A DNA stretch of 64,000 nt from Halobacillus halophilus DSM 2266 (lineage in GTDB: Bacteria; Bacillota; Bacilli; Bacillales; Halobacillaceae), in assembly GCF_000284515.1 (NCBI RefSeq), contig NC_017668.1:3534001-3598000 (forward strand). Reading direction: 5' to 3'. The notes beneath the pieces were generated by a model. That model saw nothing but the letters and a program-made list of their open reading frames with translations, ran no database searches and was not told where the DNA came from. Shown here one piece after another: positions 1 through 64,000 of the stretch; the stretch's first letter is position 1; every line of letters begins with the position of its first letter. The position numbers were made by a program, and so were the translations under genes.

Positions 1-1196
<1,196 letters not shown>

Positions 1197-1205
1197 TCAC
1201 CCCTA

Positions 1206-2308
<1,103 letters not shown>

Positions 2309-2451
2309 TTAAACCTCAAGCAAGCAAAAGCCTTAAGAATAAGAGCTCAGCTAGACAAGAGAAAAACCCGGCTTTAGCTTATAAAAGCTTCAGTCGAAGT
2401 TTTCTTTCCAATCCATTTGGGTATCAAGTTTTCGTAAAGGTATAAAGGAAA

Positions 2452-2480
2452 GGCGAAGATCGATTGAGTTGAACTTCGCC
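2452..2480 (-). other. Stem-loop in the long atpE-atpF spacer
   Basis: A perfect 7-bp inverted repeat (GGCGAAG / CTTCGCC) with a 15-base loop lies just downstream of the atpE stop. It has only a weak U-rich tail (TTTCCTTTATACC) on the minus strand, so it looks more like an mRNA-stabilising or processing hairpin than a strong terminator. The rest of 2273-2504 shows no ORF, only the atpF ribosome site. Confidence 0.5.
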
Positions 2481-2504
2481 ATAAGCGTATTCGCTCGTCC
2501 TGCT

Positions 2505-2762
<258 letters not shown>

Positions 2763-2767
2763 TTATT

Positions 2768-3499
<732 letters not shown>

Positions 3500-3514
3500 C
3501 TACCTTCCATCGTG

Positions 3515-3883
3515 CTAAACTGTTGATTTATTGAACAGGTAATCTATAAAAATGACAATGTAGGCTGCCATTAAGCCCAATACTACGGAAATCAAATGAA
3601 TGTGTTCTTCAAACTGGAGGGCAATGACTACAGCCAGTGCACCTGAAGCCAAACGAGTAAACGTACCGATTCCTCTTACAGACTTGTTCTCTGCAGAGGC
3701 TTCGCCAAGCTTGCGGATTTTGCGCTGCATAAGCCAGAGGTTATAAAAACTCAAAGCGCTTCCCAGGAGAAGGCCCAGAAAAATCGGTTCCCAAGGGGTA
3801 AGGCCCCAGCCAAGAACGAGTAACGCCAGAAGGTAGAGCATCCATTTTCGTTGACGGGCCATCATCTGTTGGTAGTGCTTCAT
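3515..3883 (-). CDS. atpI: ATP synthase protein I
   Basis: Small membrane protein (122 residues, four predicted helices) of the ATP-synt_I family, thought to assist assembly of the c ring and possibly Mg2+ supply; not part of the finished enzyme. Hydrophobic segments start near residues 14, 33, 72 and 98. It sits directly upstream of atpB, with 1 bp between its start and the stop of the preceding atpZ-like gene, so the two are surely cotranscribed. Confidence 0.88.
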   Translation of the reverse strand: MKHYQQMMARQRKWMLYLLALLVLGWGLTPWEPIFLGLLLGSALSFYNLWLMQRKIRKLGEASAENKSVRGIGTFTRLASGALAVVIALQFEEHIHLISVVLGLMAAYIVIFIDYLFNKSTV

Positions 3884-3884
3884 G

Positions 3885-4103
3885 CTAATCGTCTCCCGTG
3901 TACGTCCGTACTAAATGAATGGTCCCATATGTACCTGCTCCTAATCCTAGAAAAATCCCTATGATTAAGAATGTGGGCTCTGTGGAAAATTGACCATCTA
4001 TCCATTTCCCAAGATAAACTCCGGCAAGTGGTCCACCGGCAAGCTGAGAAACGATGGCACTAGTTAATGCCATGGCCTGAAAAGGTGGTCTAGTATCTTT
4101 CAT
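3885..4103 (-). CDS. atpZ: AtpZ/AtpI-like small membrane protein
   Basis: 72 residues with two membrane helices and a Gly-rich second helix (GIFLGLGAGTYGTIHLVR), matching the F0F1-ATPase gene-1 family often called AtpZ. In other bacilli AtpZ with AtpI has been linked to Mg2+/Ca2+ transport supporting ATP synthase. It is the first gene of the atp operon here, following the promoter at 4187-4215. The family call rests on size, hydrophobic pattern and position. Confidence 0.82.
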   Translation of the reverse strand: MKDTRPPFQAMALTSAIVSQLAGGPLAGVYLGKWIDGQFSTEPTFLIIGIFLGLGAGTYGTIHLVRTYTGDD

Positions 4104-4186
4104 TTACAAGCCTCTTTTCACTTGAATAAAAAGGTGTCAGAACCTTTGCAATTCGTTATGAAAACCTTATCATCCCACACTATGTA

Positions 4187-4215
4187 AGAATACATTAGGG
4201 GTTATATGATGTCAA
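4187..4215 (-). promoter_or_regulatory. Sigma-A promoter of the atp operon
   Basis: On the minus strand TTGACA (4210-4215) and TATTCT (4187-4192) are separated by exactly 17 bases, upstream of atpZ (start 4103). This leaves a leader of about 75 nt. It is the best sigma-A match in the spacer. Confidence 0.75.
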
Positions 4216-4243
4216 TGAGTTTGTGATTAAAAATACAAATGTA

Positions 4244-4280
4244 TGACACTTTTCGATCACATTTTCGTCACATTTGTGAC
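4244..4280. promoter_or_regulatory. Array of TGTGA-like half-sites upstream of the atp promoter
   Basis: Four related motifs follow each other at about 11-base steps: TGACAC, GATCACA, GTCACA and TGTGAC. The last two form an inverted repeat (GTCACA-TT-TGTGAC). The array ends about 30 bp upstream of the -35 box. A regulator site is possible; the protein is unknown. Confidence 0.35.
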
Positions 4281-4351
4281 AAAACTTACATGTACCATTT
4301 TACCAATTCTAAACCGAAAATACATAGACTTTTCGAGCCATTTTTACATAA

Positions 4352-4400
4352 AACTTCCACCTCAGGTCATCCAAAAAATGGATGACCTGAGGTGGAAGTT
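4352..4400. repeat. Perfect 21-bp dyad, hairpin repeat copy 1
   Basis: A perfect 21-bp stem (left arm 4352-4372, right arm 4380-4400) closes on a 7-base loop. The core reads CTTCCACCTCAGGTCATCC. A near-identical hairpin recurs at 61999-62053. Here it lies 8 bp past the stop of the protease gene, so it may end that transcript, though no strong U-run follows on the minus strand. Confidence 0.7.
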
Positions 4401-4408
4401 ACTGGTTT

Positions 4409-6559
4409 TTATGAGGATGTGAATGTTACTGGGAACGGGTAACTTTCTTTCTGGTCTTCATACTCGAGAGTGAAGACAGCTATATAAGCCCCTTCTAGAT
4501 GATTCGTATTTACTTTAAATTCCCCTTGCACCATACCCGGCTTAGGGTCTTCAAGTTCAAATAATTTTCCATGAGAGAGCATAGTACCAGCTCTGTATAG
4601 ATCGACGGTGATTTTATCTACGGAATCCGTAAGATGGAAGCGATAAGTGTATCGCCTTGCCTCCGCCCACTTAGATGATAATTCCAAACCGGACACCTTT
4701 TCGTAATCAGATGTTCCGATCATGTAAAGATAAGGAACGTGGAAGTCATGATCTTGATTTCTCAGTTTAATAAACCCCTGATGAACTCCAGCTTTTAGAA
4801 AAGATTTCGTAAGATGGAGTCCAACCTCCACTTCCTTCGTTTCATTCGGTTCCAACTGGACAGTAGTTGGGAGGTCCCACCTGCTCCCATTTTCACGAAC
4901 CGGGACTTCAAGGTGTACTGTCTGACTCTCATTTGTCGGATTTGTAAGCTTCAATTCTGCTTTTTTATTTACCAATGGTTGATCTATGCGACCGAAAGCA
5001 AGCGACCCAGGTTCGATTAGCAGAGTTGGGTTGAATGATTCTTCTATATCAATAAATCCTGTACCTTGCTCAGTAGGTGAATAAGGAAGTTTATCTTTTT
5101 CAAGAATATCTGCTGAGCTCATCATAGCCCTTTTTATTTGCTGAGGAGACCAATCCGGGTAAGCTTCTTTTAATAAAGACGCAAGTCCTGCTACATGCGG
5201 AGCGGCCATACTCGTTCCCTGGAGGGCCGCATACCCTCCTGGGACCGTGCTTAAAATGTTTACACCCGGTGCTACTACATCTGGTTTTAATTCCCATGTG
5301 TTCGTTACGGGACCACGAGAACTGAAAGGAGCCATTCGATGATCAAGTGAAATTTCGGTGGTTTCCAGCCATTGATTCTGCTGAACTCCTTGTTGAATCA
5401 ACCACTCCCCATCTTTTTTGGATACAGCAGCGACCGGAATTGGAATGGAAAGGTTCTCTAACGAACCCTGAAATAAGCCTGGTTCATTATTGTATATAAC
5501 CACACCAGCCGCACCAGCTTGATAAGCTTTAAAAGCTTTTTCCTGAAAAGGAATTTCCCCACGTTCAAACAACACGATTTTTCCAGAAGCATGATTCAGA
5601 TCTTCTTCCCCTCTGCCAGCGTCCAGTAAAGGATACTTTCTGGAAAGTTCCCATGGCTCTGAACCGAGCAGTACTTGAACAGGGATTTGTCGATCTTCTC
5701 CCGGAATTCCAAATACCGGTGCTTTTGAAGGAAGAGCCGAGGCTCCTACGGTTATGGCCTTTGATGATGTGGCAGGGGATCCTACAGTCCAAGTGTCCGG
5801 CCCCGAATTCCCAGCTGCAACTATAACGGTCACACCAAGCTCTACCGCTCTATTAACAGCATGCGTAGTGGGCCAGTCCGGACCGTTCACATCATTACCA
5901 AGAGACAGATTGATCACATCCATTCTCTCTTTAACCGCTTCTTCCAGAGCAGCGATAACCTGGACAGAGGATCCGATCCCCCCTGGACCTAACGCCCGAT
6001 AAGCGTAAAGCTCAGCATCTGGAGCTATCCCTTTCATCTTTCCATCAGCTGCAATGACCCCTGCTACATGGGATCCATGCATGGTCGATCCTTCCCCTCT
6101 GGTTTCCATAGGATCGTTATCAAAATCTACGGTATCAAAACCACCTTTGTAGTTCTTTTGTAGATCCGGATGAGAGTAGTCCACCCCTGTATCAATGACG
6201 CCTACTTTCACCCCTTTACCTGTATAGGAGGGATTATATTGATCACGGATTACTTGAGTAGAAAAAGTGCCCATTTCCTGCTGCAGACTTTTATATTTTA
6301 CGACGGGATACTGATTCACTACCATATCCATACGAGCAAGTTTTTCAAGTTCTTGAGCCGTCCCTTTTACAGCCAGACCGTTAAAGATCGTGTCATACTG
6401 TGCCACAATCTCAAGCCTTGGAATTCTTGATTCAATTTGTTCTGCAAGAAGGGATGAGGAGTCTTCCGTCTCAATAATAATAGTTACTTCATCGTTTTCA
6501 TCCGGGGACTGAAAGCCTGTAAGAAGTAATAAAAGAATGAACAAGTGCAGCAAACGCAT
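4409..6559 (-). CDS. Secreted Vpr-like subtilisin (S8) protease
   Basis: Extracellular serine endopeptidase of 716 residues. Order: signal peptide (1 to about 18), I9-type propeptide (about 24-90), S8 catalytic domain, and a Fn3-like C-terminal part (about 505-716). Catalytic residues are Asp123 (VIDTGVDYSHPDL), His161 (HGSHVAG) and Ser450 (GTSMAAPHVAG), with oxyanion Asn251 (AAGNSGP). A protease-associated (PA) domain is inserted at about 290-395, as in Vpr and minor extracellular proteases. It is shorter than B. subtilis Vpr (about 806). It lies between the atp operon and mnaA, where B. subtilis has no protease, and has its own flanking hairpins, suggesting an acquired or relocated gene. 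Confidence 0.93.
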   Translation of the reverse strand: MRLLHLFILLLLLTGFQSPDENDEVTIIIETEDSSSLLAEQIESRIPRLEIVAQYDTIFNGLAVKGTAQELEKLARMDMVVNQYPVVKYKSLQQEMGTFSTQVIRDQYNPSYTGKGVKVGVIDTGVDYSHPDLQKNYKGGFDTVDFDNDPMETRGEGSTMHGSHVAGVIAADGKMKGIAPDAELYAYRALGPGGIGSSVQVIAALEEAVKERMDVINLSLGNDVNGPDWPTTHAVNRAVELGVTVIVAAGNSGPDTWTVGSPATSSKAITVGASALPSKAPVFGIPGEDRQIPVQVLLGSEPWELSRKYPLLDAGRGEEDLNHASGKIVLFERGEIPFQEKAFKAYQAGAAGVVIYNNEPGLFQGSLENLSIPIPVAAVSKKDGEWLIQQGVQQNQWLETTEISLDHRMAPFSSRGPVTNTWELKPDVVAPGVNILSTVPGGYAALQGTSMAAPHVAGLASLLKEAYPDWSPQQIKRAMMSSADILEKDKLPYSPTEQGTGFIDIEESFNPTLLIEPGSLAFGRIDQPLVNKKAELKLTNPTNESQTVHLEVPVRENGSRWDLPTTVQLEPNETKEVEVGLHLTKSFLKAGVHQGFIKLRNQDHDFHVPYLYMIGTSDYEKVSGLELSSKWAEARRYTYRFHLTDSVDKITVDLYRAGTMLSHGKLFELEDPKPGMVQGEFKVNTNHLEGAYIAVFTLEYEDQKESYPFPVTFTSS

Positions 6560-6640
6560 AGGCCCGTCTCCTTTTTAGTTAGTTTGTGATGGATGAGTAC
6601 AGCTATTCATGAACGTGCTCAGGCAATTTTTGTATAAAAA

Positions 6641-6668
6641 AAGACCAAACCCTCATGGATTTGATCTT
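6641..6668 (-). terminator. Terminator after mnaA
   Basis: On the minus strand AAGATCAAATCC and GGGTTTGGTCTT pair over about 12 bp with one or two wobbles and are followed by TTTTTTTAT. It lies 8 bp past the mnaA stop and insulates the protease gene. Confidence 0.8.
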
Positions 6669-6675
6669 TTAACCA

Positions 6676-7824
6676 TTATTCAATTTCAAACGGTGCTGGC
6701 TTATCTTCCCGGTGATTAAAGAAATACCGGATCGCTTCAGCAATTCTTGCAGATGCTTTTCCATCCCCATATGGATTGGAAGCATGCGACATTTCTTTAT
6801 GTTTTTCCTCATCAGACAGTAATTCATTTGCTAAATGGAAAATGTGATCCTCTTCTGTTCCGGCGAGCTTAAGCGTTCCTGCTTCGATGCCTTCCGGACG
6901 CTCAGTTGTGTCGCGAAGAACCAATACAGGCACTCCAAGTGAAGGCGCTTCTTCCTGGACGCCGCCTGAGTCAGTAAGGATTAAATGAGCCCTGGAAGCA
7001 AAGTTATGGAAATCAATTACATCAAGCGGATCAATTAATTTGATGCGGTCATCATTTCCCAAAATCTCATCAGCCGTATCTTTAACGGCAGGGTTCAGAT
7101 GTACAGGATAGATCACTTGAATGTCATCATGTTCTTCCACAAGGCGCTTAATAGCTCGAAACATCTGTTTCATATTATTTCCAAGATTTTCACGTCTATG
7201 GGCGGTCATCAGAACTAACCGTTTATCTCCAATCTCGTCAAGCACTTCTGAGGCATAATCGTCTTTAACGGTGGTTTGCAGCGCATCAATCGCCGTATTT
7301 CCTGTGACAAAGATCTGGTTGGTCGGCTTGTTTTCTGCAAGCAGATTATCCATGGATTTGTTTGTCGGAGCAAAATGTAAATCCGCCATAACCCCTGTAA
7401 GCTGACGATTCATTTCCTCAGGGTAAGGAGAGTATTTATTCCATGTTCGAAGTCCTGCTTCTACGTGCCCCACAGGAATCTGATTATAATAAGCCGCTAG
7501 TGAAGCCGCAAAAGTCGTCGTGGTATCCCCATGCACAAGAACCACATCAGGTTTTGTTTCTTTCATAACATCATCAAGACCTTCAAGGGCACGGGTCGTC
7601 ACTTGTGCCAGGGTTTGACGCGACTTCATAATATTTAAATCAAAATCGGGCTCAATACCAAAAATCGACATCACTTGATCCAGCATTTCTCTATGCTGCG
7701 CTGTTACCGTGACAATTGGTTCGAACTGGTCGGAACGATTTTTTAACTCCAGAACAAGCGGAGCCATTTTAATAGCTTCCGGCCTTGTCCCAAAAATGGT
7801 CATTACTTTTATGCGTTCTGCCAT
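6676..7824 (-). CDS. mnaA: UDP-N-acetylglucosamine 2-epimerase (non-hydrolysing)
   Basis: Converts UDP-GlcNAc to UDP-ManNAc, the donor for the teichoic acid linkage unit and other wall glycans. 382 residues, full length. The family opening MTIFGTRPEAIKMAPLVLEL and the segments VHGDTTTTFAASLAAYY, GHVEAGLRTWNKYSPYPEEM, TAHRRENLG and LTDSGGVQEEAPSLGVPVLV are all present, including the nucleotide-binding and catalytic Asp, Glu and His positions. AAGGAGGT lies 8 bases before the ATG. It sits downstream of upp in the same direction. Confidence 0.96.
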   Translation of the reverse strand: MAERIKVMTIFGTRPEAIKMAPLVLELKNRSDQFEPIVTVTAQHREMLDQVMSIFGIEPDFDLNIMKSRQTLAQVTTRALEGLDDVMKETKPDVVLVHGDTTTTFAASLAAYYNQIPVGHVEAGLRTWNKYSPYPEEMNRQLTGVMADLHFAPTNKSMDNLLAENKPTNQIFVTGNTAIDALQTTVKDDYASEVLDEIGDKRLVLMTAHRRENLGNNMKQMFRAIKRLVEEHDDIQVIYPVHLNPAVKDTADEILGNDDRIKLIDPLDVIDFHNFASRAHLILTDSGGVQEEAPSLGVPVLVLRDTTERPEGIEAGTLKLAGTEEDHIFHLANELLSDEEKHKEMSHASNPYGDGKASARIAEAIRYFFNHREDKPAPFEIE

Positions 7825-7861
7825 GAATGTACCTCCTTTAATGGAGCTTTAATAATTCTAT

Positions 7862-8494
7862 TTATTTTGTACCATATAATCGGTCACCGGCATCTCCCAG
7901 ACCTGGAACGATGTAGCCTTTTTCATTTAACTTCTCATCAAGAGCTGCGAGATAGATATCGACATCCGGGTGCTCTTCACGAACAGCATCGACACCTTCA
8001 GGCGCTGCAACGAGACACATTAAGCGAATTTGGCGGGCTCCTCTTTTCTTCAATGAATGGATGGCCTCATTGGCTGAACCGCCTGTCGCAAGCATTGGGT
8101 CAATGACGATAAGTTCACGTTCTTCAATATCACTAGGAAGTTTGACATAATACTCTACCGGCTGCAGTGTTTCAGGATCGCGATAAAGTCCGACATGTCC
8201 TATTTTAGCGGCAGGAATCAATTGAATGATTCCGTCTACCATACCTAGACCGGCACGAAGAATGGGTACAAGTCCAATTTTCTTACCCGTCAGTACTTTA
8301 GCTTTTGCGTCGGATGTGACAGGGGTGTCGATTTCAACCTCTTCAAGAGGCAGATCACGAGTAATTTCAAAAGCCATCAATGCGGCGACTTCGTCAACTA
8401 GTTCACGAAAATCCTTCGTCCCTGTTTCCTTTTTACGTATGTACGTCAGTTTGTGCTGAATTAACGGATGATCCAGTACATATACCTTTCCCAT
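7862..8494 (-). CDS. upp: Uracil phosphoribosyltransferase
   Basis: Pyrimidine salvage enzyme converting uracil and PRPP to UMP. 210 residues, the usual length. The PRPP-binding loop appears as [17 protein letters not shown], and the uracil-binding C-terminal segment as [16 protein letters not shown]. The start ATG at 8494 follows AAGGAG. It lies between glyA and mnaA, the same order as B. subtilis glyA-upp. No leader attenuator was seen upstream. Confidence 0.97.
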
Positions 8495-8626
8495 TGCCGA
8501 TCACTCCTTCTCATAGTTTGCATCCTTTAAATTGTACTGAAAAACAAGATGAACTGCAACCCGATAAATATGAATTTGCCCGGGCCCTCCATTCATTCCT
8601 ACCAGCACATACGAAGACATAATAAT

Positions 8627-8651
8627 AGCCGCCAGCACCAGGCTGACGGCT
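8627..8651 (-). terminator. Hairpin after glyA
   Basis: AGCCGTCAGC and GCTGGCGGCT form a 10-bp stem with one G-T pair and a 5-base loop, 7 bp past the glyA stop. The minus-strand tail ATTATTATG is only weakly U-rich, so readthrough into upp is possible. Confidence 0.6.
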
Positions 8652-8658
8652 TTTTCTA

Positions 8659-9915
8659 TTAAATAGAAGAATAATTTAAAGTTTGATAAAGAGGGAAACG
8701 GGAAGTCAGCTCACGCACACGCTCTGCCGCTTCTTTCATCTTTTCTTCATTCTCGTGATGCTCAAGAGTGAAGGCAATTAGGTCTGCTATTTCATCCATC
8801 TCGTTTTCTTTGAAACCGCGAGTTGTGACAGCAGCGGTTCCAATACGGATTCCACTCGTTACAAACGGGCTTTCTGTGTCAAAAGGGATCGTATTTTTAT
8901 TGGTTGTAATACCAATATCATCCAAAGCCTTTTCTATCACTTTTCCTGTAAGACCTTTCTTTTGCAAATTCAATAGCAGCAGATGATTATCCGTGCCGCC
9001 CGATACAATGTCGACACCTTTATCTACAAGGGATTCTCCGAGACGTTTAGCATTTGCAATGATCTGCTTGGAATAATCTTTAAACTCCGGCTGCAGCGCT
9101 TCTTTAAAGGAAACAGCTTTGGCAGCAATTATATGCATCAATGGACCACCCTGCATACCAGGAAACACATTCTTATCGATTTTTTTCGCGAACTCTTTTT
9201 GACAAAGAATCATACCGCCGCGTGGGCCGCGAAGGGTTTTATGAGTCGTAGTTGTAACGAAATGCGCATGCGGAACTGGATTAGAATGGAGACCGCAGGC
9301 AATCAGACCGGCAATGTGCGCCATATCTACAAGAAGATACGCTCCTACTTCATCCGCAATTTCACGGAATTTAGCAAAATCAATTTCACGTGGATAAGCA
9401 CTCGCGCCGGCAACAATCAGCTTAGGCTGTACTTCTTTCGCTTTTTTCAATACGGCTTCATAGTTAATTCGTTCATCGTTTTCTTCAACACCATATTCTT
9501 CAAAGTTGTACAGCTTGCCACTGAAGTTTACAGAACTTCCATGTGTAAGATGCCCTCCGTGATTTAAGTTCATCCCAAGTACGGTATCTCCGTGATCCAG
9601 AACGGTAAAATAAACAGCCATGTTGGCTTGGGCACCGGAATGAGGCTGGACGTTGGCATGATCTGCACCAAAAAGCTCTTTCGCACGGTCACGAGCCAGG
9701 TTTTCTACTACGTCGACATGCTCACAGCCTCCATAGTAACGACGGCCAGGATATCCTTCCGCATATTTATTAGTCATAACGGAACCCATCGTTTCCATCA
9801 CAGCCTCGGAAACAAAGTTTTCAGAAGCTATTAACTCAATATTATTCTGTTGACGATCTCTTTCATCCTGAATAGCTGCAAATACCTCTGCGTCTGTTGA
9901 TTTCACTTGATTCAT
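8659..9915 (-). CDS. glyA: Serine hydroxymethyltransferase
   Basis: PLP enzyme that converts serine and tetrahydrofolate to glycine and 5,10-methylene-THF, the main source of one-carbon units. 418 residues. The PLP lysine is in [16 protein letters not shown]; the cofactor and folate region reads [15 protein letters not shown] and [13 protein letters not shown]. An AAAGGGGA site precedes the ATG at 9915. It follows ywlG by 24 bp, so the pair is likely cotranscribed. Confidence 0.98.
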
Positions 9916-9939
9916 AGTAAACCGTTCCCCTTTCCATTC

Positions 9940-10512
9940 CTATTCGTCACATGAACCTTCTTCTTCTATCCTTTCATAAACGGCCCGGACTCCTCCGATT
10001 AAAGGAGGCCGCGTTTTGGCAGCCGTAATGTGGGCGGCTCCAATCGTTTTCTGCTCAATACGCACCGGGACGGCCACCCGCTTCAAATGCATCCCAATTA
10101 AAGTATCCCCTATATCGAGTCCTCCATCGGCCTGGATGGTTTCTACCAGGACTGGGTCATCCATATGCTTAAAGGCATAAGAAGCCATAGATCCACCGGC
10201 TTTAGGTACCGGAATAGCTGAGACCTCTGTCAACCTCTCTTTCTCAAAAACAGAGCGATCCACAACGATGGACCGATTTAAATGCTCACAGCACTGGAAA
10301 GCTACATGAATATTCGCCTGATCTTCCATCTTCTTAAGTTCACGGAACATAACCTCTGCCATAGACTCGTTTCCGGAAGTGCCAATCCGCTCGCCAGCTA
10401 CCTCGCTAGTCGAACATCCTACCACAAATATACCATCTTTAATGGATCCCGTTTGCAAAAGTTGCTCCACTACAGCCCTGGTATCAGCCTGGATGGTTTG
10501 GACATCTATCAC
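9940..10512 (-). CDS. ywlG: UPF0340 / TIGR01440 family protein YwlG
   Basis: Conserved Firmicute protein of unknown function, 190 residues. Family signatures seen are FVVGCSTSEVAGERIGTSGN near residue 30 and FQCCEHLNRSIVV near residue 75, with Cys-Cys-Glu-His possibly active-site-like. The start is a GTG at 10512 with AAGGAGGGG just upstream. It lies between rpiB and glyA exactly as in B. subtilis. No reaction can be named from sequence. Confidence 0.9.
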   Translation of the reverse strand: MIDVQTIQADTRAVVEQLLQTGSIKDGIFVVGCSTSEVAGERIGTSGNESMAEVMFRELKKMEDQANIHVAFQCCEHLNRSIVVDRSVFEKERLTEVSAIPVPKAGGSMASYAFKHMDDPVLVETIQADGGLDIGDTLIGMHLKRVAVPVRIEQKTIGAAHITAAKTRPPLIGGVRAVYERIEEEGSCDE

Positions 10513-10543
10513 GCCTGCCCCTCCTTGTCGTTTTATTTCTAAA

Positions 10544-10571
10544 AAAGGAGAAGCCTGGATGCTCCTCCTTT
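10544..10571 (-). terminator. Terminator after rpiB
   Basis: AAAGGAGGAGC and GGCTTCTCCTTT pair over 11 bp with one G-T, followed by TTTTTT on the minus strand. It lies 50 bp downstream of the rpiB stop. Confidence 0.75.
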
Positions 10572-10621
10572 AGTTATCAGCTTCCGCATTATTTAGCTTC
10601 CGCTTATCTGCTTTCATTGTA

Positions 10622-11062
10622 TTATTTATTCTCATATTCGGCAATCTTAGTTATCCGGTTTTGGTGACGGCCGCCTTCAAATTCTGTCTTAACCCACGTT
10701 TTTGCAATTTCTTTCGCAAGGCCAGGGCCAATGACGCGTTCGCCCATGCAAAGAACATTTGAATCGTTATGTTCGCGTGTAACTTTTGCTGTAAAAATAT
10801 CATGAACAAGAGCAGCACGTACTCCTTTTACTTTATTTGCAGAAATCGACATGCCGATTCCAGTTCCGCAAATAAGAATAGCTTTATCAAACTCTCCGTC
10901 AGCTACTCGTTCAGCTGCAGGAATACCATAGTCCGGATAATCTACGGACCCTTCACAGTCACAGCCAATATCTTCAAAATCAATTTGAAGTTCAGTCAAA
11001 ACATCCGCTACTTCCTGTCGCAGATTTACACCGCCATGGTCTGAAGCAAGAATTATTTTCAT
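10622..11062 (-). CDS. rpiB: Ribose-5-phosphate isomerase B
   Basis: Interconverts ribose 5-phosphate and ribulose 5-phosphate. 146 residues, the full RpiB/LacAB length. The opening MKIILASDHGGVNLRQEV, the catalytic Cys region LICGTGIGMSISANKV, and REHNDSNVLCMGERVIGPGL are all present. The order ywlE-rpiB-ywlG matches B. subtilis (ywlE-ywlF-ywlG). Confidence 0.96.
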   Translation of the reverse strand: MKIILASDHGGVNLRQEVADVLTELQIDFEDIGCDCEGSVDYPDYGIPAAERVADGEFDKAILICGTGIGMSISANKVKGVRAALVHDIFTAKVTREHNDSNVLCMGERVIGPGLAKEIAKTWVKTEFEGGRHQNRITKIAEYENK

Positions 11063-11155
11063 AGCTCCTACACTCCCGTCTTCTTAAATGTCAATCCTAT
11101 CGTGACAGTTTACCGAGCTGCTGTCAATTGAACAAAAGGATTATGGAACGTAAAA

Positions 11156-11180
11156 AATAGAGCCGTTTTTCCGGCTCTAT
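11156..11180 (-). terminator. Terminator between ywlE and rpiB
   Basis: AATAGAGCCG and CGGCTCTATT form a perfect 10-bp stem with a GAAAA loop and a TTTT tail on the minus strand. It lies about 270 bp past the ywlE stop. The stretch 11181-11453 between them shows no convincing ORF or RNA; it is AT-rich near 11200. Confidence 0.8.
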
Positions 11181-11453
11181 TGTTAATATCAGAATGCATT
11201 AATACTATTAATATTTATAAGAAAGAACTTTTAATTCCGCATGTTGTAATATAGGAGACATTTAAAGGCTATGAGGAATTTTAGGATTTACTCCATAATA
11301 TACCTCTTCAATCTGCTGGCTGACTTAGAGTCGTTATGAGCTGCAACTCCGATCGAGCCATAAATTTTGTTAAACAGCAGCTAACAGGTGAACAACTATC
11401 CATCCTATGTATTTCGGTACCCTTTCAAACCTGAATCTCGGGATACCAGATCG

Positions 11454-12062
11454 TTAGGCTGAGGTACCGTTTAATCGTTTAGCGAGAAGTTCAATATACT
11501 TATCCAATTCGTCCCGCGTCATTCTATAGGCATCCAAGTTCCCGCCAAAAGGATCGATAATGTTGATATCAGGAATGCTGTTTTCTATTTCTTCAATCTG
11601 TTTAATCTCGTATTTTAAATCAGTCATAAGCTTTTCTTCCATTTCTTCATCACTTAAGTTTGCAGTGTGGCTTAATATGGAAGAACGTTTCTCTTCAAAT
11701 TTTGAGTAAAGCTCTTTCAGCTTCTGCCACTGATTTTCGTCAATGAGTACGTATTCTTTTAGAGTAAAGTATTTATCCTGATAATCCGGATATTGAATGG
11801 CTAGGGTTTGTTTGTGACGATCCGTCATAGTCAACACAAGATCAGTCCACTCTAACAATTCTGCCGTTACGGAACTTGTTTTGTGATCTATGCTAAACTC
11901 CCATTCTCTAAGAACAAGTTCCGTGTTTTTGGACATCGGTTCTCCTTCACCGGCAAATATACCGGCCGAACGTACCTCAATAGTTGAGAGCTTTGCTTTT
12001 AAGAGAGCTTCGGCCATAGGGCTTCGGCAAGTATTTCCTGTACAAACAAATAATATTTTCAT
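11454..12062 (-). CDS. ywlE: YwlE-type low-molecular-weight protein arginine phosphatase with insertion
   Basis: LMW-PTP fold phosphatase. The P-loop is CTGNTCRS: nucleophile Cys7, Arg13, with Thr11, the residue known to favour phosphoarginine over phosphotyrosine in YwlE. The general acid Asp170 lies in DPFGGNLDAYR. The protein has 202 residues against about 150 for B. subtilis YwlE; the excess is a charged, probably helical stretch at about 108-165 just before the acid loop. YwlE counters the McsB arginine kinase. The ATG at 12062 has AGGAG 8 bases upstream; an in-frame TTG two codons earlier is less likely. Confidence 0.9.
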   Translation of the reverse strand: MKILFVCTGNTCRSPMAEALLKAKLSTIEVRSAGIFAGEGEPMSKNTELVLREWEFSIDHKTSSVTAELLEWTDLVLTMTDRHKQTLAIQYPDYQDKYFTLKEYVLIDENQWQKLKELYSKFEEKRSSILSHTANLSDEEMEEKLMTDLKYEIKQIEEIENSIPDINIIDPFGGNLDAYRMTRDELDKYIELLAKRLNGTSA

Positions 12063-12133
12063 AGCCAATTCTCCTAACCGTTTATCATTTTACTCCATAT
12101 TATCATACGTACAAGGGGGCGTTAAAATTTTTG

Positions 12134-12670
12134 TCAGAAAATGGCATGCAAGCCGAGCGCACAGAGAATACTTCCTCCGAGTAATTCACTATACACGCCA
12201 AGAAGACCGCTAGCCCTCCGTCCAATAACAAAACCTGCCCAAGTCAGCAGCATACTGAACAGACCGAAGGAAATAATGGACACGAAAACCTCCGATTCAC
12301 GAAGTCCTAAGCTGAAGCCAACCGGAAAACTATCAATACTCACACTAAGCGCAAAAAGCCACATTCCCGCTCCCGCCAGGGTATAAGCTGCATTATGCTT
12401 GTCCGTAAATGATGCAAAAATGGTATAGCTTCCCAGACAGAAAAGCAGTAATCCTCCTCCGACAGCCGCCCACTCACTAGCACTGCCTGAAAGCCATTGT
12501 CCCAGGGCCATACCAAGTCCAGGCATGAACATGTGGAAAATACCCACAACAATCCCTGCAAAGAATGCGTGTTTTAAACGAACCGCTTGAAGCCCCATTC
12601 CGAGTGAAACTGAGAAAGCATCCAAACCTAAGGCTAACGAAAGCAAAACCAACCCCGTAACTTGTTCCAA
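12134..12670 (-). CDS. mntP: MntP-type manganese efflux pump (YwlD)
   Basis: Integral membrane protein with six predicted helices that exports Mn2+. The two repeats carry the conserved acidic motifs LGLDAFSVSLG in helix 1 and SIDSFPVGFSLG in helix 4. I prefer the TTG at 12670, placed 8 bases after GGGGAGG, giving 178 residues; the in-frame ATG at 12691 would place that site inside the gene. It lies between tsaC and ywlE as in B. subtilis. No Mn riboswitch was recognised in the 57-bp gap upstream. Confidence 0.88.
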   Translation of the reverse strand: MEQVTGLVLLSLALGLDAFSVSLGMGLQAVRLKHAFFAGIVVGIFHMFMPGLGMALGQWLSGSASEWAAVGGGLLLFCLGSYTIFASFTDKHNAAYTLAGAGMWLFALSVSIDSFPVGFSLGLRESEVFVSIISFGLFSMLLTWAGFVIGRRASGLLGVYSELLGGSILCALGLHAIF

Positions 12671-12727
12671 ATATGAGCCCTCCCCGGACATGCTATTTCA
12701 TCGTATGCGGGAAGCAGACTCTATATG

Positions 12728-13768
12728 TCAGGGCTGTTCGATGATCTTAACAGAGGCTTTTGTTAATCGATTCATAACTGCCGCCCCAACACCATAATCG
12801 GGAAAAGATTCGCATAGAATAAGGTCAATATCTGACTCTTTATATTCACGCAGCACTTCGTAAAGTCGGTTAGCTACTTCCGTAAGGTTCTCTCTAGATC
12901 CACACGGAAGAACGAATTCATGATGAAGTTTTTCAGCCAGTTCATTGCTGGCTATTACCCCAATCCGGTAACCCTCTTCTTGTAGTTCATGCAGCTGGCT
13001 CCTAAAGAACTCATCCTCCCCCTTTATTAACCACAATGGAGACTCGGGGGCATAATGTGTATACTTCATCCCTGGAGAAACCGGGGGAGCGTCTTTCCCC
13101 GTTAAGGCAGGGTCAATTTTCACTTCAGGCAGTACCTCTTCAAGATCCTCTTTCGTTATACCTCCCGGGCGAAGAATAGCAGGAATGTCAGATGTACAAT
13201 CCAGTACCGTTGATTCTACTCCTACCCCCGTCGGTCCTCCGTCCAGAATGCCTGCAATGCGTCCTTCTAAATCCTGACGTACATGTTCTGCCTTTGTAGG
13301 ACTCGGGCGCCCTGAACGGTTCGCACTCGGTGCAGCCAAAGGCAGCTCTGCTGCTTTCAGCAAAGCTAAAGCTAATGCATGATCCGGCATGCGAATAGCT
13401 ACCGTTTTCAACCCTGCTGTTACATTCTTTGAGGCTGTTCCGTTGCTTTCTAAAATTAAAGTAAGCGGTCCTGGCCAGAATCTTTCCATAAGATTACGAG
13501 CTACCTGAGGAATATGAGTAACGAGATCCTCTACTTCTCTTATGCTTGCCACGTGCACGATTAAAGGGTTATCAGACGGGCGCCCCTTAGCTTCAAAGAT
13601 TCTTTGAACCGCACTTTCATTCGTAGCATCTGCTCCAAGCCCATAGACTGTCTCTGTAGGAAAAGCAACCACTTGTTGTTCTCTCAATAAGTACGCTGCT
13701 TCTTGTATGGAAACATCTGATTCCTTTGGTTGTTCAGAGGGTTTCCACAACTTCGTTATCATACTCAT
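12728..13768 (-). CDS. tsaC: L-threonylcarbamoyladenylate synthase (Sua5/YwlC)
   Basis: Makes threonylcarbamoyl-AMP from threonine, bicarbonate and ATP, the first step of t6A37 tRNA modification. 346 residues: a TsaC domain (about 15-210) with AFPTETVYGLGADA, KGRPSDNPLIVHV and PLAAPSANRSGRPSPT, and a C-terminal Sua5 domain with PGMKYTHYAPESPLWL in the linker. The ATG at 13768 follows AAAGGAG by 8 bases. The gene starts next to the DnaA-box cluster. Confidence 0.96.
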   Translation of the reverse strand: MSMITKLWKPSEQPKESDVSIQEAAYLLREQQVVAFPTETVYGLGADATNESAVQRIFEAKGRPSDNPLIVHVASIREVEDLVTHIPQVARNLMERFWPGPLTLILESNGTASKNVTAGLKTVAIRMPDHALALALLKAAELPLAAPSANRSGRPSPTKAEHVRQDLEGRIAGILDGGPTGVGVESTVLDCTSDIPAILRPGGITKEDLEEVLPEVKIDPALTGKDAPPVSPGMKYTHYAPESPLWLIKGEDEFFRSQLHELQEEGYRIGVIASNELAEKLHHEFVLPCGSRENLTEVANRLYEVLREYKESDIDLILCESFPDYGVGAAVMNRLTKASVKIIEQP

Positions 13769-13825
13769 TTCTACTACTCCTTTTTCTTCGACAATTAACT
13801 TGATATCGTAGTATCCATTCTACAA

Positions 13826-14020
13826 GTTTCCACAAATTCAGACATTATACACAGGTTGTCCTCAAGTTATCCACAAAGATACCCACATATCCAAAGAAAC
13901 CGTTAGTAATTTTTACAATACAAAAAATAAAATCCACAGGTTATCCACTGAATTAGACACATCTGTGTATAAGTACCCCATTTATACACAGTTAGTTGTG
14001 ATTAACTCGATATATCCACA
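13826..14020. promoter_or_regulatory. DnaA-box cluster (ywlC-ywlB junction)
   Basis: At least six DnaA-box-like 9-mers are packed here: TTATCCACA (13867-13875, perfect), TTATACACA (13845-13853 and 13982-13990), the same on the minus strand (13964-13972), TTATCCACT (13941-13949) and ATATCCACA (14012-14020). Weaker ones are GTTTCCACA (13826) and AAATCCACA (13930). The last full box overlaps the 3' end of the next ORF. From memory, the B. subtilis ywlC-ywlB region is one of the known in vivo DnaA-bound sites. Confidence 0.8.
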
Positions 14021-14303
14021 AGCACTTTTCGACATCTTGCCGTTCAAAACGCTGATGCTGCAGGATATGATCAAGGGCTCCCGAATGGCTGTCCACATGA
14101 ATTTCATCCATCTTCTGTGCCTGCGCATAATACTGAATCAATTCAAAAACACCCAGAACCTGACTGGGTGAAACCTGGGAAACGACGTGCAGCTGCTCTA
14201 ATTTGAATGCCCCATTCCCCTGAGCACTCAAATGAAAATGTCCAATCTTACGCTTTCCTTCTTTTAAATAGTAGAGTTTCTCGTCCATTTTTTCAATATA
14301 CAC
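13992..14303 (-). CDS. Small GNAT-like protein at the ywlB position
   Basis: 103 residues, not confidently assigned. The second half (LEQLHVVSQVSPSQVL through HSGALDHILQHQRFER) has the rhythm of a GCN5-type acetyltransferase: central strand, helix with YYAQAQKMDEI, then a last strand-helix ending in a QRFE-like segment. It lacks a clear acetyl-CoA pyrophosphate loop. B. subtilis has an acetyltransferase-like gene, ywlB, at this position. The start is a GTG at 14303 after AAGGGGTG. The 3' end overlaps the DnaA-box cluster. Confidence 0.65.
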   Translation of the reverse strand: MYIEKMDEKLYYLKEGKRKIGHFHLSAQGNGAFKLEQLHVVSQVSPSQVLGVFELIQYYAQAQKMDEIHVDSHSGALDHILQHQRFERQDVEKCLWIYRVNHN

Positions 14304-14305
14304 GA

Positions 14306-14354
14306 ATCATCCACACCCCTTTTCTTTTACATTATGAAAAAGGGTGTGGATGAT
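14306..14354. terminator. Long hairpin between spoIIR and the ywlB-position ORF
   Basis: A 13-bp perfect stem (ATCATCCACACCC with GGGTGTGGATGAT), one mismatch, then four more A-T pairs. It begins 3 bp past the spoIIR stop. The right part also holds the ribosome site of the downstream ORF, so folding could end the spoIIR transcript or hide that start. No long U-run follows. Confidence 0.6.
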
Positions 14355-14357
14355 ATG

Positions 14358-14966
14358 CTAGGAAAATAGTTTATCCCAAAGTTTGACCACAAAGAATTTC
14401 ACTTCTTTTGCATCGTCTGCAGGTTCGGCTTCTATTTTATCTGAATTTTTCTCCTCAGCTTGCGCTACACTTGTGCCATTGGAGAAGTCAAGGAAACATA
14501 GAGGAGGAAATAATACGCACCACCAATTATCTCCTGTCCCTTGCCCCAGAGTGATTAAAATGGCTTCATATTCACCGGCCGGGTACATATATGTACCATA
14601 CAATTTAGCAGGAAACGTAACGGAATCATTATAATCCACTTCAAAAGAGTAGTTTATACCTTTTTTCTCGAGGGTTTCTGCTACTACTTTTTCAATCTCA
14701 GGAAGACGATTTTGAATCATATCTCTGGCTTCTTCAATGGAAGTTAAATCTTTTACCCACCTGTTAATTTCCTGATTTACTTCATCCCGTACAAGTCGTT
14801 TGATCTGCTGGTCCTGTTGATCATTGCTGTCAGCTAGTATGCGAAGACGAATCGCTTCGTCAGGAATGACTTGATATTGATTCCACTCAGCTCCTGTGCT
14901 TTGCCCCCAAGGTAATACAACAATTATAATGAATAATGCCAGTAATAAGCGTACGGTGTTTTTCAT
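14358..14966 (-). CDS. spoIIR: Stage II sporulation protein R
   Basis: Forespore-secreted signal protein that triggers processing of pro-sigma-E by SpoIIGA across the septum. 202 residues with an N-terminal signal segment (about 5-25) followed by the family core: IRLRILADSNDQQDQQIKR near residue 40, and the central PAKLYGTYMYPAGEYEAILI and GDNWWCVLFPPLCFLD. It sits between prmC and the ywlB-position ORF as in B. subtilis. A good sigma-F promoter match lies at 15001-15030. Confidence 0.96.
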   Translation of the reverse strand: MKNTVRLLLALFIIIVVLPWGQSTGAEWNQYQVIPDEAIRLRILADSNDQQDQQIKRLVRDEVNQEINRWVKDLTSIEEARDMIQNRLPEIEKVVAETLEKKGINYSFEVDYNDSVTFPAKLYGTYMYPAGEYEAILITLGQGTGDNWWCVLFPPLCFLDFSNGTSVAQAEEKNSDKIEAEPADDAKEVKFFVVKLWDKLFS

Positions 14967-15000
14967 TTTGGTAAGTCCTCCCTGTCCCTCTGTTAGTTGC

Positions 15001-15030
15001 TAGTATAGGCAGAGGCGGAAGAATTTAAAC
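15001..15030 (-). promoter_or_regulatory. Sigma-F promoter candidate for spoIIR
   Basis: Minus strand: GTTTA (15026-15030), a 15-base spacer, then GCCTATACTA (15001-15010). The -35 fits GYWTA fully and the -10 fits most of GGnrAnAMTW. The start codon lies about 35-40 bp downstream. spoIIR is a sigma-F gene in B. subtilis. Confidence 0.65.
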
Positions 15031-15219
15031 CTATCAATCTATGAACCTATTCTCGGTAAAATCATAAGAGTACTGTTAACGCACACTTTGAGTTGGAATC
15101 TGAACACATTCCTGTTACTTGGATCGAATGGCGAGTTGGGAAACCATTCGGTTTTTAAGATGTGAACGAGACATTTCTAACAAAAGCAAACCATTTAGTT
15201 ATTCCAGATTTTTTAAAGG

Positions 15220-16086
15220 TCAGCTGGAAACACGACTCGCAAACACCATTCTGTCTTTTTTATTAATATCTTTTCGAATCTCTACCGTGTAATCAGGAAG
15301 GCTATCTTGAATGATTTTTTTTACGGCATTCCCTTGTAGATATCCAATTTCAAAAGCGATTAAAGAAGGAGAATGATTCGAGTCCTTAATCTGTTTCACA
15401 ATCGTCTCGTAAGCGGCCAGTCCTTCCCGATCCGCAAATAAGGCAAGAGCCGGGTCAAAATTCACTACAGTGTCATCCATCAAATCCTTATCTACATGCG
15501 CAATGTATGGTGGATTGGAAACCACAATATCGACCGGTATATCCTTAAACGGTGCATAAAAATCGCCTTGAATAAACTGAATATCCGCTCCAAGCTTTTG
15601 AGCATTGGCGGATGCGGTTTGCAGTGCCTCCTCAGAAATATCACTTGCAAAGACATCTGCTTTGTGCAGTTCAAGCGCCAGTGTTATAGCTATAATACCG
15701 CTTCCTGTACCTATATCCGCTATTTGAGGCTTGTCCTTATTAGAGCTTTCCACCCAGTTCAAGATCCCTTCTACCAGTTCTTCCGTTTCAGAACGAGGAA
15801 CTAAAACATTTGAATTCACTGAAAAACTTCTCCCAAAAAAGTCAGCCTCTCCTATAATATGCTGGACAGGCATGCCGGTTTCAGCGTGAACCCGTACACT
15901 CTCCACGAAGACCTCGCGTTTACTTTCTGGAAAAGGGTCTTTTTCATAGGCTAATAACTGTGCGAAAGACATGTTTAAAACATGCTCCAGCAATAAATCC
16001 GCTACTCTTGTTTCCCGCGTATGCTTACCTAAAAAAACGGAAGCCCAGTGACGGGCTTCCTGAATCGTAGTAAAGTTTGAATTCAT
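15220..16086 (-). CDS. prmC: Peptide chain release factor N5-glutamine methyltransferase
   Basis: Methylates the Gln of the GGQ motif of release factors using SAM. 288 residues from the ATG at 16086, which lies 1 bp past the prfA stop, so the genes are coupled. N-terminal helical domain, then a Rossmann methyltransferase domain with IADIGTGSGIIAITLAL and the diagnostic catalytic NPPY in VVSNPPYIAH. A longer in-frame start upstream would lie inside prfA and is rejected. Confidence 0.95.
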   Translation of the reverse strand: MNSNFTTIQEARHWASVFLGKHTRETRVADLLLEHVLNMSFAQLLAYEKDPFPESKREVFVESVRVHAETGMPVQHIIGEADFFGRSFSVNSNVLVPRSETEELVEGILNWVESSNKDKPQIADIGTGSGIIAITLALELHKADVFASDISEEALQTASANAQKLGADIQFIQGDFYAPFKDIPVDIVVSNPPYIAHVDKDLMDDTVVNFDPALALFADREGLAAYETIVKQIKDSNHSPSLIAFEIGYLQGNAVKKIIQDSLPDYTVEIRKDINKKDRMVFASRVSS

Positions 16087-16087
16087 G

Positions 16088-17158
16088 TTATTCACCAATC
16101 TGCTCAAGCTTCTTCGTCTGCTCCTCAATAAGAAGAGCTTCAAGAATTTGGTCCATATTCCCTTGAAGAACTTGATCCAGCTTCTGTAAGGTTAAACCAA
16201 TTCTATGGTCTGTTACACGCGTCTGTGGGAAGTTATACGTACGGATACGCTCCGAGCGGTCACCGGTACCGACTGCAGATTTACGACTTTCATCGTATTC
16301 CGCTTGAGCTTCCTGCTGGAATTTATCATAGATACGAGCACGAAGAACCTTCATCGCTTTTTCTTTGTTCTTGATCTGAGATTTTTCATCCTGACAGGAT
16401 ACAACAATCCCCGTCGGCTCATGAGTCAAACGAACGGCAGACATGGTCGTATTAACACTTTGACCGCCTGGGCCACTTGAAGCAAACGTATCCACACGAA
16501 TATCTTTATCGTGTACTTCAACCTCTACTTCTTCCGCTTCTGGCATAACCACCACAGTAGCCGTAGATGTATGAATTCGTCCGCCTGACTCTGTCTCAGG
16601 TACACGCTGGACACGATGAGCTCCGTTTTCAAATTTCATTTTAGAATAGGCACGCTCACCGTTCACAATAAAGATAATCTCTTTATACCCACCTACATCG
16701 TTGGCATGGGCTTCAATCACTTCCGTTTTCCATCCCTGCATTTCCGCATAGCGGGCATACATGCGGTAAAGGTCACCAGCAAATAAAGCAGCTTCATCGC
16801 CTCCGGCCGCACCGCGAATTTCCATAATAACGTTTTTGTCATCATTAGGGTCACTCGGGAGCATGAGGACTTTCAGACGTTCTTCTAATTCTTGTTTCTT
16901 CTGAGAGAGTTCATTAAGTTCTTCCTTTACCATTTCTTCCATATCATCATCAAGGTTATCATCAAGCATTGCTCTGGCTTCGTCCCTTTGCTCGGTAACC
17001 TCTTTATATTCTCTATAAGCCTCTACGGTCCCCTGTAGACCGGATTGCTCTTTAGAGTATTCGCGAAGTTTATTCGTGTCAGAAATGACTTCAGGATCAC
17101 TTAATAGCTCGTTTAATTTTTCATAACGATCTTCCAATGTTTGTAAGCGTTCGATCAA
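16088..17158 (-). CDS. prfA: Peptide chain release factor 1
   Basis: RF1, terminates translation at UAA and UAG. 356 residues, the usual length, if translation starts at the TTG at 17158 ([12 protein letters not shown]), 7 bases after GAGGTG. The GGQ motif is in [18 protein letters not shown], which precedes [15 protein letters not shown]. The acidic N-terminal domain and the codon-recognition domain are complete. It is followed directly by prmC, whose product modifies this GGQ glutamine. Confidence 0.96.
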
Positions 17159-17268
17159 TGGTATGCACCTCTTTCTCCATAACATTATAATTATATTATA
17201 GAGAACTCGCGGATACAACCTGAGCTCCTTCACTAATCTGAAGAACCTGCATGCTGGCTGCAAAAAAT

Positions 17269-17304
17269 GCCTGGTCAGTCTTTTAATAAAGAGGAGGACC
17301 AGGC
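17269..17304 (-). terminator. Terminator after the YhcN/YlaJ-like lipoprotein gene
   Basis: GCCTGGTC and GACCAGGC form an 8-bp stem around a 20-base loop, with ATTTTTTG following on the minus strand. It separates the lipoprotein gene from prfA, so prfA probably has its own promoter in 17159-17268. Confidence 0.7.
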
Positions 17305-17311
17305 ACATTCC

Positions 17312-17713
17312 TTATTTAATCTTTACATGAATATTGTAGCGCGGAACAGCTTTATATACGGCTTGCTTAATTTCAGATTTCCATTCTTCGATTTCTTCGT
17401 CCGACATTTTATCTTCATTTTTCATATCAACCGAAACCCAGACTTGACTCGCTTCCAGAATGACTCGTTTGACTTTAACACCGGGCACTTCAGCGGCAGC
17501 TTCTTTAATAAGCTTTCGATCTTGTTTCAGCCCCCATGAGTCGCCAACATATTTAATTAAACGAGGGTTTTGTGTATCCGTCGTTATCTTCTCATTCATA
17601 CCCATATTTTCCACATCATCTCTGCTTGTCTGCCCTTGATACTTATCTACTTGAAGTCCGCATCCTGAGAGAAACAATACGGCCGCAAGAACGACTATCG
17701 TGTATCGAAACAT
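17312..17713 (-). CDS. Probable YhcN/YlaJ-type sporulation lipoprotein
   Basis: 133-residue predicted lipoprotein. A signal peptide ends in a lipobox LSGCG near residue 18. The mature part has a short polar linker and then a KQDRKLIKEAAAEVPGVKV segment with alternating strands (VWVSVDM), reminiscent of the YhcN/YlaJ spore lipoprotein family. The family assignment is by pattern only. The ATG at 17713 is used because AGAGGTG lies 6 bases upstream; an in-frame GTG three codons earlier is within that site. It has a terminator on each side. Confidence 0.65.
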   Translation of the reverse strand: MFRYTIVVLAAVLFLSGCGLQVDKYQGQTSRDDVENMGMNEKITTDTQNPRLIKYVGDSWGLKQDRKLIKEAAAEVPGVKVKRVILEASQVWVSVDMKNEDKMSDEEIEEWKSEIKQAVYKAVPRYNIHVKIK

Positions 17714-17787
17714 GACAATCACCTCTTCTCTTTTACCGTTATTGTTCTCTCAGACCAATGGGTTTATGTATGGTTTACAAAGTAAAA

Positions 17788-17817
17788 AAGGTGCCTCCCT
17801 TTTCAGGGAATGCACCT
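17788..17817 (-). terminator. Terminator after the 55-residue gene
   Basis: AAGGTGCATTCCCT pairs with AGGGAGGCACCTT over about 12 bp with a GAAA loop, and TTTTTT-like sequence follows on the minus strand. Confidence 0.8.
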
Positions 17818-17825
17818 TCCTGTCT

Positions 17826-17993
17826 TTATTCTTTTATAGTCAGTTTATACTTACTCGGTATAATCGCTTCCTTCGTAATTAGCTGCTTATACTTTTCTGC
17901 TTCATCGTAACTTTTGAACGTTATTTCTTTGTTATCTTTTCTAAATTCGATGACTATATTATAATCATCTACCCCAACAATGCGATAAGTCAT
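17826..17993 (-). CDS. Small protein of unknown function
   Basis: 55 residues from the ATG at 17993, 6-7 bases after AGGGG. It is mixed-charge and soluble, with a likely two-strand plus helix pattern: MTYRIVGVDDYNIVIEF, then ITFKSYDEAEKYKQLI. It has its own terminator, so it is probably an independent small transcript. I do not recognise a named family. The coding call rests on the ribosome site, the terminator and protein-like composition. Confidence 0.6.
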   Translation of the reverse strand: MTYRIVGVDDYNIVIEFRKDNKEITFKSYDEAEKYKQLITKEAIIPSKYKLTIKE

Positions 17994-18055
17994 TGCAAGA
18001 CCCCTTTCTTTTGTCCATTCCCAAGACAATCACATTATTTTACAATTCAAAAAAA

Positions 18056-18098
18056 CAAAAGCCGAAAAGGCCATCTATAATGGTCTTTTCGGCTTTTG
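18056..18098 (-). terminator. Strong terminator after the Cys-rich gene
   Basis: CAAAAGCCGAAAAG pairs with CTTTTCGGCTTTTG, with an inner CCAT/ATGG extension, and TTTTTTT follows on the minus strand. It is about 150 bp past the stop of the Cys-rich gene. Confidence 0.85.
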
Positions 18099-18245
18099 CC
18101 TAGCTCTATTCTCTAGTCAAAGTTTACCGGAGATATCAATTGAAATTGTAATTAAAATTCATATAATAGACAGCACTTATTTGAACCATCTCTAATTACT
18201 ATTATAGTATAGAATCCACTTGAATAAAAGGGGTCTAAAGTCAGG

Positions 18246-18539
18246 CTAAATGGATTCCTTCCCCTCTTTTCTTGTGGAACGGGTCTGAAAACCCATAATT
18301 TTTTCACACATCTCTGCATATTTTAAACACATCTGATACGTATCTTCACTAAGAGAGTCCTGTTCAAGTTTAAGACAGTCTTCCGCACATGCCCGGCAGA
18401 CTTCAGCACAGGACTTGCACATCTCTTCTGCCATTCGACTGTTATTCTGATGAACCTCTACAGCATAAGCATAAGCTTGACAGCAATTTTTTAACAAATC
18501 AGCTTTTTTTAATAATGGGCTGGAACCAGTCACAGGCAT
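18246..18539 (-). CDS. Cys-rich four-helix (DUF326-type) protein, possible copper binder
   Basis: 97 residues with nine cysteines in helical spacing: a CC pair near residue 19, the cluster CKSCAEVCRACAEDC near 41-55, and two more in YQMCLKYAEMCEK. This resembles the DUF326 four-helix bundle proteins related to the Csp copper-storage family, which bind Cu(I) through inward-facing Cys. It has no signal or Tat peptide, so it would be cytosolic. It is slightly shorter than typical members. No copper ATPase or regulator is nearby. Metal identity is inferred from family only. Confidence 0.75.
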   Translation of the reverse strand: MPVTGSSPLLKKADLLKNCCQAYAYAVEVHQNNSRMAEEMCKSCAEVCRACAEDCLKLEQDSLSEDTYQMCLKYAEMCEKIMGFQTRSTRKEGKESI

Positions 18540-18608
18540 CGTTATTCCACCTTTTCTTTTACAGGAATGTCACACCTTTTGTAAAAAAGAGCTTGTCCTT
18601 TGCTATTC

Positions 18609-19298
18609 TCAGCTTTCAGGCTTCACAATTAAAATAATATGACTTAAGTCAGAGTCAAAATCCCAATCCACAAAGATGTCTTCTACTTTCAGTTGTAATA
18701 CTTTTTCTAAAGACAGCTGATGGAGCAGTCTCTTCTCAAGACGGCGTTTAGCCATTCTTAATTGTTCACCAAATCCTGAGCGAATCATTTCTTTTTCAAT
18801 AGCCACAAGGATACCATTACGCTCCACTACGATCGTGCGGTCGTTGATTTTAAAAGAGCTAACCTCTTCCGGAATTTTTTCCGCCTGCTTGGAAACTTTT
18901 TTTATTTCCTCGTGAAGAGCCGCTTTGTGCTGATAATCCTTCACGGACGGATCTAACTCTTCATCGGATTGAATCACTCCAATTATCATCCCAGAACGAT
19001 TTGTCAGCGACCAGTCGTAATAAAGGGAGTTCAATTCTAATCCAGCCGTGGCACGGAATGTTGCTTTTATGTCAGGAATTAATTCCTGCATAAGTAAATC
19101 ACGGGTTTCCTCAACTTTATCTTTATTATTCTGACCCACTAGGAGCTTTTCCATAGGAGCCAGAAAATCCTTCAAGTAAATGGTTACATAAGGTTTTTGA
19201 ATGGTAACGTAAACAGAAGCCGGTCCTTTTCCGAAGTTATCACGCAAAAGCTTCCCGATATAGCTGGATATTTCAGATTGCAGTGAACGTTCCTCCAT
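18609..19298 (-). CDS. DUF2294 (Na-translocating decarboxylase-like annotation) protein, two repeats
   Basis: 229 residues from the ATG at 19298, which has AAGGA about 8 bases upstream. Two similar halves are visible. Each runs a helix, a strand with (Y/I)VTIYLKDFL or TIVVERNGILVAIEKEM, and a final YDWSLTNRSGMIIGVI or VDWDFDSDLSHIILIVK strand pair. This duplicated pattern matches DUF2294. The function is unknown; DUF2294 domains occur with stress and transport regulators. It stands alone between the Cys-rich gene and tdk. Confidence 0.7.
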   Translation of the reverse strand: MEERSLQSEISSYIGKLLRDNFGKGPASVYVTIQKPYVTIYLKDFLAPMEKLLVGQNNKDKVEETRDLLMQELIPDIKATFRATAGLELNSLYYDWSLTNRSGMIIGVIQSDEELDPSVKDYQHKAALHEEIKKVSKQAEKIPEEVSSFKINDRTIVVERNGILVAIEKEMIRSGFGEQLRMAKRRLEKRLLHQLSLEKVLQLKVEDIFVDWDFDSDLSHIILIVKPES

Positions 19299-19711
19299 AC
19301 ATGTCATCCTTTTAAAAAGCATTTTATAGTCTTTAAACATTTTTCCACTAGCGCTGTTATATTAAACGTTCCCCAATACATCCAGAATTATAAATAAGGC
19401 TAATTTAAGAATATAGACATTCTAATTGTTCAATGAGTTACATTTCAAAAGAAACAAAACAGATGGATAGCTCGTGAAGAATCGAAAAAATATTGAGGAG
19501 GAATTAAGTGTCTTTTACAGGACGTACTTTCACGAACTGTGCATTTCCTAAGCAGCTATAGAGATATCAAACAGAGCATCCTTTCATAGAGCTACTTATG
19601 CTTGCATCCCTAACGCCAGGCAAAATCATCATACCTTGTTTAATTACAGGACAGCCATCAATTAAAAAACCGGGTGTGTACATTCTACACATCCGGTTTT
19701 CCTGCTTCTAT
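19299..19711. other. Intergenic region tdk to DUF2294 gene
   Basis: About 410 bp. It holds the tdk terminator (19666-19700) and presumably the promoter of the DUF2294 gene. A plus-strand GAGGAGG at about 19494 precedes a GTG and only 17 codons (19508-19561), which I do not accept as a gene. Nothing else is recognised. Confidence 0.5.
19666..19700 (-). terminator. Terminator after tdk
   Basis: AAAACCGGATGTGTA-type arms pair over about 14 bp with one mismatch (19666-19680 with 19686-19700), and a T-run follows on the minus strand. It lies 12 bp past the tdk stop. Confidence 0.85.
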
Positions 19712-20338
19712 TTATTTTCTTTCAGCATAGGCCGCCTTTACTTGCTGCTGCCTGGGTTTATGAGGAACTTCATGGTGATGGCGGCAGCGCGGTTCGTAAG
19801 ATTCAGACGCCCCAACCAAAATAATGGGATCATGATAAGAAGCTGGTTTTCCGTCAATTAAACGCTGCGTTCGACTTGCCGGCGAACCACATATAGGACA
19901 AATAGCATTTAGTTTAGTGATACTCTCACTAAGAGCCATCATCTCGGGCATTTTTCCAAAAGGTTCTCCGCGGAAATCTGTATCCAGTCCTGCCGTAATG
20001 ACACGAATCCCCCGATCAGCCAGACATTCCGCTACTTCTACAATATGCTCGTCAAAAAACTGCACTTCATCAATCCCGACGATATCAACTTCCTCACCTA
20101 CATCGTTCAGGATATCCAGAGACTCTTTCATTGGGCGCGCCAGAACTGAAGTGCCGTTGTGAGACACGACGGCATCTTCTTTATAACGATCGTCAACGGC
20201 TGGTTTATATACACGAACCGTTAAGTTGCCAAACGTTGCACGGCGTACCCGGCGAATTAATTCCTCCGATTTTCCACTGAACATACTTCCACAAATGACT
20301 TCTACCCATCCACTTTGCTTCATTACATACACGTCCAC
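19712..20338 (-). CDS. tdk: Thymidine kinase
   Basis: Type II thymidine kinase, salvages thymidine to dTMP with ATP. The P-loop is [19 protein letters not shown], the catalytic and Mg region is [13 protein letters not shown], and zinc ligands occur in [14 protein letters not shown] and RCRHHHEVP. The lasso loop [13 protein letters not shown] is intact. About 208 residues. I favour the GTG at 20338 (GGGAG 5 bases upstream); GTG at 20332 matches the B. subtilis M-Y-x-M-K-Q-S-G start better, so the true start is uncertain by two codons. Confidence 0.95.
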
Positions 20339-20703
20339 TGTCGCTCCCTTCTTACACAATCAACACGTCGCCAAGGTTTCATTAAAAAAGAGCCCTCCTG
20401 ATTTCCGCCCCTGAACGAATGACCAATCGCTCACGGACCATCAAGGACAGCTCTATGTATAAAGATTATAGAGGACTCGAGCAACCAATCCTAACATATA
20501 CAAAACTATAGAGTAGTCGCTTTTCCGTTCCACAATATAGTTTCACTTATGTTAACCATCTTGTTTCGGTTCATTTCTGAAAATGGTTCTCTCTCCCTCT
20601 ATTTCAGTCATTTTTGACAAAAAAACAGGCAAACCATAAAGACAATTTGCCTGTTCTTGTTCAAAATGATGCAGCATCCATCCATAAGGATAGGCGCTCA
20701 TTA
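20339..20703. other. Intergenic region rpmE2 to tdk
   Basis: 365 bp holding the rpmE2 terminator (20624-20655) and the tdk promoter region. A minus-strand TATAAT (20465-20470) is a plausible -10, with only a weak -35. Its start would leave a leader of about 120 nt for tdk. Nothing else is recognised. Confidence 0.45.
20624..20655 (-). terminator. Terminator after rpmE2
   Basis: AACAGGCAAA and TTTGCCTGTT form a 10-bp perfect stem with a 12-base loop, followed by TTTTT on the minus strand. Confidence 0.85.
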
Positions 20704-20949
20704 TTATGAAAGGTTATATTTTTTCTTGAAGCGATCCACACGGCCACCAGCTTTGTCAGCTTTCTGTTTGCCAGTGTAGAACGGATGAGACGCAGAACTA
20801 ATCTCGATACGGATCAATGGATACGTGTTTCCATCTTCCCACTCGATCGTTTCTTCGGATGCTTGAGTAGATCCGGTTAGAAACTTGAAATTAGAACTTG
20901 TGTCTAGGAATACAACTTTGCGGTATTCTGGATGAATTCCTGATTTCAT
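20704..20949 (-). CDS. rpmE2: 50S ribosomal protein L31 type B (zinc-free)
   Basis: 81 residues. The type B signature is clear: [49 protein letters not shown] and RVDRFKKKY. None of the four zinc cysteines of type A L31 is present; in fact the protein has no Cys. In B. subtilis the copy between rho and tdk is the zinc-containing type A, and the type B (ytiA) is elsewhere under Zur. Here type B occupies the rho-tdk slot. No Zur-like palindrome was seen upstream. Confidence 0.95.
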
Positions 20950-21126
20950 GTTCTTCCACTCCTTTTTGCCCTGATCCCTTTAGAAACAGAGTTATTGTAA
21001 GAGCCGTCGAAGGTTAGTTTAAACACCTTTTACTGAAACTCACATAGAAAGATTATAACAGGGGACACCCCCCATTGCAAGATTAGATCCTGCATGGTCA
21101 TAGGTGAAAATAATTTAAGAGTACTA

Positions 21127-22413
21127 TCAACGTCTTCCTTGAGCTGATTTGCCCTGCATATCTTTATTCATCATTTCAAAAAATTCTTCGTTGTTCTTGG
21201 AACTTTTAAGTCGTTTCATGAATCGCTCTGAGAAATCAGGGGCATCCGACATCATTTTTCGTATGGCCCATATTTTTTCTAAATGATCTTTTTTAAGAAG
21301 CAGTTCTTCTTTACGTGTGCCTGAACGAAGTAGATCAATCGCAGGAAAGATACGACGCTCAGCCAGACTTCGATCCAGATGGAGCTCCATATTGCCTGTT
21401 CCTTTAAATTCTTCATAAATGACATCATCCATACGAGATCCTGTATCCACTAAAGCAGTAGCCAATATCGTCATGCTGCCGCCTTCTTCAATATTTCTAG
21501 CCGCTCCAAAAAAGCGCTTCGGACGGTGAAAGGCAGCGGGATCAATCCCCCCGGAAAGCGTTCGTCCACTTGGAGGAATGACTAAGTTGTAGGCTCTAGC
21601 GAGTCTCGTAATACTATCCATTAAGATAATAACATCACGCTTATGCTCTACTAAGCGCATGGCACGTTCTAAAACAAGCTCCGATACTTTAATGTGGTTC
21701 TCTGGAACTTCATCAAAGGTAGAGCTGACCACATCTACATCGGAATGGACGGAGCGCTCAATATCCGTAACCTCTTCCGGACGCTCATCAACAAGTAAAA
21801 TGATGAGTTTTGCATCAGGGTGGTTAGTGGTAATACTGTTAGCCATTTGCTTAAGTAGCATCGTCTTACCAGCTTTTGGAGGTGCCACAATGAGTCCGCG
21901 TTGTCCATAACCCACCGGGGCAATGACATCCATCACACGTGTAGAAAGTTTTTTAGACTCTGTCTCTAATTTCATATGACGATCCGGATACAGAGGTGTA
22001 AGAGCAGGGAAATGCACCCTCTCTTTTGCTGAATCAGGATCTTCTCCGTTGACAGCATCTACGTGCAGCAATCCATAGTAACGTTCATTTTCTTTTGGTG
22101 GACGTACCTTTCCTGATACTTTATCTCCGTTCCTTAAATCAAACCTGCGAATTTGGGAAGCGGATATATAAATATCCTCAGCACTTGGAGAATAATTAAT
22201 CGGGCGGAGAAAACCAAACCCTTCTGATGGAATGATCTCTAAAATTCCATCCATAAATAAAAAGCCATCTTTTTCGGCCTGCGCTTTCAATATAGCAAAG
22301 ATTAATTCTCTTTTTGTCAGTTTTGCATAATAGGAGACTTTGTACTGTCGTGCTTTCGCATAAAGTCCCTTTAACGTCATCGTCTCTAAATTGGAGATGG
22401 TTAAATCTGCCAC
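21127..22413 (-). CDS. rho: Transcription termination factor Rho
   Basis: Hexameric RNA-dependent ATPase and helicase that releases transcripts. 428 residues: N-terminal SAP-like helical domain, an OB-fold RNA-binding domain ([20 protein letters not shown]), and the RecA-type motor. Walker A is [16 protein letters not shown], Walker B is [17 protein letters not shown], and the Q-loop/R-loop region [20 protein letters not shown] is intact. It heads the rho-rpmE2-tdk group. In B. subtilis glpX precedes it; here that gene is decayed. Confidence 0.98.
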
Positions 22414-22697
22414 AAAATCACCACTTTTATTTTTATTTCTAATCGAGTCTGAACGGGAATTTCTTCCAATGTAAGCTTGTTTGTGTGGAAAAAATTGACT
22501 TCTCTATTGAATGTCGGAATGAAAGAAAAAGGAGAAGTTAAGTGAAGTTAAATTCTGAAGCTTACGGAGGGATAAACAGTCCATTCTCTTCTATCTCTAT
22601 CGAATAACCTATATTGTACTCTTGTCCTACTGAGGATTCAATCGTAAAGTTTGGGAATATGCTGAGAAGATGTGCGGAATCTTTTCGTAGAATAGGA

Positions 22698-22719
22698 GGA
22701 AGCCGGGAACCCGGCTTCC
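22698..22719. terminator. GC-rich hairpin upstream of rho
   Basis: GGAAGCCGGG and CCCGGCTTCC form a perfect 10-bp stem with a 2-base centre. No U-run follows on the minus strand (TCCTATTCT). It probably marks the old transcript end of murA/glpX. The rest of 22414-22831 holds the rho promoter region and no gene. Confidence 0.55.
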
Positions 22720-22831
22720 AAATTTCAAAGATTAGACTATGCTGGAAATGGTTTGCCTATCACCATTCTGTTGTCAATAAAATCACTATCGTACCTTTCA
22801 CTTGAAAGACGCGGTTACGTTCTTTATGCGT

Positions 22832-23018
22832 TTACACCTTACAAGGTTCTTCATCTTCAGATGGTATTAGCTTCCCTTGAATGTCTCCACCTAAACATGT
22901 AAAAACAGCAGGCACCATCCCTTCCAGTGCCCAGTCTGGATCAATCAGAGAATTTCGGCCTCGTTTGGTCAAAAACCATATGAATTTCCGCGTCGTCAGC
23001 CCCGTGCATTTAAATTTT
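22832..23018 (-). pseudogene. glpX: Remnant of class II fructose-1,6-bisphosphatase (glpX)
   Basis: Two minus-strand fragments resemble the middle to C-terminal part of GlpX. The first (23018-22932) reads ...HGADDAEIHMVFDQT, matching the family stretch around DGDVAGAIN-AFDHT but containing two stop codons. Ten codons later comes one extra base at 22931. The second fragment (22930-22832) reads ALEGMVPAV, CLGGDIQGKLIPSEDEE, matching APEGVISA and ALGGEIxGKLLPQNEEE, and ends in TAA. The N-terminal half is missing. The position between murA and rho is that of glpX in B. subtilis. Confidence 0.8.
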
Positions 23019-23037
23019 GCTCAAGCTCATTGGATAC

Positions 23038-24324
23038 CTAGGAATTCTGAAATTGTTCAATTTCTCTCTCTGACATTTCCTCATACCAGACGTTAGCACC
23101 GAGTTCAATCAACTTATTCGTAATGTTTTCATATCCTCGCTCAATGTGATCGACACCTGTAATCTCCGTAATTCCTTCTGCCATCAGCCCTGCAATAACA
23201 AGAGCAGCACCGGCACGAAGATCTGAAGCCTTTACTTTTGCTCCTTGTAATTTGGAAGGTCCAGCGACGATAGCTGAGCCGCCTTCGACTTTTATAGCAG
23301 CATTCATACGTCGCAGTTCATCCACGTGTTTAAAACGGGCCTGATAAATGGTGTCCGTTACAATCCCTGTTCCTTCTGCTTTTGTAAGCAGGGAAGTGAG
23401 CGGCTGTTGTAAATCCGTGGGGAACCCTGGATATACAAGCGTTTTAATATCCACACTTCGAAGATGCTTCCCGGGACGAACATATAATTGTTCGTCATTT
23501 TCCTCGATTGTTACGCCCATTTCACGCAGCTTAGCGAGTAAGGATTCAAGGTGCTGAGGAATAACATTATCAATGATCATTTCATCCCCTTGAGCTGCAG
23601 CCATAATCGTATAAGTTCCGGCCTCAATCCGGTCAGGAATAATGGTATGCATGCAACCTTTTAGTTCCTGCACTCCTTCAATCCGGATAACATCCGTTCC
23701 CGCTCCTTTAATTTTAGCCCCCATACTTGTGAGTAGTGTAGCTACATCAATGATTTCAGGCTCTTTTGCTGCATTTTCAATTACAGTCTTTCCTTTTGCT
23801 CTAACAGCAGCAAGCATAATGTTGATAGTAGCTCCTACACTTACAACATCTAAGTATATTCGCGCACCACGCAATTCTTCAGCCCGAAGATAAATGGCCC
23901 CTTGCTCGTTTGTCACTTCAGCTCCTAATGCCTCGAAGCCTTTAATATGCTGGTCAATCGGCCTTGGGCCTAAATGACAACCTCCAGGCAGTCCGATAAC
24001 TGCCTTATTAAACCGTCCAAGCATCGCTCCCATGAAATAATAAGAGGCCCTCAGCCTTTTCACTTTTCCATTTGGGAGTGGCATGGACACCATTTGGGAA
24101 GGGTCGATGTGGATGGTTCGTCCATCTTTTTTCACCGTGCCTCCGATTTCTTCTAAAAGATCGGACAAAATCCCAACATCTGAAATGTCAGGAAGTCCTT
24201 CAATTGTGACTGGAGAATCAGCTAGAATAGCTGCCGGAAGCAAAGCAACGGCACTGTTTTTCGCACCGCTTACGCGGACTTGTCCACGCAAACGCGATCC
24301 ACCTTCTACTAATAATTTATGCAT
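23038..24324 (-). CDS. murA: UDP-N-acetylglucosamine 1-carboxyvinyltransferase (MurAB/MurZ paralogue)
   Basis: First committed step of peptidoglycan synthesis: transfer of enolpyruvate from PEP to UDP-GlcNAc. 428 residues with the EPSP-synthase-like fold. The fosfomycin target Cys116 lies in [33 protein letters not shown] provides the conserved Lys22-Asn23, and [11 protein letters not shown] is present. Of the two Firmicute paralogues this is the one beside fbaA and rho (MurAB/MurZ). The decayed glpX follows it. Confidence 0.96.
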
Positions 24325-24392
24325 GAGATACTCCTCGCTTTAAAGGTAAAAGTTGATGACCTTATTATGTGCAATTTTTACCATTTAACACG

Positions 24393-25034
24393 TTATTTTT
24401 GATTGTTCCAGTCATTAAGAAATTTTTCAATCCCTTGTTCCGTAAGTGGGTGTTGAACAATCTGCTCGAAAATCTTGTAAGGAACGGTCGCAATATGAGC
24501 TCCGTGGATAGCGGCTTCTGTTACATGGATTGGATGACGCACCGAAGCTGCAATGATTTCTGTATCAATTGCATGACGGTCGAATATTTCGGAGATCTGC
24601 GCAACCAGCTCCATCCCGTTTTGACCAATATCATCCAATCGGCCAAGGAAAGGAGAAACATAAGAAGCTCCAGCACGAGCAGCCATCAATGCTTGATTGG
24701 CAGAAAAAATAAGAGTGACATTTGTTTGGATATTCAATTCACTTAAGGTTTTAACGGCCTTCAGACCTTCAAGCGTCATAGGAACTTTCACGGTAATATT
24801 AGGAGCAATAGCCGCAAGCTCTTTACCTTCTTCAACCATAGACTCAGCATCTTCTGAAACGACCTCCGCACTGACAGAGCCGTCTATTTCTCCTGTAATT
24901 TCCTTTAATCGTTCGTGGAAGGAAACTCCTTCTTTTGCTACGAGACTAGGATTTGTCGTTACTCCAGATAATAAACCCAGAGATTTAGCCTCACGGATAT
25001 GGTCAATGTTCGCTGTATCAATAAAGAATTTCAT
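24393..25034 (-). CDS. tal: Transaldolase (TalC/FSA subfamily)
   Basis: 213 residues, the short single-domain transaldolase type of the pentose phosphate pathway. Opening [16 protein letters not shown], the Schiff-base lysine region [16 protein letters not shown], and [17 protein letters not shown] with [13 protein letters not shown] are all family-typical. Transaldolase and fructose-6-phosphate aldolase activities cannot be separated by eye. It lies between fbaA and murA as ywjH does in B. subtilis. Confidence 0.95.
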
Positions 25035-25108
25035 TTATTAAGTCCACCTTCCGAATACTTGATTTAATGAAAATTGTCGAATGATTGCGTTTTCATTCAT
25101 GTGGAAAA

Positions 25109-25135
25109 GGAAACCGCTACGATGTAACGGCTTCC
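25109..25135 (-). terminator. Terminator between fbaA and tal
   Basis: GGAAGCCG and CGGTTTCC pair over 8 bp with one G-T, followed by TTTTCC on the minus strand, 14 bp past the fbaA stop. Confidence 0.65.
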
Positions 25136-25148
25136 TGTTCTTAAGTAA

Positions 25149-26012
25149 TTATGCTTTTTGGGAGGAACCAAATTCACGCATTTTCCCGATTACTGTTTCT
25201 TTAATCGCGTCACGTCCTGGTCCTAGATATTTACGAGGATCATACTGCTCAGGCTGTTCAGCTAGTACTTGACGCACAGCTTTTCCTTGAGCCATTTGGC
25301 TTTCAGTATTTACGTTGATTTTTGCTGTTCCGAATGAGATCGCTTTTTTCACGTCGGCTGTTGGAATTCCAGTACCACCGTGAAGAACAAGCGGTTTGTC
25401 TACAAGACCCATGATTTCTTCCATGCGGTCAAAACCTAGGTTTGGTTCACCTTTATAAGGACCGTGCACAGAACCAAGAGCCGGAGCAAATACATCAACA
25501 TTCGTTTCGTCCACTAGTTTTTTACACTCAGATGGAATCGCATAAGCTGCTTCTGCATCATCTACGATTATATCATCTTCCTGACCACCTACGCGACCAA
25601 GCTCTGCTTCTACAGAAACACCATGAATGTGTGCTAATTCCACTACTTTTTTAGTAGTTGCGATGTTTTCTTCAAGTGGATCGTGGGAAGCATCAATCAT
25701 AACAGAAGTAAATCCTGCGTGGATTGCTTCTGCACATTTTTCAAAGCTTGAACCATGATCAAGGTGAATCGCTACTGGTACAGTTGTACCATACGATTTC
25801 ATAAGTGCTTTAACCATGTCAACCACGACGTTAAAGCCGCCCATATATCGACCAGCACCCTCGGACACTCCAAGGATTACTGGAGATTGCTCTTCTTCAG
25901 CAGCCTGTAGGATTGCTTGAGCATATTCAAGATTGTTAAGGTTAAACTGTCCTACTCCGTAGCGTTCTTCCTTAGCTGTTTCTAGCATTTCTTTCATTGA
26001 TACCAGTGGCAT
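25149..26012 (-). CDS. fbaA: Class II fructose-1,6-bisphosphate aldolase
   Basis: Zinc-dependent glycolytic and gluconeogenic aldolase, 287 residues. Zinc and catalytic residues are seen in [14 protein letters not shown] (Asp-His), [28 protein letters not shown] (His) and [10 protein letters not shown] (His). The phosphate-binding end [10 protein letters not shown] is present. An AGGAGGATC site precedes the ATG at 26012. It stands between spo0F and tal. The neighbouring loss of glpX means gluconeogenic FBPase activity must come from elsewhere. Confidence 0.97.
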
Positions 26013-26171
26013 GAAAGATCCTCCTTTTGTAAATACGATCTATACTCTACACGTATATTTCCATATGAAATTATACCATGCAAGTTTACTCACAGTAATA
26101 GAATACCAATACCCTATCCCAGGTGCAACACTCTAAAAGCGGTATAACGCTTACATTTAAAAAATATTAGT

Positions 26172-26540
26172 TCAGCTACTATGTGTTAAGGTTCCAGATA
26201 CCATTTCTTTCAATTTATGGATATCAAATGGCTTTAATATAATCTCCTGTACGAAAGAATACTCCATAGTCTTTTCAATGGATTCCCTCGACCGGCCCGT
26301 AATAATAAGAACCGGTGCGGTAAAACCGATTTCATCCAGATGAGAGAGTACTTCACTTCCATTCATGATCGGCAGATTGTAATCCATAATCACAAGGTCG
26401 ATGCTTTGTTGTTCAGCTAGCTCACAAGCTTGTTTTCCTGTTTTAGCGCTTACCGTTTCATATCCTTCGCTTTTTAAGATTTCTTCAAGTAACAACCTAA
26501 TACCGGCCTGGTCATCTACGATTAGTATCTTGTTCGACAT
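26172..26540 (-). CDS. spo0F: Sporulation phosphorelay response regulator Spo0F
   Basis: Single-domain receiver that accepts phosphate from sporulation kinases and passes it to Spo0B. 122 residues. The acidic pocket is Asp9-Asp10, the phosphoacceptor is Asp53 (VIMDYNLP), with Thr81 and Lys103 (LKPFDIHKL). The helix-1 contact face DDQAGIRLLLEE resembles B. subtilis DDQYGIRILLNE, but the residue equal to Tyr13 is Ala. It lies beside fbaA as in B. subtilis and has a sigma-H-like promoter. Confidence 0.92.
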   Translation of the reverse strand: MSNKILIVDDQAGIRLLLEEILKSEGYETVSAKTGKQACELAEQQSIDLVIMDYNLPIMNGSEVLSHLDEIGFTAPVLIITGRSRESIEKTMEYSFVQEIILKPFDIHKLKEMVSGTLTHSS

Positions 26541-26616
26541 GGTTTATCCCTGCCTTTCTAATATTAGTAAATATCCACCTTTTCTCCTAGTCCACTTCTT
26601 TCTCTCTGCATGTTTA

Positions 26617-26644
26617 GTTCGATGATTGTAAGCAGTTTTCCTGC
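26617..26644 (-). promoter_or_regulatory. Sigma-H-like promoter of spo0F
   Basis: Minus strand: GCAGGAAAA (26636-26644) fits RnAGGAWWW fully; a 12-base spacer leads to ATCGAAC (26617-26623), which fits RnnGAAT with one mismatch. It lies about 75 bp upstream of the spo0F start. spo0F has a sigma-H promoter in B. subtilis. Confidence 0.6.
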
Positions 26645-26886
26645 GCACACACGTTCGAGGCATGAATTTCTCTTGTTTTGAGATGAAGAAAGTCGATTTC
26701 TGTAATGTAACACGACATGATATAGAATGCTGTTAAATCTCACATTGTCTATGTATACACGATCCTGTCATATGTTGTAGTTATTCATTCATTAGAGCTT
26801 ATTGAAGAAACGGACAGGATAGTTGAAGACTAGATTTCGAGATATTGGGTGGAGAAGGGGCTCCAGTGAACGGCTCGCTTTCCGCG

Positions 26887-26945
26887 GCCCTGCACGACGC
26901 AGGGTCGTTCGACGTTGCCACAGGACGTGGCGGTCTTAGTCGAAC
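26887..26945. repeat. Nested module R4 in copy A
   Basis: About 60 bp built of two small hairpins (GCCCTGCACGACGCAGGG and the TTGCCACAGGACGTGGC region), bounded by GTCGTTCGAC/GTCGAAC-like sequence. The inverted counterpart is at 52815-52874 in copy C. Copies B and D lack it at the same place. Confidence 0.65.
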
Positions 26946-27010
26946 ATCCCTTGTGGTGAGCTTCCTCGGGCTTAACAGCCCTGCGGGATCTCACCGATCA
27001 TGTTCATCCC

Positions 27011-27339
27011 GTTCTTACACTTTTTTTAGTCTTAATCAAATATCAGAACATAAACGATATGGAGTGCTATCCAGCTCCAGCACCTAGCGTCTAGTGAGAC
27101 TTCCCTCACTTCTGTACGATAAGGCAACATCGAATCGCTCCGCTCTTCGTGTTTTCTTTATCTCCGCCAGCTCAGTCTAGTTTCGGTGCCTAGCCTCTCG
27201 AGGTCTTAAGTCCAACCATGACAGGAGGAAGAGCACTTCCTTTCATGGTTGTTCTTAAGCTTGTCGAGGCTGGTCAAGGCACCTCCACATTTGAACGTCC
27301 AGTCCATACGACGCTGATCAAGGTGCTTCCGCTTTTAAC
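27011..27339 (-). repeat. Nested module R2 in copy A (inverted)
   Basis: Begins GTTCTTAC and ends GCTTTTAAC. It corresponds, inverted, to 52540-52747 in copy C. It is 329 bp because it contains module R3; without R3 it is about 207 bp, nearly equal to the 208 bp in copy C. It interrupts an arm that is intact in copy B (near 44641-44656). Confidence 0.7.
27175..27296. repeat. Nested hairpin module R3 inside R2
   Basis: 122 bp with a long imperfect dyad: GTGCCTAGCCTCTCGA and TCTTAAG near the left match CTTAAG and GTCGAGGC...AAGGCAC near the right. The flanks GTC (27175-27177) and GTC (27297-27299) could be a 3-bp target duplication. The empty site is visible in copy C near 52573-52590. Confidence 0.7.
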
Positions 27340-27792
27340 CTAGGAGTCTTCACCGTTCCCTTCCGTCCCTTTGCGATCATGGAGAGTTCGAAATCCTGTA
27401 CGTAAATGCCTTAATATGAGGAGTAATAACCTATGTGATCAACGCTAAATACCGAGTCTGTACAGGGTATAAACGCCGCTATAGAAGCATTTAAGACGAT
27501 TTAAGCTTCCCACTTTTTTCTACTGGCAGGGTCCGTTCGTAACATTATAGTTGGGTTGGTGGGGAAATGATGAGACTCCCATGGGAGAAGGAACTAGGTG
27601 AGATCCCGCAGGGAGTGAAAACGAGCGAGGAAACTCACCGTTCCCCCATAGGAAATCGAGTTACTTCCCCCACCAACTCTCCTCTCCATTCTAGTAACGG
27701 GCCCATTTATCTCGAAACTGAGTCTTACAAAAACGGGGCTTATCTGCAACAAGGAAAGTTAAAACTACCCATTACGTTTAGCCATCCTGCAA

Positions 27793-27830
27793 AAAAAGAT
27801 GTTACAACAGGATTGTCGTAACATCTTTTT
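27793..27830 (-). terminator. Terminator after pyrG
   Basis: AAAAAGATGTTAC and GTAACATCTTTTT form a 13-bp perfect stem with a 12-base loop, followed by TTG-CAGG after the run of Ts on the minus strand. It lies 14 bp past the pyrG stop. Confidence 0.85.
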
Positions 27831-27843
27831 ATTACATATTTAC

Positions 27844-29484
<1,641 letters not shown>

Positions 29485-29560
29485 TTATTCACTATAAATA
29501 AAAATTTGATGAATGGATTCATTTACCCGTCCCTTTGTTAACCGCACATAAAAAACAAAA

Positions 29561-29617
29561 AACGCTCCCCACACTTGGGGAGCGTTCGATTATTTCGTGT
29601 CAGAAATTAAAGAGCCC
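29561..29617 (-). promoter_or_regulatory. pyrG leader with CTP-sensitive attenuator
   Basis: The transcript predicted from the promoter at 29625-29653 begins GGGCTC (from 29617). The leader ends in the hairpin AACGCTCCCC / GGGGAGCGTT (29561-29570 and 29577-29586) followed by TTTTTTG. In B. subtilis low CTP causes extra G insertion at the GGGC start, and the G-run pairs with the pyrimidine arm CGCTCCCC to stop terminator formation. All required parts are present. The hairpin may also end rpoE transcripts. Confidence 0.85.
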
Positions 29618-29624
29618 AAATAAG

Positions 29625-29653
29625 ATTGTACTTATATCGGTTTTGAAAGTCAA
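29625..29653 (-). promoter_or_regulatory. Sigma-A promoter of pyrG
   Basis: Minus strand TTGACT (29648-29653), 17-base spacer, TACAAT (29625-29630), then 7 bases to the GGGC start at 29617. It lies just past the rpoE stop codon. Confidence 0.85.
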
Positions 29654-29662
29654 CCGCCGTTT

Positions 29663-30199
29663 TTATTTATCGTCTTCCTCATCTTCATCGCCTACGAAGC
29701 TCACATCGTCTTCTACGATTTCTTCTTCCTCTTCATCCAAGTCGTCCTCTTCATAATCTCCATCATAATCATCGTCATCATCGAGATCTAGATCTTCATC
29801 GGTAAGTTCCACATCTTCTTCCAGGTCATCTTCTTCGTTGTTATTATACTCAGATACACCCAGTTCGTCTTCCAGAAGCTTGGAAGGCTTTTTCTTTTTC
29901 TTCTTACGTTTCTGGGGAAGATTAGCAATTTCTTCTTCCATTTGCTCTACTGGATACCATTTTTTCAGTCCCCATCTATTTGTACCAATGGTCATAAATC
30001 CGCCATCAATATTCATGTCAGTATAAAACTGTGCAATATACTGTTCTTTCTCGGCTTCTGTAAAACCTTTCAATTTGGCAATACGGTGGAAGATTTCATT
30101 AAAATCGATCGCTTCTCTTTCCTCTTCCAAAATGATCGTTGCAAGTTCAATCATTGATATTTCATTAACCTGATCTTTGCTCAGTTCTTTTACGCTCAC
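29663..30199 (-). CDS. rpoE: RNA polymerase delta subunit
   Basis: Gram-positive delta factor that increases RNA polymerase recycling and selectivity. 178 residues from the GTG at 30199, 9 bases after AAAGGAG. The structured N-terminal domain has MIELATIILEEE, YIAQFYTDMNIDGGFMTIG and NRWGLKKWYPVEQ. It is followed by a Lys-rich stretch (KRKKKKKKPSK) and a long Asp/Glu tail, the typical split charge pattern. The order rpoE-pyrG is conserved in Bacillaceae. Confidence 0.97.
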   Translation of the reverse strand: MSVKELSKDQVNEISMIELATIILEEEREAIDFNEIFHRIAKLKGFTEAEKEQYIAQFYTDMNIDGGFMTIGTNRWGLKKWYPVEQMEEEIANLPQKRKKKKKKPSKLLEDELGVSEYNNNEEDDLEEDVELTDEDLDLDDDDDYDGDYEEDDLDEEEEEIVEDDVSFVGDEDEEDDK

Positions 30200-30277
30200 G
30201 ATCCAGCACTCCTTTATATTCACAAAATAGGATAAGTGACCTCATAGGCATACGAATCACATTTAATCATACCACCC

Positions 30278-30306
30278 ATTATATGATTAGGTCTTTTAAA
30301 AATCAA
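30278..30306 (-). promoter_or_regulatory. Sigma-A promoter of rpoE
   Basis: Minus strand TTGATT (30301-30306), 17-base spacer, TATAAT (30278-30283), about 80 bp upstream of the rpoE start. The remaining stretch 30307-30451 is AT-rich with no other feature seen. Confidence 0.7.
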
Positions 30307-30451
30307 ATAGATTATCGCAGGGTTCTCCTACCCTTTTGTATTCCTTTCTAACCAAGCATGTATGAATATAAACATCTACCTAAAACTATTTAGACAGGAT
30401 ATTTGGTGTTCGCCTTAAAATATTTTAAAATAAAGCTATGTTAAAACGTTA

Positions 30452-30637
30452 TTGTTGATTTTTCATAACAGAGTTCTTCAATTATGGTATCGTTATCTGG
30501 AAGTCTCATTTCATGACTTTTCGTTGGAGATCGTTAGTCAGGAAGATGAATCGTTTTCCCGCACGCTCTTCTCTTTCTTAGCCGAAACCGTTCTTCAACA
30601 ACCAGAAGCTTATATGAAAATCAACAAGGAGATTTAG
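30452..30637 (+). pseudogene. Doubtful short ORF, possible gene fragment
   Basis: 61 codons from a TTG without a ribosome site. The peptide looks protein-like, with aromatic and hydrophobic residues in helical spacing (LQLWYRYLEVSFHDF, FSRTLFSFLAETVLQQ), and ends 49 bp before the next gene. I do not recognise the family. It could be the C-terminal remnant of a lost gene, or chance. Low confidence. Confidence 0.25.
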
Positions 30638-30685
30638 CAGATCCTAAAGTCTTGTAGACATAGAACTATTAAAGGAGAGATTAAC

Positions 30686-31003
30686 GTGAAAACCCATCCT
30701 TTTAACTGGTTTGCCACCATCATAACCGTCATAGCTGTTTCGATCTGGCTGTTTAACAGCTATGGTAAAATTCATTCTGAACACTTAACAGAAGCTACGA
30801 TTTCAGAGAAGACTCATGACGAGGATGAATATTACATTGAAGTGGATGGAAAGAAAATCAAAGTGAAGGACACCAGCATCTGGATGGTCCTTGAAGCTGG
30901 TGAGAAATATGAACTGACCTATGAATGGTACGGGATGAAAAAGCCATACGTTAAAGATATTAATCAGGCGCATGATGAAGATCAAATAGGGGGAAGCCAC
31001 TAA
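30686..31003 (+). CDS. Small membrane-anchored protein of unknown function
   Basis: 105 residues from a GTG with AAAGGAGAG 6-8 bases upstream. One N-terminal membrane helix (FATIITVIAVSIWLFNSY) and an extracytoplasmic domain with short strands (YYIEVDGKKIKVKD, KYELTYEWYGMK). It ends in a charged tail. It is one of few plus-strand genes and is convergent with icmF, sharing the bidirectional terminator at 31014-31046. Not assigned to a named family. Confidence 0.75.
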   Translation: MKTHPFNWFATIITVIAVSIWLFNSYGKIHSEHLTEATISEKTHDEDEYYIEVDGKKIKVKDTSIWMVLEAGEKYELTYEWYGMKKPYVKDINQAHDEDQIGGSH

Positions 31004-31013
31004 CTCCCAGTCA

Positions 31014-31046
31014 AACGCCCTGCCTCTTTAGTAGAGGCAGGGCGTT
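31014..31046. terminator. Bidirectional terminator between the membrane protein gene and icmF
   Basis: AACGCCCTGCCTCT and AGAGGCAGGGCGTT form a perfect 14-bp stem with a 5-base loop between two convergent genes. Confidence 0.85.
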
Positions 31047-31052
31047 ATTCAT

Positions 31053-34000
31053 CTACATATTCCTTCGGTACTGTCCACCTACTTCGTAAAGGGCATGCGT
31101 AATCTGACCAAGACTTGCCACACGGACGGTTTCCATCAGTTCATCAAAGATGTTCCCTCCTCCGCTCGCTGTTTCTTTCAAACGGTTGAGCGCTTCTTCC
31201 GTTTCAGTTTGATTTGATTTCTGGAATTTACGAAGCTCCCGAATCTGATGTTCCTTTTCTTCTTTAGAGGCGCGGGCTAATTCCATGGAGTCAATCTCAT
31301 CTTCTGAAGGAGGACTAGGGTTGAGATACGTGTTCACTCCCACAATTGGCAGCTCCCCTGAATGTTTTTTACCTTCATAATAAAGGGATTCTTCCTGAAT
31401 TTTACCTCGCTGGTACTGACGCTCCATCGCCCCAAGTACTCCCCCGCGGTCATTAATCCTTTCGAATTCCTGTAGAACCGCTTCTTCTACCAAATCTGTA
31501 AGTTCGCGTATAATGTATGAACCTTGTAATGAATTCTCATTTTTCGTTAAACCGAACTCTTTGCTGATAATCATTTGAATTGCCATGGCCCGTCGGACAG
31601 ATTCCTCTGTCGGCGTCGTGATGGCCTCATCATAGGAGTTGGTATGAAGCGAGTTACAATTGTCCTGGATGGCAATTAAAGCCTGCAGGGTCGTCCGTAT
31701 ATCATTAAAATCAATTTCCTGTGCGTGAAGAGAGCGTCCGGATGTTTGAATATGATACTTAAGCTTTTGGCTGCGCTCGTTAGCTCCATACTTATCGCGC
31801 ATAACAATCGCCCAGATCCTGCGAGCGACCCGTCCGAGAACGGTATATTCCGGATCCAGTCCATTCGAGAAAAAGAAGGAAAGATTAGGCGCGAATTTGT
31901 TGATGTCCATTCCGCGGCTCAAATAATATTCGACATACGTAAAACCATTTGCGAGCGTGAAAGCGAGCTGTGTAATAGGATTCGCTCCTGCTTCTGCAAT
32001 ATGATACCCGGATATGGAGACGGAATAATAGTTCCGTACTTGATGATCAATAAAATACTGCTGGATGTCTCCCATCATACGGAGTGCAAATTCTGTAGAA
32101 AAAATACATGTATTCTGACCTTGATCTTCTTTTAGAATATCGGCCTGAACGGTGCCTCGAACCACATTAATCGTCCGGGCCTTCACCTCTTCCGCTTCTT
32201 CACGATTAGGTTCACGTCCATGCTCCTCCCTGAATTTATCAAGCTGCTGATCAATGGCTGTATTGAAAAACATCGCTAAAATGATGGGAGCAGGTCCGTT
32301 AATGGTCATGGAAACCGAGGTAGTTGGATCGATTAAATCAAATCCATCATACAGCTTTTTCATATCTTCAAGCGTACAAATATTCACACCGCTCTCCCCG
32401 ACTTTCCCGTAAATATCCGGACGTTCATCGGGATCTTCCCCATACAAGGTCACAGAATCAAATGCTGTACTTAAACGCTTAGCTTCGTCTCCCTCAGATA
32501 AATAATGGAAGCGGCGGTTGGTACGTTCCGGTGTACCTTCCCCGGCGAATTGGCGTTTAGGGTCTTCTCCTTTTCGTTTAAACGGGAAAACTCCGGCTGT
32601 AAATGGAAAAGCGCCGGGAACATTTTCCCTGAGCAGCCAGCTTAAGCGGTCGCCCCAATCCGAATATTTAGGCAGAGCGACTTTAGGAACTTTCAAACCG
32701 GTTAAGCTTTCGGTTGTAAGATCCATGGTAATTTCCTTGTCTCTCACTTTGAAGGTGTAGGTATCCCCGCTGTAGCGCTTATGCAGATCATCCCAGTCGT
32801 CCAATTTTTCTTTCGCCTCGCGGTCCAGGGTTCGTTCATAATCTTCAATAAGCCGCTCGATACTTTCTTTTGCGGCTTCGTCCTCAAGCTCTTCAAGCGT
32901 GCCCTTTAATTGATAAAGCTTGCGGGCTTTTTCTGCCTGTGTTTTTGTGTTTTCGTGATAATCACGAACAGCAAGAGAAAGATCTCGTAAGTATTGTTTA
33001 CGATCATTAGGAATAATTACATTTTGCTTCTCTACTTTGCTTACGCGCTCAAAAGAGGTATCATCCTGCCAGGAAAATTTTTCGTTCAGCTGATCGACAA
33101 TGGCTGCAAAAAGTGTGTTGGTACCAGGATCATTAAATTGGCTCGCTATCGTTCCGTATACAGGAAACTGGGCATCGTCTTCATGAAACAGCATGTGGCT
33201 TCTCTGATATTGTTTTTTAACCTGATTCATAGCATCTTCAGAGCCTTTTTGTTCAAACTTGTTGATCACAATAAAATCAGCAAAATCAATCATATCAATT
33301 TTCTCCAATTGAGACGGCGCCCCAAATTCGGAAGTCATGACATACATTGATAAATCGGTGATATCGGTAATCGCGGCATCCCCTTGGCCGATCCCGCTCG
33401 TTTCTACAATGATCATGTCCATGCCGGCAGCCTTCAGAACATGAATCGACTCTTCAACTGCTGTTGAAAGTTCCGAGCGGGCTTCCCTTGTAGCAAGTGA
33501 CCTCATATAAACCCTTGGGTTAAAAATTGCATTCATACGAATACGGTCGCCCAGCAGAGCGCCGCCTGTTTTCTTTTTCGTGGGGTCTACAGAAAGGATG
33601 GCTATCTTTTTATCAGGAATTTCGTTTATAAAGCGACGAATTAATTCATCGGTAAGAGAGCTTTTTCCTGCTCCTCCTGTGCCTGTGATTCCAAGGACAG
33701 GGATCGTCTTTTCCTGGGTATTTTCAACGGCGGTTTCAAAAGCGGCTACTGCTTCCCGCTCTTCTTTTGGAGTATTTTCTACATACGTAATAAACCGGGC
33801 GATCGCCTGGTGATTTCCCTCTGTCAGTTCCTCAATTCCTTTTTCTACGTTAAGCGGTGGAATAAAATCACATTCTTCAATCATCTGATTAATCATTCCC
33901 TGCAGACCTAACGTGCGTCCATCTTCCGGTGAGAATACTCGAGCGACACCGTAGTCATGCAGCTCTTTAATTTCCCTCGGAATGATTACGCCTCCGCCTC

Positions 34001-34298
34001 CACCGTAAACACGTATGTGGCCAGCTCCTTTTTGGTTTAGCAGATCAACCATATATTTAAAGTACTCTACATGCCCTCCTTGATAAGAAGAAATAGCAAT
34101 TCCCTGCACATCTTCCTGCACAGCTGCATTCACCACATCTTCAACAGAGCGGTTATGGCCGAGGTGAATCACTTCTGCTCCTGTAGATTGCAGAATACGT
34201 CTCATAATATTGATAGAAGCATCGTGTCCATCAAACAAGCTGGATGCTGTCACAAAACGGACGGGGTTTTTCGGTTGATAAACCGTTGGTTGTTCCAT
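31053..34298 (-). CDS. icmF: Fused isobutyryl-CoA mutase IcmF
   Basis: Adenosylcobalamin enzyme interconverting isobutyryl-CoA and n-butyryl-CoA. One 1081-residue chain: N-terminal B12-binding domain (about 12-140, with [11 protein letters not shown]; the family's DxHxx motif), a MeaI-type GTPase chaperone domain (about 195-420; P-loop [23 protein letters not shown]), a linker, and a C-terminal TIM-barrel mutase (about 560-1050) with [17 protein letters not shown] and [16 protein letters not shown]. It is the last gene of the block after tetR and meaB. It channels valine-derived isobutyryl-CoA into butyryl-CoA for beta-oxidation by neighbouring enzymes. Confidence 0.96.
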
Positions 34299-34317
34299 GT
34301 CCGAGTTCCTCCTTTAA

Positions 34318-34947
34318 TTAAGATCGTTCTTTTTCCTGGGTGTTCAGTCCTTGAAGAAGCAATTGGATTTGTCCTTCAGTATAAGATTCCAGCGTAAAAG
34401 AACGCTGCAGAATCCAACGTCTGAACCCCCACATTTGTCCTTGGACAAATATATTATTGGCAATCAGCTTAACTTCCTCTTTGGAGTGATGTTCAGGTAA
34501 GCTGTTCAAAATCACCTGTTCAAGCATGGCTACCATATCTCGTTCTTTTTGAAGAACGTATTCCTGTGCATCGCGTGATAAAGATTTAACTTCCTGATAC
34601 ATGACAAGAACTTCATCCTGCATATCGTCCATAAGCTGAAAATAGGACTGTATGGCATGAATTAGACTCTTTATACTCGTCTGGGTGGGGTCAATAGAAG
34701 CTTCCATACGTTCCTTTACACGCTGGTAAATAGAATCACAGACGAGAAAGAGCACGTCTTCCTTTTTACGAATATATTCATATAGGGTACCAATACTGAA
34801 TCCTGAGGCTTTAGCGATCTCACGAGTGGTTGTTTTGTGGAACCCTTTTTCAATAAATAGGGTCACCGCTCCTTTAATCATTTGATTTCTTCGTTTTATA
34901 ACCAGGACTTCATCTTTGATAGAAGAGGGAACTTGGTTTTCAGCCAT
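34318..34947 (-). CDS. TetR-family regulator of the fatty/branched acid block
   Basis: 209 residues from the ATG at 34947, 7 bases after AGGAG and immediately past the meaB stop. N-terminal TetR helix-turn-helix: FHKTTTREIAKASGFSIGTL, followed by YEYIRKKEDVLFLV. The C-terminal helical domain should bind an acyl-CoA-type ligand (inference from context). It is embedded between meaB and icmF. Candidate operators of its type lie at 40340-40357 and 42683-42696. It is the local counterpart of FadR-like repressors. Confidence 0.88.
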   Translation of the reverse strand: MAENQVPSSIKDEVLVIKRRNQMIKGAVTLFIEKGFHKTTTREIAKASGFSIGTLYEYIRKKEDVLFLVCDSIYQRVKERMEASIDPTQTSIKSLIHAIQSYFQLMDDMQDEVLVMYQEVKSLSRDAQEYVLQKERDMVAMLEQVILNSLPEHHSKEEVKLIANNIFVQGQMWGFRRWILQRSFTLESYTEGQIQLLLQGLNTQEKERS

Positions 34948-34949
34948 CG

Positions 34950-35888
34950 TCATTCTCCTTTACTCATCCATTCTTGAAACCAGGAGTGTGCCAGCTGGTA
35001 TGGATCTGCCTCCACGTCGTTCAATGACTTGAGTTTAGCAGGATCCTTTTCGATGGCATTTCTCACCTCGCGCCACACTTCCTCTCGAATCAATTCATAG
35101 ACTTCAAGCGTCAGCTGGTGCTTTCTCCGTTTGAACCCTTGCTTTGTTTCATAAAGGTAATCCTGATGCTCTTTTATACGCTTAAATAATTCAGCCATTC
35201 CCTGGTTCTCTGTGGAAACCGTCTGTACTATAGGCGGAATCCAGCCTTTAGGCTGGGCGATCATCATATACTCCTCAAGGGTCGTCTTCAGCTTTTCTAC
35301 TCCTGGTAGATCAGCTTTATTAATAACGAACAGGTCAGCTATTTCCATAATGCCTGCTTTGAAGATTTGGAGCACATCTCCGCTGTTGGGAGTTAAAACG
35401 AGTCCTGTCGTATCCACAACTTTCATAATATCAAGTTCAGATTGACCGACCCCCACCGTTTCAACGAGAACTATATCAAACCCATACGCGTCACAGATCC
35501 GGATCGCGTCCTTGGTGGCGCGCGCTAGCCCTCCCAGGTTCCCTCTTGTCGCCATACTGCGAATGAATATCCCGGAATCCATGAAATGCTGGTTCATTCT
35601 GGTCCGGTCCCCAAGCAGGGAACCGCCGCTGAATGGACTGGTGGGATCGACAGCTATAACCGCTACACTCAGATTCAGACTGCGCAAATAGGTTAGCAGT
35701 TTGTTAATTAACGAACTTTTGCCTGCCCCTGGAGATCCGGTGATTCCGATGTAATGAGCTGATTTTTTAATGGAAAAGATATCGCTCATTAATGTTAATT
35801 TCTCGTCATCATCGCTTTCTACAAGAGTGATAGCGCGGGCAAGGGCTCGCATATCCTGTTTTTGTATTCGTTCTGCAAGTGGATGCAT
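34950..35888 (-). CDS. meaB: MeaB/ArgK-type G3E GTPase (mutase chaperone)
   Basis: GTPase that loads and protects adenosylcobalamin in acyl-CoA mutases. 312 residues. P-loop ITGSPGAGKSSLINKLL, then VDPTSPFSGGSLLGDRTRM, VETVGVGQSELDIMKVVD and NKADLPGVEKLK. It lies directly upstream of the TetR gene. IcmF already carries a fused G domain of the same family, so this free copy suggests a second role or a second B12 mutase elsewhere in the genome. The ATG at 35888 follows AAAGGGG. Confidence 0.94.
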   Translation of the reverse strand: MHPLAERIQKQDMRALARAITLVESDDDEKLTLMSDIFSIKKSAHYIGITGSPGAGKSSLINKLLTYLRSLNLSVAVIAVDPTSPFSGGSLLGDRTRMNQHFMDSGIFIRSMATRGNLGGLARATKDAIRICDAYGFDIVLVETVGVGQSELDIMKVVDTTGLVLTPNSGDVLQIFKAGIMEIADLFVINKADLPGVEKLKTTLEEYMMIAQPKGWIPPIVQTVSTENQGMAELFKRIKEHQDYLYETKQGFKRRKHQLTLEVYELIREEVWREVRNAIEKDPAKLKSLNDVEADPYQLAHSWFQEWMSKGE

Positions 35889-35921
35889 GAGGCAGCCCCT
35901 TTCCGCTTGAAGCTTTATTCA

Positions 35922-37061
35922 TTAGCTGCTGACCATTCGGCCGATTACAAGACGCTGAATCTCCTGCGTCCCTTCATAAATCTGCGTAATTTTCGCATCA
36001 CGCATATAACGTTCCACAGGGTAATCCTTCGTATATCCATAGCCGCCATGTACTTGTACGGCCTCTGTTGTAATTCTCATCGCTGCATCGCCTGCATACA
36101 ATTTGGCCATGGCAGATGCTTTCGAATAAGGGAGTCCTTCTGATTCAAAGTAAGCGGCTTGGTAAGTAAGCAGCCGGGCTGCTTCAATTTCTGTAGCCAT
36201 ATCGGCTAATTTAAAAGAAATGCCCTGAAGTTTCGCAATCGGCTTGCCGAATTGCTCTCGATCTTTTGCGTAGGCGACAGCTTCATCTAATGCTCCCTGG
36301 GCGATCCCTACTGCCTGAGCAGCTATCCCATTTCGTCCACCGTCCAAGGTCATCATCGCAATTTTAAAACCTTCTCCCTCTTTTCCGAGCAGGTTTTCTT
36401 TAGGAATTTTACAATCTTCAAAGATCAGTTCAGTCGTAGGCGAAGAACGAATCCCAAGCTTTTTCTCTTTCTTGCCAAACGAAAATCCTGGCGTTCCCTT
36501 CTCCACGATAAAACCGCTGACTCCGCGTCCTCCTGCTTCTGGGTCGGTTTTTGCAAATACGATATAAATATCGGCCACTCCACCGTTTGTGATCCACACT
36601 TTATTGCCATTCAGTACATAGTGGTCGCCGTCTAATTTCGCTTGAGTTTTCATAGAGGATACGTCACTTCCAGCTCCTGGTTCGGATAGTGCATAAGCTC
36701 CAAGTTTTTCTCCAGTCGCGAGCTGGGAAAGATACGTTTTCTTCTGTTCTTCATTCCCGAACTTGTAGATCGGCCAGCTGGCTAATGATATATGAGCAGA
36801 CAACGTGACGCCCGTAGAAGCGCATATACGTGACAATTCCTCAACAGCGATTGCGTAGCTTACAAAGTCGGAGCCGATTCCTCCATATTCTTCCGGCCAT
36901 GGAATTCCTGTTAATCCAAGCTCCGCCATTTTATCGAAAATTTCACGATCAAACCGTTCTTCTTCATCACGTTCTGCGGCCGTAGGTTCTACTTCATTTT
37001 TGGCAAAGTCTCTTACCATTTTTCTCAGCATTTCTTGTTCTTCTGTCAGCGTAAAATTCAT
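35922..37061 (-). CDS. Acyl-CoA dehydrogenase (short/branched-chain type)
   Basis: FAD flavoenzyme for alpha,beta-dehydrogenation of acyl-CoA, 379 residues. Seen: [20 protein letters not shown], the FAD/substrate segment [36 protein letters not shown], the flavin-site [20 protein letters not shown], and the catalytic Glu in [17 protein letters not shown]. It is paralogous to the next gene upstream with 13 bp between them. Exact chain-length preference cannot be read by eye. Electrons should go to ETF (not in window) and then FadF. Confidence 0.94.
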
Positions 37062-37074
37062 TCTCGTTTCCCCC

Positions 37075-38220
37075 TCAGTCTCTAATCAAGTGATTGCTGA
37101 TTACGATGCGCTGGATTTCGCTTGTTCCTTCGTAAATTTCGCAAACTTTAGCATCTCTGAAAAAGCGCTCTACAGCGTAATCTTCTGTATATCCATATCC
37201 TCCGTGCACCTGGACAGCTTCAATGGCTGTCTTGACGGCCGTCTTGGAAGACATCAATTTAGCCATTGATACTTCTTTTCCACATTTTGCTCCTGCTGCT
37301 TGTAAAGAGGCCGCATGATAAACAAGAAGTTTAGATGCCTCTACTTCTGTAGCCATATCAGCGAGCTTAAACGAAACTCCCTGATGCTTGGCAATGGGAC
37401 GTCCAAACTGCTCACGCTCCTTCGCGTAAGCTACGGCATGCTCATAAGCCGCTTCCGCAATACCTAGCGCCTGGGCAGCAATGCCGATTCTCCCCATATT
37501 TAAATTGGATAAGGCTATTTTGTACCCTTCGCCCTCCTTACCAAGAAGTTGTGAAACAGGAACTTCGCATTGATCAAAATTCAATTCTACCGTGCTTGAA
37601 CCATGCATCCCCATCTTCTTTTCAGCTCTTCCAATCGAAAAACCCGGCGTATCCCGTTCAATAATGAAAGCGCTTAACCCTTTACCACTCGGAATATCAG
37701 GGTTCGTACGGGCAAACACAATGAATGTATCCGCATGACCGCCATTGGTAATGAATACCTTCGATCCATTTAAAACATAATGGTCTCCTTTGTTTACAGC
37801 ACGCGTTCTAAGACTACCAGCATCTGACCCTGCACTAGGTTCGGTCAGGGCAAAAGCACCTAAATACTCGCCGCTAGCAAGCTTCGGAATGTATTTGTCC
37901 TTCTGTTCTTCCGTACCGAAATATAGAATCGGATTTGTTCCTACAGACGTATGAACAGATAAAATGACGCCAAGAGTTGCACTTACCTTAGAGATCTCAT
38001 GGATTGCTATAATATAAGATATATAATCCATTTCCGCTCCGCCGTATTTCTCCGGAATAGGAATTCCCATTAAGCCAAGCTCCCCCATTTTCGGAATCAG
38101 CTCAACAGGAAAACGGTCCTCCTTCTCCATACGTTCAACTGCTGGAGCCACCTCTTTTTCAGCAAAATCACGGACCATCTTCCGCATCATCTCTTGTTCA
38201 TCTGTAAACGTTAAATTCAT
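37075..38220 (-). CDS. acdA: Acyl-CoA dehydrogenase (AcdA/Bcd-like)
   Basis: Second acyl-CoA dehydrogenase, 381 residues from the ATG at 38220, 9 bases after AAGGAG; an in-frame ATG six codons upstream overlaps that site. Key segments are [59 protein letters not shown] and catalytic Glu in [16 protein letters not shown]. subtilis has acdA near fadF and rpoE, so I assign this copy tentatively. It follows hbd with a 21-bp gap. Confidence 0.92.
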
Positions 38221-38241
38221 CGTCACCGTCTCCTTCACCTG

Positions 38242-39093
38242 TTATTCGTAGCTGTAAAAACCTCGACCCGATTTCTTGCCAAGCCAGCCTGCTTTCACAT
38301 ACTTACGAAGCAGCGGGCATGGCCGGTACTTGCTGTCCCCGAAACCTTCGTGCAGGACTTCCATAATATACAGGCACGTATCGAGACCGATAAAATCTGC
38401 CAAAGTCAAAGGACCCATTGGATGGTTCATCCCGAGCTTCATCACGGTGTCCACGTCTTCCGGGGATGCTACGCCTTCGTGAACGGTATATATAGCCTCG
38501 TTAATCATAGGCATCAGGATTCGGTTAGAGACAAAACCAGGAAAGTCTTCTACTTCAACTGGCGATTTATTTATTTTTTTCGTTAAATCTTCAATCGCTT
38601 GATAGGTTTCATCACTGGTCTGGATGGCACGTATGATTTCAACCAGCTTCATTACCGGTACTGGATTCATAAAATGCATACCAATAACCTGCGAAGGACG
38701 ATCCGTTGCTGCTGCAATTTCAGTAATAGGCAGCGAAGATGTATTCGAAGCTAAAATGGCGTGTTCAGGTGTGATTTCATCCAGACTCTTGAATACTTTT
38801 GTTTTTATATCCATATTTTCAACCACAGCTTCGACAACGAGATCACAGTTAGAAGCGTCGTTCATGTCTGTAGTACCAGATAGAAGGTCCAGCGTTTTAT
38901 TTTTTTCAGGCTCAGAAATCCTATCTTTTTCTACTGCTCGTTCGAGTCTTTTCTTAATACCGTCGATTCCTTTGTCTAGAGCTTGCTGGTCCAGATCGTT
39001 TAAGATGACGCTAAGACCAGCCTGAGCAAACACTTGAGCGATCCCCGCTCCCATTTGCCCTGCACCGATGACCATGACTTTATTAATTGCCAT
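38242..39093 (-). CDS. hbd: 3-hydroxybutyryl-CoA dehydrogenase
   Basis: NAD(P)-dependent short-chain 3-hydroxyacyl-CoA dehydrogenase, 283 residues. The Rossmann start is [19 protein letters not shown], the catalytic His/Glu region is [17 protein letters not shown], and the C-terminal domain has [19 protein letters not shown] ending KSGRGFYSY. It oxidises 3-hydroxybutyryl-CoA to acetoacetyl-CoA for the neighbouring thiolase. It corresponds to mmgB of B. subtilis. RBS AAGGAGG-like precedes the ATG at 39093. Confidence 0.96.
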
Positions 39094-39108
39094 TCAATAG
39101 TTCCTCCT

Positions 39109-40296
39109 TTATACCTTTGGTACTTCGATTAATACGGCATCGCCCTGTCCGCCACCGGAACAAATAGCTGCAATTCCAAGACCGCCTCCGCGGCGCTTCA
39201 ATTCATAAGCAAGTGTAAGTAAGATTCTCGCCCCGCTTGCCCCAATCGGGTGTCCAAGGGCTACAGCTCCTCCGTTTACATTTACTTTCTCCGGATCAAG
39301 ACCGGCAATTTTTCCACTGGCTAAGGACACGGCTGCAAATGCTTCATTCACTTCAAATAAATCAATATCTTCTATGGATTTTCCTGCTTTTTTCAATAGT
39401 TTATTAATGACCAGCCCCGGGGTTTGAGGGAAGTCTTGAGCCTCCACGGCAATTTCATCATGAGCAAGGACGGTTGCCAGGGATTCGAGCCCTAATTCGT
39501 TTGCTTTTTCATCAGACATGAGCAGCATCGCGCATGCTCCGTCGTTGACACCCGGCGCATTACCAGCCGTAATCGTTCCATTTTTGTCGAACACTGGGCG
39601 CAGTTTAGAAAGAGCTTCTACAGTTGTATTTTTTCTTGGTGCTTCATCTGTGTCGACGACAACCGGGTCCCCTTTTCGCTGAGGAACTTCTACAGACACG
39701 ATTTCTTCACCCATCGTTCCGTTTTCAATAGCCTGGGCTGCGCGCTGATGGCTGTTATACGACCACTCGTCCTGCGCTTCACGTGTTAACTCGAATTCTT
39801 CAGCTGTACGGTTTCCGTAGTTACCCATGTGTACATTTTCAAATGAACAGGTAAGACCATCGTGTACCATCATATCTTTAACCGGAGCGTCTCCCATGCG
39901 TAATCCCCAGCGTGCTTTTGGCATGAAATAAGGAGCATTGCTCATGCTTTCCATTCCGCCCGCTACGATGACATCCTCCTCGCCTAAACGGATGAACTGA
40001 TCAGCCATCGTTACACTCCGCATTCCAGAAGCGCACACCTTGTTGACTGTCTCTGTTTTCACGTGCCACGGAATTCCAGCTTCACGCGCGGCCTGGCGGG
40101 ATGGCAGCTGTCCCTGTCCTCCCTGTAAAACGCTCCCCATGATTACTTCATCTACTTCTTCACCCTTGTATCCAGCACGCTTTAAAGCCTCTTTAATCAC
40201 GATGCCTCCAAGCTGGGAAGCTGTTAAAGGAGCAAGAGCGCCCCCGAATTTTCCAAATGGAGTACGAGCCCCTGACACGATTACTGTTTTACGCAT
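39109..40296 (-). CDS. Acetyl-CoA C-acetyltransferase (thiolase)
   Basis: Thiolase II cleaving acetoacetyl-CoA to two acetyl-CoA (or the reverse). 395 residues from the ATG at 40296, which has GAGGAGG 8 bases upstream. Nucleophilic Cys in [15 protein letters not shown], His in [17 protein letters not shown], and the second Cys in [16 protein letters not shown]. It is the first gene of the thiolase-hbd-acd-acd-meaB-tetR-icmF run. A TetR-type palindrome lies 44-61 bp upstream of the start codon. Confidence 0.96.
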
Positions 40297-40339
40297 TTTT
40301 AAATTCCTCCTCATTGTGATAACGCTTTCAAAATTGGCG

Positions 40340-40357
40340 ATTGAACGCTCGCTCAAT
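40340..40357. promoter_or_regulatory. TetR-type operator candidate upstream of thiolase
   Basis: Palindrome ATTGAACGCTCGCTCAAT: arms TTGA-CG and CG-TCAA around a 2-base centre. It shares the pattern TGAAYG-NN-CRTTCA, with one mismatch, with the palindrome in the fadF promoter at 42683-42696. The likely binder is the TetR protein of this block. Confidence 0.6.
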
Positions 40358-40369
40358 TTGTCCTCATAA

Positions 40370-40401
40370 GGAAAGTGTACCTAAAATAGTGTACACTTTC
40401 C
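40370..40401. other. 11-bp hairpin between fadF and thiolase
   Basis: GGAAAGTGTAC and GTACACTTTCC form a perfect stem with a 10-base loop, about 50 bp past the fadF stop. No U-run follows on the minus strand. It may be a weak terminator of fadF or a processing site. Confidence 0.45.
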
Positions 40402-40449
40402 ACAATTTTCATAATTTTTTTCTAATAAATGATGAGATATTCCAAGTAC

Positions 40450-42582
40450 TTACGCTGTCTTTTCTTCTGTTGATTCAAAAATGGATTTGGCCAGAATTTC
40501 TGCTATATCCATTGTGCTCACTTCTTCTTCCACTTCTTTAGCTTTGGTACCATCCGATAACATGGTTAGACAGAATGGACATCCACTTGAAATCATCGTT
40601 GGTTCTACTTCAAGAGCCTGTTCTGTACGAGCTACGTTCACACGGTTCCCTGATTTTTCTTCCATCCACATCATGCCTCCGCCAGCTCCACAGCACATTC
40701 CATTGGATCGATTACGCTTCATTTCGACAACCTCTACGCCAGGAATCATTTCAAGTACTTCGCGAGGCGGCTGGTACACTTCGTTGTAACGGCCCAAGTA
40801 ACAGCTGTCGTGGTAGGTGATCTTCTCATTTACTACACCTTCCGGCTTCAGACGCCCTTCTTTCAGCCATTCAGAAAGCATTTCAGTATGGTGATAAACC
40901 TCCGCTTCAAGACCGAAATCCGGGTATTCATTTTTGAAAATGTTATAAGCGTGCGGATCAATGGTAATGATCTTTTTAACATCATTTTTTTCGAATTCTT
41001 TCATATTTTTTTCAGCCAGTTCCTGGAACAGAAATTCGTTGCCCATCCGGCGTGCTGTATCACCGGAGTTTTGCTCTTTATTACCGAGAATCGCAAATTT
41101 AATGCCGGCTTTATTCATCAGTTTAGCAAAGGCGACGGCGATTTTCTGACTGCGGTTATCGTAAGATCCCATCGAACTGACCCAGAAAAGGTATTCGAAT
41201 TCCTCTCCTGACTTCTTCAGCTCTTTCACAGTAGGGATATGAGCTTCTTCATCGAGGCTTCTCCAGTCTTCTCTTTCCTTCTTGGAAAGTCCCCACGGAT
41301 TCCCCTGGCGTTCAATATTCATCATCGCTCTTTGGCCGTCCGGATCCATTTTTCCTTCTGTAAGAACAAGATAGCGGCGAAGATCTATGATCTTATCAAC
41401 GTGTTCATTCATAACCGGACAGGCATCTTCACAATTACGACAAGTGGTGCAGGCCCATAATTCTTCCTCTGTAATGACATCGCCAATTAAGTTTTTATTG
41501 TGAGCAGCTTCCACGGTAGCGGCCGCTTCATCTGTCCCCTTAGTGCGTGCCATTTGAGCCAGTGTGTTTCCTTCTGTACCTGAGAAGGCATAAGCAGGTA
41601 CCCAGGGTGACTGACCCGTGACAGCGGCACCTTTTTCAGTCAAATGATCCCTCATTTTAATAAGTAAATCCATTGGTGAGAGCATTTTACCTGAGCCTGA
41701 AGCAGGACAGACATTGGTACAGCGTCCACATTCCACACAGGCATACAGGTCAATCATCTGCAGTTGATTCAGTTCTTCAATTTTTCCAACACCAAAGGAA
41801 ACATCTTCTTCGTCTGCTTCTTCATCCATTTCAAAATCAATCGGTTTCAGTTTGCCCGGAGGATCTTCACGGCTTAAGAAAACATTGACCGGTGCTGCCA
41901 GCAAGTGCGCATGCTTGGATTGTGGCACGTACACTAGGAATGTAAGCAGGATAAGCAGGTGAATCCACCACATAATAAAGAATACAGTAGCAGCAGCTGC
42001 CGGAGGAAGCCATGCGAAAGCGTTTGCAATTAACGTCGCAACAGGTTCTGTCCAGGCCCCTTCATGGCCGTGCCAGATTATCCCCATACCATTTCCTACA
42101 AGCACAGTAACCATCAATGTTCCAATAAAAATAAGTACAAGTCCTGCCTTGAAGCTTCTCTTCAAACGGACGAGTTTTTCTATATAACGGCGGTAAAACG
42201 CCCAGATCACAGCTACAATAATCGTTAACGTTACAATCTCCTGGAAAAATGTAAATCCTGGATAAAACGGACCAAGCGGCAAGTGCGAATCAGGAGCTAG
42301 TCCTTTCCAAATAAAATCAATGGCCCCAAATTGAACAAGAATAAAGCCATAGAACATCATAACGTGGATCGCTCCGGATTTCTTATCCTTCAATAGTTTC
42401 TTTTGACCAAACACATAAATCCCAATCTTCTGCAGACGTCTTTTAATCTTGCCATCAAACTCAAATTTCTTCCCCATCTTAATATAAGCGATACGTGTAC
42501 GGACAACGCTTACAAATAAGTATAATCCATAAATCGTAACGCCAAGGAACAAAATCCAGTTTGCAAGTAACAACGGATTCAT
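40450..42582 (-). CDS. fadF: FadF-like membrane Fe-S oxidoreductase
   Basis: 710 residues. N-terminal part has about six membrane helices (to about residue 230). Then come two 4Fe-4S ferredoxin motifs, CVECGRCTNVCPASGSGKML and CTTCRNCEDACPV, and two CCG (heterodisulfide reductase-like) repeats, the second with YHDSCYLGRYNE, GMCCGAGGGMMWMEE and SSGCPFCLTMLSDG. This is the FadF/YwjF architecture, proposed to move electrons from acyl-CoA dehydrogenases via ETF to the quinone pool. It is divergent from clsB. Its promoter spacer contains a TetR-type palindrome. Confidence 0.93.
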   Translation of the reverse strand: MNPLLLANWILFLGVTIYGLYLFVSVVRTRIAYIKMGKKFEFDGKIKRRLQKIGIYVFGQKKLLKDKKSGAIHVMMFYGFILVQFGAIDFIWKGLAPDSHLPLGPFYPGFTFFQEIVTLTIIVAVIWAFYRRYIEKLVRLKRSFKAGLVLIFIGTLMVTVLVGNGMGIIWHGHEGAWTEPVATLIANAFAWLPPAAAATVFFIMWWIHLLILLTFLVYVPQSKHAHLLAAPVNVFLSREDPPGKLKPIDFEMDEEADEEDVSFGVGKIEELNQLQMIDLYACVECGRCTNVCPASGSGKMLSPMDLLIKMRDHLTEKGAAVTGQSPWVPAYAFSGTEGNTLAQMARTKGTDEAAATVEAAHNKNLIGDVITEEELWACTTCRNCEDACPVMNEHVDKIIDLRRYLVLTEGKMDPDGQRAMMNIERQGNPWGLSKKEREDWRSLDEEAHIPTVKELKKSGEEFEYLFWVSSMGSYDNRSQKIAVAFAKLMNKAGIKFAILGNKEQNSGDTARRMGNEFLFQELAEKNMKEFEKNDVKKIITIDPHAYNIFKNEYPDFGLEAEVYHHTEMLSEWLKEGRLKPEGVVNEKITYHDSCYLGRYNEVYQPPREVLEMIPGVEVVEMKRNRSNGMCCGAGGGMMWMEEKSGNRVNVARTEQALEVEPTMISSGCPFCLTMLSDGTKAKEVEEEVSTMDIAEILAKSIFESTEEKTA

Positions 42583-42671
42583 TTGTTCTCCCCCTCTTAG
42601 TTGTTATCGCAGATGCGATTCTCCTTTTTTATCGGCCCAGAAACTTAGAAATTTCTGAATCTTATAGCTTT

Positions 42672-42701
42672 ACTATAAATTATGAATGAGCATTCAGTCA
42701 A
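42672..42701 (-). promoter_or_regulatory. fadF promoter overlapping a TetR-type operator
   Basis: Minus strand TTGACT (42696-42701) and TATAGT (42672-42677) with an 18-base spacer. The spacer contains the palindrome TGAATG-AG-CATTCA (42683-42696 on plus). Binding there would block RNA polymerase. Its arms match the site at 40340-40357. Confidence 0.7.
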
Positions 42702-42778
42702 CATGTTTTCATTTTTTTCCTATTGAAAAGAAATCATATGGGAAGACTAAGCGACAGATGGCACTGGGAGGCGGAAAC

Positions 42779-43966
42779 ATGATAGTCGTAATCATACTGA
42801 TTAGTATAGCTACCTTTATTTTACTGTTAATTACAGATTTTAAAATGGGACAAATATCCCACAAAAAAACAGGATATCCGATAAACACTGAAGAAACACA
42901 CGGTCAATACGAACTTTTTTCTAATGGATTAACGCTCTTTGAAGCATTTTTTCAGGATATTGCTGAAGCTAAAGTAAGAGTCGACATCAGCTTCTTTCTC
43001 ATCGACCAGAATGAAATCAGCAGGAAATTTTTAGACATATTAAAGAAAAAAGCGCAGGAAGGAGTACCTGTTCACCTGCTTGGTGATCGTCTAGGGTGCT
43101 ACCTGATCAATAAACAGATCAGGAATGAACTTAAAGCATCTGGCGTTCACTTTGCATTCGCTGAAAAACCCAGATTTCCTTTGTTCTTCTACCATTTAAA
43201 TCGGAGAAACCACCGAAAAATTACAGTGATTGATGGAAAGGTGGCCTATATTGGAGGGTTCAATGTGGGGAGCAACTATACTGGGCATAACCCAAAATTT
43301 GGAGACTGGCGTGATTACCATTTGCGATACACAGGCGCAGTAGTTGAGAAACTTCATGCTGTTTTCCTAAAAGACTGGTATGAATCCACCGGGGAGAAAT
43401 TAACAACCATAAAATTAAGACACCCTGAAGGGAAGAAAGTATCCGTCCTTGACTCGGATGGAATTGGTGTAGCGGAAGAATTTAACCGGTTAATCCGCTC
43501 TGCTTCAAAAGAAATTATAATAGGAACGCCTTACTTCATTCCAACCCATGAGCTGCTCCATTCATTAAAAAATGCTTTAAAAAACGGAATTGAACTATAC
43601 ATCTTAGTTCCTATGAAATCGGACCATCCGTTTGTTAAGGAAGCCGGCATCGTTTTCCTAAACGAGCTTTATCAAAGAGGAGCTCATATTAAATTTTTTG
43701 ATGCAGGATTTTACCATTCAAAAGTATTCATAGTGGATGGGGAATGTGCGGATATCGGTACCGCGAATTTCGACAGGAGAAGCTTCTTTTTAAATAAAGA
43801 AGTGAATACCTATGTTTATGACAAAACGTTCATCGCAGCGGTTCGCGACACTTATTTTCAAGATATGAAAGATGCCGTGCCATTTAATGAAAGCTGGCTT
43901 AAAAACCGCTCTCTAAGTACAAAAATCAATGAAAAAATCGCAGCCAAGCTGCGACCTTTACTTTGA
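42779..43966 (+). CDS. clsB: Cardiolipin synthase-like phospholipase D protein (YwjE/ClsB)
   Basis: Membrane-bound PLD-superfamily enzyme that should make cardiolipin from phosphatidylglycerol. 395 residues from the ATG at 42779, after GGGAGGCGG. One N-terminal helix (MIVVIILISIATFILLLI) and two HKD motifs: NHRKITVIDGKVAYIGGFN and YHSKVFIVDGECADIGTANF. B. subtilis has the minor cardiolipin synthase ywjE next to fadF, the same arrangement. It is shorter than ClsA, with one instead of two N-terminal helices. Cardiolipin matters for osmotic adaptation in halophilic bacilli (general knowledge). Confidence 0.9.
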   Translation: MIVVIILISIATFILLLITDFKMGQISHKKTGYPINTEETHGQYELFSNGLTLFEAFFQDIAEAKVRVDISFFLIDQNEISRKFLDILKKKAQEGVPVHLLGDRLGCYLINKQIRNELKASGVHFAFAEKPRFPLFFYHLNRRNHRKITVIDGKVAYIGGFNVGSNYTGHNPKFGDWRDYHLRYTGAVVEKLHAVFLKDWYESTGEKLTTIKLRHPEGKKVSVLDSDGIGVAEEFNRLIRSASKEIIIGTPYFIPTHELLHSLKNALKNGIELYILVPMKSDHPFVKEAGIVFLNELYQRGAHIKFFDAGFYHSKVFIVDGECADIGTANFDRRSFFLNKEVNTYVYDKTFIAAVRDTYFQDMKDAVPFNESWLKNRSLSTKINEKIAAKLRPLL

Positions 43967-43967
43967 T

Positions 43968-44147
43968 TTATTTAAAGATTTCCGTAAACACGGGTCCTAT
44001 CCACAACATAACTTTAAAACCTAAGTAAATACCAACGATTCCAGCTACTCCAGCCAGTGCAGGCGGGGCTGGGATCGGAAGTTTTAAAGCTGCAAATACA
44101 ATGCCAACAACTAAACCAGTGACTAACGCTAAAATAATTTCTTTCAC
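43968..44147 (-). CDS. XapX-domain small membrane protein
   Basis: 59 residues from the GTG at 44147, 8 bases after AGGAGG. Sequence MKEIILALVTGLVVGIVFAA, then LKLPIPAPPALAGVAGIVG, then YLGFKVMLW: two membrane helices around the P-x-P-x-P-P-A-L-A-G motif, which defines the XapX family. Function unknown. It is convergent with clsB, 1 bp between the stops. Confidence 0.85.
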   Translation of the reverse strand: MKEIILALVTGLVVGIVFAALKLPIPAPPALAGVAGIVGIYLGFKVMLWIGPVFTEIFK

Positions 44148-44274
44148 ATGCTCGTCCTCCTTTTCATCATCTATCCTTTACGCTTTCTTTCATTACCAAA
44201 CTTTACTGTTCTTATTTTATCAATTGGATCTGTTAAACTGTCGTGTTGATTTTAAGATAAAGCTCCCATTACTT

Positions 44275-44771
44275 GAAGACTCAGTTTCGAGATAAGTTGG
44301 GTCCGTTACTCTATGTAGAAGAGGGCTGGTGGAGAAATAGCTCGCTTTCCTATGGGGGAACGGTGAGCTTCCTCGCTCGTTTCACTCCCTGCGGGATCTC
44401 ACCTAGTCCCTTCTCCCATGGGAGTCTCATCATTTCCCCACCACCCCAACTATAATGTTGCGAACGGACCCTTCCAGAAGAGAATGGTTCTCCTCTGTAA
44501 TCTGTAGGGAATGCTATCATGACGGGCTGTGTGGGTCGTTATATCCTAACTACATGGTCTAATACTTCATTATGCAGGTGATGGTTGAAGTGGTTTCGAG
44601 CTTCTGATTTGGCCAGGTCCGGAGGGGGATGATGAAGACTCCTGCGGGATAAACATGATCGGTGAGACCCCGGAAGTCGAAGACTGAGGAGGCTCAGCAC
44701 ATGCCCGCGGAAAGCGAATCATCCCCCGCAGGACCTTTCTTGTCATAAAAGTATCTCGAAACTGAGTCTTC
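44275..44771. repeat. Mosaic inverted-repeat element, copy B (497 bp)
   Basis: Bounded by GAAGACTCAGTTTCGAGATA and TATCTCGAAACTGAGTCTTC. It contains two large GC-rich palindromes: one at about 44325-44445 (arms with CTCGCTTTCC and CTCCCATGGGAG, and GGTGAGCTTCC/GGGATCTCACC) and one at about 44615-44735 (GACTCCTGCGGG, GGTGAGACCCCG, CCCGCGGAAAGCGAATC). Copy D at 59320-59830 has the same order. No transposase. Confidence 0.85.
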
Positions 44772-44892
44772 CACAATCCGGCCCTATTGCGTAATAAGCC
44801 TTATGAAAAACAAAAATAAACTATAACAGAGCCTATCAAAAGCAGACGACTTTATGCATACATAAGGTACCGAGGCAAAGAATGCCACAAAA

Positions 44893-44910
44893 AAGAGCGC
44901 CCTGCTCTTT
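44893..44910. terminator. Terminator after argS
   Basis: AAGAGC and GCTCTT with flanking A and T runs (about 9 bp in all) and a 5-base loop. It can work in both directions; argS ends 34 bp upstream on the minus strand. Confidence 0.75.
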
Positions 44911-44946
44911 TTTTATGCGAAGACGCCCTTTAGTCATTTTATGAAC

Positions 44947-46614
44947 TTACATCTGTTCTGGTGCGGAAACACCGATGATTTTCAGCGCATTGCTCAGAGT
45001 AATACGAACAGCTTTCATTAGTGAAAGTCGTGAAGCTGTAAGTTCAGGATTTTCCTGATCGAGTACTTTCTCCGCATTGTAAAAACTGTGAAGATTAGAT
45101 GCCAGATCAAATGCATACTGAGTCACACGGTGAGGGGTTCTTTTTTCTGCAGCATCTGCGACCAGCTGCGGAAATTCACCAAGCCTTTTTAGCAGATCTT
45201 CTTCTTTTTCAGCTGTTAAAAGACTTCCGTTAAACGTATCATCCGTCAGCCCCTTTTCCTCTGCCTGTTTCAGCATCGTACATATGCGGGCGTGAGCGTA
45301 CTGTACATAATAAACAGGGTTTTCATTAGATTCTGAGCGGGCCAGGTCCATATCAAAATCCAGGTGTGAATCACTGGAACGCATGGAGAAGAAATAACGC
45401 ATCGCGTCAATACCAACTTCCTCCATCAATTCACGAAGGGTAACAGCTTTTCCAGTACGCTTACTCATTTTCACTTTTTCGCCGTCCTGGAACAGGTTGA
45501 CCATTTGGATAATCTCTACTTCCAGTGTATCTTCATCATAGCCCAGGGCTTGAATCGCTGCTTTCATACGTGGAATATATCCATGGTGATCGGCACCCCA
45601 AATATTGATAAGTGTATCGAACCCGCGGTCCAGTTTGTTTTTGTGATAAGCGATATCCGGCGTCAGATAAGTGTACGTGCCATCATTTTTAATGAGGACG
45701 CGATCTTTATCATCACTGAATTTCGTTGTCTCAAACCAGGTAGCTCCGTCCTTTTCATAGACAAAGTCTTTTTCTTTCAGAACCTGCAGCGCATTTTCAA
45801 TCCGGTCACCTTCATATAGCGAAGTTTCTGAGAACCATTCATCAAAAGGCACTCTAAATTCTTCCAGATCCGTTTTAATCTTATTCAGTTCATATTGCAA
45901 ACCGTACTCACGGAAGAACTTCAAACGATCCTGTGCAGATTCTTCTGCCCATTTCTCTCCCTCTTCCGAAGCAAGCTTCCTTCCTAGTTCTACGATATCA
46001 CGACCATGGTATCCATCTTCCGGCATCTCCCATTCTTTCCCTAATGCCTGCATGTAGCGTGCTTCTACAGAAAGAGCAAGATTAGCCATTTGGTTCCCGG
46101 CATCATTAATATAGTACTCTCTGGAAACATCGTAGCCTGCAGCATCCAACACGTTGCATAACGAGTCCCCTACTGCTGCTCCCCTTGCGTGACCAAGGTG
46201 TAAGGTTCCGGTCGGATTAGCAGATACAAATTCCACTTGAATCCTATGACCTTTCCCACTTTCGCTGCGACCATACTGACTGTCCGCTTCCAGAATGGAA
46301 GGAACCAGTTCAGTCAAGTACTGATTGTTCATATAGAAATTAATAAAGCCTGGACCTGCAATTTCTATCTTTTCTATTGAGGCTTGTGATCGATCAAATT
46401 GTTCAACAAGTTCTGAAGCAATCGCACGCGGATTCTTCTTTGCTATTCTGGCGAGCTGCATCGCCATGTTTGTTGCATAATCGCCGTGAGCTTTATCCTT
46501 TGGCTGCTCTAACACAACCTCCGGCATTTCCTCTTCCCCGGCAAGCTCAGCTGAAAGCACGGCGCGGACGATTTCTTTCTTCAGATTTTCTTCCATTTGT
46601 TCAACGATATTCAT
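44947..46614 (-). CDS. argS: Arginyl-tRNA synthetase
   Basis: Class I synthetase, 555 residues. HIGH-type motif in [19 protein letters not shown] and KMSK-type motif in [18 protein letters not shown]-terminal Add1 domain and C-terminal DALR anticodon domain ([27 protein letters not shown]) are complete. The start codon overlaps the upstream ywiB stop by 4 bp (ATGA). GAGGAGGAG precedes it. No T-box leader was found in front of ywiB. Confidence 0.97.
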
Positions 46615-47051
46615 GATTCACTCTCCTCCTCAAACGTCAATGTCAAGCGATGATCCTGCGTTACTTCATGATTCAACGTCATCTGATAATGAAGAAATAA
46701 TCGGCCGCCCATTGCTTCATCAAGGGAACTGAACTCCATTTCTTCTGTATAAGTTTTCATATGGAAATCACCATAAGTATGATGATATAAATTCTCTGTT
46801 TCTACTTCAGGCTGAAAAACCTGACGCATATCTATACCACCGCTTCGTTTTATGCTGACATGCCCTGGCTTAACGGTGATCATCGTATTTACAGGATCTC
46901 CTTCATCAGGATGTTCTGTAAAAGTAATCACCTGAGTCTGGCCACGCGCAAAAAACTGACCGGCTTCGTTTACTTCCATCGTCTCTTTGCGATCCGTGTC
47001 TCTGATTTCCGTAACGAGCTGCACCTGGATGTCCTTAGCATTACTTGTCAT
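46611..47051 (-). CDS. ywiB: DUF1934 calycin-like protein YwiB
   Basis: 146 residues, a beta-barrel protein of the DUF1934 family, found next to argS in most bacilli. Visible pattern: a run of amphipathic strands ([44 protein letters not shown]), and the central [18 protein letters not shown]. No catalytic site is evident. Translationally coupled to argS, suggesting a link to its expression or to arginine/polyamine metabolism, but the function is unknown. Confidence 0.88.
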
Positions 47052-47144
47052 TTCTTCGTCCTCCCTCCAAAGGGTTTACGTACACTATAACTTGTTTATT
47101 ATAAGAATTCATTCACAAAAACGCAAGAGGATCCCCTGGCTTCG

Positions 47145-47594
47145 TTACTCCTGAACCAACCTGTCCACCTGATTTTGGATATCACTAATCTCCGTGATAT
47201 GGGCCGGTACACTGTAACTTGCGTATAACACGACAAGTGCTGCGACAATCAGCGCAAACCAGGGATAGGATAGTTGTTTCTTAAAAGGACGACGGTCCGG
47301 AACAAATAATAACAATAGAAATGGCAGCAACAGTCCAATCACAATGACATCCATTCTCCACTGCTGATTCTCCTCGGAGATGGATAAAGAAAAGCTGATT
47401 GCTTGATCTATTCGATCTTCAATAGCAATTTCAGTGGTTTCTTTAGAAAATAGTCCTTTTTCAATTGTTAGTGTCTCATTACTAAGCGAATAACTATATC
47501 CTGAAGGGTTCCATTCCCCTATAAACGTTACAAGAATTAGACTCATCATGATAATGGCATACGTGAGCGTAATGCCTATAATCTTTTTATCCAA
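47145..47594 (-). CDS. Membrane protein of unknown function
   Basis: About 149 residues from the TTG at 47594, 8 bases after AAAGGAG; an in-frame ATG at 47615 would precede the ribosome site. Three membrane helices: ITLTYAIIMMSLILVTFIG, IVIGLLLPFLLLLFVP and WFALIVAALVVLYASY. Between helices 1 and 2 is an extracytoplasmic loop with SNETLTIEKGLFSKET. The C terminus (EISDIQNQVDRLVQ) is polar. I do not recognise the family. It stands alone between ywiB and speB. Confidence 0.7.
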   Translation of the reverse strand: MDKKIIGITLTYAIIMMSLILVTFIGEWNPSGYSYSLSNETLTIEKGLFSKETTEIAIEDRIDQAISFSLSISEENQQWRMDVIVIGLLLPFLLLLFVPDRRPFKKQLSYPWFALIVAALVVLYASYSVPAHITEISDIQNQVDRLVQE

Positions 47595-47668
47595 AAGAAG
47601 CGCTCCTTTATTCATCTCATATAGAAAAGCCCCTATGAAAAATCATAGCGGCTGTTTCATTCTATCAT

Positions 47669-48541
47669 TTATTTTACAAACCCCAAAAGCATTTCGCGTA
47701 AGAATTTACTGGCTGCAATCGGAGTCTTTTCTGTCGGGTCATAAGCGGGAGCCACTTCAACAAGGTCAGCCCCTACCACGTTTAAATCGCTGCCTGCCAT
47801 TTCATGAATGGAAGCAAGAAGCTCCTTAGAGGAAATCCCTCCTGCTTCTGCTGTCCCCGTTCCCGGGGCATAAGCAGGATCAAGTACATCAATATCAATG
47901 GTTACATAAACGGGACGACCAGATAGCTCCGGCAGAATTTTTTTCAGGGGCTCAAGCACTTCATATCTAGCCATGAACATGCCGCTTTCTTCCGCATATT
48001 GAAACTCTTCTCTCATCCCTGAGCGGATGCCAAACGAATACACATCTTCAGCTCCGATCAGCTCGCATGCTTTCCTAATAGGAGTCGAATGGGATAGCGT
48101 CTCGCCTTCGTATTCTTCCCTGAGGTCAGCATGAGCATCAATATGAATCACAGCAAGTTCTGGATATTTCCTGTACATCGCTTTTAAGACTGGCCATGTA
48201 ACCAGATGCTCGCCGCCCAGTCCGAAAGGTATCTTCCCTTTCTCCAAAAGTTCATCCATATAGCCTTCAATAATATCAATACTTTTCTGGGGATTTCCAA
48301 AGGGGAGGAGCAAATCACCTGCATCGTGGTACTTGATTTCTTCTAAATGTCTATCCAGATAAGGACTATATTCTTCAAGGCCGATCGAGGCTTCGCGGAT
48401 GCGGCTCGGACCAAATCGGGAGCCCGGACGGAAGCTGACAGTCCAGTCCATTGGCATTCCGTAAATTACGGCATCCGCCTCCTGTTCGGAAGCCCGGCTC
48501 ATGATAAACACTTTTCCAGAATAGGCTTCATCAAATCTCAT
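47669..48541 (-). CDS. speB: Agmatinase
   Basis: Hydrolyses agmatine to putrescine and urea. 290 residues from the ATG at 48541, preceded by AAAGGGTGA; an ATG three codons upstream overlaps the speE end and is less likely. Mn-binding motifs of the ureohydrolase fold: GGEHLVTW, VIHIDAHADLREEY and YVTIDIDVLDPAYAPGTGT. It directly follows speE (5 bp), so the two form the spermidine operon. Confidence 0.96.
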   Translation of the reverse strand: MRFDEAYSGKVFIMSRASEQEADAVIYGMPMDWTVSFRPGSRFGPSRIREASIGLEEYSPYLDRHLEEIKYHDAGDLLLPFGNPQKSIDIIEGYMDELLEKGKIPFGLGGEHLVTWPVLKAMYRKYPELAVIHIDAHADLREEYEGETLSHSTPIRKACELIGAEDVYSFGIRSGMREEFQYAEESGMFMARYEVLEPLKKILPELSGRPVYVTIDIDVLDPAYAPGTGTAEAGGISSKELLASIHEMAGSDLNVVGADLVEVAPAYDPTEKTPIAASKFLREMLLGFVK

Positions 48542-48546
48542 CGAAC

Positions 48547-49377
48547 TCACCCTTTCGTCAAATCTTTAACGAATTTTGGTAAAGCAAAGCAGGCCTGGTG
48601 AAGCTCCTCTGTATAATACTTCGTTTCCATCTCTGTAAACCGATGAGCAGGAACCTGAAGAGGATCATAGATTTTACTTCCCATAGTAAACGTCCAAAGA
48701 CCGCTTGGATACGTTGGTATATTGGCCGTGTACACTTTGGTGATCGGAAATGTTTCTTTTACATCTCCATAAACCTGTCGAATTAAATCAGCCTTGAACC
48801 AGGGGTTATCAGTCTGAGCAACGAAGATTCCGTCTTCTTTTAATGCTTTCGCAATCCCTTCATAGAAGCCTTTTGAAAATAGATTAACAGCAGGACCCAC
48901 CGGTTCTGTTGAATCTACCATAATGACGTCATAAGCACGCTCGCTTTCCGCAATGTGCATGAAGCCATCTGCCACCTTAACCTCTACACGCTCATCGTCC
49001 AGAGCACCGGCAATAGAAGGCAGATATTGTTTGGAGTATTCAATAACTTTGCCGTCAATTTCTACCAGTGTGGCTTTTTCAACACTTTCATGCTTCAGTA
49101 CTTCACGAATCACACCGCCATCTCCGCCGCCGACTACCAAAACCTGTTTCGGACTCGGGTGGGTGTGGAGCGGTACATGGGCCAGCATCTCATGGTAAAC
49201 AAACTCATCTTTTTCCGTGGTCATAACCATGTCGTCGAGCACCAGCATGTTGCCCCACTCTTCTGTCTCAAGCATTTCTAACTCCTGAAAATCTGTTTTT
49301 TCGTTATGAAGGGACTGTTTTACTTTAGCCGTAATTCCGAAATTTTCTGTCTGCTTCTCAGTAAACCACGTGCTCAT
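48547..49377 (-). CDS. speE: Spermidine synthase
   Basis: Transfers the aminopropyl group of decarboxylated SAM to putrescine. 276 residues. Methyltransferase-like fold with [18 protein letters not shown] (dcSAM site), [18 protein letters not shown] (catalytic Asp) and the putrescine-site region [14 protein letters not shown]. It is first in the speE-speB operon and divergent from pbpG, as in B. subtilis ywhF-ywhG beside ywhE. Confidence 0.97.
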
Positions 49378-49393
49378 CTATGCATTCTCCTTT

Positions 49394-49422
49394 GTATATC
49401 CATAGTTCTTTATTACATAATT
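49394..49422 (+). promoter_or_regulatory. Forespore-type (sigma-G/F) promoter candidate for pbpG
   Basis: GTATA (49394-49398), 17-base spacer, CATAATT (49416-49422). This fits the sigma-G pattern with one mismatch in the -10. It leaves a leader of about 75 nt. B. subtilis pbpG is transcribed in the forespore. Confidence 0.6.
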
Positions 49423-49506
49423 CGTCATGAGAGGTTTATTTTACTACGTATTCTCACATAATAATAGCAGTCTTTATTCATTCTTAACAGTTGGGAGTCT
49501 AGAAGA

Positions 49507-51564
49507 ATGATTCTTTTTATACGAACGACATACCGCTGGTCAAAGCGAGCGCTCAAATGGACATTGATCGGCCTTGTGTTAACAGGAGCCGGATTTTTGT
49601 TTGTCTTAGGATTCGCCATTACCCAGGGCCCCCCTTCTTTAATGACCGAACAGAATACGGTTTATTATAGTCAGGGAGAGAATATTATTGGGGAAGATCA
49701 TGGAGCGGAAGAACGATACTGGATTACCGTAGATGAAATGCCGGATGCCATTAAAGAAGCGACGATCGCTATTGAGGACCGTCGATTTTACGATCATTTC
49801 GGCTTTGATTTCAAGCGGATAGCTGGTGCTGCTTTAACCGACCTTAAACAAATGAGCATGGTGGAAGGCGCGAGCACCATTACTCAGCAGTACGCTCGTA
49901 ATCTTTATTTATCACATGATAAAACATGGAAGAGAAAAATCCAAGAGGCTCTCTATGCCCTCAGACTGGAGATCTTTTATAATAAAGATGAAATTCTGGA
50001 AGGCTACTTAAACACGATCTACTATGGTCATGGAGCCTATGGAATTGAAGCAGCGAGCCGTTATTACTTTAATAAAAACGCAGAAGAATTAACGCTGACG
50101 GAAGCCTCTATGCTTGCAGGCGTCCCGAAAGGTCCCAGCTATTATTCTCCTCTGAACAATGAAGAGAACGCGGCCTCACGCCAAAAATTGATCTTGGGGG
50201 AAATGGAGAAAAGCGGCTTTATTACTTCTTCTGAAAAAAATGAAGCAGTAGAAGCGAGTCTTGTCTACTCGGAGCACTCTGACAGCTCCGACAAAGAAGC
50301 TGCTCCATACTTTCAGGACCAAGTCGTCGCAGAGGCTGCCAGAATTCTAGATATTTCGGCAGAAGAAGTTAAAACAGGCGGTTATCACATTCATACGACG
50401 CTCATAGAAGATCATCAGAAGACTCTAGAAAAACAGATTGACCGCCATATTTCAGCAGAGGAAGATATCCAAATCGCCGCTGCTATTATGAATAGTCATA
50501 ACGGTGCCATTACCGCGCTGATCGGCGGCCGCGATTATGAAACCAGTGCTTATAATCGAGCTACACAGGCTAAGCGTCAGGTGGGATCGACTATAAAACC
50601 ATTTCTATATTACGCGGCGCTTGCAGAAGGCTACTCACCGGTCACTATGATCGAAAGTAAACCGACCGATTTTCAGATAGGAGATAACGGAAAAGTCTAC
50701 AGTCCAACCAACTTTGGAGACCAGTATGCGGACAAACCGATTACAATGGCCCAGGCACTGGCGGTTTCTGACAATATTTATGCTGTAGCCACCAACATGG
50801 ATATTGGGCCCGAGAAGCTGGTAAATACACTGGACACATTTGGAATCTCGAGTCGTGCTAAGCCTGTCCCTTCTCTTGCCCTTGGTTCTACCTCTATTTC
50901 TCTTTATGAAATGATGAGTGCCTACGGGAAAATGGTGAAAGGCTCTGAATCTCTTGAAGGACACACCATTGAGAAAATTACAGACCGTCACGAAAATATA
51001 CTTTTTGAATATCAGCCCGTTTTTAATAAAGAGAAAGAAATTGACCCGAACCGTGCCTTTACGATTACTCACATGATGACAGGGATGTTTGACTCTTCTC
51101 TTGATGGATATGCGTCTGTTACGGGCACTCCTATTAAAGGAAAACTAACTCGTATGTACGGCGGAAAATCTGGTACGACGGATTATGACAGCTGGATGAT
51201 TGGCTTTAGTCCTCAATTTGTATCAGGGGTTTGGGTTGGCCATGATGAAGGCGGTAGAAAACTTGAAACATTCAACGAAAGAAGATATGCCAAAGCTGTT
51301 TGGGCAGACACCATGGAGTCGATTCATGAACCACTACCATCTGCAGCGTTTATTCCAACCCCGGATGTAAAAGGGGTTTATATTGATCCGGAAACTGGAC
51401 ACAGGTCCGGTCCTAATTGCCCGAAAGAACGTCTCATGTATATGGAAAAAAGCGATATTCCAAAAGAAGTTTGCGGTGGCGATGAGGATAAGAACAAAGA
51501 AGAGATCGAAAATGAGTTTAAAAATGATCCATGGTTCAAAGATGTAGTAGACTGGTTCTTTTAA
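49507..51564 (+). CDS. pbpG: Class A penicillin-binding protein (PbpG / PBP2d-like)
   Basis: Bifunctional murein synthase for the spore germ-cell wall. 685 residues: short cytoplasmic start, one membrane helix (about 18-40), GT51 glycosyltransferase domain with AIEDRRFYDHFGFD, GASTITQQYARNLYLS and EGYLNTIYYGHGAYGIEAAS, then transpeptidase domain with SxxK in VGSTIKPFLYY, SxN in AVSDNIYAV and KSGTT in YGGKSGTTDYDSW. It is next to speE, the B. subtilis pbpG position. The ATG at 49507 follows GGGAG by 9 bases. Confidence 0.94.
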   Translation: MILFIRTTYRWSKRALKWTLIGLVLTGAGFLFVLGFAITQGPPSLMTEQNTVYYSQGENIIGEDHGAEERYWITVDEMPDAIKEATIAIEDRRFYDHFGFDFKRIAGAALTDLKQMSMVEGASTITQQYARNLYLSHDKTWKRKIQEALYALRLEIFYNKDEILEGYLNTIYYGHGAYGIEAASRYYFNKNAEELTLTEASMLAGVPKGPSYYSPLNNEENAASRQKLILGEMEKSGFITSSEKNEAVEASLVYSEHSDSSDKEAAPYFQDQVVAEAARILDISAEEVKTGGYHIHTTLIEDHQKTLEKQIDRHISAEEDIQIAAAIMNSHNGAITALIGGRDYETSAYNRATQAKRQVGSTIKPFLYYAALAEGYSPVTMIESKPTDFQIGDNGKVYSPTNFGDQYADKPITMAQALAVSDNIYAVATNMDIGPEKLVNTLDTFGISSRAKPVPSLALGSTSISLYEMMSAYGKMVKGSESLEGHTIEKITDRHENILFEYQPVFNKEKEIDPNRAFTITHMMTGMFDSSLDGYASVTGTPIKGKLTRMYGGKSGTTDYDSWMIGFSPQFVSGVWVGHDEGGRKLETFNERRYAKAVWADTMESIHEPLPSAAFIPTPDVKGVYIDPETGHRSGPNCPKERLMYMEKSDIPKEVCGGDEDKNKEEIENEFKNDPWFKDVVDWFF

Positions 51565-51602
51565 ATGAGGGGTTTGCATGAAAGACTTAAAAAAAGACAA
51601 AG

Positions 51603-51631
51603 AAAACGACCGGCGGCAACCCGGTCGTTTT
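51603..51631 (+). terminator. Terminator after pbpG
   Basis: AAAACGACCGG and CCGGTCGTTTT form a perfect 11-bp stem with a 7-base loop, followed by CCTTGTCC. It lies about 40 bp past the pbpG stop. Confidence 0.8.
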
Positions 51632-51758
51632 CCTTGTCCTAGTAAATACATGTATAACCATGTGTTACTAAATATATTACCCATTCTGCCAGTACGTCAA
51701 GATTCCGAGTACCCTTTCGACCATTTTTTAGTGAACATTTTGTGAACGAATTATTCAC

Positions 51759-52100
51759 CTAAATAATTGAAACATCGGTAAGGTCATCCAGTGAAATTTG
51801 AACGTTTTCTTTTGTTTCCCAGTGCACCCCATAAACTTTGCGTTTCAGTTTATGAATGTACTCCATTTTCATTGGAATCTCTTCATAGTCAAAACCATTA
51901 TGGATTTTGACCCGTACCGTCAGATCGTCGTTCAAAGCCCGCTGCAGTAAAAAATCAATCTCGATGGCTTTCTGTTCATCAATAATCCCTTTCTCTACCC
52001 GCTCATCTTCCTTCCATAATTTCCTTATCATCTCTACATGCTCCGGGAGCATTAACGATGTCCACTTAATTGTACCCCGGTCCCGATTGCGGCTATCCAT
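51759..52100 (-). CDS. YolD-like protein
   Basis: 113 residues. The pattern MDSRNRDRGTIKWTSLMLPE followed by HVEMIRKLW, then strands LTVRVKIHNGF and YEEIPMKMEYIHKLKRK, matches the YolD family. YolD proteins usually sit beside a Y-family DNA polymerase (UvrX/DinB type) and are SOS-linked. No polymerase gene is adjacent here; the neighbours are pbpG and repeat copy C. AAGGAG lies 11 bases before the ATG. I see no clear LexA box in the 100 bp upstream. Confidence 0.82.
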   Translation of the reverse strand: MDSRNRDRGTIKWTSLMLPEHVEMIRKLWKEDERVEKGIIDEQKAIEIDFLLQRALNDDLTVRVKIHNGFDYEEIPMKMEYIHKLKRKVYGVHWETKENVQISLDDLTDVSII

Positions 52101-52539
52101 AGTTGATCAACTCCTTAATACGAACATTTGTTCTTATTGTAGCACAAAAACACCTTTCGTAAACTGGAATTTACAGGATAGTCAATTTTTAAGTCTGTTA
52201 CGGCAAGCTTCCTTAACTATAAGATTTGTTCCGTTACGTTTTCTTAGTGACTTGGGAAAGTGACTCTCCAACACCATCTCGAAATCGAGTCTTTAACAAT
52301 AGGGCCGGATTGTGTAAGACTCAGTTCGAGATATTGTGTGGAGAGCTCGAAATCCTTTACGTAAATGCCTTCATATGAGGAAGGATAACCTATATGATCA
52401 ACGATAAATACCGCGTCTATACAGGGTATTAACGCCGCTGTCGAAGCATTTAAGACGATTTTTAGGTTCTCACTTTTTTTCTGGAAGGGTCCGTTCGCAA
52501 CATTATAGTTGGGTTGGTGGGGAAATGGCGAGACTCCCA

Positions 52540-52747
52540 GTTTAAAAGCGGAAGCACCTTGGTCAGCGGCGTATGGACTGGACTGAACTGGCGGAGATAA
52601 AGAAAACACGAAGAGCGGAGCGATTCGATGTTGCCTTATCGTACAGAAGTGAGGGAAGTCTCACTAGACGCTAGGTGCTGGAGCTGGATAGCTCTCCGTG
52701 ACGTTTAGGCGTTGATTTATTACTCCCTCCTTATCAATTGTAAGAAC
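52540..52747 (+). repeat. Nested module R2 in copy C (208 bp)
   Basis: Starts GTTTAAAAGCGG and ends GTAAGAAC. It splits the palindrome centre CCCATGGGAG that is intact in copies A, B and D, so copy C is a filled site and the others are empty sites. Copy A carries R2 inverted at another place. Confidence 0.75.
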
Positions 52748-52814
52748 GGGAGAAGGAACTAGGTGAGATCCCGCAGGGAGTGCAACGAGCGAGGAAGCTC
52801 ATGGCAAAAAGGAG

Positions 52815-52874
52815 GATCGACTAAAGTCGCCACGTCCTGTGGCAACGTCGATCGACCCTACGTCGTGTAGGGCC
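52815..52874. repeat. Nested module R4 in copy C
   Basis: Inverted counterpart of 26887-26945, with CGCCACGTCCTGTGGCAACG conserved between the two. It again sits inside the arm that precedes the GGAAAG end of the palindrome. Confidence 0.65.
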
Positions 52875-52920
52875 ATAGGAAAGTGTTCAAGTGTGGAATC
52901 ACCCCTATAGACACGAACAG

Positions 52921-52977
52921 CATAAGCCGAGCATCAAAAGGACGGTGGTCTTGCCGTCCGTTGATGAACGGCTTATG
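52921..52977. repeat. Long hairpin module inside copy C
   Basis: CATAAGCCG pairs with CGGCTTATG, GCATCAA with TTGATG, and GGACGG with CCGTCC, giving an imperfect stem of more than 20 bp. Flanking AGACAC and GTGTCT extend it. Found only in copy C. Confidence 0.65.
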
Positions 52978-53152
52978 TCTCGAGTGTCTGGGTAATGGAA
53001 CAAGACGAGTTATTCCCCCACCAGCCCTTCTCCTTTTAACGTAACGGATCCAATTTATCTCGAACCTGAGTCTTACACAAACGGGAGCTTATCTGGAAGG
53101 CTTACTATTACGATAAACCCTTTAATATAGAATTATAAAATAAGGCAGTAAA

Positions 53153-53179
53153 AAAGCACTTTCTCTGAGGAAAGTGCTT
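53153..53179 (-). terminator. Terminator after ywhD
   Basis: AAAGCACTTTC and GAAAGTGCTTT form a perfect 11-bp stem with a 6-base loop, with TTTTAC following on the minus strand, 12 bp past the ywhD stop. Confidence 0.85.
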
Positions 53180-53190
53180 TGTCTTATGAT

Positions 53191-53733
53191 TTACTGGACA
53201 CCGAGGGAGTCTTTTAGTTCCTGGTTTGTATTTTCCCATAGTTCGGGCTTAAATTCACGGAGATACTCACCAAGAATCGTCCTTGACTTTTCATCCATAT
53301 GGTCGACAACAAATTTTCCTTTTAAGGACTTGTCCATATGGTTCACATGCTCGGGCATCAGCTTATAGCCTCGTTTAATAGAACGATCGACGACGATTTC
53401 ACTGCCAGCTACTCCATAGTAGCTTGGCTTTCCTGCCTGATTATCCACCGTAACCCAGACGATCCAGTACAATAAACCATTCGCTACTACTTCACGATCC
53501 GTAATAAACTTCACCCGCTTCTCAACCGCGCTGCGGGCATGCAGAGCCCCCATATCAACAAAGGCCTTCTCTTCATTCGGATCCACGATAACCGGGGTCA
53601 TATTCTCAAGGCTGATGGAGCCTACACCATAACCACCATGACCATCCGTGGAGTCGTCCTTAATAATCGTGAACTGCTTCTTCTTTTTATCGCTTTTCTC
53701 ATCATTATTTTTAAATTGATCAAATTCTTTCAT
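53191..53733 (-). CDS. ywhD: YwhD family protein
   Basis: 180 residues. Conserved Bacillaceae family of unknown function. Typical segments: FTIIKDDSTDGHGGYGVG, LENMTPVIVDP, LHARSAVEKRVKFI, LYWIVWVTVDN and MPEHVNHMDKSLKGKFVVD. Soluble, with a charged N terminus (KSDKKKKQ). The position between pbpG and ywgA matches B. subtilis. AGGAGG lies upstream of the ATG at 53733. Confidence 0.92.
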   Translation of the reverse strand: MKEFDQFKNNDEKSDKKKKQFTIIKDDSTDGHGGYGVGSISLENMTPVIVDPNEEKAFVDMGALHARSAVEKRVKFITDREVVANGLLYWIVWVTVDNQAGKPSYYGVAGSEIVVDRSIKRGYKLMPEHVNHMDKSLKGKFVVDHMDEKSRTILGEYLREFKPELWENTNQELKDSLGVQ

Positions 53734-54143
53734 GACAAACTGAACCTCCTCTAGACGTGACTGATTTTTCCCTATTTTAACATAGAATCCACTCTATGTT
53801 TTACCATAAGGATTTATATACACCAGACTCCGCCTCTGTTAGTTCATCGAAGCTTTTTATATGACGTTTTGACGCTGAAATAATTAATTCTTAAATGGGA
53901 TAGGGTAGGTCCTAATGAGCTTGGAAATACTCCGTTTCGTAAACTATGCCCCCATCTAGTTAGATTAAAACGCTTGTTAAGGAAGAGTTTAACACTCGAC
54001 TTCTACAATTTTTTTCACTGGATAACGTAATGGTCCTCAAAGCCACTCTCCTTTTTCCGGCAGTTTTCCCCCCTATATTATACCCTTAATCAAACGCTTG
54101 TTTAATACCTTTACTTCCCTTTTATAACGCCTTTAGTGGGCCT
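53734..54143. other. Intergenic region permease to ywhD
   Basis: 410 bp, AT-rich. It contains the ywhD ribosome site and presumably its promoter. AAACGCTTGTT-like words occur twice (about 53969 and 54092). No clear terminator for the permease gene and no ORF were found. Confidence 0.4.
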
Positions 54144-56129
54144 CTAAGAGGAACGATGTTCGCTTTTTATAAAGACAAACCTCTCAGCTGAAGGATCATC
54201 CACTCGCCTACTTGCAGGTTTCCTTTTATGGAAAAGCCTCTTCCACCCCATTGGGTTAGAAACGGGGATACCTACCCGTTTCTCCTGAACTTCCTGGATT
54301 CCTTGAATAATGAGCTGCATAGACAGAATAATCCCCATAAAACAAAGAAGGGCGGGAATAATAAACCACCATCTCCCCGTCATTAAAGAGTCTTTCGCTG
54401 CTCCAATCAACCCGGACCATTCATACGTAGTACTCGTCGGTGGATCAGCCTGCATGGGAGAATAATCTACATTCGTCCCTCCAAAATAAATATTAAAAAC
54501 ACCTAGATGGATAAAGATCAGCAGCGTCTGAATAAACTGCTGTCCAAACACAATGCCCATCCGTGCGCTCAAATGTGGAAGCAGATGCTTCCAAAGTAAA
54601 TGAAGCGAACTACCCCCAAGGACCTTCGTACTAACTACATATTCCTCCTGCATTAAAAGCTTCATTTCGCTGCCAAAGAGCGTAACAATCAAAGGTACAG
54701 CAAGTAGAACCAAAATCAATCCTTGATAGATAATCCGTTCCGTCTGAGTAGTGGTAAAACCGCCTGGCGACATCCATAAGACTGGGGTCAATAGCATGAA
54801 TGCAATAATGGTCATAGGCAGAAAATGCATACCGTCCACTATTTTTTCTACACTACGCTGAATTCGGGAATGTAGAAAGAATGTATATGGAATGGCTAAT
54901 AAAAATCCAATACTCATCCTTAAAAAGGCTATAGCGAGAGCAAATATAATCGTATATTTTGCTCCCACGAGTAACTGATCGAAAATACTGTAACCGAGTG
55001 CATCCGTTCCGAGAAATATATACTCAGGCGAGTGAGGAGCAGCGCTTACCAGCCGTCCTTCCTCATTCGTAATATGATAAAACTTATCTACTAAAGGATC
55101 CGCCATGATACTATAAACCATACTCACACAGACCGTCCCCGAAATGATCATAAATCCAATTAGAAATTTCAGGTTTTTAAAATGTTCCCCTATCGTTGCG
55201 AAAGTCTGCTTCAGCCATTTCCCACCTGGTTTCATGTTGAAATCACCTATGAAACGATTCATGCTCAAGCTGGTCTCTTTAGACACCTTATGATCCTTGA
55301 AGATAAACAGCTCCGTTCCCTGATACATGATAAAAAAAGGGGTGAAGATCATAAATAGTATCATAGCCGAGACGATTGGCCTAAAATCCCCCCTAAACAA
55401 ACTGGTGATCCCATTCATATTAAAAATATATTCAATGATCAACAGACTTGATAAAGATCCCCAGAGGATGATCTTGGAATGAAAGAATAGACTTTTTACA
55501 ATATTTCTTGTCACATGTACATTAAGAATTACAGCTTTCTCCAACCCTTTACTCTTAGCCATCTGCACATAAGACTTTGCCATCTCCTCATCCATAAGTA
55601 TAAGAATGATTTTGTACATCGTAACTAAAGGTAATACTGCAATGGCAATAATAGGCAGAATATACACCTTATCCTGACCTAGAGCCGTAAAAGAGACAAT
55701 CTGAATATCTGTTTGTTTATAGAACCATACAACGAAGAGCTGTAAACAAAAAGCGAGTAATAAATCAGGTACAGCTTCTAAAACGTTCAGGAGTCTTCCG
55801 ATGATCAATTTTGCCCACCCAGGGAGAAACATGGTTCCGAGGGCCAATAAAAAAGCCAGGCCAATCCCAAGGAGAAGACCTCCAACGAAAACAGTCATAG
55901 AGTATTGATAAGGCTCCCACAGAAACTCAAGCAGCGGTTCCGGACGATCTTTATACATGTACACCCATTCAGCGGGATTAAAAATTGCAGCGACCAGTTG
56001 CTGAAGTTCCAAAAAGTAATGAGATACATCAAAAAAACTTCCACCACTGAATAAAGCCGGGGACGCGCTAATGAACAAAATGCCTGCCAGTCCCATTATG
56101 TAATAGACCACGAACTTAACGATTTTCAT
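54144..56129 (-). CDS. Fused OppB-OppC-like ABC transporter permease, orphan
   Basis: One 661-residue polypeptide with two permease halves. The N half (about 1-275) has an ABC EAA-like loop at MAKSYVQMAKSKGLEKAVIL. The C half (about 310-630) is OppC-like: FLGTDALGYSIFDQLLVGAK resembles the GTDxxGRDVFSRLLYGAR signature, and its EAA loop is STKVLGGSSLHLLWKHLLPH. More than ten membrane helices in all. Oligopeptide-type permeases are normally two separate proteins next to ATPases and a binding protein; none is adjacent here. The neighbours are ywhD and ywgA. Confidence 0.8.
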   Translation of the reverse strand: MKIVKFVVYYIMGLAGILFISASPALFSGGSFFDVSHYFLELQQLVAAIFNPAEWVYMYKDRPEPLLEFLWEPYQYSMTVFVGGLLLGIGLAFLLALGTMFLPGWAKLIIGRLLNVLEAVPDLLLAFCLQLFVVWFYKQTDIQIVSFTALGQDKVYILPIIAIAVLPLVTMYKIILILMDEEMAKSYVQMAKSKGLEKAVILNVHVTRNIVKSLFFHSKIILWGSLSSLLIIEYIFNMNGITSLFRGDFRPIVSAMILFMIFTPFFIMYQGTELFIFKDHKVSKETSLSMNRFIGDFNMKPGGKWLKQTFATIGEHFKNLKFLIGFMIISGTVCVSMVYSIMADPLVDKFYHITNEEGRLVSAAPHSPEYIFLGTDALGYSIFDQLLVGAKYTIIFALAIAFLRMSIGFLLAIPYTFFLHSRIQRSVEKIVDGMHFLPMTIIAFMLLTPVLWMSPGGFTTTQTERIIYQGLILVLLAVPLIVTLFGSEMKLLMQEEYVVSTKVLGGSSLHLLWKHLLPHLSARMGIVFGQQFIQTLLIFIHLGVFNIYFGGTNVDYSPMQADPPTSTTYEWSGLIGAAKDSLMTGRWWFIIPALLCFMGIILSMQLIIQGIQEVQEKRVGIPVSNPMGWKRLFHKRKPASRRVDDPSAERFVFIKSEHRSS

Positions 56130-56211
56130 ACACTTCCCTCCCCATACTAATTATTCTCATCCATGATCTCAGATAAATTATAAAAATAATCAAAAAATAA
56201 TGAATAAAAAA

Positions 56212-56236
56212 AGATATACTGACGTACAGTATATCT
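56212..56236 (-). terminator. Terminator after ywgA
   Basis: AGATATACTG and CAGTATATCT form a perfect 10-bp stem with a 5-base loop, followed by TTTTTTTATTC on the minus strand. Confidence 0.85.
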
Positions 56237-56252
56237 CTTCCTATCAATCATA

Positions 56253-56753
56253 CTAATGAATCCCTCGTAATTTTTCAATAAATTCCCATCCATCCTGGAT
56301 GTCTTCCTCTGTGTAATTCTGAGTACTTTTTACGGCGTAAACTTTTTCAGTGATTTCTTCACGAGGCAGATCCTCAAAGAAGAGCATCGTAGAGACCAAC
56401 TCCAGAAATCGGGAACTTCTACCGTTCATTTCGCGGATATGGTCATGCAACGGAGGCAGATCCATTTCATAATGATTTAGAAATTCACGTCCGCTTTCCG
56501 TAATCTCATAGCGGTACTGATAGTAATTTTTCTTTTCTTCTCTTTCCTCACTGATAAATCCAAGGTTACACATTTCCTCAATTCTAAGCGTTAATTCCTC
56601 TGAATAGGGTCCGTAAAAATGAAACTGATAGCGCTCTTCAAATGGAACCTCACACTTTTTAAGTATGTAGATCATTTTCTGCAGTTTTTTACGACCTACG
56701 ATCTCATCCGTACTTGAGAAGAATTGCATCAGCTTCGCATGATTTTCCAACAT
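56253..56753 (-). CDS. ywgA: YwgA family protein
   Basis: 166 residues. The N-terminal part looks like a winged-helix domain: KLMQFFSSTDEIVGRKKLQK, FYGPYSEELTLRIEEMCNLG, then ITESGREFLNHYE. This is the YwgA pattern, a Firmicute family of unknown function usually next to the HD protein YwfO. It starts 13 bp after the ywfO stop, so the pair is cotranscribed. Confidence 0.9.
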   Translation of the reverse strand: MLENHAKLMQFFSSTDEIVGRKKLQKMIYILKKCEVPFEERYQFHFYGPYSEELTLRIEEMCNLGFISEEREEKKNYYQYRYEITESGREFLNHYEMDLPPLHDHIREMNGRSSRFLELVSTMLFFEDLPREEITEKVYAVKSTQNYTEEDIQDGWEFIEKLRGIH

Positions 56754-56766
56754 GGAGCTTCACTCC

Positions 56767-58062
56767 TTATCCATACAATATTTCCATAATCCGCTTCTTC
56801 GTCTTACTACGATTGGACATTTCCTCCAGGCGGTCCAGAGGAATATATAGTTTATGATCTGTCCGCTTTTTGCCTGAAATGGCCTCGACAATATCAGAAA
56901 GCCGGGACAACTCTCTTAATTCCTGACTGGGCTGCAGCAGATGGATTGGCAGTCGTTCTTCCTCTTCACCCGGACGGTAAAAGTCGTAAGGAAGATCAGA
57001 ACTTGAATCTACCACCAAATAGTAATCCGGATTCAGCCCTGCTTTAGAAAATAATTTATACAGTTCCATCCATTGGTTCATCTGAGAATTAGGATTGAAC
57101 TCAATATATTTAAACAACCGGCGGTTAACAAATCGGTCACATAAATCACTCAGAACCGGGTCGTCTTCTTCCATCCATGTTTGGAAGTAATACAGCGTTA
57201 CAGCTTCATCAAGTGCTAAGTACTCCTTGAGTGTTGGCTGTCCCGTAAAGAAAGAAAAGAAATGAGTCGGTTTCAGCTTGAACGTATAGCCGGATTCATA
57301 AAGTTCTTTCGCTCTATGAAGAATTTTAGATAGAATAACCTCAGCGCTCCGCGTCACAGGGTGGAAATAGACCTGCCAGTACATTTGGTAACGGCTCATG
57401 ATATAGTCTTCTACCGCATGCATACCGCTCTCTTTCACAACAACCTGATCTTCCATCGGACGCATGACCCGCAATATCCTCTCCATATCAAAGTGACCAT
57501 AGCTTACTCCTGTAAAATAAGCATCCCGCTGCAAGTAATCCATACGATCAGCATCAATCTGACTGGAAATCAAGCTGACAACCAGTTTATTAGTGTACGT
57601 TTTATTTATCACGTCAGCCACTTTCTTAGGGAACCCTTCTTCTACCTGGTTCAGAATCTTATTCACTTCCGTATCTCCGAGTAAAATCTTTTGGGTATAA
57701 TCTTCATGATCCAGTTTAAAAACCTTTTCGAAAGAATGAGAGAACGGCCCATGGCCCAGATCATGAAGCAAAGCTGCACAGAGGCAAAGCAGCCGTTCTT
57801 CGCCGTCCCAGTTCGGCCTGTCCTTAAAGTTTTCTATAATTCGGCGAACTATTTCGTAAACACCTAATGAATGGTTAAAACGACTATGCTCTGCCCCGTG
57901 GAATGTTAAATACGACGTCCCCAGCTGTTTAATTCGTCTTAACCGCTGAAATTCCGATGTTCCGATTAAATCCCAGATCACCCGGTCCCGCACGTGGACA
58001 TAGCGATGGACGGGGTCCTTAAAAACCTTCTCTTCACTTAATTTCTCATCACGATAGTCCAT
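56767..58062 (-). CDS. ywfO: HD-domain phosphohydrolase YwfO (SAMHD1-like)
   Basis: 431 residues. HD metal motif: HSRFNHSLGVYEI (first His), LLHDLGHGPFSHSFE (HD), and SSQIDADRMDYLQRDAYFTG (final Asp), the set found in dNTP triphosphohydrolases of the SAMHD1/YwfO group. The opening KVFKDPVHRYVHV is also typical. It should hydrolyse dNTPs (family-based). A hairpin with a T-run lies in its upstream region. Divergent from lipL. Confidence 0.92.
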   Translation of the reverse strand: MDYRDEKLSEEKVFKDPVHRYVHVRDRVIWDLIGTSEFQRLRRIKQLGTSYLTFHGAEHSRFNHSLGVYEIVRRIIENFKDRPNWDGEERLLCLCAALLHDLGHGPFSHSFEKVFKLDHEDYTQKILLGDTEVNKILNQVEEGFPKKVADVINKTYTNKLVVSLISSQIDADRMDYLQRDAYFTGVSYGHFDMERILRVMRPMEDQVVVKESGMHAVEDYIMSRYQMYWQVYFHPVTRSAEVILSKILHRAKELYESGYTFKLKPTHFFSFFTGQPTLKEYLALDEAVTLYYFQTWMEEDDPVLSDLCDRFVNRRLFKYIEFNPNSQMNQWMELYKLFSKAGLNPDYYLVVDSSSDLPYDFYRPGEEEERLPIHLLQPSQELRELSRLSDIVEAISGKKRTDHKLYIPLDRLEEMSNRSKTKKRIMEILYG

Positions 58063-58143
58063 CAGTTGTTCCTTTCTTCACGACATTTTTAACTATTATA
58101 TACCTTTCTTTATGACAAAAAAACATCTTGACAGACAAAAAAT

Positions 58144-58169
58144 GACAGGGGAACTCTTTTACTCCTGTC
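58144..58169 (-). terminator. Hairpin with T-run upstream of ywfO
   Basis: GACAGG and CCTGTC pair with two further inner pairs, and ATTTTTTG follows on the minus strand. It lies between two divergent genes, oriented toward ywfO, so it would act as a leader terminator of ywfO or block stray transcription. Confidence 0.5.
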
Positions 58170-58270
58170 TTTAAAGGCTTCAAGAAAATCAAACATTTTT
58201 TAGCAGGTACTTCTTAATCCTTTGAAGATTTTACAGCCGTTGCGCCATTCATGCAACAGGTTTCTTCTGC

Positions 58271-58276
58271 TATAAT
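58271..58276 (+). promoter_or_regulatory. -10 box of lipL promoter
   Basis: TATAAT about 37 bp upstream of the lipL ATG. TTCATG 17 bases earlier is only a weak -35. Confidence 0.5.
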
Positions 58277-58312
58277 GAAGAATGGTGATTGCATAAAAAG
58301 GAGTACAGCTTT

Positions 58313-59155
58313 ATGAAAAACATACATCCGTTATTACAACCTCAAAAATATCGCTTCATGGACCAAAGTAATTTAGGGCCCTCCTTTTCCGCCCTTCAGT
58401 CCTTTGCCATAGATGATGCTTTATCGATGTCGGTAGGAGAAGGAATGAGTCCGACTGCGGCAAGGCTTTGGGTTCATCATAACACAGTGGTTCTCGGAAT
58501 CCCTGATGCTCGACTGCCTTACATTAAGGATGGAATTGACTATCTGAAAACGGAAGGATACCGGGTCATTGTAAGAAATTCAGGGGGTCTCGCCGTTGTA
58601 TTAGACGAAGGTGTTCTGAATTTATCATTTATATTCCCGGACTCTAAAGAAGTGAACATTCACGATGGCTATGAAGCTATGGTTTCGTTTACTCAACTGC
58701 TGTTTGAAGACCTAACCGATCAAATTGAAGCCTATGAAATTACACGTTCCTATTGTCCAGGTACTTATGATTTAAGTATCGGCGGTCAAAAGTTCGCTGG
58801 AATTTCCCAGCGCCGGGTCAAAAATGGCTCGGCCGTCCAAATTTATCTGGATGTCACCGGAAGTGGTGCTGAACGAGCCCGGCTTTTAAAACAATTCTAT
58901 GAAATTGGGAAGCGTGAAGAGGAAACACGCTTCACCTATCCCGTCATTGATCCTAAGGTTATGGCTTCTCTCAATGAACTGTTAGACACCCGCCTCAGTG
59001 TATCTGACGTACGCGATCGGATCCTTAAAAAAATCTACGAGCTATCTGGTGAAGTCACCGTTGATCCCCTGGAAGGTCAAGAGATTGAATGGTTTAACAA
59101 ACGGCTGGAACAGATGATCCAGCGGAATGAAAAAGCGCTTGAAAACCTTACCTAA
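58313..59155 (+). CDS. lipL: Octanoyl-[GcvH]:protein N-octanoyltransferase LipL
   Basis: Moves octanoyl groups from GcvH to the E2 subunits of 2-oxoacid dehydrogenases in lipoate synthesis. 280 residues from the ATG at 58313, 9 bases after AAGGAG. The catalytic Cys148 lies in RSYCPGTYDLSIGGQKFAGI, with Lys160 conserved; RNSGGLAVVLDEGVLNLSF is the RRxxGG-like ligand loop. The LplA/LipB fold length and position beside pta match B. subtilis ywfL. Confidence 0.94.
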   Translation: MKNIHPLLQPQKYRFMDQSNLGPSFSALQSFAIDDALSMSVGEGMSPTAARLWVHHNTVVLGIPDARLPYIKDGIDYLKTEGYRVIVRNSGGLAVVLDEGVLNLSFIFPDSKEVNIHDGYEAMVSFTQLLFEDLTDQIEAYEITRSYCPGTYDLSIGGQKFAGISQRRVKNGSAVQIYLDVTGSGAERARLLKQFYEIGKREEETRFTYPVIDPKVMASLNELLDTRLSVSDVRDRILKKIYELSGEVTVDPLEGQEIEWFNKRLEQMIQRNEKALENLT

Positions 59156-59171
59156 GGGGATCGGGCGCTTT
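59132..59171 (+). terminator. Terminator overlapping the lipL end
   Basis: AAAGCGC inside the last codons pairs with GCGCTTT past the stop, followed by CTTTTT. The stem is short with a long loop. Confidence 0.5.
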
Positions 59172-59319
59172 CTTTTTGCACAGGTACACCCTGCTCCCTT
59201 ACTTGAAGGGGGTATTCAATTAAACTTTATAAGTAAGAACTTAAGCCTATTAAAAGTCTCTGGTAATCAATGGTGTACCTTTTTATAGCATGCTTATTAA
59301 GCTAAAGGGCCGTATAGTT

Positions 59320-59830
59320 GAAGACTCAGTTTCGAGATAAATTGGGTCCGTTACGTAAGATGGATAAGGGTTGGTGGGGAAATAACTCGCTTTCCTATGG
59401 GGGAACGGTGAGCTTCCTCGCTCGTTTCACTCCCTGCGGGATCTCACCTAGTCCCTTCTCCCATGGGAGTCTCGCCATTTCCCCACCAACCCAGCCATGG
59501 GTGAATAACGGACCCTGTTATAAGAGAATGCTCTTCATTCTTAACGGGACCTAAATGTTTATATGAGAGGCTATTTGACATCGCTATAGCATGAAAATAG
59601 CCTCATAATCACTTGCTTTTTATCATTAAGCAGACGATGTCTTAAGTGGTCTCGAGCTCCATATATCGCAAGGTCCGGAGGGGGACGATGGAGACTCCTG
59701 TGGGATGAACATGATCGGTGAGATCCCGCAAGGGCTGTTAAGCCCGAGGAAGCTCAGCACATGCCCGCGGAAAGCGAAATCGTCCCCCGGAGGACCTTCC
59801 GCTCCTCCAATGTCTCGAAACTGAGTCTTC
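59320..59830. repeat. Mosaic inverted-repeat element, copy D (511 bp)
   Basis: Bounded by GAAGACTCAGTTTCGAGATA and TGTCTCGAAACTGAGTCTTC. Same two-palindrome layout as copy B, with intact CTCCCATGGGAGTC centre and intact second palindrome GAGACTCCTGTGGGATG. The match to copy B extends outward beyond these ends on one side (AAAGCTCCCGTTTGTT-type flank). Confidence 0.85.
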
Positions 59831-59891
59831 AACAAACGGGAGCTTTACTGTAAGAATATTACTGCCAATCAATAAAACCATACATAAAAAA

Positions 59892-59916
59892 AAGCCAGCG
59901 ATTAAATCGCTGGCTT
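59892..59916 (-). terminator. Terminator after pta
   Basis: AAGCCAGCGATT and AATCGCTGGCTT form a near-perfect stem; TTTTTTTAT follows on the minus strand. It lies about 10 bp past the pta stop. Confidence 0.85.
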
Positions 59917-59926
59917 CTTCTGCTTA

Positions 59927-60898
59927 TTATAGTGATTGAGCAGCAGTAATGATCGCAAGTTTGTACACATCATCAGCATTACAACCTCTTGAAAGATCGT
60001 TAACCGGCTGGTTCAAGCCTTGCAATACAGGACCTACGGCATCGAAATTACCAAGACGCTGAGCGATTTTGTAACCAATGTTACCCGCTTCAAGACTTGG
60101 GAAAATAAACGTGTTCGCTTCTCCTTTAAGCGGAGAGTCCGGTGCTTTTTTCTCAGCCACAGAAGGAACAAAGGCTGCATCGAACTGGAATTCTCCATCG
60201 ATTACAAGATTAGAATTCTGCTCTTTAGCAAGTCCTAAAGCTTCCGTTACTTTTTCTGTTTCTGGAGATTTTGCTGAGCCTCTAGTAGAGAAGCTGAGCA
60301 TAGCAACTCTCGGGTCGATGTCAAACAGCTTTGCCGTGTCGGCACTAGCCAAAGCAATTTCAGCCAAATCCTGACTATCAGGGTTAATGTTAATCGCACA
60401 ATCAGCGAAAACATACTTCTCTTCATCACGTACCATTACGAATACACCTGACGTCTTCTTAATTCCAGGCTTTGTTTTAATGATCTGAAGAGCAGGTCTT
60501 ACGGTATCTGCTGTGGAATGAGCAGCACCACTTACAAGACCATCGGCTTTGCCCATGTAAACAAGCATTGTACCAAAGTAGTTTTCATCCTGCAGGATCT
60601 CTCGTGCTTTCTCTTCAGTGGCTTTTCCTTTACGGCGCTCCACGAAATTGGCCACCATTTCATCAAAAGCATCATAATTGGCAGGATCCAGAATTTCAGC
60701 AGAAGAAATATCCACTCCAACCTCAGATGCCTTCTGTTTTACTTTTTCTTCATTTCCGACTAGTACAGGTGTCAGTAAATCTTCTGTACCAAGCTGACTG
60801 ACAGCTGTTAAAATACGTTCGTCCAAACCTTCCGGAAACACGACCTTCTTGCCTTGTCCGTTTATCTTAGATCTCAATGTATCAAATAGGTTGCTCAT
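59927..60898 (-). CDS. pta: Phosphate acetyltransferase
   Basis: Converts acetyl-CoA and phosphate to acetyl phosphate for acetate overflow. 323 residues from the ATG at 60898 (MSNLFDTLRSKI), after GGAGGG. Typical segments: GKKVVFPEGLDERILTAV, DGLVSGAAHSTADTVRPALQ, MLSFSTRGSAKSPETEKV and PVNDLSRGCNADDVY at the C terminus. A longer in-frame ORF upstream has no ribosome site and is rejected. Confidence 0.96.
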   Translation of the reverse strand: MSNLFDTLRSKINGQGKKVVFPEGLDERILTAVSQLGTEDLLTPVLVGNEEKVKQKASEVGVDISSAEILDPANYDAFDEMVANFVERRKGKATEEKAREILQDENYFGTMLVYMGKADGLVSGAAHSTADTVRPALQIIKTKPGIKKTSGVFVMVRDEEKYVFADCAININPDSQDLAEIALASADTAKLFDIDPRVAMLSFSTRGSAKSPETEKVTEALGLAKEQNSNLVIDGEFQFDAAFVPSVAEKKAPDSPLKGEANTFIFPSLEAGNIGYKIAQRLGNFDAVGPVLQGLNQPVNDLSRGCNADDVYKLAIITAAQSL

Positions 60899-60980
60899 AT
60901 TGAACCCTCCAATTTTCATTTCTGTTATACATGATAAAAGGTTTTGTGTATAAATGAAAGTCATTCCTATCGATTTTTAC

Positions 60981-60997
60981 AATGAAGCGATTTCATT
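60981..60997. promoter_or_regulatory. Imperfect cre-like palindrome upstream of pta
   Basis: Minus strand AATGAAATCGCTTCATT: the left half fits TGWAANCGNT of the CcpA site, but one base is missing before the final CA. It lies about 85-100 bp upstream of the pta start. B. subtilis pta is activated by CcpA from an upstream cre. Tentative. Confidence 0.3.
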
Positions 60998-61176
60998 ATC
61001 ATTACCCTCTATTACCTGACCATATACGTTCAAATTGCTTCTATTTCTTCTTTCCCTATCCTTATCCTTTCACTATATGTTCAAAGTCATTCCCATGATG
61101 TAACGAAGCAACTGTGTTATATTGAGAAAGGAAGTTTTCAATAAATAAAACAAATCATAAAGGAGCGATCGATACC

Positions 61177-61914
61177 ATGCCAGAAGCAGTAGTAACCATG
61201 GATGGATGGTATTGCCTGCACGATTTCCGTTCAATTGACTGGACCTCTTGGAAATATGCCTCGAGTGAAGAACGCGAGCAGGCCATTCACGAATTCCAAC
61301 AGATGATTTCCAATTGGGAAGATACCGAAAAAAGTAAACAGGGCAGCCATGCTCTCTACACCATCATGGGACAAAAAGCTGATTTCATGATGATGATCTT
61401 ACGTCCAACGATGGAAGAATTAAATGAAATCGAAACAGCTTTCAACAAAACGAAGCTCGCCGAGTTTACCACCCCTGCCTATTCTTATGTATCAGTTGTG
61501 GAACTCTCTAACTACATGGGAAATGCGAATGAAGAGGACCCTGAAATTCAGGCGCGATTAAAACCAACCCTTCCGAAGTGGAATCATATCTGCTTCTATC
61601 CAATGGACAAGCGCCGCCAGGGCAACGATAACTGGTACGTACTTGAAAAAGACGAACGTGCTAAACTTATGTACGCACACGGAATGACCGGACGCCAGTA
61701 TGCTGGCAAGATTCGCCAAATCATCACCGGCTCCATCGGCTTTGATGACTGGGAATGGGGCGTTACTCTATTCGCTCACGATGTACTCCAGTTCAAAAAG
61801 CTTGTGTATGAAATGCGTTTTGATGAGGTTACGTCCCGTTATGGCGATTTCGGTTCCTTCTATATTGGCAACCTGCTTAAACCGGATGCTGTTCCTCAAT
61901 TCTTACATGTATAA
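61177..61914 (+). CDS. hemQ: Coproheme decarboxylase / HemQ (YwfI)
   Basis: Last enzyme of the coproporphyrin-dependent haem pathway of Gram-positive bacteria, decarboxylating coproheme to haem b. 245 residues. Opening [18 protein letters not shown], then [18 protein letters not shown] with probable catalytic Tyr141, [15 protein letters not shown] with probable proximal His168, and [26 protein letters not shown] precedes the ATG. The position after pta matches B. subtilis ywfI. Confidence 0.95.
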
Positions 61915-61921
61915 CTCTACA

Positions 61922-61952
61922 AAAGACTCTGCCCTGTTAAGGCGGAGTCTTT
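61922..61952 (+). terminator. Terminator after hemQ
   Basis: AAAGACTCTGCC and GGCGGAGTCTTT form an 11-12-bp stem with one G-T pair and a 7-base loop, followed by TTTT. Confidence 0.9.
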
Positions 61953-61998
61953 TTTTATTTCAGTTAAAAATCCTATTAACTTTCATTAAACACCCCCC

Positions 61999-62053
61999 AA
62001 AACCTTCCACCTCAGGTCACCCATAATTTGGATGACCTGAGGTGGAAGGTTTT
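61999..62053. repeat. Hairpin repeat copy 2
   Basis: Nearly the same dyad as at 4352-4400: arms with CTTCCACCTCAGGTCA and TGACCTGAGGTGGAAG, one mismatch (C at 62020), loop of 7 bases, and outer AAACC/GGTTT pairs. It is followed by TTTTT on the plus strand and lies upstream of the cwlJ promoter. Confidence 0.75.
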
Positions 62054-62087
62054 TCTGCAATACAGCAGGAGGCTTGATATTTTATTC

Positions 62088-62115
62088 ATATCATCATGGT
62101 GGACTTACATATAGT
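62088..62115 (+). promoter_or_regulatory. Sigma-E promoter candidate for cwlJ-gerQ
   Basis: TTCATATC around ATA (62088-62090), 17-base spacer, CATATAGT (62108-62115), a full match to CATAnnnT. It lies about 45 bp upstream of the cwlJ start. B. subtilis cwlJ-gerQ is expressed in the mother cell under sigma-E. Confidence 0.7.
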
Positions 62116-62158
62116 GTTAAAGAGCAATAACATGTCTGTATTAAAGCGAGGTGACAGC

Positions 62159-62581
62159 GTGGCTGTTATTCCTTACAACGAAGCGGACGTTAAGCTTCTT
62201 GGAAGACTCATGCGTGCAGAAGCAGAGGGTGATGGGCAACTGGGTATGCTTATGGTCGGGAACACGGGTGTTAATCGTGTACGGGGGGACTGTATTGATT
62301 TCACAGATATTGATTCGATCAGGCAGATGGTCTATCAAAGTCCAGGAGGCTTTGAAGCAACACAAAAAGGATACTTTTACCAGCGATCCCGCGAAAAGGA
62401 CCGAAGGCTGGCAAGGAAAGTTATTAATGGCAAGCGGTATCATCCGGCCAGCAACTCTCTCTGGTTCTTCATGCCTGGAGGCAGCTGCCCGGCCCAGTGG
62501 TTTGGTCAATGGAATACAGGAAGGTTCAAATCCCACTGTTTTTATTCTCCTACTAGGTCTGCTTGTCCAAGTGTGTACTAA
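62159..62581 (+). CDS. cwlJ: Spore cortex-lytic hydrolase CwlJ
   Basis: Cortex-lytic enzyme used in germination, stored in the coat. 140 residues from the GTG at 62159, after GAGGTGA. Hydrolase_2 (SleB/CwlJ) domain only, no peptidoglycan-binding domain: ARVLAR-type core reads LLGRLMRAEAEGDGQLGMLM (catalytic Glu), VGNTGVNRVRGDC, FEATQKGYFYQR, SNSLWFFMPGGSCPAQWF and RFKSHCFYSPT. It is followed by gerQ, which is needed for its coat localisation. Confidence 0.95.
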   Translation: MAVIPYNEADVKLLGRLMRAEAEGDGQLGMLMVGNTGVNRVRGDCIDFTDIDSIRQMVYQSPGGFEATQKGYFYQRSREKDRRLARKVINGKRYHPASNSLWFFMPGGSCPAQWFGQWNTGRFKSHCFYSPTRSACPSVY

Positions 62582-62602
62582 TTTATTGAAGGAGTGAGTG
62601 AA

Positions 62603-63115
62603 TTGGCTCAGAAAAAACCATCTATGGGAGGCGCCCAGCAAGGGCAGCAGCAAATGTATAATCAACCCACCTCCCCTTATTACGCGAGTAATCCATATAT
62701 GTATTATTATCCAAGCGCTCCAGCTTCCAATCAGGGACAGGGAGGTTTTCCACCTGCATATAGTGGTGGCGGGCAGGTGCCTCAAATGCCTCAGGGACAG
62801 TCTGGCGGTATAAATCCACCTAATATGCTTCCCACAGAACAATCGTATATTGAAAACATTTTACGATTAAACGCCGGAAAGACCGCTACCGTGTACATGA
62901 CATTCGAAAATAACGATCAGTGGAATGCCAAAGTTTTTAAAGGCATTATCGAAGCTGCCGGTAGGGACCATATCATTTTAAGTGATCCTGAAACAGGAAA
63001 ACGTTATTTACTGCTGATGATCTATCTTGACTATATTACCTTTGATGAAGAAATTAATTATAGCTATCCGTTCAACGGTGGAGGATCAGGTTTCGCTCAG
63101 TACCAGCCAAGATAA
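62603..63115 (+). CDS. gerQ: Spore coat protein GerQ
   Basis: Inner coat protein required for CwlJ retention and cross-linked by transglutaminase Tgl. 170 residues from the TTG at 62603, 8 bases after AAGGAG; the GTG at 62594 is only 3 bases from that site. Low-complexity N terminus with AQKKPSM (Lys4 and Lys5, like the Tgl-target lysines of B. subtilis) and many Gln, Pro, Gly and Tyr; the conserved C-terminal domain is MLPTEQSYIENILRLNAGKT and LLLMIYLDYITFDEEINY. Confidence 0.94.
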   Translation: MAQKKPSMGGAQQGQQQMYNQPTSPYYASNPYMYYYPSAPASNQGQGGFPPAYSGGGQVPQMPQGQSGGINPPNMLPTEQSYIENILRLNAGKTATVYMTFENNDQWNAKVFKGIIEAAGRDHIILSDPETGKRYLLLMIYLDYITFDEEINYSYPFNGGGSGFAQYQPR

Positions 63116-63134
63116 TCAGTTCGAACTCATAAAA

Positions 63135-63162
63135 AAACTCGCTAAAATCAGTTAGCGAGTTT
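63135..63162 (+). terminator. Terminator after gerQ
   Basis: AAACTCGCTAA and TTAGCGAGTTT form a perfect 11-bp stem with a 6-base loop, followed by TTCTCC. Confidence 0.85.
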
Positions 63163-63191
63163 TTCTCCTATTAATAGAAAAGGGTGAACCC

Positions 63192-63440
63192 ATGAGACAT
63201 CCTTATGAAAATTTTTATAAAGCCCAATTAGGAGCACTGGCATTAGCTGTGCTGTTAGCCGTTCTCGGGCTCTTTAAACTAGATCACCAGTGGATTATTC
63301 TGCTCATGTTTTATGTCTTGGCCGCAAGCTTTTTATTTGAAGCTTTAATTGAACTGAAAACCCAGAATATGCTCAACGCGATCATCCAACTTCTCCACGT
63401 GTTAATTATTTTCTTATTTACTACTATTCTTTATTTTTAA
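63192..63440 (+). CDS. Small integral membrane protein
   Basis: 82 residues with three hydrophobic helices: LGALALAVLLAVLGLF, WIILLMFYVLAASFLFEAL and MLNAIIQLLHVLIIFLFTTI. An AAAAGGGTGA site precedes the ATG. Convergent with ywdK; the two ORFs overlap by 4 bp at their ends. I do not recognise the family. Confidence 0.75.
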   Translation: MRHPYENFYKAQLGALALAVLLAVLGLFKLDHQWIILLMFYVLAASFLFEALIELKTQNMLNAIIQLLHVLIIFLFTTILYF

Positions 63441-63808
63441 AGGTGTTTAATAACCGCATAACCAAGCAGAATCCAGCCGATTAAAAAGGATAGACCTCCG
63501 AGCGGGGTAATCATAGCAAACGTTTTAATACCTGTAGGCGCATAGATATAAAGACTTCCCGAGAAGAGAATAATGCCTGCTACGAAGAACCACCCTGCTC
63601 CCGTCATCAATCCGGTCTGGATTTTGCTCATTAATAAGGCGGTCACAAATAAAGCCATTGTATGGAACATTTGATAATTAACCGCTTTCCCCCATTGATC
63701 CAAGCCTTTTTCAGACACTTTCCCTTCTAGTCCATGTGCCCCAAAAGCTCCAAGAGCAACCGAAAGAAAGCCATTAATAACCGCTACAATTAAAATAAGT
63801 TTCATCAT
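63437..63808 (-). CDS. ywdK: DUF423 membrane protein YwdK
   Basis: 123 residues with four membrane helices. The DUF423 opening is clear: GFLSVALGAFGAHGLEGKVS and VNYQMFHTMALFVTALL, then GGLSFLIGWILLGYAVIK. Function unknown. GGAGGAGG sits just upstream; the second ATG at 63805 is equally possible. Next to ywdI as in B. subtilis. Confidence 0.9.
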   Translation of the reverse strand: MMKLILIVAVINGFLSVALGAFGAHGLEGKVSEKGLDQWGKAVNYQMFHTMALFVTALLMSKIQTGLMTGAGWFFVAGIILFSGSLYIYAPTGIKTFAMITPLGGLSFLIGWILLGYAVIKHL

Positions 63809-63818
63809 TTACCTCCTC

Positions 63819-64000
63819 CTAAAAATCGAAAATTGATGACCCGTTAGCATCATCATCCTCCAGCCGATTTTCTTCTTTCTTTGGTTTAGAGTCTGGAGTT
63901 TTATCGGCCCCCATCATCTGCCGTATTTCATCTGCCGTCGGTTCATGCATCTTTTGACTTCCTTGTTTAGAAGAGGTCGTGTCTTCCTGCCCCTGTTCTA
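63819..64000 (-). CDS. YwdI/DUF5327-like protein (5' part outside window)
   Basis: About 60 C-terminal residues of a protein whose start lies beyond the right edge. It reads EQGQEDTTSSKQGSQ, then MHEPTADEIRQMMGADKT, then PKKEENRLEDDD and ends GSSIFDF. It is polar and low in complexity, with a short acidic hydrophobic C-terminal end. Position 11 bp upstream of ywdK and the terminal motif suggest YwdI; the family call is by context. Confidence 0.6.
   Translation of the reverse strand, partial: EQGQEDTTSSKQGSQKMHEPTADEIRQMMGADKTPDSKPKKEENRLEDDDANGSSIFDF

Follow-up and report, generated by a model that had tools for sequence, protein, structure and literature searches.

Clusters of DnaA boxes outside oriC are known, in Bacillus, mostly from one species. 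The closest described system is DnaA-binding region 6 of B. subtilis, located 'upstream of ywlC; downstream of ywlB', which comprises 9 sites and binds DnaA in vitro with a Kd of 0.25 uM for ATP-DnaA and 0.45 uM for the ADP form (PMC4447404, cited here from excerpts, as are the other papers below). According to the same excerpts, DnaA appears to repress ywlC in B. subtilis (PMC4447404), a direct role that was absent from an earlier, sequence-only reading of the locus described here. In an arrA mutant, where DnaA is raised about twofold, PywlC-lacZ is lower (PMC12112137), and a list of DnaA-regulated genes can be found in PMC8203912. When six extra-oriC clusters of B. subtilis are deleted together, initiation becomes early (PMC5295017, PMC13220808), and single clusters are of little importance in this species, according to the excerpted part of a review (PMC5295017). 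Deletion of ywlC in B. subtilis produces a stringent-response signature and restores the viability of an smc mutant (PMC4634966). In Escherichia coli, datA stimulates the hydrolysis of DnaA-ATP in concert with IHF (PMC5295017); IHF and datA are absent from B. subtilis, as stated in the excerpts of PMC13220808.

Here, we describe a cluster of predicted DnaA boxes beside ywlC in Halobacillus halophilus DSM 2266. The window, i.e. the whole stretch of DNA that was analysed, has a length of 64,000 nucleotides and corresponds to positions 3,534,001-3,598,000 of a 4,150,632-bp contig (NC_017668.1).

A cluster of predicted DnaA boxes upstream of ywlC

When both strands were scored for exact or one-mismatch occurrences of the box consensus TTATNCACA, eight nine-mers, four of them exact, were found at 13845-14020, a span of 176 bp; the sequence-only reading had announced at least six close matches on both strands within 195 bp. 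Six of the eight stand between ywlC and an upstream ORF in the position of ywlB, and the other two are inside the 3' end of that ORF, which the cluster reaches as had been proposed. The site at 13826, formerly taken as the left edge, is GTTTCCACA, with two mismatches, and the boxes of the cluster with at most one mismatch begin at 13845. The features of the region are the following (fractions refer to the Halobacillus members of a genus alignment).

12728..13768, minus strand: ywlC (tsaC), threonylcarbamoyl-AMP synthase (TIGR00057, 2.2e-68; PF01300; PF03481)
13844..13873, minus strand: promoter-like TGGATA-18-TATAAT, 10/12 consensus match, both hexamers overlapping DnaA boxes
13845..13853, plus strand: DnaA box TTATACACA, exact; at most one mismatch in 22/22, exact in 20
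13856..13864, plus strand: degenerate site TTGTCCTCA, two mismatches, in phase, 11 bp from either neighbour
13867..13875, plus strand: DnaA box TTATCCACA, exact; at most one mismatch in 22/22, exact in 21
13879..13887, plus strand: degenerate site ATACCCACA, two mismatches, in phase, unit 4 of the array 13845-13887
13941..13949, plus strand: DnaA box TTATCCACT, one mismatch; at most one mismatch in 21/22, exact in 5
13953..13961, plus strand: DnaA-box-like TTAGACACA, one mismatch; at most one mismatch in 1/22
13964..13972, minus strand: DnaA box TTATACACA, exact; at most one mismatch in 22/22, exact in 20
13982..13990, plus strand: DnaA box TTATACACA, exact; at most one mismatch in 22/22, exact in 19
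13992..14303, minus strand: 103-aa ORF in the ywlB position; candidate YwlB by position
13997..14005, minus strand: DnaA-box-like TTAATCACA, one mismatch; at most one mismatch in 16/22; at the 3' end of the ywlB-position ORF
14012..14020, plus strand: DnaA-box-like ATATCCACA, one mismatch; at most one mismatch in 13/22; at the 3' end of the ywlB-position ORF

The sites at 13845, 13856, 13867 and 13879 form a same-orientation array with offsets of 11, 11 and 12, two of its units having two mismatches. One of these, 13856..13864, shows good conservation in the genus alignment and is possibly a weak DnaA-binding site, and at the other, 13879..13887, many genus members carry TTACCCACA, with one mismatch. 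The boxes at 13964 (minus) and 13982 (plus) are a back-to-back pair with a start-to-start distance of 18 bp. The box-like site at 13953 has at most one mismatch only in the window's own sequence, and is thus not conserved.

With an exact box counted as 2 and a one-mismatch box as 1, the cluster scores 12 per 195 bp versus 2 for the best stretch elsewhere in the window. In 1000 simulated 64-kb windows (first-order Markov), the maximum was five boxes, and a score of 5, per 195 bp, and the genome-wide Poisson expectation is about 9e-6 places with four exact boxes per 146 bp. The window as a whole is mildly enriched, with 81 matches of at most one mismatch versus a shuffled mean of 61 (sd 7.4). 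The earlier claim of a density far beyond chance is thus borne out: stretches of equal density were seen neither elsewhere in the window nor in the simulations. A scan of 12000-16000 against Rfam returned zero families at gathering cut-offs.

The gene order in the window is spoIIR - ORF - ywlC, with the cluster upstream of ywlC. The sequence-only reading had named a DnaA-binding region of B. subtilis between ywlC and ywlB, and this matches region 6 as excerpted in PMC4447404. By YwlC, the closest named relatives are Halobacillus alkaliphilus FP5, at 97%, and H. halophilus AcN7-4, at 95%. The 103-aa ORF at 13992-14303 gave 0 matches in NCBIfam and 0 above the cut-off in Pfam. At one of the loci compared (L062), no ORF of at least 60 aa lies on the ywlC strand between a spoIIR-like ORF and ywlC, and boxes are still found upstream of ywlC. 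Between spoIIR and the upstream ORF of the window, positions 14305-14353 can form a 19-bp stem with an 11-base loop, with TCATCCACA in both arms and no T-run after it on the ORF strand.

The promoter-like sequence at 13844..13873 is one candidate for the ywlC promoter, whose placement in the window is uncertain; 13700-14400 contains 7 promoter-like sites versus 1.9 expected. In the window's family, the best promoter-like match stands 9 bp beyond the last box in 21 of 44 loci, the window not being among them. In other families, where 62 loci were read and 48 had such a match, it starts 2-6 bp beyond the last box in 24.

Other box groups of the genome

The genome contains 189 exact boxes versus 129 matches of the reversed pattern. 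The 187 exact boxes listed stand at least three together within 500 bp at the following places: twice at oriC, at 416874-417046, in the ywlC cluster, at 4088298-4088563 and at 4147327-4147455. The counts of weaker boxes cover the window and five fetched stretches, and for the rest of the genome the ranking is limited to exact boxes. The box groups at the contig start (161-318 and 1877-1960) are taken as oriC from their position and density. As to the origin, the ywlC cluster sits 603 kb from these dnaA-side groups, i.e. 14.5% of the chromosome, and is thus oriC-proximal.

The cluster at 416874-417201 (L032) is located between tsaD and a facing ABC-F-like gene, at convergent gene ends. The group at 4088298-4088661 (L033), which adjoins an htrC-like gene, has the highest near-box density of all groups outside oriC that the five fetched stretches contain (score of 14 per 300 bp), and three exact boxes at 4147327-4147455 (L034) lie upstream of mnmE; the labels ABC-F-like, htrC-like, mnmE and tsaD are readings of the translations. 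In B. subtilis, htrC presumably adjoins the yydA DnaA cluster and counterparts would then be present here for four of the six clusters that B. subtilis has outside oriC. Among the 187 listed exact boxes, no place with three points to the sda and ywcI clusters, and the stretch near 2785 kb holds no dense cluster by exact and one-mismatch counts. tsaC, tsaD and mnmE are three tRNA-modification genes beside DnaA clusters, possibly by coincidence.

Conservation from the genus to the order

Conservation of the boxes in close relatives had been put forward as a check, and the boxes at 13845, 13867, 13964 and 13982 indeed have at most one mismatch in all 22 Halobacillus genus members aligned. The mean frequency of the major base is 0.872 in boxes versus 0.792 between them, a modest gap, to which two non-box runs that are invariant in 22/22 contribute. 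These runs, 13883-13895 (13 bases) and 13900-13907 (8 bases), are more conserved than the boxes, and the words with which they begin hardly occur outside the window's family; they are possibly a site for another protein.

For wider comparisons, a cluster was defined as at least four boxes with at most one mismatch, at least two of them exact, per 200 bp, lying no more than 600 bp upstream of ywlC. ywlC is present in all 44 genomes of the window's family and is preceded by a cluster in 42; the two loci below the threshold have 8 boxes with 1 exact (L029) and 2 boxes with 0 exact (L046). Together with the spoIIR - ORF - ywlC order, this agrees with the earlier statement that both site and position appear conserved.

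In the order, ywlC is present in 199/199 genomes. Upstream DNA was read at 62 loci, which represent 36 of the 46 other families and were chosen from listed places with a bias to closer YwlC relatives, and a cluster was found within 600 bp in 44/62 and within 1500 bp in 49/62. Against this bias, 12 genomes were added, among them one for each of the 10 families not yet represented (in G075, ywlC is in pieces), and 8 of the 12 have the cluster. The combined other-family loci thus represent all 46 families, with a cluster in 52/74 within 600 bp and 57/74 within 1500 bp; 22/74 are below the 600-bp threshold, and control pieces have a cluster in 0/254. Pontibacillus-type loci (L052-L054, L058, L060, L119, L120) have their exact boxes farther upstream of ywlC instead, at distances above 450 bp. 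Eight remote loci from Clostridia and others (L121-L128) have zero exact boxes in the 450 bp upstream of ywlC.

The flanks of tsaD and mnmE were read at 30 loci from the 61 genomes searched. A cluster is present at the tsaD 3' flank (tsaD-ydiF) in 25/30 and at the mnmE 5' flank in 9/30, mnmE flanks often having three exact boxes and thus falling below the cluster threshold. The tsaD-ydiF and ywlC clusters are on opposite chromosome arms in 6/6 chromosomes computed. ywlC (tsaC) and tsaD are two genes of the tRNA t6A pathway, and boxes are kept beside both across the order; the t6A function shared by the enzymes YwlC and TsaD may be a coincidence.

Box layouts and the facing pair common to oriC

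Same-orientation offsets in the window's family (n=44) are 41 (36), 11 (35), 33 (26), 12 (25), 22 (25), 34 (17) and 30 (16), and in other families (n=62) 21 (35), 12 (31), 22 (21), 33 (20) and 11 (18), counts being given in brackets. Most of them, 30 excepted, are approximate multiples of the helical turn, which would set the boxes on one face, an agreement judged without a null model. The layout + 12 + 21 + 12 -, scored with 1 bp of slack and up to two mismatches in the first box, occurs in 37/62 other-family loci versus 0/44 in the window's family, which has a layout of its own, with a back-to-back pair 18 bp apart in 34/44 loci. These layout counts, and the terminator counts below, refer to the 62 other-family loci without the 12 added.

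A strict facing pair, TTATNCACA-N2-4-TGTGNATAA, occurs at 52 places in 41/61 genomes, and its backwards control at 0. Among the 52 places, 21 are at ywlC (20 within 1 kb, plus G065), 19 near oriC, 2 at tsaD and 10 elsewhere or unplaced. In the window's genome, the strict facing pair is found at oriC (position 254) and is absent at ywlC.

Terminator-like hairpins made of boxes

With the rule of a perfect stem of at least 9, -8 kcal/mol or better and a T-run, terminator-like hairpins were found in 33/62 other-family loci, made of opposed boxes in 25, and in 13/44 family loci, made of opposed boxes in 6; the control figures are 4/99 and 0. In the 49/62 loci with the pair, the arm flanks pair in 195/294 cells versus a shuffled mean of 144, with 0/20000 shuffles as high. 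An alignment of 39 non-duplicate sequences with a gap of exactly 3 has 81.7% of its cells paired versus 75.5% when shuffled and at most 47.4% when slid, and two-sided changes number 44 versus 27.4 in shuffles (0/500); two of five covariation measures are not above shuffles (190/500 and 148/500), and the tests are inflated by the relatedness of the sequences.

The pair 13964-13990 of the window forms a stem of -11.4 kcal/mol (z -1.57; 12/200 shuffles as good), with a variable base that is unpaired in a number of genus mates. No T-run accompanies it on the ORF strand, and a terminator role is not claimed in the window itself.

Discussion

The DnaA-box cluster beside ywlC is real and far denser than chance. 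Its position is that of a DnaA-binding region published for B. subtilis, and it thus belongs to a known kind of element. We propose that, in Halobacillus, it corresponds to the B. subtilis ywlC cluster and acts in DnaA titration and in ywlC repression, a reading to which we give a probability of about 85%. By analogy with B. subtilis, DnaA would bind the cluster in Halobacillus, would probably do so cooperatively, and the same events would follow. Several DnaA molecules would assemble on the oriC-proximal cluster and be withdrawn from oriC; passage of the fork would double the sites, withdraw more DnaA and help to delay the next initiation. Bound DnaA would also cover the ywlC promoter region and lower ywlC transcription, making ywlC a putative target of DnaA repression.

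The cluster might owe its retention mainly to a role as operator of ywlC under the control of DnaA, titration being a by-product: more DnaA would lower YwlC and tRNA t6A, which could slow growth and, through a putative stringent response, initiation. This would fit the persistence of boxes with ywlC where the upstream ORF is missing (L062), the promoter-like match lying 2-6 bp beyond the last box in 24/48 other-family loci with a match, and the stringent-response signature of the B. subtilis ywlC deletion (excerpts of PMC4634966). However, an operator would work with fewer boxes than the observed number, which reaches 8-11, and the step from t6A to initiation is itself putative. Moreover, control of transcription offers no explanation for the similarly conserved tsaD-ydiF cluster (25/30), which is flanked in this genome by the ends of two convergent genes, and we consider an operator as the main role unlikely. 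As for chance accumulation in AT-rich intergenic DNA, single near-matches are indeed frequent (81 in the window versus 61 expected), but more than five per 195 bp were never reached in 1000 simulated windows and the cluster is conserved across genera. The Markov simulation and the conservation in genus, family and order rule out chance clustering, to which we attach a practically negligible weight.

The hairpins raise the question of whether the boxes are mainly a transcription terminator or another RNA element, their likeness to DnaA boxes being due to descent. The best terminator-like hairpin consists of opposed boxes in 25/62 other-family loci and 0/99 controls, and the flanks of its arms covary. 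Yet most boxes take no part in a hairpin, and the facing pair is also a mark of oriC (19/52 places). The window pair 13964/13990, devoid of a T-run on the ORF strand, has a fold little better than that of shuffles (z -1.57), and we hold a primary RNA role to be highly improbable. A more ambitious scheme would see in the boxes of ywlC and tsaD an order-wide element joining replication to translation: the facing pair would be both a DNA site and a terminator stem, DnaA would set ywlC read-through as well as initiation, low t6A would feed back via the stringent response, and the window's family would have rebuilt the layout in place. We regard this scheme as doubtful.

We thus retain DnaA titration together with ywlC repression as the likely function of the cluster. 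What is added here is the order-wide conservation of this cluster and of tsaD-ydiF, the layouts, the oriC-type facing pair and the terminator overlap in other families. No published account of the conservation of the DnaA/ywlC cluster in Bacillales was found in the open literature; priority is claimed neither for it nor for the terminator overlap. The persistence of boxes at ywlC and tsaD-ydiF across the order argues for long-standing selection, and these two clusters should be the first to be tested. Assays of DnaA cooperativity could use the two box layouts as ready designs, and whether bound DnaA alters termination can be tested concretely on the terminator overlap.

The locus resembles region 6 of B. 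subtilis in its gene neighbourhood, in the side of ywlC on which it stands and in being oriC-proximal; the box numbers are similar, with 9 sites in B. subtilis, from the excerpts of PMC4447404, and 8 within one mismatch here. It differs from the B. subtilis type in that the order layout + 12 + 21 + 12 - is missing in the window's family, the comparison being with other-family loci. The gcp (tsaD)-ydiF cluster of B. subtilis, with its counterpart here at 416874-417201, is likewise extra-oriC, dense and conserved; unlike the ywlC cluster, it lies between convergent gene ends and on the other chromosome arm. E. coli datA has several DnaA boxes outside oriC in common with the ywlC cluster, which would likewise restrain initiation, but it differs, in the excerpted descriptions, by its use of IHF and DnaA-ATP hydrolysis.
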